From positions 1-36,927 of the forward strand of contig JAHFEQ010000010.1 in NCBI GenBank assembly GCA_023248395.1: 36,927 nucleotides of DNA. The letters run 5' to 3'. The position numbers were made by a program, and so were the translations under genes. The notes below the pieces were generated by a model. The model did not search any database and was not told the DNA's origin. It worked only from the letters and a program-made list of their open reading frames with translations. This DNA is from Nitrospirota bacterium. GTDB lineage: Bacteria > Nitrospirota > 9FT-COMBO-42-15 > HDB-SIOI813. Shown here piece by piece: positions 1-36,927 of this stretch (position 1 is the stretch's first letter; the number at the start of each line of letters is the position of its first letter).

Positions 1-1101
1 GCGATCGCAAGGGTCAACCGGGTGTTTAGAGACAAACCGGGCGGTCTGGTCGTTGACTATCTGGGTATCGCAGAGGAGCTGAAGAAGGCCCTTTCGGATT
101 ACACCGAACGGGACCGGGACATGACCGGCATCCCGCAGGAAGAGGCCGTGGCGCTGATGCTGGAAAAATTCGAGGTCGTTTCTTCCATGTTTCATGGGTT
201 TAATTATTCAAGGTTCTTTTCAGGTAGTCCTGCCGAACGGTTAACGACCATCAAAGAGGCGATGGAGCACATTTTATCGCAGGAAGACAGGAAAGACCGT
301 TTTATGCAGTCTGTCACCGAACTTTCAAAGGCATTTGCCCTTTCTGTGCCCCATGAAAAGACAATCGAAGTCAGGGATCATGTAGGCTTTTTCCAGGCCG
401 TCCGGGCCGCTCTGGCCAAGAATACGATAACAGGAGGCAAAAGTCCTGACATCCTCGATTCCGCTGTAAGACAGATTGTATCCAAGGCGATTGCCTCGGA
501 TGAGGTCATAGACATATTTGCCTCAGCAGGGCTGAAGAAGCCTGACATCTCGATACTCTCGGATGAATTCCTTGAAGAAGTCAGGCACATGCCCCAGCGG
601 AACCTCGCCCTCGAAGTCTTGAAAAAACTGCTCAATGATGAAATAAAGGCACGATCAAGGAGAAACCTGGTTCAGTCGAGGTCCTTCGCTGAGATGCTGG
701 AGCAGACAATACGCAGATACCAGAGCCGCGCCATCGATGCGGCGAGGGTCATCATGGAACTGATCGAGCTGGCTAAAGAGATGCGCGAGGCCCATAAACG
801 GGGAGAGAGACTGAATCTCACGGAAGATGAGCTGGCCTTCTATGATGCCCTTGAGACCAATGACAGTGCAGTAAAAGTGCTCGGAGACGAGACCCTGAGG
901 ACCATAGCCCACGAGCTGGTGATTACAGTCAAGAAGAATGTGACCATTGACTGGACGGTGAAAGAAAGTGTCAGAGCAAAGCTTAGAATCATGGTAAAGC
1001 GTATCCTCCGTAGGTATGGTTATCCCCCCGACAAACAGGAGAAGGCCACACAGACTGTCTTAAGGCAGGCAGAATTGCTCTGCGCGGATTGGGCAACATA
1101 A
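1..1101 (+). CDS. hsdR: Type I restriction enzyme R subunit (HsdR), C-terminal part, truncated by window start
   Basis: Frame 1 is open from base 1: [22 protein letters not shown], matching helicase motif VI of HsdR, followed by the helical HsdR C-terminal region. ORF 22..1101 is the same frame. Confidence 0.85.
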
Positions 1102-1106
1102 TTTTT

Positions 1107-2696
1107 TCAGCTTACTTTTCTGCTGGCAAGTTCTATATTGATTCTTCTACCTTTAATTCTGACATCTTTCATGGCATGTTGGATATCTTTTGCGGATTCT
1201 TTCGGTACCTCTACAAAGGTATAATCGTCAAACACATCAATGGCCCCGATTAATTTGCCAGAAACACCTGTCTCTCCGGCAATACTCCCCAAAATATCCT
1301 TCGCCTGTACCCTCTGCCTGGTCCCTACATTGATGAACAACCTTGCCATTCCCGAAGCAGCTCCGGTATCTCTAACGTTACTATCCCGCGCCGGTTCTTC
1401 TTTACCCTTTTCATCCATGCCTATTTTCAACAAGGCTGCCGCCACATCTAAAGACGTATAATCTTCCGCAAGTATCCTTTCAACCCAGGTGATGTATTTC
1501 CCCAGATGTCCTTCCTCTATAGTCCCCTTTACCTTTTCTAAAAGGAGATTTGTCCTAACCTCTTCCACATCACTGATTGATGGGACCTTTTGAGATATAA
1601 TCTTTGCCCTTGTGTATTTCTGAATATCCTTCATCTTGTAAATATCCCTGCCCGCCACAAAGGTAAATGCACGCCCTGCCTTTCCTGCCCTGGCGGTTCT
1701 GCCGATTCGGTGTACATAATATTCTTCATCCTGAGGGACATCGTAATTAAAAACCGCCTCGATATCTTCCACATCAATCCCACGGGCGGCCACATCCGTT
1801 GCCACCAAGATCTCAACGGTCCCTTTCCTGAATCTGGACATGACCCTGTCCCTTTGCTGCTGGCTCAGATCGCCATGCAGACCCTCAGCCGGGTATCCTC
1901 TTGCCTTGAGTGTCTCCACCAATTCATCGACGCGTCTTTTGGTATTACAGAATACCAGCGATAATTTAAGATTGTAGGTATCCATCAGACGACAGAAGAC
2001 CTCTGGCTTCGCCTGCTCTTTAACCTCAAAATAGAACTGCTCAATCTTAGGAACAGTCATCTCCTTATGCACCAATTTGATCATCTGTGGATCGTTCTGA
2101 TACTTTTTTGTCAAGTCCAGAATGGCCCTGGGCATTGTTGCAGAGAAGAGAATCGTCTGTCTCTGCTTCGGGACCTGCTTCAGAATCGTTTCGATATCCT
2201 CCCTGAATCCCATATCCAGCATCTCGTCTGCTTCATCCAATATGACCATTTTTACCCCGTCCATTCTCAGGGTGCGTCGTTCCAGATGATCCATAACACG
2301 GCCAGGCGTGCCAATAATAATCTGCACCCCTTTCTTTAAGACCCTGAGCTGGCGTTCAATCGGCTGCCCGCCGTAGATAGGCAGAATTTCTATACCCCTT
2401 TTATACTTTGAGAGTCTCTTCATCTCTTCTGCGACCTGAATCGCCAGCTCTCTTGTGGGACATAAAATCACCACCTGCAATCTTCTGAGCTCAGGGTCTG
2501 CCATCTCTAAGGCAGGAATTCCAAAGGCCGCCGTCTTCCCTGTGCCGGTCTGGGCCTGCCCAATCACATCTCTCCCTTTTAAAATATATGGAATGGATTG
2601 TGACTGAATCGGAGTGGTTTCTTCAAAACCCATGTCCGTAACGGCCTTCAGTATTTCTCTTGATAAGTGTAAATCTTCAAATTTTAGTTTTTCCAC
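1107..2696 (-). CDS. deaD: DEAD-box ATP-dependent RNA helicase (DeaD/CsdA-like, with C-terminal DbpA-type RNA-binding domain)
   Basis: AQTGTGKTAAFGIP, PTRELAIQ, DEADEMLDMGF, SAT, RGIDVEDI, HRIGRTARAGK motifs; C-terminal DbpA-like domain. Confidence 0.95.
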   Translation of the reverse strand: MEKLKFEDLHLSREILKAVTDMGFEETTPIQSQSIPYILKGRDVIGQAQTGTGKTAAFGIPALEMADPELRRLQVVILCPTRELAIQVAEEMKRLSKYKRGIEILPIYGGQPIERQLRVLKKGVQIIIGTPGRVMDHLERRTLRMDGVKMVILDEADEMLDMGFREDIETILKQVPKQRQTILFSATMPRAILDLTKKYQNDPQMIKLVHKEMTVPKIEQFYFEVKEQAKPEVFCRLMDTYNLKLSLVFCNTKRRVDELVETLKARGYPAEGLHGDLSQQQRDRVMSRFRKGTVEILVATDVAARGIDVEDIEAVFNYDVPQDEEYYVHRIGRTARAGKAGRAFTFVAGRDIYKMKDIQKYTRAKIISQKVPSISDVEEVRTNLLLEKVKGTIEEGHLGKYITWVERILAEDYTSLDVAAALLKIGMDEKGKEEPARDSNVRDTGAASGMARLFINVGTRQRVQAKDILGSIAGETGVSGKLIGAIDVFDDYTFVEVPKESAKDIQHAMKDVRIKGRRINIELASRKVS

Positions 2697-2727
2697 GTTT
2701 AAATTCCTTTTTGTTTTATTTTTTTTT

Positions 2728-2752
2728 TATTATACATTGATCATGTATAATA
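2728..2752. promoter_or_regulatory. Perfect 25-bp inverted repeat (TATTATACAT-TGATC-ATGTATAATA) between divergent deaD and cupin genes; TATAAT on each strand
   Basis: Read directly: 10-bp arms, 5-nt spacer. TATAAT at 2746-2751 (+) and its complement at 2729-2734 (-), each about 30 nt from the adjacent start codon. Confidence 0.5.
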
Positions 2753-2781
2753 TACTATTGATATTTAATGAAAGGAGCTCA

Positions 2782-3114
2782 ATGATGGACGTAAAAGATG
2801 TCAGCAAGGTCGCGGAATTTTCTTCTGAGAAGATGAAAAAGATTAACCTCTTTCAGACGGACCGGGTCCTCTGCGATGTTTACTGCCTTGAGCTTGGTCA
2901 GGCGCAGAAAATCCATGCCCATGACGATCAGGATAAGATCTGCCTGGTCCTCAGCGGTCAGGCCATGGTCAGGGTTGGCACAGATGAGAAGACATTGGTG
3001 AAGAACCAGATTGTTATTGCTCCCGCAGGCCAGGAACATGGTGTCAGCAATCCCGGACCGGAAAGACTGTCTCTCTTGGTCTTTATGGCGCCAGTGCATA
3101 TGCATCATCATTAA
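2782..3114 (+). CDS. Small single-domain cupin protein
   Basis: Internal start of ORF 2614..3114, preceded by AAAGGAG. IHAHDDQDKICLVLSGQAMVRVG...IVIAPAGQEHGVSN is a cupin pattern. Confidence 0.8.
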   Translation: MMDVKDVSKVAEFSSEKMKKINLFQTDRVLCDVYCLELGQAQKIHAHDDQDKICLVLSGQAMVRVGTDEKTLVKNQIVIAPAGQEHGVSNPGPERLSLLVFMAPVHMHHH

Positions 3115-3770
3115 CAAGAATCTTCACCTTCCCATTCCTTATAGAACTTGTCCAGATATTGCTCCATAAACTGATGCCTCTGTTCTGCAATATCCTTTGC
3201 AGTCCTTGTATTCATCAGATCTTTCAGGAGGAGCAATTTTTCATAAAAATGATTGATACTCGGCCCCGTCTTCGTTTTATACTGTTCAAATGTTTCGTGT
3301 CTCTCAGGTTTAATATCCGGATTATAGATCTCCCTTCCTTTGTAGCCGCCATAGGCAAATGTCCTCGCAATCCCGATCGCACCGATGGCATCCAGCCGGT
3401 CCGCATCCTGAACGACCATCCCTTCGATGGTCTGCATCCGGTCTTTTACGCCTGCACCTTTGAAAGAGACCTCTCTGATAATTTCACAAACATGGGCGAT
3501 CACCTCTTCTTCAACCTGCAATCTTTCAAGCCACTCTCTGGCTAACCTCGGACCAACAGAATCATCCCCTCCGTTAAATTTCCAGTCCGCGATATCATGG
3601 AGTAGCGCTCCAAGTTGAACAACAAACATATTTGCATCCTCTCCTTTACAGAGATGAATCGCATTTTTCCAAACGCGGTAGACGTGCCACCAATCGTGAC
3701 CCGTTCCTTCGCCTTCCAGGGTCTTTCTCACATATTCTTCCGTCTGTTTAATCACAGATTCTTTATCCAT
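3111..3770 (-). CDS. HD-domain phosphohydrolase (YedJ-like)
   Basis: GHDWWHVYRVWKNA...LLHDIAD...VVQDADRLDAIGAIGIARTFAYGG pattern of HD hydrolases. Confidence 0.85.
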   Translation of the reverse strand: MDKESVIKQTEEYVRKTLEGEGTGHDWWHVYRVWKNAIHLCKGEDANMFVVQLGALLHDIADWKFNGGDDSVGPRLAREWLERLQVEEEVIAHVCEIIREVSFKGAGVKDRMQTIEGMVVQDADRLDAIGAIGIARTFAYGGYKGREIYNPDIKPERHETFEQYKTKTGPSINHFYEKLLLLKDLMNTRTAKDIAEQRHQFMEQYLDKFYKEWEGEDSC

Positions 3771-3818
3771 ATTTTCCTTTCAAATGGGCATGGGGAGTGT
3801 CCCTGCGACCTGCAAGTA

Positions 3819-3837
3819 ATTTTTGCGATGCAAAAAT
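3819..3837 (-). terminator. Hairpin directly 3' of the tRNA (ATTTTTGC-GAT-GCAAAAAT); possible terminator or trailer hairpin
   Basis: 8-bp perfect arms with 3-nt loop, 2 nt after the CCA end. It lacks a clear following T-run, so the function is uncertain. Confidence 0.3.
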
Positions 3838-3839
3838 CC

Positions 3840-3931
3840 TGGCGGAGAGAGAGGGATTTGAACCCCCGGTGGAGTTTCCCCCACAACTGCTTTCGAGGCA
3901 GTCGCCTTCAACCGGACTCGGCCATCTCTCC
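3840..3931 (-). tRNA. tRNA-Ser (anticodon CGA), CCA encoded
   Basis: Reverse complement GGAGAGATGGCCGAGTCCGGTTGAAGGCGACTGCCTCGAAAGCAGTTGTGGGGGAAACTCCACCGGGGGTTCAAATCCCTCTCTCTCCGCCA: acceptor pairs GGAGAGA/TCTCTCC, anticodon loop CTCGAAA, long variable arm, T-loop GGTTCAAAT. Confidence 0.95.
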
Positions 3932-3934
3932 GGA

Positions 3935-4336
3935 TCAGAATATCTCAAACCCCATCTGTCTGAAATGCTCATCAAATGTAAAAGCCCTCTGGAGTCTGAT
4001 ATTTTTCATTAAAACAAAACTCGTGCAGTCTGTAAAGCTCAATTCCTTGTCTCCATAGCGCCTAAACATTTCCCATGCTGTGGATCTGATGTTCTCTGTC
4101 ACATCTTCTATTCTTATTATCCTGCTGCTGAACAGGGAATCTCCAAAAATGACAGCCGCTTTATGCGAGACCCTGTATCGCAGCAGGGTAATGCTCTCAT
4201 CGATGATATATTCTGACGTTATGAATTCAATCCTCTGTCTCTTGACCTCCAAACTCGTTGCTACTGCCTTATGATGATACTGGTCATTTCTGTCATTAAG
4301 CGCAAGCCATGCCGAGGTGTCTACAAAAACTCTCAT
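3935..4336 (-). CDS. PIN-domain toxin (VapC-type ribonuclease)
   Basis: MRVFVDTSAWLALND..., ...ELSFTDCTSFVLMK...: PIN acidic residues. Overlaps the upstream antitoxin ORF by 4 nt. Confidence 0.88.
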   Translation of the reverse strand: MRVFVDTSAWLALNDRNDQYHHKAVATSLEVKRQRIEFITSEYIIDESITLLRYRVSHKAAVIFGDSLFSSRIIRIEDVTENIRSTAWEMFRRYGDKELSFTDCTSFVLMKNIRLQRAFTFDEHFRQMGFEIF

Positions 4337-4581
4337 CTGTTCTTACCATAAAGGTATTTGTCGTGGTTTACAGAAAGATCTCTCTCCTTTGAACTGCTTG
4401 AACCCACCATATTCCACAGGGGATCATCATTCCAGTTTTTCACCTCTTCCTTTTTAAGGAGCTCAGAAACCGCATCCCTTACGATATTGGCAACAGTGGT
4501 CTTCTTCTCCAAAGCCTTTCTTTTTAGTTTCCTGAGTATCTCTTCAGGGAAATACATCTGTGTTCTTTTAAGCGTAGGCAT
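4333..4581 (-). CDS. Ribbon-helix-helix (CopG-like) antitoxin of a VapBC-type pair
   Basis: MPTLKRTQMYFPEEILRKLKRKALEKKTTVANIVRDAVSELL: RHH pattern; directly upstream of and overlapping the PIN toxin. Confidence 0.8.
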   Translation of the reverse strand: MPTLKRTQMYFPEEILRKLKRKALEKKTTVANIVRDAVSELLKKEEVKNWNDDPLWNMVGSSSSKERDLSVNHDKYLYGKNR

Positions 4582-4600
4582 GGGCTATCCTCTTGTGAGA

Positions 4601-4621
4601 TGATGTATATTATATACATCA
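4601..4621. promoter_or_regulatory. Perfect 21-bp palindrome (TGATGTATAT-T-ATATACATCA), probable autoregulatory operator of the TA operon
   Basis: 10-bp perfect arms with 1-nt centre, 19 bp upstream of the antitoxin start; fits an RHH antitoxin operator. Confidence 0.6.
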
Positions 4622-4801
4622 CAGAAATGCCTGTCAAATAATGGATTCAGGCAGGTGCTGTATAAATGCTCTTCCCGGCCCCGTAATAAGAGTCATAAAT
4701 ATGCTGATAGGTCATATGACACTTCTGCTGGTAGAGTTCCAGTGTAGCCCTGAGGATATTTCGTGCATGTTTGCCTGTATAGCTATTTCACTAATAAACT
4801 A

Positions 4802-4839
4802 CCCCGCCGCAAGCAGCGGGGAATAAATCCCAAGGGATT
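4802..4839. repeat. Two adjacent hairpins (CCCCGC..GCGGGG and AATCCC-AA-GGGATT); REP-like or terminator-like
   Basis: CCCCGCCGCAAGCAGCGGGG at 4802-4821, then AATCCCAAGGGATT at 4826-4839, in a region without a convincing gene. Confidence 0.4.
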
Positions 4840-5121
4840 AAAAAACAGATTAGAATAAATCTTTATATTAATCCCATTATTGTTTTTATCAATGCCTTTG
4901 TAAGTGTTTCTAACCCTATAAAGGTAAAGGGGATCTCAGTGATTAACAAAAGGTATCTCATTAATGAACTCTCACGGGATAAGGAAGGATTAAGATACGG
5001 AAAAGGATTTAAGACAGCAGGGTTGTTCAATGTTTTATCAAGGCTTCAGAAATCTGTTCTAATTGATGGTAATTCTCTCCATTGACAACGGTAACATCAC
5101 CGTGTTACTTTTTCTTCAGTC

Positions 5122-5481
5122 ATGATCACCTTAATCGCTTTCACAGTTTATCCAGTTAGCAATATGGCACGGTCCCGGAGCTTTTATGAAGGGGTTCTTG
5201 GTCTCATGCTGAGTTCTAACTTTCAGGATGTGTGGGTGGAGTATGACCTGGGAGATTCCACCTTTGCCATCACCACCACCGAGATGGGGCACACACCGGG
5301 GGCTAAAGGGGCAGTGGTCGCTTTTGAGGTTGCGGATTTAGACGCCTTCGTAAATAGCCTGAAGGAGAAGCAGGTGACGTTCGTACTTGATACCACTGCC
5401 ACTCCTGTCTGCCGGATGGCTGTCTTTGAAGACCTGGAGGGGAACCATATCGCCATTCACAAACGGCACGCCGTCGGTTGA
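5122..5481 (+). CDS. VOC-superfamily (glyoxalase/bleomycin-resistance/dioxygenase-like) protein
   Basis: VYPVSNMARSRSFYEGVLGLMLSSNFQDVWVEYDLG...VCRMAVFEDLEGNHIAIHKR: VOC fold pattern. Confidence 0.85.
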   Translation: MITLIAFTVYPVSNMARSRSFYEGVLGLMLSSNFQDVWVEYDLGDSTFAITTTEMGHTPGAKGAVVAFEVADLDAFVNSLKEKQVTFVLDTTATPVCRMAVFEDLEGNHIAIHKRHAVG

Positions 5482-5602
5482 CGCTCAAAAATGCCCAGAT
5501 GCAAGGAAGGACAAGGGTTCGAGCCGAGGCGTACTTCTCTGTACGTTGAGGCGAAGAACCCGCAGGCCTGACGCCGCAGATGGGCATTTTTGAGCGTCAA
5601 CC
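5476..5602. repeat. 127-bp long imperfect palindrome with perfect 22-bp terminal arms, between convergent VOC and nuoN genes
   Basis: GGTTGACGCTCAAAAATGCCCA (5476-5497) is the exact reverse complement of 5581-5602. Inner pairs GGGTTC/GAACCC (5515-5520/5556-5561) and CGTAC/GTACG (5530-5534/5541-5545). Confidence 0.85.
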
Positions 5603-7036
5603 AGGAAAGATGGCGCTCTTGGCAAGTTCAAGGAACCATGTCGGCAGGATGCCAATGATCACGGTGCCGGCGACAGCAATGGCAAGGGCAAGGCTGCTGG
5701 CCGGTGTGTGGGCCAGGTCGAACTCACGGGTAGGCTCTTTCATGTACATCAGCATCACGATGCGGATATAAAAATAGGCGGAGACGACACTCATGATCAC
5801 GCCGATAACGGCAAGAGCGATATAGCCGTTCCGGACGAGGGACATGAAGATATAGAACTTCCCGACAAAACCGGCGGTTGGTGGTATACCGGCCAGGGAG
5901 AAGAGGAATATGAGCATCAGGAGGGCCGCCCCCTTGTTGACCTTCGAGAGGCCGGTGTAGTCTTCTATATTCTCCCCTCTGAAATTCCCTTTCCTCATCA
6001 TAATGATCGTGCCAAAGATCCCCATGTTCATGAACGTATAGATCAGCATATAAAGCATGACGCTGGCAATGCCGTCAGGGCCGCCTGCCACAAGCCCGAG
6101 GAGGGCATAGCCTGCATGGGCAATGCTCGAGTAGGCCAGCATCCTCTTGATGTTGGTCTGGGAAAGGGCCACGAGACTCCCGACGGCCATGGTCAGAACG
6201 GAGATGACAGCAATCAGGGTCACCCAACTGGTCGAGACAGGCCCCAGGGCCGCAATAAAGACCCGGAGCAGGGCTGCAAAGGAGGCGGCCTTCGGCCCGA
6301 CAGACATAAAGGCTGTGATAGATGTCGGCGCCCCTTCATAGACATCCGGCGCCCACATGTGGAACGGCACTGCCGCCACCTTAAATCCGAATCCTGCCAC
6401 CAGAAAGGTGATGGCAAGTATCAGCGCTATATCAGGACCCCCCTGACCCCGGAGGACCGCGGCAAGGTCAGACAACTGGGTCGTCCCTGTAAGACCATAG
6501 ACAAGGGATATGCCATAAAGGAGCACCCCTGAGGAAAAGGCCCCCAGGATTACATATTTCATGGCCGCCTCATTGGAACTCCCATTATGCTGGATAAATC
6601 CCGTCAGGACATAGATGGAAAGGGCCATGAGCTCAAGTCCGACATAGATGCTGAGGAGATCTGTGCCGGAGGCCATGATCATCATGCCGCTTAAGGCAAA
6701 GAGCATCAGGATATAGTATTCGCCGCGTTCCACCCCCTCCACCTTGATATAATTGATGGAAAGGAGGATGGCAAGAAATGTAGCGAGATAAAATGTCATC
6801 TTAAAAAAGGTGGAATACCCATCGATGACGAACATCCCGCTCAGGATATTTTCCGAGTTGCCGGCGATCAGCCAGGTCCCTGCAGCTGCAACAAGGATCA
6901 CGAGCAGGGATAAATAGGCGATGATATGCTTCTGGTTCCTGTCTAACACCAGGTCAAGAAGGATCAGAAGACATGCGCCGGAGAGGACGATAATCTCCGG
7001 CATACTGAGTATCATGTTAGAGATGTCAAATGTCAT
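5597..7036 (-). CDS. nuoN: NADH-quinone oxidoreductase subunit N
   Basis: Proton-conducting membrane subunit; GFGFKVAAVPFHMWAPDVYEGAPTSITAFMSVGPKAA is NuoN-typical; last gene of the nuo operon. Confidence 0.93.
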   Translation of the reverse strand: MTFDISNMILSMPEIIVLSGACLLILLDLVLDRNQKHIIAYLSLLVILVAAAGTWLIAGNSENILSGMFVIDGYSTFFKMTFYLATFLAILLSINYIKVEGVERGEYYILMLFALSGMMIMASGTDLLSIYVGLELMALSIYVLTGFIQHNGSSNEAAMKYVILGAFSSGVLLYGISLVYGLTGTTQLSDLAAVLRGQGGPDIALILAITFLVAGFGFKVAAVPFHMWAPDVYEGAPTSITAFMSVGPKAASFAALLRVFIAALGPVSTSWVTLIAVISVLTMAVGSLVALSQTNIKRMLAYSSIAHAGYALLGLVAGGPDGIASVMLYMLIYTFMNMGIFGTIIMMRKGNFRGENIEDYTGLSKVNKGAALLMLIFLFSLAGIPPTAGFVGKFYIFMSLVRNGYIALAVIGVIMSVVSAYFYIRIVMLMYMKEPTREFDLAHTPASSLALAIAVAGTVIIGILPTWFLELAKSAIFPG

Positions 7037-7054
7037 ATTTCCTCACTATCCTTA

Positions 7055-8581
7055 CTATCCTTTAATTGCAACAATAGGGCCATTCACTGAATTCAGCTGC
7101 TCCAGCAGATGTCTCACCGATACATGCATCATGTCGAGAAACGGCATGGAGTTCAGCCCGATCCAGAATACAAATACCGTCAGGGCAGCCATGGCAACGA
7201 TCTCCCTGGCGTCAATATCCCACGCCTCCTTAATGTGATGATGGGTAACCTCACCCAGGGCCACTTTCTTATACATCCCAAGGAGATAAACCGCGCCCAG
7301 CATCGCGCCAATGATCGAGAGACCGGCGAACAGCGTACTGTATCCGAAGGCACCGGTGATGATGAGGAACTCTCCGATAAACGAATTGGTCCCCGGGATT
7401 GCAAGAGAAGAGAGGACGAAGATGGCCAGAAAGGTGGTATACACCGGTACAGCCTTGGCAAGACCGCCGTATGCCGCAAGTTCGCGGGTATGGGTCCTCT
7501 CATAGATGACACCGATACATAAAAAGAGCGCCCCCGTGGTGATGCCATGATTGAGCATCTGAAGAATCCCCCCCTCTATCCCCTGGGTATTATAGACAAA
7601 GAGCCCAAGTGTCACAAATCCCATGTGGCTGATACTGGAGTAAGCGATCAGCTTTTTGATATCCGTCTGGGCCAGGGCCAGGAAGCCGCCGTAGATAATG
7701 CCAATGATTGATAATATGATTACCGGAGTCGTAAAGTAGGCCGCCCCTTCCGGGAACATGGACATGGGAAATCTCAGCATCCCATAGGTCCCCATCTTGA
7801 GCAGGACCCCGGCAAGGATGATACTCCCTGCGGTAGGGGCCTCCACGTGGGCATCCGGCAGCCAGGTATGGAATGGAAACATGGGTACCTTGATGGCAAA
7901 GGCGATGAAGAATGCGAGAAAGACCCATATCTGCAGGACTGATGGGAACTTCTGGTTCATCAGGCTGATAATGTCAAAGGTCTCCCCCCCTGCAAAATAG
8001 AGGACAAGGATACCGACAAGCATAAAGATACTGCCGGCAAGCGTATAGAGGAAGAACTTGAATGCGGCATATATCCTGTTCTTCCCCCCCCATACCCCGA
8101 TAATCAGATACATGGGGATGAGCATCGCCTCCCAGAATAGATAGAAGAGGAAGAAGTCAAGGGCACAGAATACACCGATCATCGCCGTCTGCATGACAAG
8201 GAGGGCCATCATGAACTCTTTGACCTTTTGCTCAATGGCCTTCCAGGACGCAAGGACACATATCCACCCCAGCAGGGCCGTCAGGAAGACAAAGAGCACA
8301 CTGATGCCGTCTATCCCCATGAAATAGGTGATGTTCCATGACGGTATCCACTCATAGTGCTCTACAAACTGCATATGATAGGTCGTCCGGTCAAAATTGA
8401 GGAGAATCGGGATAGAGACAAAGAAGTCGGCTACTGTCACAAGGAGGGCGATCCACCTCACCAGCCTATTATTCCTTATAAAGAATAAGATGACCGCCCC
8501 GGATAAAGGCAGAAAGGTAACAAGGGACAATATGGGGATTCCCATACTATTGTGTACCGCTTCAATCACCCTAACCTCCAC
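7055..8581 (-). CDS. nuoM: NADH-quinone oxidoreductase subunit M
   Basis: FFLFYLFWEAMLIPMYLIIGVWGG, KVPMFPFHTWLPDAHVEAPTAGSIILAGVLLKMGTYG are NuoM signatures. Confidence 0.95.
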   Translation of the reverse strand: MEVRVIEAVHNSMGIPILSLVTFLPLSGAVILFFIRNNRLVRWIALLVTVADFFVSIPILLNFDRTTYHMQFVEHYEWIPSWNITYFMGIDGISVLFVFLTALLGWICVLASWKAIEQKVKEFMMALLVMQTAMIGVFCALDFFLFYLFWEAMLIPMYLIIGVWGGKNRIYAAFKFFLYTLAGSIFMLVGILVLYFAGGETFDIISLMNQKFPSVLQIWVFLAFFIAFAIKVPMFPFHTWLPDAHVEAPTAGSIILAGVLLKMGTYGMLRFPMSMFPEGAAYFTTPVIILSIIGIIYGGFLALAQTDIKKLIAYSSISHMGFVTLGLFVYNTQGIEGGILQMLNHGITTGALFLCIGVIYERTHTRELAAYGGLAKAVPVYTTFLAIFVLSSLAIPGTNSFIGEFLIITGAFGYSTLFAGLSIIGAMLGAVYLLGMYKKVALGEVTHHHIKEAWDIDAREIVAMAALTVFVFWIGLNSMPFLDMMHVSVRHLLEQLNSVNGPIVAIKG

Positions 8582-10334
8582 CCATCAATGAATAGATGAT
8601 GATAATGATGATCCCCACCACCATGCCAATCGCATAATGCTGCAGGAATCCGGTCTGAATCCTCCTGACAGATGCGCTGATCGTCAGGACGAATTTGGCA
8701 ACACTGTTCACGGTCCAATCGACGATATTCCTGTCAATCCAGAGGCCAATACCTGCAAAGGAATAGATGATGGGCAGGATGATTGTATTGGAAACCTCTG
8801 TGATAAAACCCTCATAGACCCCGACAGGCCCTCTTGAAATTCGCATAAAGACCCTGGTCCCCTTCCTGTAAAACCAATCTGTGTCGAGGGTTATATGGGG
8901 CTCTGGCTTGATTCTCTTAAGGATCATGAAAAAACCGAACGCCGTAAACATCAGCATGCCAAGTGTCGTAGTGAGATGATCTGCTGTAAAAGCTTCGAAA
9001 TGATGTACCGGATAGGGCAATACCGGATAGAACAGGCCTGGAAATATACCGATTGATATACACAGGATTGCTGCAATCCCCATACCTATAAGCATGTTAA
9101 GCGGGGCTTCTTTTCCCCTTATTCCTGAGTCCTTACCAAAGAACATATAGTAAGGGATCTTGAGAGTTGTAGAGAGGAAGGTACCAGACGCGGCCATTAT
9201 CAGGATGAGCGATACAATGGCCTTGTGTTCATGGCTTGCCGCTGAAAGCACCATCCCCTTGCTTATAAAACCGTTCAACAAGGGAAATCCTGAAATGGCA
9301 AAACCACCGATCATATAAAGCATCAATGTTAAGGGCATGGTCTTATATAACCCACCCAGATCTGTAAGCCTTCGTTTTCCTGTTATGTAAATAACTGCAC
9401 CTGCACCCATAAATAGTATCCCCTTATAGAGGATATTGTTAATGGCATGGGCTACTGCGCCATTAAGAGCCAGCTCTGTCCCCATACCAATACCCGCCAC
9501 CATGTAGCCGATCTGGCTCGCAATGTGGTAGGACAGAAGTCTTCGAAAATCGTTTTGCAGAGTGGCATACATAACACAGTAGAGCGCCATTATAGCTCCA
9601 AGCCAGACCAGTATCTCAGTGCCGGAAAATGCCCTGATCAATAGATATACTGCTGTCTTTGAGGTAAAGGTAGACAAAAAGACAGCGCCTGTAATAGTAG
9701 CCTCAGGATAGGCATCCGGCATCCATGCATGGAGTGGCGGCACAGCAGCATTCAACATGAATCCGATAAGTATCAGATAGAACCCCATGCTGCCATCCTG
9801 GCTGAGGTGCCCAAAGAGGAGGGAGCCGGTATCTATATAATGGAGGACAATACCACCCAGTACGCAGACCCCTCCGAATATGTGCATCAGTATATACCGG
9901 TAACCGGCCTCAACCGCCTCCTTCTCACGCGTGGCAAAGATTAAATAGGCCGAGGAAAAGGCCATGATCTCTCCAAAGATAAAGAGGGTCAGGAAGTCTC
10001 CGGCAAAGACCACACCGAGGGAACTTCCGGCATATAAGAAGGCAGCCATGTGCTGGCCCGAATCATCAACATGGAAGGCATATACCACGCCTATAAAGGC
10101 CATGATAGTAAAGATATATGAGAAGACAAGGCTGAGTTTATCCACCTTGCCGAATATGATCTCATGCCCGAGGAAGTTATAAACACCATAGGTACCCTGG
10201 GACACAACGACTACCGATACAAAAGCAAGAACAGGTATCAGAATGAGGTATGCCTTCTGAACCTTTCCCCGGAGAAAGGGAATCAGAAATGATCCCAGGA
10301 TAAATAGTAGGGACGGATGAATCCACTCAGTCAT
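8571..10334 (-). CDS. Proton-conducting antiporter-like subunit (MrpD/NuoL-type) with a C-terminal NuoL-like extension
   Basis: PPLHAWMPDAYPEATITGAVFLSTFTSKTAVY core; C-terminal ...VRRIQTGFLQHYAIGMVVG resembles the NuoL C-terminus. Confidence 0.85.
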   Translation of the reverse strand: MTEWIHPSLLFILGSFLIPFLRGKVQKAYLILIPVLAFVSVVVVSQGTYGVYNFLGHEIIFGKVDKLSLVFSYIFTIMAFIGVVYAFHVDDSGQHMAAFLYAGSSLGVVFAGDFLTLFIFGEIMAFSSAYLIFATREKEAVEAGYRYILMHIFGGVCVLGGIVLHYIDTGSLLFGHLSQDGSMGFYLILIGFMLNAAVPPLHAWMPDAYPEATITGAVFLSTFTSKTAVYLLIRAFSGTEILVWLGAIMALYCVMYATLQNDFRRLLSYHIASQIGYMVAGIGMGTELALNGAVAHAINNILYKGILFMGAGAVIYITGKRRLTDLGGLYKTMPLTLMLYMIGGFAISGFPLLNGFISKGMVLSAASHEHKAIVSLILIMAASGTFLSTTLKIPYYMFFGKDSGIRGKEAPLNMLIGMGIAAILCISIGIFPGLFYPVLPYPVHHFEAFTADHLTTTLGMLMFTAFGFFMILKRIKPEPHITLDTDWFYRKGTRVFMRISRGPVGVYEGFITEVSNTIILPIIYSFAGIGLWIDRNIVDWTVNSVAKFVLTISASVRRIQTGFLQHYAIGMVVGIIIIIIYSLMGGG

Positions 10335-10578
10335 AATAATCCTCTTCCTTGTAGAGCCATTTATGTCCCAGGAACTTGGAGACTATAATAAGCAGCACAC
10401 AAGAGACAAAGCCATATGCAGCGCTCCAGCCTGGTATCTTATCCCATATAAAGGCAGTATGCTCACGATGTGCCAGAAAATCCGCTACAAATACAACAAA
10501 CAGTGTGACATAAAGGAATCTCTTAAGGGTTTTTACATTGTCAGGATTACCGAGATAATTTGCAACCCTTTTAATCAT
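10327..10578 (-). CDS. Small (83 aa) predicted two-TM protein between the two MrpD/NuoL-like genes
   Basis: ORF overlapping both neighbours by a few nt; two hydrophobic segments (RFLYVTLFVVFVADFL; GFVSCVLLIIVSKFLG). Confidence 0.7.
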   Translation of the reverse strand: MIKRVANYLGNPDNVKTLKRFLYVTLFVVFVADFLAHREHTAFIWDKIPGWSAAYGFVSCVLLIIVSKFLGHKWLYKEEDYYD

Positions 10579-12053
10579 CTTATAATCTCCTTTGCCAGAC
10601 TCAGGAAATAGTCCGGGTAAATCCCGATAATTATTGAGATAATGGCTGTTAGTACCAGGGGTACAGCCACCATGGGTATCTCTCTAATCTCTTCGTGATG
10701 GCCTCCCCCGGAATGGGTGTCATCCGGCTTCTCAAAAAATGCCTTATACGTGATGGGTAAGAAATAGGCTGCGTTTAAGAGCGTACTGGCAAGTAAAACG
10801 ATCAGTATGGGTATCTCTCTGGCCTCGATCGCCCCCATGGCCAGATACCACTTGCTGATAAAGCCGGCGGCAGGCGGCACCCCGATCATACTGAGTGAAG
10901 CGATGAAAAACGCGGTCATGGTCCAGGGGAGTTTACGGCCAATCCCTGAGAGCTGGCTGACCTCGGTCTTGTGTGCGGCACAGTAGATGGAACCGGCGCA
11001 GAAGAAGAGTGTGATCTTGGAAAAGGCATGATTGGCGATATGCACAATTCCGCCAACCATGCTGCTCGGCGTCAGGAGCACGGCCCCGAGGATGACATAG
11101 GAGAGCTGGCTGACGGTGGAATAGGCAAGCCTCCGCTTTAGATTATCCTGCGTCAGGGCATAAACCGATGCCATGATGATCGTAAATGAGACAACATAGG
11201 CCGTGGTAATCCCCAGATTCAACCGGCTCATAAGGTCAGTGCCAAATACATAGAAGATGACCCGAAGTACGGAGAAGACGCCCATCTTGACCACAGCCAC
11301 CGCGTGCAGGAGCGCGCTTACAGGCGTAGGCGCCACCATTGCCGCAGGGAGCCATGCGTGGAAGGGCATAATGGCGGCCTTGGAGAAACCGATCATGAAG
11401 CAGACATAGACAATCGTCAGGAGCACAGGCGAGGCCGACGCATTGGCCAGCATCCCCTTAGATGAAAACTCCAGGTTTCCAACAATATAATAGGTCAGGG
11501 CTACCGCTGCAAGAAGAAATGTCTTAGAGGTGCCTACCAGATAGACGACATATTTTTTGCTCCCCTCCCACGACTCCGGCGTCTCCTTGTGATAGACGAG
11601 GGGATAAGTCACCAGGCTCAGGACCTCATAGAAGACGATCAGGGTAAACAGGTTGGCAGCAAATGCCCCGCCTACGGCCGCAAAAATACTCACAGAAAAA
11701 CTGGCAAAGAATCTCGTCTGGGCGTGTTCCTTAGAGCTCCTCATATAGCCTACAGAATAGACAGAGGCAAATATCCAGAGAAAAGAGGCGATCGTGGCAA
11801 AGATCATCCCCAGGGCATCCACCCGGAACTTGAAATCAACACCGGGAAGTGTATGAAAGAGAGTATACTCAATGGTATTGCCGGACAGTATGAGAGGCGC
11901 CATGGAGGCGACGATTGAGAACTTTATGATCGCCGCAACAAAGGATGTGGCATCCCTGAGGTTTGGCTTTTTGTTAAACGCCAGTATCAGAAAGGCAGCG
12001 ATGAACGAAATGCTCAGAGCAAGCAATGGCCTTATGGATTCAATCGTCTCCAA
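10575..12053 (-). CDS. Proton-conducting antiporter-like subunit (MrpD/NuoL-type)
   Basis: IVFYEVLSLVTYPLVYH, IGFSKAAIMPFHAWLPAAMVAPTPVSALLHAVAVVKMG: conserved Glu and Lys positions; occupies the nuoL position after nuoK. Confidence 0.88.
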   Translation of the reverse strand: METIESIRPLLALSISFIAAFLILAFNKKPNLRDATSFVAAIIKFSIVASMAPLILSGNTIEYTLFHTLPGVDFKFRVDALGMIFATIASFLWIFASVYSVGYMRSSKEHAQTRFFASFSVSIFAAVGGAFAANLFTLIVFYEVLSLVTYPLVYHKETPESWEGSKKYVVYLVGTSKTFLLAAVALTYYIVGNLEFSSKGMLANASASPVLLTIVYVCFMIGFSKAAIMPFHAWLPAAMVAPTPVSALLHAVAVVKMGVFSVLRVIFYVFGTDLMSRLNLGITTAYVVSFTIIMASVYALTQDNLKRRLAYSTVSQLSYVILGAVLLTPSSMVGGIVHIANHAFSKITLFFCAGSIYCAAHKTEVSQLSGIGRKLPWTMTAFFIASLSMIGVPPAAGFISKWYLAMGAIEAREIPILIVLLASTLLNAAYFLPITYKAFFEKPDDTHSGGGHHEEIREIPMVAVPLVLTAIISIIIGIYPDYFLSLAKEIIR

Positions 12054-12057
12054 TTGT

Positions 12058-12360
12058 TTACCCTTTCATCGTCTGTATTTCATCTACGTTAAGGGCGGCC
12101 TTGTTCCTCACCAGGGCAATCAAAATGCCCAGCGCGATAGCCACCTCAGCTGCCGCAATCGTTATCACAAATACGGAGAATATCTGCCCCCTGAGATCCT
12201 GTAGAAAATAAGAGAAGGCGACGAGATTGATATTCACAGAATTGAGGATCAGTTCGATCGACATCAGGATGATCAGGATATTCCTCCTCAAAAGGACACC
12301 TGCGGTCCCAATGATAAAGAGGACAGCGCTCAACATGAGATACCAGGATAAGGGGACCAT
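12058..12360 (-). CDS. nuoK: NADH-quinone oxidoreductase subunit K
   Basis: [30 protein letters not shown] is NuoK-typical; 100 aa. Confidence 0.95.
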
Positions 12361-12872
12361 TATTTCACTTCCTTTCTGCCCATCACGATTGCGCCCAGCA
12401 AGGCGACAAGGAGTATGAAGGACACGACCTCAAAGGGGAGGATATATTTCGTAAACAGCGCCTCTCCGATCTCCCGGACACTTCCGTCAAGGTGGGTCAC
12501 GGACGCCACTGAGATGCCCGCCAGTTTACTCTTTGAGACAATCAGTACCATCTCAATGACAAGCACCACTAAAAGTCCTATCACCCCTAATTGCCCCCCG
12601 GATACAAACCGTTCCATACTGGCCTTATGGATATCAAGCATCATAATGACAAAGAGAAAAAGGACTAACACCGCTCCAACATAGACAAAGACCTGTACCA
12701 CTGCGATAAAAGGGGAGCGCAGCAGGACAAACAATGCCGCCATCTGTAAGAAACAGACCATCAATGATATGACGCTATGGACAGGATTTCTCAGAGACAC
12801 GACGGCAATTGCCGAACCCACAGCCAACGCCGCAAAAATGAAGAAAAATATCTGCTCTGTCACTACCACCAC
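12360..12872 (-). CDS. nuoJ: NADH-quinone oxidoreductase subunit J
   Basis: [52 protein letters not shown] is NuoJ-typical. Confidence 0.95.
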
Positions 12873-13438
12873 CTCTTCTGTACGCTCATGTCCGGTATCA
12901 CCTTCAGTCCCTTGTCATCTCTTTCCAGTCTTGCCCTGACAATAACGCCGCCATCAAATTCAACGGGTATCTCCTGGGCAGCAAGGAGCTCTTCCTTCGT
13001 CCATAACGACCGCTGCATGGAGGTATTTGCCAGCTCATACTCCCTCCCCAGCTTCAATGCCTCGGTCGGGCAGGCATCTTCACATAACCCGCAGAACATG
13101 CATCGCAGGAGATTGATCTCCCACCGGTATGCAATCCTGTCCGCTATCCCCTTCCCTGTCTTATCCTGCATCGGGACCACCGTGATACACTGGGTGGGGC
13201 ATGACTTCTGGCATAGTTCACACCCGACGCATAACTCCTTCCCTTCTTTGTTTCTGTTCAGTGTATGGAGCCCCCTGAATCTCCTGTAGGGTATCCACTT
13301 CTCTTCATCAGGGTATCTCAGGGTGATGGTCTTTGAAAACGTATAGTTAAAGGTTATAAATAATCCCTGGATAAGGTCTACAAAGAATACCTTTTTAAGA
13401 ATGTCCTTCAGATTAAGATTGTAGTGATTACCGTTCAT
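12863..13438 (-). CDS. nuoI: NADH-quinone oxidoreductase subunit I (2x[4Fe-4S])
   Basis: CVGCELCQKSCP and CMFCGLCEDACP ferredoxin motifs. Confidence 0.95.
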   Translation of the reverse strand: MNGNHYNLNLKDILKKVFFVDLIQGLFITFNYTFSKTITLRYPDEEKWIPYRRFRGLHTLNRNKEGKELCVGCELCQKSCPTQCITVVPMQDKTGKGIADRIAYRWEINLLRCMFCGLCEDACPTEALKLGREYELANTSMQRSLWTKEELLAAQEIPVEFDGGVIVRARLERDDKGLKVIPDMSVQKRWW

Positions 13439-14457
13439 ATCACGACCAATCCTGTGATCAAAATGTTTAACAGAGATAGCGGCAGGAGAATCTTCCAGCC
13501 AATGGTCATCAGCTGATCATACCGGTATCGCGGATAAGTAAACCGGGTCCATATGATCACGTATATAATGAAGGCGACCTTTATCAGGAACCATACAATA
13601 CCGGGCAGGAAACCAGGACCATCCCATCCCCCAAAAAAGAGGATGACCATTAAGACAGACATAGAGACCATCGCCACATACTCGGTCAGCATAAAGAAGG
13701 CAAACCTCATCGAGCTGTACTCGGCATGATAGCCTGCCCCCAGGGTCCCCTCATCTTCAGGCAGATCAAAGGGGATACGGTTTATCTCTGCCAGTCCTGC
13801 GATGGCAAAGATGACAAATCCTAACGGTTGATAAAGTATATTCCAGTGCCAGCCTGACTGGGCCCGTACAATATCTACAAGACTTAGGGAGTTGACAACC
13901 ATGACCACTCCGATACAGGCAAAGCTCAGTGCCAGCTCATAACTGATCATCTGTGCCGATGATCGGAGACCGCCAAGAAGGGCATACTTACTATTGGAGG
14001 CCCAACCGCCCAAGATGATGCCATAGACGCTCAGGCCTGCAATGGCCAGGACATAGAGAATGCCTGTATCCATATCCGATATATAGAGAGTCACCTCTTT
14101 ATCAATGAATGGAATAGTCACCTTCTCACCAAAAGGAATAGTGGCAAATACGGCAAAGGCCGGGACCATGGCAATGATTGGTGCAATTTTAAAAAGCCAT
14201 GGATCTGCCTTATAAGGAATGATATCCTCTTTGAAAATGAGTTTTATCATGTCTGCCAGCGGCTGCAGAATACCATGCGGACCAACCCGGTAGGGTCCCA
14301 GTCTGACCTGGATATGCCCTGCCACCTTCCGTTCGATATAGGTCAGCGGAAGTGGTAATGAAAACACCACGAGGGTAACCACCACAACCTTAATACATAT
14401 GACAAGCACTTCGATCATCATTAACACTAACGGATTAGAAATAAATAGTTCAAACAC
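13435..14457 (-). CDS. nuoH: NADH-quinone oxidoreductase subunit H
   Basis: YIERKVAGHIQVRLGPYRVGPHGILQPLADMIKLIFKED; NRIPFDLPEDEGTLGAGYHAEYSSMRFAFFMLTEY. Confidence 0.96.
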   Translation of the reverse strand: MFELFISNPLVLMMIEVLVICIKVVVVTLVVFSLPLPLTYIERKVAGHIQVRLGPYRVGPHGILQPLADMIKLIFKEDIIPYKADPWLFKIAPIIAMVPAFAVFATIPFGEKVTIPFIDKEVTLYISDMDTGILYVLAIAGLSVYGIILGGWASNSKYALLGGLRSSAQMISYELALSFACIGVVMVVNSLSLVDIVRAQSGWHWNILYQPLGFVIFAIAGLAEINRIPFDLPEDEGTLGAGYHAEYSSMRFAFFMLTEYVAMVSMSVLMVILFFGGWDGPGFLPGIVWFLIKVAFIIYVIIWTRFTYPRYRYDQLMTIGWKILLPLSLLNILITGLVVI

Positions 14458-14497
14458 GGGATATCAGACCTCAGACTAACTTCTTACCTCTAACTTC

Positions 14498-14968
14498 TTA
14501 CCTCCTTCTCCCCCACATATAATTGATCATCTCCAAATATCTTGCGTTCATCCCTCTGACAATAGAGTGGATATTAAATACAATATTTTTGAGCATCTTG
14601 TAAATCAACCTGGGGTGATTATCCACCAGGGTCTCAAAGTCATTCTTTTCTAAGACATACGCCTTCGTGTCTGCAATAGCAACGATGGTCGCTGAACGGG
14701 GTCTGCCGTCAAGAAAGGACATTTCCCCGAAGATATCTCCATCTTTATGCAGGGTCAGTGTCAACAGGTCTCCCTCCGGTGTCGCCTTGCAGGCCTTGAC
14801 CTCTCCCCTCTTGATGATGTAAAGGGACTGGCCGTCTTCACCCTCTCTGAATACGGTCGTCCCCAACTTGAAATCCTTTTCTTTTAATACCTTGGATACA
14901 ACATTCAACTCTTCATCATTCAACTCCACGAAGAAATGGATATCACTAAGTGATTTTGGGTCTATCAT
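14498..14968 (-). CDS. Cyclic-nucleotide-binding (Crp-like) domain protein without an evident HTH, between nuoG and nuoH
   Basis: VFREGEDGQSLYIIKRGEVKACK...DGDIFGEMSFLDGRPRSATIVAIADTKAYVLEKNDF: cNMP-binding fold. Confidence 0.88.
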   Translation of the reverse strand: MIDPKSLSDIHFFVELNDEELNVVSKVLKEKDFKLGTTVFREGEDGQSLYIIKRGEVKACKATPEGDLLTLTLHKDGDIFGEMSFLDGRPRSATIVAIADTKAYVLEKNDFETLVDNHPRLIYKMLKNIVFNIHSIVRGMNARYLEMINYMWGRRR

Positions 14969-14987
14969 TTTAGTCTCCTGTCCCCCC

Positions 14988-17552
14988 TCACCCTGGCCCT
15001 CTCCCCTGAGGGGAGAGGGAAGAAAGTGGAAGTACCTTTACCCTTGGGAAACCTTTCCCCTTTGTAAAAAACATATTTACAGGGACATCCGTAAAATTCT
15101 CCGGGATAAAGACAACACCTCTTACCGATCTCTTGTTAATATGCGCTGTCAGTGTCGCCTCATACCGGTCCCCTTTGACCTTCACTTTGTCCCCCTTGCT
15201 AACCCCCATCGCCTTCGCGTCTTCTTCATTCATCTCTACAACGGCCTCTGGCAAGATATCCCGCAGTGTATCCGCCTTCAGAGAAAGCCTTCCTGAATGA
15301 TAGAGGTGATTCCCGGTAATCAGAATGAACGGATATTCAGGATCGGGGGTTTCTTGCTCCTGACTTCTGACTTCTGACTTAGGACGCAGGCTAAAGCCTG
15401 CGACTACACCAGCCCCCTGACCCCCGATCCCTGATCCCTTGACTATCGCTCCGTTCCCATCTAAGCCCTCAAAATCTATCCCGCGATACATCGGTACAGC
15501 CCCTTTTATCTCTTTAAAGATGTCTGATACAGACCCATAGTGGAATGAGGGTTCCACGGCCTCGCCTATGGAAGCGATGATCTCCCAGTCCGCCTTTGCA
15601 TCCCCCTGAGGCTCGATAAACTTCCGTAATCTCTGGACCCTCCCTTCCTGATTCGTAAAGGTCCCGTCTTTTTCAACAAAGCTTGCCCCTGGCAGGACGA
15701 CATGGGCCATCTTAGCGGTCTCTGTGAGGAATATGTCCTGGACGATAAGAAATTTGACCTGGCGAAGGGCTTCTCTTACAAACCCTCCATCCGGGAAATC
15801 AGAGACGATGTCTTCACCGACGACATACAAGGCACCCACCTCTCCCCTTGAAGCCGCGTCTATGATCCCCTCAGATCCTAAACCATCCCCATCCCTGAAA
15901 CTATAGCCAGGCAGGATATCCGGATGTACCCCCATCTCCCAGGCCCCCCTCTGGTTTGCCCTGTCAAAAACCGGGAAGAGTTTAACATCCTTACCGAGGA
16001 GACGCAAGGCCTCTGCGAGGATATGCATGGATTCTATTCGCGAAGGACCCCGTAATACATCGTTCCCTACTGCGATTGTTATAGAATTCGCGGATAACAT
16101 AAACCCTGACACAGACTCAATGCTGCTCCAGTCTGTCCATGTCAAATCTGGAATATTCTCCCTGGAAATATTTTTAAGATGCTCCTTGCCGGTTAAATCT
16201 TTTAACTTATCCATGTTCTTATCATAAATCACCTTTGCGATTCCGCCGAGGATATCCCCCTCGGCAGCCGGTCTATGCCGCAGGCTCAGGGTCGCTGAGC
16301 TGTCAAGCTTCAGTCCCCTCGGAGAGGCTATGATGATATTCATCTTCTTGTTTCTGGATAAGCGCCTGATGAGATAATCTGTGATAGGATTCTCATCTGA
16401 GATACTCGAACCTATAATGAATAGCGTATCTGCATTTAAGGCGTCATAGACAGATATGCCGCCCTTGTTTAATTCCATGACATTTGCAAAGGACTTCACC
16501 GCACCCGTATTCCATCTGCTGCCGGAGTCTATATTGTTTGTCTTGAAGACCCCTCTCATCAACTTCTGAAATAGGTACAGCTCCTCGTTCGAGAGTCTGC
16601 CTGAGGCAATACCGCCGGTCTTTCTCCCATCTTTCATGGCCTCAGTCAGGCCATCCTTTATCGCCTTGAGGGCCTCGTTCCATGGGACTGGTTCAAGGGT
16701 ACCCCCTTTTCTAATCATCGGAGTCACGAACCTTTCATGGCTATTGATAAAGGAGTATCCAAATCTCCCCCTGGCACACAATGTCTCGTTATTGATCCCT
16801 TTATCCGGTTTTGATATCACCCTTAAGATCTCGCCGTTCCTTGCCTGCACCGTCAACTGACAGCCAGTGCCGCAGTAGGTGCATACCGTATCGACCCCCT
16901 TCAGATCCCACGGCCTTGACTGGTATCGATAGGGCCTGCTCATCAGGGAGCCTACCGGACAAACCTCGATGCAATTTCCGCAGTGATCACAGTCTAAGTA
17001 CTCCTTTACGAAGCTCGTCTCCCCTGTCTTCGCACCGCGTTCAATGGAGCCGAGTACACTGGCACCCACAACCTCATCACAGATACGGACACACCGCTTA
17101 CACTGGATACACCGGTTGATATTTTGAATAATGACCGGGCTTAAGATATAGTCTTCCTCATGGAATCGCCTCTTCCTCTCACCAAAGGGGCTATTCCGGG
17201 GCCCGAACTTGAAGGTCACATCCTGCAGCTCGCACTCCCCGCCTTTGTCACAGACCGGACAATCGAGCGGATGATTTGCGAGGAGGAGCTCGATCATGGA
17301 CGATCTTGCAGACTTCACAACAGGAGATTCTGTCAGGACCTCCATCCCATGCATCACGGGCGTCACACAGGACGGCTGAAGTTTCTTCTGCCCGACGATC
17401 TCCACAAGGCAGACCCTGCAGGAGGCAAGTTTGCTGAGTCTGGCGTGATAGCACATGGTAGGGATATCAAACCCTGCGCCCTTCGCTGCCTCAAGGATCA
17501 GTGTACCATCCTCTACTGTAATCTCTTTCCCATTGATTTTTACTGTTGCCAT
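14988..17552 (-). CDS. nuoG: NADH-quinone oxidoreductase subunit G
   Basis: N-terminal [2Fe-2S] and HPLDCPVCDKGGECELQ, CIQCKRCVRICDE, CDHCGNCIEVCP, CTYCGTGCQ motifs plus molybdopterin-oxidoreductase-like domain. Confidence 0.95.
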   Translation of the reverse strand: MATVKINGKEITVEDGTLILEAAKGAGFDIPTMCYHARLSKLASCRVCLVEIVGQKKLQPSCVTPVMHGMEVLTESPVVKSARSSMIELLLANHPLDCPVCDKGGECELQDVTFKFGPRNSPFGERKRRFHEEDYILSPVIIQNINRCIQCKRCVRICDEVVGASVLGSIERGAKTGETSFVKEYLDCDHCGNCIEVCPVGSLMSRPYRYQSRPWDLKGVDTVCTYCGTGCQLTVQARNGEILRVISKPDKGINNETLCARGRFGYSFINSHERFVTPMIRKGGTLEPVPWNEALKAIKDGLTEAMKDGRKTGGIASGRLSNEELYLFQKLMRGVFKTNNIDSGSRWNTGAVKSFANVMELNKGGISVYDALNADTLFIIGSSISDENPITDYLIRRLSRNKKMNIIIASPRGLKLDSSATLSLRHRPAAEGDILGGIAKVIYDKNMDKLKDLTGKEHLKNISRENIPDLTWTDWSSIESVSGFMLSANSITIAVGNDVLRGPSRIESMHILAEALRLLGKDVKLFPVFDRANQRGAWEMGVHPDILPGYSFRDGDGLGSEGIIDAASRGEVGALYVVGEDIVSDFPDGGFVREALRQVKFLIVQDIFLTETAKMAHVVLPGASFVEKDGTFTNQEGRVQRLRKFIEPQGDAKADWEIIASIGEAVEPSFHYGSVSDIFKEIKGAVPMYRGIDFEGLDGNGAIVKGSGIGGQGAGVVAGFSLRPKSEVRSQEQETPDPEYPFILITGNHLYHSGRLSLKADTLRDILPEAVVEMNEEDAKAMGVSKGDKVKVKGDRYEATLTAHINKRSVRGVVFIPENFTDVPVNMFFTKGKGFPRVKVLPLSSLSPQGRGPG
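14997..15019. repeat. Perfect palindrome CCCTCTCCCCTGAGGGGAGAGGG forming the 3' end of nuoG
   Basis: Read directly; encodes the C-terminal tail LSPQGRGPG-stop. Confidence 0.75.
15340..15438. repeat. Composite repeat block inside nuoG: heptads TGACTTC x3, CGCAGGCTAAAGCCTGCGACTAC palindrome, heptads (TGACCCC CGATCCC TGATCCC)
   Basis: GGATCGGGGGT (15340-15350) and its exact reverse complement ACCCCCGATCC (15420-15430) flank most of the block; heptads at 15354-15381 and 15411-15438; palindrome at 15385-15407. Confidence 0.8.
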
Positions 17553-17582
17553 GATTTCTGACTTCTAACCTCTTACTTCTAA

Positions 17583-17635
17583 CGCAGGCTAAAGCCTGCG
17601 ACTACCTACCTGCTAAAGCCTGCGACTACCTACCT
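17583..17635. repeat. GCAGGCTAAAGCCTGC repeat with tandem duplication (2 x 24 bp GCTAAAGCCTGCGACTACCTACCT) between nuoG and nuoF
   Basis: Copies 17588-17611 and 17612-17635; the second overlaps the nuoF 3' end and stop codon. Confidence 0.85.
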
Positions 17636-18900
17636 GCACCATTCACCATACATCTCTTGTTTTTTACATGGTACTCAAACTCTTCTTTAAAATTGTTGAT
17701 AGCCCCCCTGAGGGCCATCACAGCGCCATCGCCGAGGGGACAGAATGTACGGCCAAAGACATCTCCGCAGAGTTTAAGGAGGAGGTCAATATCCCCTTCT
17801 TTTCCTTCTCCATGCTCTACCCTCCGCATGACTTTCACAATCCAGTCAAGCCCCTCCCGGCATGGGGTGCACTTTCCGCATGACTCGTGGTGGAAAAATT
17901 CATGGATAATCAGGGCCGCCTTCACGATGCACGTCCTCTCATCCATCACCACGACTGCCCCGCTCCCCAGCATCGTCCCCTTTGCGGCAAGAGAGTCAAA
18001 GTCCATCGGCGTATCCAGATCCTTTTCAATAAGCATCGGCGCTGACACTCCACCAGGGATGACCGCCTTCAATCTTCTGTCCCCTTTGATACCCCCGGCA
18101 TAGGTATAGATAATTTCCCGCAAAGGAGTCCCCATCGGGAGTTCATAGAGGCCGGGTTTGTTGACATGCCCGCTTACCCCGAACAACTTTGGTCCAGGGC
18201 TTTTAGCCGGTCCAATAGAGGCAAACCAGCTTGCGCCCCTGTTAATAATGTGCGGGACACAGGCAAGGGTCTCTACATTATTGATGACCGTCGGTTTACC
18301 AAAGAGACCGACCTGGGCCGGGAAGGGTGGCTTTATCCTCGGCAAGGCCCGCCGTCCCTCCAATGACTCAAGAAGGGCCGTCTCCTCACCGCAGATATAG
18401 GCCCCGGCGCCCCTGTGGACATAAATATTGAGACTGAAATTGCTGCCCAGGATATTCTTCCCTAAATATCCTTTGGAATAGGCCTCCCGGATCGCGTCTT
18501 CCAGTCTGTCAGCGCCAAGGGCAAATTCTCCCCTGATATAGATGTATGCGTTAGCGGCGCCTATGGCATAGCAGGCAATCGCCATCCCCTCGATGAGCTG
18601 ATGAGGGTCCTTTTCAATGATCGCCCTGTCTTTATAGGTCCCTGGCTCACCCTCATCCGCATTACAGCAGAGATATTTCGGAATGGTGGGATCCTTTGGA
18701 ATAAAACTCCACTTAAGACCTGTAGAAAATCCAGCCCCTCCGCGTCCCCTTAAACCAGAGTCTTTGACCATCTGGATGATCGTATCCGTATTTAACTTAA
18801 GGGCCTTTTTAAATGCCTGATAACCACCATTGTTAAGATAGGTCTCTATCTTAAAGGAGTCGGGGACATTGATATTTTTCAGGATAATGGGTTCAAACAT
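17626..18900 (-). CDS. nuoF: NADH-quinone oxidoreductase subunit F
   Basis: GLRGRGGAGFSTGLKWSF, CNADEGEPGTYKDR, GAGAYICGEETALLESLEG, ESCGKCTPCREG. Confidence 0.96.
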   Translation of the reverse strand: MFEPIILKNINVPDSFKIETYLNNGGYQAFKKALKLNTDTIIQMVKDSGLRGRGGAGFSTGLKWSFIPKDPTIPKYLCCNADEGEPGTYKDRAIIEKDPHQLIEGMAIACYAIGAANAYIYIRGEFALGADRLEDAIREAYSKGYLGKNILGSNFSLNIYVHRGAGAYICGEETALLESLEGRRALPRIKPPFPAQVGLFGKPTVINNVETLACVPHIINRGASWFASIGPAKSPGPKLFGVSGHVNKPGLYELPMGTPLREIIYTYAGGIKGDRRLKAVIPGGVSAPMLIEKDLDTPMDFDSLAAKGTMLGSGAVVVMDERTCIVKAALIIHEFFHHESCGKCTPCREGLDWIVKVMRRVEHGEGKEGDIDLLLKLCGDVFGRTFCPLGDGAVMALRGAINNFKEEFEYHVKNKRCMVNGAGR

Positions 18901-18909
18901 AACGAAATC

Positions 18910-19374
18910 TTATCTGAAACTCTTCAGTATCTCCTCTATCTTCTCTTCTGTGAGATCCTCATAATAGTTATCATTAATCTGCATCATGGGGGCGGTCCCG
19001 CAGGAGCCGAGACACTCTACCGCAGAGAGCGTAAACTTCTTATCAGGGGTGGTCTCTTTAACCTTTATCCCTAATTTCTTTGAAAGTACATCTACGATAT
19101 ATTCTGCCCCCAGGAGCGAACAGGAAATATTCGTACAGACCTGTATGTGATACTTACCTACAGGCTTCTTATTGTACATGGTATAGAAGGTGGCTATCTC
19201 GAAGACCTGTATAGGTCTCAGGCCGAGGATATTCGCGACCTCCCTCATCCCCTCCTCTGTGATATAGCCATACTCCCTTTGAACCACATAGAGCGCAGGC
19301 ATCACAACAGACCGACTGTTGGCATATTTGCCAGTCAGCTCGTTAATCTCCTTTACCGCACCCTCTGAAAGCAT
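18910..19374 (-). CDS. nuoE: NADH-quinone oxidoreductase subunit E
   Basis: CTNISCSLLGA...ECLGSCGTAPMMQIND [2Fe-2S] motif. Confidence 0.95.
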   Translation of the reverse strand: MLSEGAVKEINELTGKYANSRSVVMPALYVVQREYGYITEEGMREVANILGLRPIQVFEIATFYTMYNKKPVGKYHIQVCTNISCSLLGAEYIVDVLSKKLGIKVKETTPDKKFTLSAVECLGSCGTAPMMQINDNYYEDLTEEKIEEILKSFR

Positions 19375-19376
19375 GT

Positions 19377-20570
19377 CTATTTATCCACCTCCCCGAATAC
19401 CGGATCTAAGCTTGATATGACTGCGACAACATCCGCAAAATAGGCCCCTCTCGCCATCGGATCCACGCTCTGCAGATTCACAAAGGATGGCGCCCGGATC
19501 TTAACCCTGAATGGCCTCTCGGAACCATCGCTTACGATATAGAACCCAAGCTCCCCCTTCGGCGCTTCGATAGAGGAGTAGACCTCGCCCTTTGGGGGTT
19601 TAAACCCATCAGAGATCAGCTTGAAATGGTGAATGAGGGCCTCCATGTTTGTAGTGATGTCTTTTCTCGAGGGAGGCACGAACTCAGGTAGGTCCGCATT
19701 CACAGGTCCATCCGGTATCTGCTCCAGTGCCTGAGCAACAATCCTGGCCGCCTGTCTCATCTCTTCTACCCGGCACATATATCGATCAAAACAGTCCCCG
19801 TTTTCACCTGTCGGGACTTTAAAATCAAACCGGTCATAGACGAGATACGGTGTATCCTTTCTGATATCCCATGTCACTCCAGACCCTCGCAGAGAGGGTC
19901 CGGTCAGACCAAGATTTATGGCATCATCTGCAGAGATTACCCCGACATTCTTGTTTCTCTGAAGCCATATCCTGTTGCCTGTCAGAAGCTGTTCGTACTC
20001 ATCTACCCGCTTTGGAAATATATCAATAAAGTCTTTGCACTTTTCTTTAAAGTTAGGGGGGAGGTCTCCCCTGACCCCTCCAATCCTCATATAATTGTAT
20101 GTCAGTCTCGCCCCGCAAAGCATCTCAAACAGATCCATGATCATCTCTCTTTCCCTGAAGGCATAAAGGACGAGGGTGACAGCCCCCAAATCAAGACCCC
20201 AGGCGCCAACGGCCAGAAGATGACTCGAGATGCGGGAGAGCTCAGATACAATGACCCTGACATACTTTCCCCTCTCAGGGATATCAATACCCAGCAGCTT
20301 CTCCACGGCCATGACATAGGAGAGGTTATTCGTCATGCTGCTCAGATAATCAAGCCTGTCCGTGTACGGAACAAACTGCGGATAGAGCAGGTTTTCAGCG
20401 ATCTTCTCCATACCACGGTGCAGGAACCCAATGTCCGGCACTACCCTGATTATCTTTTCACCCTGCATATGGAGCACAAGGTGCATGACACCATGGGTCG
20501 AGGGATGCTGCGGACCCATGTTCAGGGTAACCTCTTTTGTCGTTATCTCTTGATTTCCATTATTGTCCAT
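19377..20570 (-). CDS. nuoD: NADH-quinone oxidoreductase subunit D
   Basis: LNMGPQHPSTHGVMHLVLHMQGE; YLSSMTNNLSYVMAVEKLLGI; FVNLQSVDPMARG. Confidence 0.97.
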   Translation of the reverse strand: MDNNGNQEITTKEVTLNMGPQHPSTHGVMHLVLHMQGEKIIRVVPDIGFLHRGMEKIAENLLYPQFVPYTDRLDYLSSMTNNLSYVMAVEKLLGIDIPERGKYVRVIVSELSRISSHLLAVGAWGLDLGAVTLVLYAFREREMIMDLFEMLCGARLTYNYMRIGGVRGDLPPNFKEKCKDFIDIFPKRVDEYEQLLTGNRIWLQRNKNVGVISADDAINLGLTGPSLRGSGVTWDIRKDTPYLVYDRFDFKVPTGENGDCFDRYMCRVEEMRQAARIVAQALEQIPDGPVNADLPEFVPPSRKDITTNMEALIHHFKLISDGFKPPKGEVYSSIEAPKGELGFYIVSDGSERPFRVKIRAPSFVNLQSVDPMARGAYFADVVAVISSLDPVFGEVDK

Positions 20571-20610
20571 AACTATTACTTTCTTACCTCTTACTTCTAA
20601 CTTCTAACTT

Positions 20611-21141
20611 CTATAACTTCTTCTCCACCCCAAAAGGATTATACTCATCCTTATACCCTACAAGGGGATAGTCCTTTCTCAGAGGATACCCCTCCCACTC
20701 CAGCGGCATGTAGATACGCTTTAGATTTGGGTGGCCCTCAAAGACGATACCGAACATATCAAAGGTCTCCCTCTCTGCAAAATCTGCACTTCTCCACATC
20801 GAAGTCACAGACGGGACTGACTCATTCTCCTTTACCCTGACTTTTAATCGAATACGAAATTTATGCGGGATAGAATAGAGATGATAGACAACTTCAAAAC
20901 AGGAGATTGACTCCCGGCAATCAACACCGAGAACGTCAGAAAGAAAAGCAAACTGCAGATCGGCTTCGTCCTTCAAAAATCTGCAGATATCTATGAGGGC
21001 ATCCTTCCCGACTACATGCGTTATCTCCCCGCGAAAGACCTTTGTCTCACGTATAGACTCCCCAAACTTATCTCTGATCTTTTTTACCAGGAGCGAATAC
21101 TGTAGTGAGGGTAACTCCTTTTCTAAATCCTTCTCTTCCAT
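20611..21141 (-). CDS. nuoC: NADH-quinone oxidoreductase subunit C
   Basis: [50 protein letters not shown]. Confidence 0.95.
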
Positions 21142-21147
21142 GCCTCC

Positions 21148-21648
21148 TCAAGCTTTAATTTTGGCGAAAACCGATGGCATCTCCCTTCTGATTTTCTCCT
21201 GTAGTTGTAAGAAACCGTACATGAGCGCTTCCGGCCTGGGTGGACATCCGGGGATATACACATCAACAGGGACCACCAGATCCGCACCCTGGACAACACT
21301 GTAGGTATTGAACGGCCCCCCTGCTGAGGCGCAGCCGCCCATCGCTATGACCCATTTTGGCTCCGGCATCTGGGCATAGAGCCTCTTGATAGCCGGGGCC
21401 ATCTTTTTAGTCATCGTACCTGCAATGATCATCACATCTGACTGTCTGGGGGAAGGCCTGAATATTATCCCAAAGCGGTCTGTATCATACCTTGAACACC
21501 CCGCTGCGATCATTTCTATGGCACAGCAGGCAAGACCGAATGTCATCGGCCACAGGGCAGACCTTCTGCCCCAACTTACGATGTTATCTACGGTTGTAAA
21601 CAGGACATTCCCTTCTGTTATACCCATTCTAATGCCCCTTTTTTCCAT
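21148..21648 (-). CDS. nuoB: NADH-quinone oxidoreductase subunit B (start may be the internal Met at 21630)
   Basis: [19 protein letters not shown]...[44 protein letters not shown]. Confidence 0.96.
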
Positions 21649-21977
21649 GCATAGACAAGCCCTATTGCAAGGATGGAGATAAAGATGAACATCTCCACAA
21701 AGGCAACTAACCCCATGTCTCTCAGAACAACAGCCCAGGGAAACAGGAAGAGGGTTTCTACATCAAAGACAATAAAGAGGATCGCTATGACAAAAAAGTG
21801 TACCTTGAAGTGTCCCGCATCCGCATTACCGATCGGCTCCATACCACACTCCCATGGGGAGAGCTTTTCTCTGAAAGGTTTTTTTGGGCTCACGAGGGAG
21901 TTGACAAACAGTACCATAGTGGCCATAAAGATTACAAAGCCAACTATTAATAAGACAGGGAGATAGGTGATTAACAT
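21618..21977 (-). CDS. nuoA: NADH-quinone oxidoreductase subunit A
   Basis: [43 protein letters not shown]. Confidence 0.96.
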
Positions 21978-22006
21978 CCTTTAATCCCTCACATTGGTAA
22001 TCAAAT

Positions 22007-22035
22007 ACCCTAAAGGAACTATTCGTTTTTGTCAA
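22007..22035 (-). promoter_or_regulatory. Candidate sigma70-type promoter of the nuo operon (TTGACA, 17-bp spacer, TAGGGT)
   Basis: On the minus strand TTGACA (22035-22030) then TAGGGT (22012-22007), about 30 nt upstream of nuoA; the -10 is weak. Confidence 0.3.
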
Positions 22036-22067
22036 GTAGGGAAATGAAGGAAAATCAAGAAAGATCT

Positions 22068-22670
22068 TTAAATCAGATAGTTCACCGCGAGAAATCCAGC
22101 TATAAGGAGTGCAAAAAAGGCCAGTGCAAACCAATCAAAATATTTCTCTATCTTTTCCTTCATGACAGCGCCAAAGTAATAGAGCAGGCCCGCAACCAGG
22201 AAAAACCGTGATGAACGGCCGATCACAGAGGCGATAACCAGGGTAAGGAAGTTTATCCTGGACACGCCTGCGGCGATCGTGATCACCTTGTATGGAATGG
22301 GTGTAAATGCTGCGGTCAGCACGGTGATGAAGGCATTCTCCTGGTATGCACGAACCACCCTGTCAAAGACCTCCTGGGAAAAGATATGGCCAATAAAGAT
22401 GCTGTCTACCACCTCCCATATCCCCCACCCGATCGCATACCCCGCCATGCCGCCTAAAACAGAGCCTGCAGAGCAGACAAATGCATACCAGACGGCACTG
22501 GCCGGCACAGCGATCACCATGGCGATCAGCAGCACATCCGGTGGGATAGGGAAAAATGAAGATTCTGCAAAGGCGAGCAGAAACAGGGCAGAAACGGCAT
22601 GAGGCGTGGCTGACCAGTGAAGGACCCAATCATAGAGCCTTCGCATCAGTTTCATAGAGATTCTGTACAT
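22068..22670 (-). CDS. YqaA/DedA (SNARE-associated/VTT-like) membrane protein
   Basis: FAESSFFPIPPDVLLIAMV...FTPIPYKVITIAAGVSRINFLTLVIASVIGRSSRFFLVAGLLYYFG is YqaA-typical. Confidence 0.85.
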   Translation of the reverse strand: MYRISMKLMRRLYDWVLHWSATPHAVSALFLLAFAESSFFPIPPDVLLIAMVIAVPASAVWYAFVCSAGSVLGGMAGYAIGWGIWEVVDSIFIGHIFSQEVFDRVVRAYQENAFITVLTAAFTPIPYKVITIAAGVSRINFLTLVIASVIGRSSRFFLVAGLLYYFGAVMKEKIEKYFDWFALAFFALLIAGFLAVNYLI

Positions 22671-22694
22671 AAAAATTAGTGTATAATAACTCCT

Positions 22695-23027
22695 ATGAAA
22701 AGGTCCGGACTTCCCCCTCTTTGGATAGGGATCATCATCGTCCTCATCATCAGTGTAAGTGAGATCACGATAAGGTACCGCACCTCCCCTGCCGGATTTC
22801 TTTTCCTTGGGGATGCCGCTCTCCTCATCTGGGGATTTCTAATGCTTTCCGGAGGCCTGTTTTCCCTGTTGAGCTATTTCTTTGAAGCGAAATGGAAAGG
22901 CTTCCGGGGCCTTATCTGGGTCTACAAGACTATAATTCCTGTCGGCGGGAAAGTCAATGCGATTATATTTGGTGTGATAGGGATACTCATAGGCTCTGTC
23001 TCTATTATCAAAGTTATCGTTCCATAG
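22695..23027 (+). CDS. Predicted membrane protein, function unknown
   Basis: 110-aa ORF with several hydrophobic segments, divergent from the YqaA-like gene; TATAAT at 22682-22687. Confidence 0.55.
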   Translation: MKRSGLPPLWIGIIIVLIISVSEITIRYRTSPAGFLFLGDAALLIWGFLMLSGGLFSLLSYFFEAKWKGFRGLIWVYKTIIPVGGKVNAIIFGVIGILIGSVSIIKVIVP

Positions 23028-23037
23028 CAGCTTCTTG

Positions 23038-23060
23038 CGCAGGCTAAAGCCTGCGGCTAC
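23038..23060. repeat. CGCAGGCTAAAGCCTGCGGCTAC palindromic repeat at the 3' end of the BlaI-family gene
   Basis: Same repeat as 15385-15407 and 17583-17605 apart from one base; supplies the C-terminal SSRRL-stop. Confidence 0.85.
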
Positions 23061-23475
23061 TCCCTTTTTTCTTCTCTTCTATTAATTTTGATAATCTCTC
23101 TATCTCTTCCGGACTTGTCTTATAGAGGATATCCACAAAGGATGTTGCAGCAGAGCTTGCAGATATATCAAGGATCCCCTGCAATACTTCCTGAGACACC
23201 TGTCTCACAAACTCATCCCTGGACATGGATGCTCTATAAACGTACAGTCTCCCCCTCTTCATCCGCTTAATCAGACCTTTCTTCAGAAGCCGGTCCATCA
23301 CTGTCAGAATCGTGGTAAAGGCAAGTGCCCTTTCCTGCCCTGTCTCCTCAAATACCTCACGGCCAGTAACCTCGCCCTTTTCCCACAGTACATCCATCAC
23401 AGACTTTTCAAGATCACCAAGAACCCGTCCACGACCTGTCTTATGTGGCCTAAAGGTTGATGTGAGACGTTTCAT
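23044..23475 (-). CDS. BlaI/MecI/CopY-family transcriptional regulator
   Basis: LGDLEKSVMDVLWEKGEVTGREVFEETGQERALAFTTILTVMDRLLKKGLIKRMKRGRLYVYRASMSRDEFV: BlaI winged helix. Confidence 0.88.
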   Translation of the reverse strand: MKRLTSTFRPHKTGRGRVLGDLEKSVMDVLWEKGEVTGREVFEETGQERALAFTTILTVMDRLLKKGLIKRMKRGRLYVYRASMSRDEFVRQVSQEVLQGILDISASSAATSFVDILYKTSPEEIERLSKLIEEKKKGSSRRL

Positions 23476-23494
23476 AGGAGAATGAATACCACGT

Positions 23495-23818
23495 TTATAG
23501 TTCTACGTCAAGTAGAATGACCATGGATGCCCGGCCCCCGGTAACCGTTACTTCTACAATCTCTCCAATCCGGAGATTCTCCATAGGGACGATCCCCCCT
23601 TTTCGCAGCACAGGAGTTCCTTCATAGACCACCAGGTTCACCGGGCCACGGGATTTATCCCAGACAGTGATCACATAAAGGGGCAGATTCAGGCTTGTCA
23701 CAGGTCCGCGAATCATTGCCCTGCCAAACTCGTCTCCATGATAAAGAGTAGAGAGATCAAAACTCCGGACAGGGCTTCCATCTTCAGGGATATCTATTGC
23801 GGCCAAAGGCCAATGCAA
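23495..23818 (-). CDS. Hypothetical protein (all-beta-looking)
   Basis: 107-aa ORF just upstream of the BlaI-like gene, same strand; no family recognised. Confidence 0.5.
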   Translation of the reverse strand: MHWPLAAIDIPEDGSPVRSFDLSTLYHGDEFGRAMIRGPVTSLNLPLYVITVWDKSRGPVNLVVYEGTPVLRKGGIVPMENLRIGEIVEVTVTGGRASMVILLDVEL

Positions 23819-23904
23819 TGGGTCAAGTCAACACCGAAGGCCAGGAGCGAAGGGGCAATGGCCCCACCCATTTTTTTCTGTAATCCCAAAATGATAGTAG
23901 AGAC

Positions 23905-23934
23905 TTGACAACCATTAACTTTTAACCATATAAT
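23905..23934 (+). promoter_or_regulatory. Sigma70-type promoter (TTGACA, 18-bp spacer, TATAAT) for the ABC operon
   Basis: TTGACA 23905-23910 and TATAAT 23929-23934, 34 nt before the ATG at 23969. Confidence 0.6.
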
Positions 23935-23968
23935 GCAAGTTTAGTTTTTACAATAATGAGGTTTAATA

Positions 23969-24916
23969 ATGATTGAGGTAGAAAACCTTACCAAGCAATA
24001 TGGAACAGCAAGGGGTATAAACGACATCTCCTTTAAAGTAGAAAAGGGGGAGGTGCTTGGGTTTCTTGGACCTAATGGTGCAGGAAAGACAACAACGATG
24101 CGCATCCTTACCTGCTTCTTCCCTCCGACCAGCGGTAAGGCTCGGGTAGCCGGATATGATGTGTTTGAAGATTCCCTTGAGGTGCGTAAGAGGATCGGCT
24201 ACCTGCCTGAGAATGTACCCCTGTACACAGACATGCCTGTTATCAAATACCTTGAGTTTGTCGGAAGGATCAAAGGTGTAAGCGGAAAGGATATTAAAAA
24301 GAAGGTCCAGGAGGTTATGGATGACTGCTGTATAGCTGACGTTTCGAAAAAGTTCATCAAAGACCTCTCAAAAGGATACAGGCAGCGTGTGGGGCTTGCC
24401 CAGGCACTTATCAACGACCCTGAAGTCCTCATACTCGATGAGCCAACCATAGGTCTTGACCCAAGGCAAATAATTGATATACGGCAGTTGATAAAAAATC
24501 TGGCAGGCAGAAGGACAGTTATCCTGAGCACCCACATACTCCCTGAGGTAAGCATGATATGCCAGCGGGTTATTATAATAAATGAAGGAAGGGTAATAGC
24601 TGTAGATACGCCTGATAATCTCACCAGAAAGATACAGGGTTCTGCCCAGATCACCCTCATAGTCAGGGGGCCTCAGGAAGAAGTTGCTCAGAAGTTAGGG
24701 GTGGTCAGCGGCGTGAGCAGCATTATGAGAAAGACAAGCAGCGGAGATAATGTTCATACATACTTAGTAGACGCAATGAAGAATGCTGATATCCGTAAAG
24801 ACCTGGCTGCCACTATTGTAAATAACAAATGGGACCTCCTTGAGATGAGACCAGTGAGCATGAGCCTTGAGGATATCTTTATAAAACTTGTGACTGAGGA
24901 GAGAACAGCCCATTGA
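23969..24916 (+). CDS. ABC transporter ATP-binding protein (GldA/NosF-like)
   Basis: GFLGPNGAGKTTTMRIL Walker A; LSKGYRQRVGLAQALINDPEVLILDEPTIGLDP signature and Walker B. Confidence 0.95.
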   Translation: MIEVENLTKQYGTARGINDISFKVEKGEVLGFLGPNGAGKTTTMRILTCFFPPTSGKARVAGYDVFEDSLEVRKRIGYLPENVPLYTDMPVIKYLEFVGRIKGVSGKDIKKKVQEVMDDCCIADVSKKFIKDLSKGYRQRVGLAQALINDPEVLILDEPTIGLDPRQIIDIRQLIKNLAGRRTVILSTHILPEVSMICQRVIIINEGRVIAVDTPDNLTRKIQGSAQITLIVRGPQEEVAQKLGVVSGVSSIMRKTSSGDNVHTYLVDAMKNADIRKDLAATIVNNKWDLLEMRPVSMSLEDIFIKLVTEERTAH

Positions 24917-25689
24917 AAAACGTTTATCTTGTTTTTAAAAAGGAACTCAGGTCTTATTTCCTTTCACCCATAGCCTATGTTGTTATTACTATATTTCTAA
25001 TCCTGGGAGGATATTTTTTCTATAACATCTTTGCCTCTTTCAGCATGGTCAGTTTTGAGGCAACGCAAAATCCGGTACTGGCTAAACAATATAACCTCCT
25101 TAATGTCACTGAGAGTGTAGTCAGGCCGCTCTTTGGCAACATGAGCATTATCATGCTCCTTATGATGCCTATGCTTACCATGCGATTACTATCTGAAGAG
25201 AAAAAATCCGGAACCATAGAATTACTTCTGACCTATCCTGTAAAGGATATTGAGATTATACTTGGTAAGTTCTTTGCCGCTGTTGTTATCTTCTCTGTGA
25301 TGATAGCATTGACCTTCCCCTGCTTTATCCTGTTGTCTGTCCTGGGTCAGCCGGAGTGGGGAGTTATCATAAGCGGCTACGTAGGGCTCTTACTCATGGG
25401 GACTGCCTTTATAGCCTTTGGCTTGTGTGCCTCCTCCTTCACAGAAAATCAGATTATAGCTGCTGCAGTCTCCTTCGGCGGCCTGCTGGTATTCTACATG
25501 ATGGGTTATTCTGTTAATTTTGCTGGTCCTAAACTGGGAGGTGTTTTATCCTATATCTCCTTTATGCCGCACCTTTATAATTTTGCCAAAGGAGTTGTTG
25601 ATACTGCGGATATAGTCTTTTATCTCAACTTTGCTGCTTTTTGCCTGTTCCTGACAATGAGGACACTGGAGTCCAAGAGATGGCGGTAA
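24913..25689 (+). CDS. ABC-2-type transporter permease (GldF/NosY-like), TTG start
   Basis: KELRSYFLSPIAYVVITIFLILGGYFFYNIF...SEEKKSGTIELLLTYPVKDIEIILGKF; 4-nt overlap with the ATPase gene. Confidence 0.9.
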   Translation: MKNVYLVFKKELRSYFLSPIAYVVITIFLILGGYFFYNIFASFSMVSFEATQNPVLAKQYNLLNVTESVVRPLFGNMSIIMLLMMPMLTMRLLSEEKKSGTIELLLTYPVKDIEIILGKFFAAVVIFSVMIALTFPCFILLSVLGQPEWGVIISGYVGLLLMGTAFIAFGLCASSFTENQIIAAAVSFGGLLVFYMMGYSVNFAGPKLGGVLSYISFMPHLYNFAKGVVDTADIVFYLNFAAFCLFLTMRTLESKRWR

Positions 25690-25717
25690 TTATGTATACA
25701 ACCGGAGTAAATATTTT

Positions 25718-27271
25718 ATGCGAAAATTAGGAAATTTCGCCGGACTTTTCGGTATATTAATGATACTGAGTGTATCATTAATATACCTCATAAAAGGTCA
25801 GGTAACCACACAACTGATGTACCTCTTATGGGGAGGGTTCCTGTTTGTTCTCATCTTCCTCTATTCCAATTTTGGGAATCTCCGCAACATCCTATTGAAA
25901 CGTTCAACAAAGTATGGCGCTAATATGGCGGTTATGCTCCTCATATTCCTTGCCATAGTAACAATAATCTCTGTCATATCTACGATGCATAAAAAAAGGA
26001 TGGACCTCACCAAATCCGGCAGGTATACCCTCTCTGATCAGACCATAAAGATTATTAAATCTCTGAAACGGGATGTAGAGGTAATTTCCTTCTACAGGCA
26101 GGACCAACGTACAAGGCAGCAGATGGTAGACCTGCTGCAGGAGTATGCCTATAACGCACCCAGATTCCATTATCAGATCATAGACCCTGACAGAAGTCCT
26201 GATAAAGCGCTGAAATATGGGGTTACAGAATACAGGGCTACCTTAATAAAGAGCGGGAATAATCAGGAAAAGGTCGGATTTGAGAGTGAAGATAAGATAA
26301 CAAATGCAATTCTAAAGGTTATGAAGGACGATATTAAGACCATATACTTCCTGAAGGGGCATGGAGAGAACGATATATCAAGCTCGGATAAGGATGGATA
26401 TAAAGCAGCAAAAGAGGCGCTTGAAAAAGAGAACTACAAAGTTAAAGAACTTTTGCTATTGAGCGAACCAGGCGTTCCGGAAGATGCATCTGTGCTTGTC
26501 ATAGGTGGTTCAAAGAAGGAACTTATCTCCGAAGAATTACCAAAGCTTATTAAATATATTGAACAGGAAGGAAATGTCCTGTTTTTGATAGACCCGGGAA
26601 GCCCCCCCGGACTGGTTAACCTGTTAAAGGGCTATGGATTTAATATTGGTGATGATATAATTATTGATAAACTGAGTCAGGTCTTCGGAGCAAATTACTT
26701 GACACCTGTGGTAACAGATTATCACAAAGAGCATCCGCTGACCCGTGACTTCAAAGTCTCTACCTTTTACCCTTTAGCAAGGTCTGTCGGGATAGAAGAG
26801 AATCCAAAGAAAGGCTCCTATGTTCTTGCAACGACCAGTGATAATTCCTGGGCAGAGACGAGTCTGCCTGATCTGGAACAGGGAAAGGCCCAGTTTGATG
26901 ACGGAAAGGATAAGGCCGGACCAGTTGGTATTGCTGCTGTAACTGTCCTTAATGTGAAGGATGGGCAGCAAAATACTGAGGTAAAGAGCACAAAGAATCT
27001 TTCAAAAGTAGTGGTTTTTGGTGATTCAGATTTTGCCAATAATACACATATAAATTTAGCTGGCAACGGAGATATGTTCTTAAATACTGTAAACTGGCTG
27101 GCAGAAGAGGCAGAGCTAATCTCCATCAGACGCCGTAATCCTGATAATACTCCTGTAGTATTAACATCTGCCCAGAGCAGAATAATATTCTGGCTACCAG
27201 TAATAGTTCTACCTTCTCTTGTCATCGTTGCAGGAATCAGTATTATTAACAGGAAAAGGTGGGGGGGATGA
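25718..27271 (+). CDS. GldG-like ABC-type uncharacterised transport system protein
   Basis: LTKSGRYTLSDQTIKIIKSLKRDVEVISFYR...YFLKGHGENDI...VFGDSDFANN. Confidence 0.88.
   Translation: MRKLGNFAGLFGILMILSVSLIYLIKGQVTTQLMYLLWGGFLFVLIFLYSNFGNLRNILLKRSTKYGANMAVMLLIFLAIVTIISVISTMHKKRMDLTKSGRYTLSDQTIKIIKSLKRDVEVISFYRQDQRTRQQMVDLLQEYAYNAPRFHYQIIDPDRSPDKALKYGVTEYRATLIKSGNNQEKVGFESEDKITNAILKVMKDDIKTIYFLKGHGENDISSSDKDGYKAAKEALEKENYKVKELLLLSEPGVPEDASVLVIGGSKKELISEELPKLIKYIEQEGNVLFLIDPGSPPGLVNLLKGYGFNIGDDIIIDKLSQVFGANYLTPVVTDYHKEHPLTRDFKVSTFYPLARSVGIEENPKKGSYVLATTSDNSWAETSLPDLEQGKAQFDDGKDKAGPVGIAAVTVLNVKDGQQNTEVKSTKNLSKVVVFGDSDFANNTHINLAGNGDMFLNTVNWLAEEAELISIRRRNPDNTPVVLTSAQSRIIFWLPVIVLPSLVIVAGISIINRKRWGG
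25751..25787 (+). repeat. Perfect 16-bp-arm inverted repeat in the 5' coding region of the GldG-like gene
   Basis: GGTATATTAATGATAC-tgagt-GTATCATTAATATACC read directly. Confidence 0.9.
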
Positions 27272-28617
27272 GGTATTTTAAGAAGACCTTCCTTTGGATT
27301 ATCCTTTTGTCAATCTTAGGCGGTTATCTCTACATATATGAAATAAGAGGCGGAAAAGAGAGGGAACAGGCTGAAGAAGAGGCAAGCAGACTGTTCCACT
27401 TTACCCCTGACGATGTCGTTGAGCTGGAACTTAAAAAACCAGGAAGCCTTATACACCTGATAAGGGATGAAAAAGGCTGGCTAATGGACAGCCCTGTTAA
27501 GGCAAAGGCTGATGATAAATCTGTCCATTCTGTATTGCAATATATCACAGAAACAAAAAATGACAGCAAGTATGTTATGGAGGAACACCCATCCCCGCAA
27601 CGACTTGTCGAATTTGGATTATCAAATCCTTCACTTCAGGTGGAAATCAAGATCAAGGGGGAGTCTGCAAAGACTATCTATTTTGGAGATAGAGGTCCAA
27701 CCCAGAATGTAGCCTATGCCATGGTTAAGGGTGACCCGAGGGTCTACCGCGTTGTTGCAGATGCAAGGGCAGAGGCAGACAGGGACGATTATTATTTCAG
27801 GGATAAGACAATAGCCCTGTTTAAGCCTTTTGAGGCCGATAAATTAGAGATCTCTCTCAATGGCCAGACAATGAGGGCAGAGCTTCCAATGATGGGTAAG
27901 TGGGAGATAACGCAGCCTCTGAAGGCGCGGGCTGACTTAGTAAAAATAATGGAGCTATTAAGTAAACTCAGTGAAGGTGAAATAAAGGCCTTTATTGATG
28001 AAGAACCTAAAGACCTTGGTTTATACGGTCTGAATCCCCCCAGGGCTGAGGTAAGCGTCTGGGGAAGCGGAGACAATAAAGGGGTTACGACCCTTTTCTT
28101 TGGTGATAAAGACATAAAAAAGAGGGGGGTATATGTAAAACACAAGGATACCCCAAATGTCTTCCTGCTTGAAGAGGATGTATGGGATATCTTACCGAGG
28201 GATGTAAACCACCTCAGAGACCAGTCGGTCTTCTTCTTTGAAGAAGAGAAGGTAATAAAGATACAATTGAAGTCCCCGGTTAAGGAGATATTGTGGGAAA
28301 AGGACTCCCAGGCAGAATGGAAACAAAAGACGCCTGCCAATTCCTCTGTTGAGTTTTCAATAATAAAGGACCTTCTTGAGAAATTAAAAGGGGTTAGGAT
28401 TAAAGAATTTGTCATTGACAATCCTAAGGATTTTAAGGAGTTTGGCCTTGATAAGCCTGCATATACTGTTAAGATCTGGCAGGAAGGGTCAAACACACCT
28501 CAGGAACTTAATATCGGAAAGACACATAACAACGGTCGTGCGGTTTATGCCCTTACAGAGGGGAACAGCGTCATATCTTTAGGAATGGAAATTACAGAGT
28601 TGTTTAAAACATTGTAG
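27268..28617 (+). CDS. DUF4340-like protein
   Basis: Repeated FTPDDVVELELKKPGSLIHLIRDEKGWLMDSPVKAKADDKSVHSVLQYI and FGLSNPSLQVEIKIKGE-type units; ATG at 27268 overlaps the GldG-like stop (ATGA). The listed ORF starts at GTG 27259. Confidence 0.8.
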   Translation: MRYFKKTFLWIILLSILGGYLYIYEIRGGKEREQAEEEASRLFHFTPDDVVELELKKPGSLIHLIRDEKGWLMDSPVKAKADDKSVHSVLQYITETKNDSKYVMEEHPSPQRLVEFGLSNPSLQVEIKIKGESAKTIYFGDRGPTQNVAYAMVKGDPRVYRVVADARAEADRDDYYFRDKTIALFKPFEADKLEISLNGQTMRAELPMMGKWEITQPLKARADLVKIMELLSKLSEGEIKAFIDEEPKDLGLYGLNPPRAEVSVWGSGDNKGVTTLFFGDKDIKKRGVYVKHKDTPNVFLLEEDVWDILPRDVNHLRDQSVFFFEEEKVIKIQLKSPVKEILWEKDSQAEWKQKTPANSSVEFSIIKDLLEKLKGVRIKEFVIDNPKDFKEFGLDKPAYTVKIWQEGSNTPQELNIGKTHNNGRAVYALTEGNSVISLGMEITELFKTL

Positions 28618-28639
28618 GGGCAATTCATGAATTGCCCCT
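28616..28639. terminator. Perfect 24-bp palindrome AGGGGCAATTCATGAATTGCCCCT between convergent genes (terminator or dispersed repeat)
   Basis: Read directly; begins within the TAG stop of the DUF4340-like gene. Confidence 0.6.
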
Positions 28640-28645
28640 GATAGG

Positions 28646-29548
28646 CTAGTCTTTAATCCCCGCTGTCATTCTTATCCTGCCTTCAATCCCGGCAATGTCA
28701 TTTAATAGAGTATCCTTCTGGGCCTTATCTCCAAGGTCACCTACAATATTCAAGGCAGTCTTATAAATCTCTATAGCCTGAGTGTAATCCTCAAGGGCTA
28801 CATATCCGGCAGCAATAAATCTCAGGTCACTGACCTCTCCACGGACATTACCAATCTCATTATTAATCTGGCGGGCATCATTCAGGAATTTTATCGAGGT
28901 CTTATAGGAACCGAGCTTGCCAAAGGTAATTCCGATCTCATTAAGCCTCTTTGCCTCACCCAGTTTATCTCCGATCTCCCTATACATGTCTAAGGACTGA
29001 TCCCATTTCTCTACTACAGCATCATAATTCTTGTTTTTTATCTCCATTTTATAAGAGTAAAAGATATTGTCCGCCTCTTTCTTTCTTTTCTGTTCCCTTT
29101 GTGACCATTTCTTATAATTCGACACAAAGGTTTCAAGCCTCTTGTCAGAGAATTCATTATAGTATATGGCCGCCATCTTATCAGTGATTTTTATAAGCCA
29201 GGTCATCTCTTCAGAACTTACCTCACCTGATGTGGCATAGGTAATCATATCTATAAGTTCCTTTGAAACAGAACTTTTGTTCACTTTTACAAGGAGTTTC
29301 ATCCTTGACTCATCATTAGCCTCATAGGCATTGATAAATGACTGTCCCAGATCTACCCCCTCTGAGGCGGCCTGCCTCTTTTTTAAAGCAGTCTGCATAT
29401 CTACTCTCACGATAGCCCCAAAGGCCTCTCTCATAGCCCCCCCGTCTGAAGCGGGCCCCTTTGGCAGATCCGTACCCATGACGACCCCAAAGATAAAAGA
29501 GATAATCCATAACTTTTGACTTTTGACCTTTAATCTTTCAATCTTCAT
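28646..29548 (-). CDS. Exported TPR-like protein, function unknown
   Basis: Signal-peptide-like N-terminus; C-terminal TPR-like repeats (KRLNEIGITFGKLGSYKTSIKFLNDARQI..., YVALEDYTQAIEIYKTALNIV). Confidence 0.7.
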   Translation of the reverse strand: MKIERLKVKSQKLWIISFIFGVVMGTDLPKGPASDGGAMREAFGAIVRVDMQTALKKRQAASEGVDLGQSFINAYEANDESRMKLLVKVNKSSVSKELIDMITYATSGEVSSEEMTWLIKITDKMAAIYYNEFSDKRLETFVSNYKKWSQREQKRKKEADNIFYSYKMEIKNKNYDAVVEKWDQSLDMYREIGDKLGEAKRLNEIGITFGKLGSYKTSIKFLNDARQINNEIGNVRGEVSDLRFIAAGYVALEDYTQAIEIYKTALNIVGDLGDKAQKDTLLNDIAGIEGRIRMTAGIKD

Positions 29549-29746
29549 TGTCCCCCCCTTTTTATGACCCTTATCTTACTACAGATAATTCTACTATAAT
29601 ATCGGTATACTATACCACAAGCATAGCATAAAGTATACTAGAGTCTATGACAGAAATCATATCGCTTCGCTGTCGAATCAACACCTTTGAGGAAGATAAG
29701 AAGTAGTTGTACTCACCATGGAGTCATGTTAGAATATATTTATCAT

Positions 29747-30283
29747 ATGACAACAATAAGGACCCTTTTGGTAGTGGTAATTATTTTTTCTCTAATGGAG
29801 GGGTGCCATGCCAAGAAAGAAGGTGATGGAAGTAATAGATTCCAGATAATAGATATAGGCCAAAAGGCCCCTGATATGCCCATGGTAGGGATCGATGGGG
29901 AGATCTTCAGGCTTGATCGTTTCAACGACAAAGTGATCGTTCTTAATTTCTGGGCCACCTGGTGCCCACCCTGCACCAAAGAGATGCCTCTCCTCGAGTC
30001 AACCTACAAAAGATATAAGGAAAAGGGATTCGTTATCGTGGGGATAAACTATAATGAAGACAAAGAGAGGGTATCCGAGTTTGTCAATAAAGCGGGCGTA
30101 ACATTCCCTATTGTCATAGATAACGAACTAAAATTGACAAGGACTTACAGGGTCTTGTCTCTTCCTGCAACATTTTTCATCGACAGGAAGGGCATCATCA
30201 GGGATATCTATAGAGGTGAGATCCATGAAAAGATCATCGCATCAAAGGTAGGGCCTCTTATTCTTCAGGAAAAGGGGCATTAA
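29747..30283 (+). CDS. TlpA/ResA-like thiol-disulfide oxidoreductase, probably membrane-anchored or lipoprotein
   Basis: FWATWCPPCTKEMPLLESTYKRYKEKGFVIVGINYNEDKERV; start proposed at the internal Met (MTTIRTLLVVVIIFSLMEGCHA). Confidence 0.9.
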   Translation: MTTIRTLLVVVIIFSLMEGCHAKKEGDGSNRFQIIDIGQKAPDMPMVGIDGEIFRLDRFNDKVIVLNFWATWCPPCTKEMPLLESTYKRYKEKGFVIVGINYNEDKERVSEFVNKAGVTFPIVIDNELKLTRTYRVLSLPATFFIDRKGIIRDIYRGEIHEKIIASKVGPLILQEKGH

Positions 30284-30299
30284 GGAGGGGAGGTTCATT

Positions 30300-30833
30300 A
30301 TGAAAAAACCAGTCTTAATCCTATTAGTTATATTAGTTTTCATAGCCATTAGCGCCGTCTTTTTCATAAAAGGCGACTATGGACAGAAGATTATGGGGGA
30401 GATAAAGGCAAGAGGCATTATTGAGTATAACGTTGCAGAAGCAGTGGAGATGGCAACCAATAAATGCTCCCAGTGCCATGCCATCGATCAGATTAAAAGA
30501 TACTGCGACAGGTGCGGTCCCCCTTTTATCGTAGTAGTACATAACATGCGAAAATATGAAATTCCACAGCGAAGAAACCGGGATAGCAAATTAAAAATAA
30601 GTGATATCACTGATTCCCAGGCAGCGGCTATTGTCCAGGTTTGGAATGCTACAATCGGCAACTGGGAAAAGGGTTTTAAAAGGGAAGATATAGAAAGACT
30701 CTTAGAGGGGGATAAGCCCCTGATTGCGCTTCTCAATACCCCTTTTGAGAAAAGGAAGATCGAGAGTTCTTTAAGTACAGGGGAGATGACCCATGCTGAA
30801 AAGTTTCAGCGGGAAAAGATGGGGGTGAAATAA
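30300..30833 (+). CDS. Cytochrome c-like protein, single CXXCH motif, N-terminal membrane anchor
   Basis: MKKPVLILLVILVFIAISAVFFI anchor; ATNKCSQCHAIDQIKRYCDRCGPPF with one CSQCH. Confidence 0.7.
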   Translation: MKKPVLILLVILVFIAISAVFFIKGDYGQKIMGEIKARGIIEYNVAEAVEMATNKCSQCHAIDQIKRYCDRCGPPFIVVVHNMRKYEIPQRRNRDSKLKISDITDSQAAAIVQVWNATIGNWEKGFKREDIERLLEGDKPLIALLNTPFEKRKIESSLSTGEMTHAEKFQREKMGVK

Positions 30834-31354
30834 TGACTTCATCTACTAATAAGGTTATACTTCTTTTTGCTACTGGTCTTATGCTGAGGGCAATTCTATA
30901 TTATAATCCACCGGTCAACATCCTTAAGGTCGGTGATTCAGCGCCAGCCTTTGCTATTACCCTTACTGATGGAAAGGCATTAAAATCAGAAGAATTTAAA
31001 GGTACGCCTCTGGTCATGTTTTTTTATGCCAACTGGTGTCCCTGCTCTCATAATTCTGCACCGCTGATCCAGAAGGCATATGAAGAATATCCAGGGGCGA
31101 ATGTTAAATTCCTGAGTGTTGGCATACAGGACGGGGAGAGCGATTTAAAAGATTTTGTAAAAAGGCACGGGTTTAACTTTTATACCGGAACAGATACCGC
31201 TGGAAAGATCTCTGGTGCCTTTGGAGTAGCGACCACTCCAACAACAATTGTTATAGATAAAAACTGGAAGATCAGTGGCCTGATTGTGGGACAGGTAAAG
31301 ACCATGAAGGCCATAGAGGATAAGATTGGCGAGGCGACTAATGATCGGGTTTGA
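30833..31354 (+). CDS. Thioredoxin-fold redoxin (AhpC/TSA/TlpA-like) with WCPC active site
   Basis: VGDSAPAFAITLTDGKALKSEEFKGTPLVMFFYANWCPCSHNSAPLIQKAYEEY...GVATTPTTIVIDKN. Confidence 0.88.
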   Translation: MTSSTNKVILLFATGLMLRAILYYNPPVNILKVGDSAPAFAITLTDGKALKSEEFKGTPLVMFFYANWCPCSHNSAPLIQKAYEEYPGANVKFLSVGIQDGESDLKDFVKRHGFNFYTGTDTAGKISGAFGVATTPTTIVIDKNWKISGLIVGQVKTMKAIEDKIGEATNDRV

Positions 31355-32117
31355 GTCTGCCTTCGCAGAAGAACTGGTGCATCATCACCATGCTGCAGAA
31401 AAAGCAATAGAGTTAAGCCTGTTATCAAGCTATACAGGGGGGGCTCACAGTCTTTTTTCGATCTGGTTCTTCTGCCTCCTGCAGATAAGCCCATTCATCC
31501 TTGCCTTTCTGCTGGGTACCGCATCTATGGAGTCTCCGGGTGACAAGTTAGAAAAAGGGATCAGAAAAGTTGCTGTTACAGGGCTTCTGGCCCTCACAGG
31601 CTTTTCTATAATATTTACCATTATTGGCGCCTCAGCTACATCTGCTGCTGTTATCCTGTACAGATACCTCTCCGTACTAAACCAAATGGGTGGCATTCTG
31701 ATTTTACTTATCGGCCTCTACTTTCTTGGGATTTTCACCTTACCTAAAGGCATTGAGAAAAAAAATCCCTTGCCCGTACTGCATAGCATAGTCGCTGTAT
31801 TATTTGGCATGGCCCTGGCCTTTGCCTATAAGCCATGTGTAACACCTACCCTCTCAGAGATCTTCAATTATACGAAGGACCCGCGTACTGTCAGTGAGGG
31901 CACAATCTTTCTTGTCTTTTATTCAGCAGGGGTTTCTACATCACTTCTCTCAGTTGGGACACTTGTTTCAAGTTTTGTCCTGATTTCAAAAAATGAGAGG
32001 GTAAGAAAGGCCGCAAGGATTTTAAGCGGCGCCCTTTTAATAATGATGGGTATCCTGATCTTAACAGACTGGATGGTGGCCTATAAAAGCCTTCTGGTAG
32101 GAGGGTTTGTAAAATGA
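31341..32117 (+). CDS. CcdA/DsbD-like polytopic membrane protein
   Basis: LLQISPFILAFLLG and FAYKPCVTPTLSEIF resemble the duplicated CcdA Cys-Pro motifs; six or more TM segments. The listed ORF begins at 31326. Confidence 0.7.
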   Translation: MIGFESAFAEELVHHHHAAEKAIELSLLSSYTGGAHSLFSIWFFCLLQISPFILAFLLGTASMESPGDKLEKGIRKVAVTGLLALTGFSIIFTIIGASATSAAVILYRYLSVLNQMGGILILLIGLYFLGIFTLPKGIEKKNPLPVLHSIVAVLFGMALAFAYKPCVTPTLSEIFNYTKDPRTVSEGTIFLVFYSAGVSTSLLSVGTLVSSFVLISKNERVRKAARILSGALLIMMGILILTDWMVAYKSLLVGGFVK

Positions 32118-32905
32118 AAATTATATCCTCCATTATATTAGTATTAATTATAGCTGCAGGTTGTGAAAATGCCTCTGAAAGGGGCGGGGTTCCTAACCCT
32201 GATCTTAAGATTGGAAGGATGAAGGTATCTATATGGCCAGAGTATGACACAGAAGGTGTCCTTGTTGTGTATGAGGGGAAGTTTTTTGAGAGAGACCGCT
32301 TTCCAACTAAGGCAGCTTTTATCGTCCCAAAGGGCGTAAGGGAATTGACCGATGCATGCAGCCTGTCTCCCAAGGGGGAACATTTCTGCCAATTATACGA
32401 GGTATCCCCAAAGGGGGGCTATTCCGGTGTCACACTTAAACTCCCTTACCCTGACTTTTTCATAGATTTTCAATATAACCCCCTTAACAAAGGTAATAGA
32501 AGGGAGTTTGAATACGTAGTCCTGTCTCATTATCCCATAGGAGAGTTAGAGGTTAATATCCAACAGCCGCTTAGATCTTCCGGTTTTAATGTAACTCCTG
32601 TCTCATCAAAAGAATCAGAAGACAAGGGATTCAGATATCTCCATTATACTTATGATAATATCCCTCAGGAAAAGGAGATAAGGTTTAATATAGCTTACAG
32701 TAAAGAAGATTCAAGGCCATCTATAGATATAAAATTCTCAAGTATGGCTGAATCAGGTCAGGCTGGTTCTAACAGAGGTTATACTATGTTCCTGGTCGGG
32801 GGAGTCCTCCTCCTTATATTATTAGGCTATTACAGATACGTCATAACCAACAGATCAAAGGCTAACCAGAAATTAACCTCACCTCCTGAGAAAAAAGGAG
32901 AGTGA
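32114..32905 (+). CDS. Lipoprotein with C-terminal TM segment, function unknown
   Basis: MKIISSIILVLIIAAGCEN lipobox; SIWPEYDTEGVLVVYEGKF region; C-terminal YTMFLVGGVLLLILLGYYRYV. Confidence 0.65.
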   Translation: MKIISSIILVLIIAAGCENASERGGVPNPDLKIGRMKVSIWPEYDTEGVLVVYEGKFFERDRFPTKAAFIVPKGVRELTDACSLSPKGEHFCQLYEVSPKGGYSGVTLKLPYPDFFIDFQYNPLNKGNRREFEYVVLSHYPIGELEVNIQQPLRSSGFNVTPVSSKESEDKGFRYLHYTYDNIPQEKEIRFNIAYSKEDSRPSIDIKFSSMAESGQAGSNRGYTMFLVGGVLLLILLGYYRYVITNRSKANQKLTSPPEKKGE

Positions 32906-32911
32906 ACAAAT

Positions 32912-34138
32912 ATGAGTATACGCAAAAAAATAGGCATTTATTTCTTCTCTGTAGTCCTTGTCTCAATGGGTCTATTTTCAGAATACACCTTTTGGCCCGG
33001 CGAAAAGGCTGAAACAGTAGCCGGGATTTCGCATGACCTGGCCTGCCCGTGCGAGTGTCCGATGGTACTGGAAGACTGTCACATGAGCTGCGGCCTTGAG
33101 TGGAAGGATATGGTAGGAAAGAAGCTAAAGGCAGGGCTTACCAAAGAAGAGATAAACCAGTATTTCTTTAAGCGGTATGGTCAGGAGGCGATGCTTACGC
33201 CTATCCAGAGGCTTCATGGCAAGTGGTACCAGTTGACAAGAAAGGGCTTTCCATTAAGGGAGAGTTCACTTCTTACAGGTATGGTGCTTGTCTGGAGTGG
33301 GATTGTTTATCTGATAATTGGCGCTTTTATTGGCAGAAAAAAGGGGACAACATCATCAATCCTTATTATCCTGTTTACAGGGATGCTGGCAGGGACAAGC
33401 TGGGCAAAGGATGAAGTCCAGATGGTGTTAATCCCTGCCGGAGAGTTTATAATGGGAACCAGTAATGAGGAGATCAAGGATTTAGTCCGCAGGTACGGTG
33501 GAAAAGAATCCTGGTTTGCTGATGAACAACCCAGCAGGAAGGTCAATGTTAAATCTTTTTATATTGACAGGGTTGAGGTCACAAACAAACAGTACAGCGG
33601 CTTTAACAGCTCTTATACCTATCCTGCGGACAGGGGGAATCATCCTGTTGTCGGCGTAACATGGCAGGATGCCTTTGACTATTGCAAGTGGGCAGGAAAA
33701 CGCCTTCCAACGGAAGAGGAGTGGGAAAAGGCTGCCAGAGGGACAGACGGACGCACCTATCCCTGGGGTAAAGACTTTGATGCGGGTAAAGCTAATACAA
33801 CTGAATCAGGCCGGGGAGGCAAAGCCAGGGTAGGGAATTATGAATTAGAGACAAGCGCTGTCCTGTTTCCCGGAGGTACAGTTGAAACAGGTACAATTAC
33901 GGCAGGCGCCAGCCCTTATGGCGTTTATGATATGGCAGGAAATGTCTGGGAGTGGACAGATACATGGCATGACAAGGATAAGGGACTCAAGGTACTTAAA
34001 GGCGGGTCCTGGGTCAGTCCGTACATAAGCAGCAGGGCAGCTATACGACTCCCTGATGATATAAACATTATTTCTAATGATTATGGATTCCGTTGTGCAA
34101 AGGATGCAGAAGTCCCTGAGAGCTCTTCTAAATTTTAA
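32912..34138 (+). CDS. Fusion: CcmH/NrfF-like domain plus SUMF1/FGE-like (formylglycine-generating-enzyme sulfatase-modifying factor) domain
   Basis: N-terminus [57 protein letters not shown]-terminus [17 protein letters not shown]...[29 protein letters not shown]...YPWG...[10 protein letters not shown]...LKGGSW...YGFRC, all in one frame. Confidence 0.88.
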
Positions 34139-34967
34139 ACTGCTTCTTGTTTCCATATTCCTGTTTCTGGCCCTTGCAGGTTTTGTTATAGTGCAGGGGA
34201 TCAGGGGGGAAAGCCTTTTTTTAAATGACCTGCGGCTTTGGGGAAGACTTTTCCTTTTTCGCTACTCTATGGTAAATGGACTGACAGCAGAGGAGACATC
34301 AGCCCTCTTTAATTCAACCTGTAACCGCGGCTGCCACAGTATGGAGGTTATCTATGGAGCTGTCCATACACCTCTCGGGTGGGCACAGGTAGTAGAAAGA
34401 ATGGGCAATGATAACGGAGTAAAGTTACACTCAAAGGAAAGGGAGGTAATCATCAGATACCTCCAGGAGAACTACCCTGCCCCTAATACAAAACTCCCTC
34501 TTGCAATAGTAAAGGCAGTAAAAAAACTTGTCTGGCGTAATGATATGGGTTACGCAGATATATATGTGGATATATTCTATGCAACAAAGGAATATTTCAT
34601 GGCCATTGAATCGTTGAGTGAGGCAGGGAAATATCTTGTTGACAGAAACCTGGTATTTATAGTAGACCTTACTGTTCATACAGGTAAACTCCCTACATTC
34701 CCTTTAGATGAAAAGACCTTTTTAAGGGATGATAGGGGTAATGAATATACTGCCCTGCCAGGCTGGAATATGAGGATGGAGAGCAGAGAAGCCCATCACA
34801 GAGAGGGTGTTGTGAGATTTTCCAGGTTTGACAAACAGGGAAATCCAATTATCAAAGGAGATACCCAATATATTGAGGTTGTAATAAAAGACCTGGGAGG
34901 CCCTAAGGAGAGGGCATACCGCTGGGACATGCCCATACAGTTTCCACCGGATTTATTGCAGGGGTAA
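34104..34967 (+). CDS. Membrane-anchored cytochrome c-like protein with CX3CH motif
   Basis: [22 protein letters not shown] anchor; [24 protein letters not shown]...[13 protein letters not shown]...[15 protein letters not shown]. Proposed internal start at 34104; the listed ORF begins at 34077. Confidence 0.65.
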
Positions 34968-34975
34968 AGAGGAGA

Positions 34976-35503
34976 ATGAAAAAAAACATAGTTATTATAA
35001 TTGCACTTTTAACCCTCATCTCCGGATGCAGCAGGGGAAAAGGGTCAGATACTGCCGGGGTATCCATTGGCTCTAAGGCCCCTGATTTTTCCCTTGTAGA
35101 TCTTTCAGGTCAAAAGGTAGAACTTAAGGACTTTAAAGGAAAGGGTGTCCTTGTCAATTTCTGGGCAACCTGGTGTTATCCATGCAGGGAAGAGATGGAT
35201 GATCTTAAGGCATCTTATGATAAGTTTAGGGACAAAGGAATAGTAATCATTGGTATTAATATAAAAGAGAGTAAGGATATCGTAAAAAAGATGACTGACA
35301 GCTTCAATATTACCTATCCAATATTACTTGATAGTGATGGAAAGATAAGTGAGGCATATAATATCTTTGGAGTTCCAAGCTCCTTTTTTATAGATAATGA
35401 TGGGACTATAAGAGACGTTGTACTTGGTGAGATGACCGAGGATATGATTGTAGAAAAGATAGACAAACTTGTCTCAATATCTCAAAGTAGTGAAAGGAAT
35501 TAA
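34976..35503 (+). CDS. TlpA/ResA-like thioredoxin lipoprotein
   Basis: LLTLISGCSRG lipobox; LVNFWATWCYPCREEMDDLKASYDKFRDKGIVIIGINIKES. Confidence 0.92.
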   Translation: MKKNIVIIIALLTLISGCSRGKGSDTAGVSIGSKAPDFSLVDLSGQKVELKDFKGKGVLVNFWATWCYPCREEMDDLKASYDKFRDKGIVIIGINIKESKDIVKKMTDSFNITYPILLDSDGKISEAYNIFGVPSSFFIDNDGTIRDVVLGEMTEDMIVEKIDKLVSISQSSERN

Positions 35504-35506
35504 AAT

Positions 35507-36829
35507 ATGAAAATAAAATTCTGGTCATTACTCTTAATCCTTTGTCTTACACTGATAGGAGGTTGCAGCGGGGGGGGGGAGGAAGAAAAAAGTGAGGTTC
35601 AACTCAAAAGGGAGCAGCGGGAGGCTGAATTTCAACAGGGTCTTTCAAAAAAGGACATTAGTACAGAAAATGATATAACTTATGGACCTGAGGTAAAGAC
35701 TAAAGGAAAAGATAAAGTGAGTGGAATATATGATCGCCCCAGGGAGATGCGAATAGGGGTGATAGGTCCTGAGACAGGGGAACTTTCAGAATTCGGGACA
35801 AAGACACTGGAAGGTGTTCTGCTTGCTGCAGAAAGATTAAACTCTTCAGGCGGCCTTAATGGCAAGAAGGTAGAGATAATCCACTACGACAGCGGGGGCA
35901 CTCCAAAGGGTGCATCAACTGCCACAGCAAAAATAATCACAGATGATAATGTGATTGCTATTATTGGAAGCCCAACCGGTGAGATCACCTTTAATGCCAC
36001 TCAACTGGCAAATACTTCACACACAATCTTTGTCTCTGCCGGCACAAGGAGGAGGCTTGGGGATAGCGGGCCTTATATATTCAGAAACGCCCTTCCGGAC
36101 GACATTGCAGTAAAGAGGCTGATGGAATATGCATTAAAAGAAAAAGGCTGCAAAGACTTTGCACTTGTAACTTCCATGAGTAATGATTATTCCCACCAGC
36201 TCTCCTCTTTATTTAAAAGCGAAATCTTTGATAAAGGCTCTAACCTTGTTGCTGATATGCACCTATGGGCAAAGGATACGGCTAATATATCTGCAGAAGA
36301 GATGAGCATAGAAAGGGAGATAAAAGAGATAAAGTCAAAGAAGCCTCAGTGCATAATATACACAGGCGAATCAGAAGAGGGAGCACAATTGATGAAAGAG
36401 GCCAGGAGACAAGGCCTTGATGTACCCATGGTTGGCAGTGAGGACCTCTTCTCCCGTGAATTTATAGAGCTGGGTAAAGACGCAGTAGTCGGCAGTATCC
36501 TCTACGCAGGTTATTCACCGGACTGGGAGGAAAAACAGCTTAAGAACTTTATTGAAGAATATAAAAAGAAAAAGGGTAAGTCCCCTGATAAAATCGCTGC
36601 ATTAGGTTACGATACCTTTAATATTATAGCAAAGGCTATAGCCGAGGCAGGCTCAACAGAAACCCCAAAGGTCAGGGATGCGATGATGAATCTCAAAGAT
36701 TTTCCGGGTATTACGGGAAAGACAAGTTTCAATGAAGATCGGGAACCTCTGAAGCCCCCTTTCCTGTACAAGGTAGTGAAAGATGAGAGTGGTGTCCGAT
36801 TTTCTTTTATAGGTATAGGCAATCCTTAA
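35507..36829 (+). CDS. ABC transporter substrate-binding lipoprotein (Peripla_BP_6 / LivK-like)
   Basis: LTLIGGCSGG lipobox; RIGVIGPETGELSEFGTKTLEGVLLAAERLNSSGGLNGKKVEIIHYDSGGTPKGASTATAKIITDDNVIAIIGSPTGEITFNATQLA. Confidence 0.9.
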   Translation: MKIKFWSLLLILCLTLIGGCSGGGEEEKSEVQLKREQREAEFQQGLSKKDISTENDITYGPEVKTKGKDKVSGIYDRPREMRIGVIGPETGELSEFGTKTLEGVLLAAERLNSSGGLNGKKVEIIHYDSGGTPKGASTATAKIITDDNVIAIIGSPTGEITFNATQLANTSHTIFVSAGTRRRLGDSGPYIFRNALPDDIAVKRLMEYALKEKGCKDFALVTSMSNDYSHQLSSLFKSEIFDKGSNLVADMHLWAKDTANISAEEMSIEREIKEIKSKKPQCIIYTGESEEGAQLMKEARRQGLDVPMVGSEDLFSREFIELGKDAVVGSILYAGYSPDWEEKQLKNFIEEYKKKKGKSPDKIAALGYDTFNIIAKAIAEAGSTETPKVRDAMMNLKDFPGITGKTSFNEDREPLKPPFLYKVVKDESGVRFSFIGIGNP

Positions 36830-36868
36830 CCCGGTTATTTCCTGAGGGGTATTATATTTGATGGGGGT

Positions 36869-36927
36869 ATGTCTATAGAGAGGTCTTTTGTCTTTGAGAC
36901 GAGATCTATCTTGGAGGTATCAAATCT
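36869..36927 (+). CDS. Possible start of the next gene (truncated by window end)
   Basis: ATG TCT ATA GAG AGG TCT TTT GTC ... (MSIERSFVFETRSILEVSN...) open to the window end, preceded by a G-rich stretch. Confidence 0.3.
   Translation, partial: MSIERSFVFETRSILEVSN

Follow-up and report, generated by a model that had tools for sequence, protein, structure and literature searches.

A VapBC cassette directly upstream of a tRNA-Ser(CGA) gene in a single Nitrospirota genome: a tRNA probably taken over by a toxin-antitoxin promoter

The window, a stretch of 36,927 nucleotides from a Nitrospirota bacterium (contig JAHFEQ010000010.1), carries a vapBC toxin-antitoxin pair that ends 3 nt before a tRNA-Ser(CGA) gene on the same strand. 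This arrangement was found in one genome alone, and the neighbourhood of what is an ordinary VapBC pair looks like the result of a chance landing. We favour, with a probability of about 0.72, an account in which insertion of the cassette replaced the tRNA promoter, the tRNA is supplied by read-through and released by RNase P, and the toxin acts on 23S rRNA. The interest that remains is that a tRNA has probably been captured by a toxin-antitoxin promoter, an unusual rewiring seen in a single genome.

The genes vapB, vapC and tRNA-Ser(CGA) are arranged head to tail, in that order, on the minus strand. The first, vapB (4333-4581), encodes an 82-aa ribbon-helix-helix-like antitoxin and overlaps the start of vapC by 4 nt, while vapC (3935-4336) encodes a 133-aa VapC20-like PIN-domain RNase toxin, the TGA stop codon of which is followed by the spacer TCC (3932-3934) and then by G1 of the tRNA. 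The tRNA gene (3840-3931, CCA encoded) was identified by ARAGORN and matched Rfam RF00005 with 58 bits at 3843-3931, and a cloverleaf formed when it was folded together with its flanks. Upstream of vapB, a perfect sigma-70 promoter, TTGACA-17-TATAAT (4609-4637, minus strand; 12/12 match to the consensus), overlaps the palindromic operator GATGTATATAATATACATC (4602-4620; 19 nt with 9-nt arms, not assigned to a strand), within which the -10 hexamer lies. No terminator-like site was found within 3600-4800, and hence none between the operator and the tRNA. The 3-nt gap, the three minus-strand genes and the single palindromic operator had been proposed in a preliminary description of this DNA, and all of them were borne out by ARAGORN, Rfam and the sequence. 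An HD-domain phosphohydrolase gene (3111-3770, minus strand), located 69 nt 3' of the tRNA, is a possible further member of the tRNA transcript. Of the mini-hairpins and repeats that flank this tRNA in several relatives (see below), the window retains only a hairpin, in the 3' flank (3800-3839).

The ancestral locus is marked by nuoN (5597-7036, minus strand in the window), because nuoN followed by tRNA-Ser(CGA) is kept on one contig and in one orientation not only in the window but also in three relatives (G003, G002 and G006). None of these relatives showed vapBC homology between nuoN and the tRNA. In the window, this stretch holds vapBC and a glyoxalase gene, and in G003 it holds genes for an NAD(P)H-binding protein and an ORF6N protein; its content may have been exchanged repeatedly. 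A promoter-like sequence, TTGACG-17-TAATAT, is present 6 nt upstream of the tRNA in G003, and promoter-like sites before the tRNA also score high in G002 and G006. On the 5' side, the window shows no homology to these three genomes until the tRNA is reached, and it thus lacks the promoter region that they have. Because the relatives have promoter-like sites where the window carries vapBC, the cassette has probably taken the place of the tRNA promoter region, as judged from a comparison across genera in which all of the relatives fall outside the genus of the window. No target-site duplication was identified at the cassette. An imperfect 16-nt direct repeat (81%) at the cassette ends (3962-3977 and 4624-4639) was dismissed as a possible insertion footprint: it covers the 3' coding end of vapC and the -35 hexamer, and it was discounted because short two-copy repeats often arise by chance. 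Beside the tRNA-Ser(CGA) genes of several relatives (L009, L010, L022 and L029), short GCNNNGC mini-hairpins were observed together with decayed CTTATAAC-type repeats. The CTTRTARC repeat found beside the tRNA in relatives had one match in the genome of the window, where it is not dispersed and forms no family.

The preliminary description had left two sources for the tRNA, co-transcription with vapBC or a promoter inside vapC. Scored with a generic E. coli sigma-70 weight matrix, the vapBC promoter reached 16.1, where 95% of random coding positions stay below 7.4, while the best promoter-like site at the 3' end of vapC, TTCAGA-16-TATTCT, scored 6.3 and fell at the 87th percentile of coding positions. 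Because this site is weak, the tRNA most likely depends on transcripts that start at the vapBC promoter and read through vapC, and is freed from them by RNase P. Co-transcription thus stands as plausible, all the more as the promoter-like sites of the relatives have probably been replaced by vapBC, and a promoter inside vapC fares poorly. It is nevertheless conceivable that the tRNA has its own promoter in the 3' end of vapC, independent of vapBC, in which case the adjacency would have no regulatory effect. A -10-like hexamer, TATTCT, is found 5 nt upstream of the tRNA and might serve, and a scan of this kind may miss sites, since several other tRNAs in the genome lack a recognisable sigma-70 promoter (of 38, 15 have a site above the 95th-percentile score); both points also count against the favoured account. 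However, the -35 of this site is poor, its score is within the range of random coding positions, and a start there would leave almost no 5' leader, so we regard an independent promoter as unlikely.

In the favoured account, a self-contained, autoregulated VapBC cassette would have entered the variable nuoN-tRNA-Ser(CGA) stretch in one Nitrospirota lineage, and its 3' end would have substituted for the tRNA's own promoter. VapB together with VapC would presumably act on the palindrome to repress the strong promoter; transcripts would continue past vapC into the tRNA, there being no terminator to stop them, and an RNase P cut at G1, just 3' of the vapC stop codon, would release the tRNA. The toxin would cut the sarcin-ricin loop of 23S rRNA, as VapC20 does, and its linkage to the tRNA would be a by-product of the landing place. 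A tRNA-Ser(UGA) is present in the same genome and, under standard wobble pairing, can decode UCG. Because it could thus serve as a back-up, an altered supply of tRNA-Ser(CGA) would be tolerable. A further consequence can be imagined, in which the cassette has captured a housekeeping tRNA so fully that tRNA-Ser(CGA) supply and UCG decoding follow the autoregulation of VapBC, and a cell that loses the cassette loses the tRNA too, which would make a tRNA-reinforced addiction module of it whatever the toxin target. We hold this to be distinctly doubtful.

To evaluate whether the linkage of toxin and tRNA is kept in related genomes, the comparison was made from both sides. Genes resembling the tRNA-Ser(CGA) of the window were present in 57 of 61 genomes of the phylum, and the best 30 matches, all of them tRNA-Ser(CGA) and the window's included, were inspected for up to 1.5 kb on each side; the orthologues in relatives showed 85-99% identity. 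Neither vapC nor vapB was found near the tRNA at any of the 29 other loci within these flanks. In the reverse direction, no tRNA adjoined vapC at any of 80 homologous loci from public genomes with 2.5-kb flanks; at 3 of the 80 a tRNA of some kind lay within the flanks but never next to vapC. The other vapC loci from relatives also had no tRNA. The adjacency is thus not kept in related genomes. A search of the literature for co-transcription of vapC with tRNA genes brought up a genome description that appears to have no bearing on the point.

The operator-promoter layout of the window is similar in four homologous loci (L111, L112, L113 and L120), and ATGTATATAATATACAT likewise precedes the homologous vapBC in L111 and L113. 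In L038, a vapB 77.5% identical to that of the window lies upstream of a vapC 66% identical, and the DNA homology between the two cassettes (74%) runs from the operator through the last vapC codon, as expected if the moving unit consists of the operator and the two genes. The neighbours of the homologous cassettes vary. The cassettes of L109 and L111 end 3 nt before folP, the same gap as that to the tRNA in the window, and these two folP-adjoining homologues are among the closest, with toxins 79% and 75% identical to the VapC of the window. For other homologous cassettes, the next gene encodes an aminotransferase or an amidohydrolase and is 17-33 nt away, and by crude ORF calling the downstream ORF was on the same strand and within 100 nt in 29 of the 76 vapC loci having one. 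The tRNA of the window is one more neighbour of a cassette family in which a gene often follows immediately. As members of this family adjoin folP just as tightly and also occur near aminotransferase genes, adjacency is a poor guide to target coupling. The locus further illustrates how a selfish toxin-antitoxin cassette may take the place of the promoter of a gene to which it is unrelated, be it a tRNA gene, and thereby make its own deletion costly although toxin and neighbour are not functionally connected. The idea of a tRNA-linked addiction module, raised at the outset, found no support, since the arrangement was found in none of the related genomes inspected and the cassettes are equally close to unrelated genes. 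A single-sequence scan of viral contigs revealed no relatives, and plasmids yielded only distant ones (<60% identity). In L113 and L123, the operator 5' of vapB is a perfect 37-nt palindrome, the right arm of which ends with the Shine-Dalgarno-like GGAGGT and the left arm of which carries its complement, ACCTCC.

The identity of the toxin also bears on its target. VapC matched the Pfam PIN family with 52.7 bits (E 8e-14), and among 16 homologues the acidic residues E47, D103 and D122 were invariant and D6 nearly so; NCBIfam held no model for the toxin, and VapB gave only a weak Pfam RHH_5 match of 21.6 bits, under the cut-off of 26. Against solved structures only, phmmer matched VapC to VapC20 at 8.3e-21. 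A profile of 16 relatives run against the solved structures of the PDB again placed VapC20 first (E 1.4e-31), followed by AF_1683 (5.8e-17), VapC26 (3e-10) and VapC30 (0.029), and VapC20 is thus the nearest characterised toxin. The window pair shares with VapBC20 of Mycobacterium tuberculosis a PIN RNase with conserved acidic residues, similar to VapC20 across the whole domain, a small antitoxin gene upstream with a 4-nt overlap and a palindromic operator on the promoter, but it differs in that it adjoins a tRNA gene, that its host is a Nitrospirota bacterium and that its antitoxin matches Pfam RHH models weakly.

The tRNA-Ser-cutting toxins are likewise PIN-domain toxins from VapBC modules; they include VapC30 of M. 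tuberculosis and VapC10 of Sinorhizobium meliloti. The toxin of the window did not group with the tRNA-Ser-cutting VapC30, a distant relative whose E value of 0.029 puts it well after VapC20, AF_1683 and VapC26; of the tRNA-Ser cutters, VapC30 was the one compared. VapC20 cuts the sarcin-ricin loop of 23S rRNA (PMC7180214). Because VapC20 tops the profile matches, 23S rRNA is a better guess than the tRNA, and by sequence similarity, a fallible guide to target among VapCs, the most likely target is this loop; tRNA-Ser(CGA) is an unlikely one. The preliminary description had suggested a coupling of toxin and target. In such a scheme, the toxin would cut tRNA-Ser(CGA), and the linkage would let the cell replace this tRNA each time it produces the toxin. 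The two genes are indeed physically adjacent, and some VapCs do cut tRNA-Ser(CGA), for example VapC5 of Mycobacterium abscessus (PMC10287673). However, with a VapC20-like toxin, an arrangement missing from every other tRNA-Ser(CGA) and vapC locus inspected, and close homologues equally tight on unrelated genes, such coupling has very little to recommend it. Still less credible is an assembly artefact joining two genomes at a near-identical tRNA, for although the assembly is a draft of 119 contigs and the tRNA genes of relatives can be 99% identical over 92 nt, three relatives have the upstream nuoN linked to the tRNA in this same order, the vapC/tRNA junction precedes the tRNA and so lies outside the shared sequence, and no jump in GC content occurs there.

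Finally, the tightness of the junction was set against other tRNA genes. Among the 39 tRNA genes gathered with Rfam from the genome of the window, three, including the window's, are preceded on the same strand by a genuine gene whose end falls no more than 10 nt from the tRNA 5' end, and tightness alone is therefore not exceptional. Of the other two, a tRNA-Met starts 6 nt after the end of rpoD, and tRNA-Thr(CGT) shares 10 nt at its 5' end with a purine nucleoside phosphorylase gene. At the latter locus (L070, 689-2612), the tRNA is faced on its 3' side by a phage-type integrase gene, and its surroundings are probably an integrated element. Protein genes leading into tRNA-Ser(CGA) are also ordinary in the phylum, since tadA lies directly upstream on the same strand in 16 of 29 relatives, at 1-122 nt as measured from alignment ends. 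As with vapBC, the protein gene of these pairs in other Nitrospirota immediately precedes the tRNA, and a clear promoter for the tRNA is often lacking. The difference is that tadA, which encodes a tRNA deaminase, is a housekeeping gene that recurs at this place, whereas vapBC was found there once. In one of the relatives (G038; L031, 1074-1595), the tadA frame has no stop codon before the tRNA, traverses the entire tRNA-Ser(CGA) gene and ends just past it, so that the predicted C terminus of TadA is encoded by the tRNA gene.
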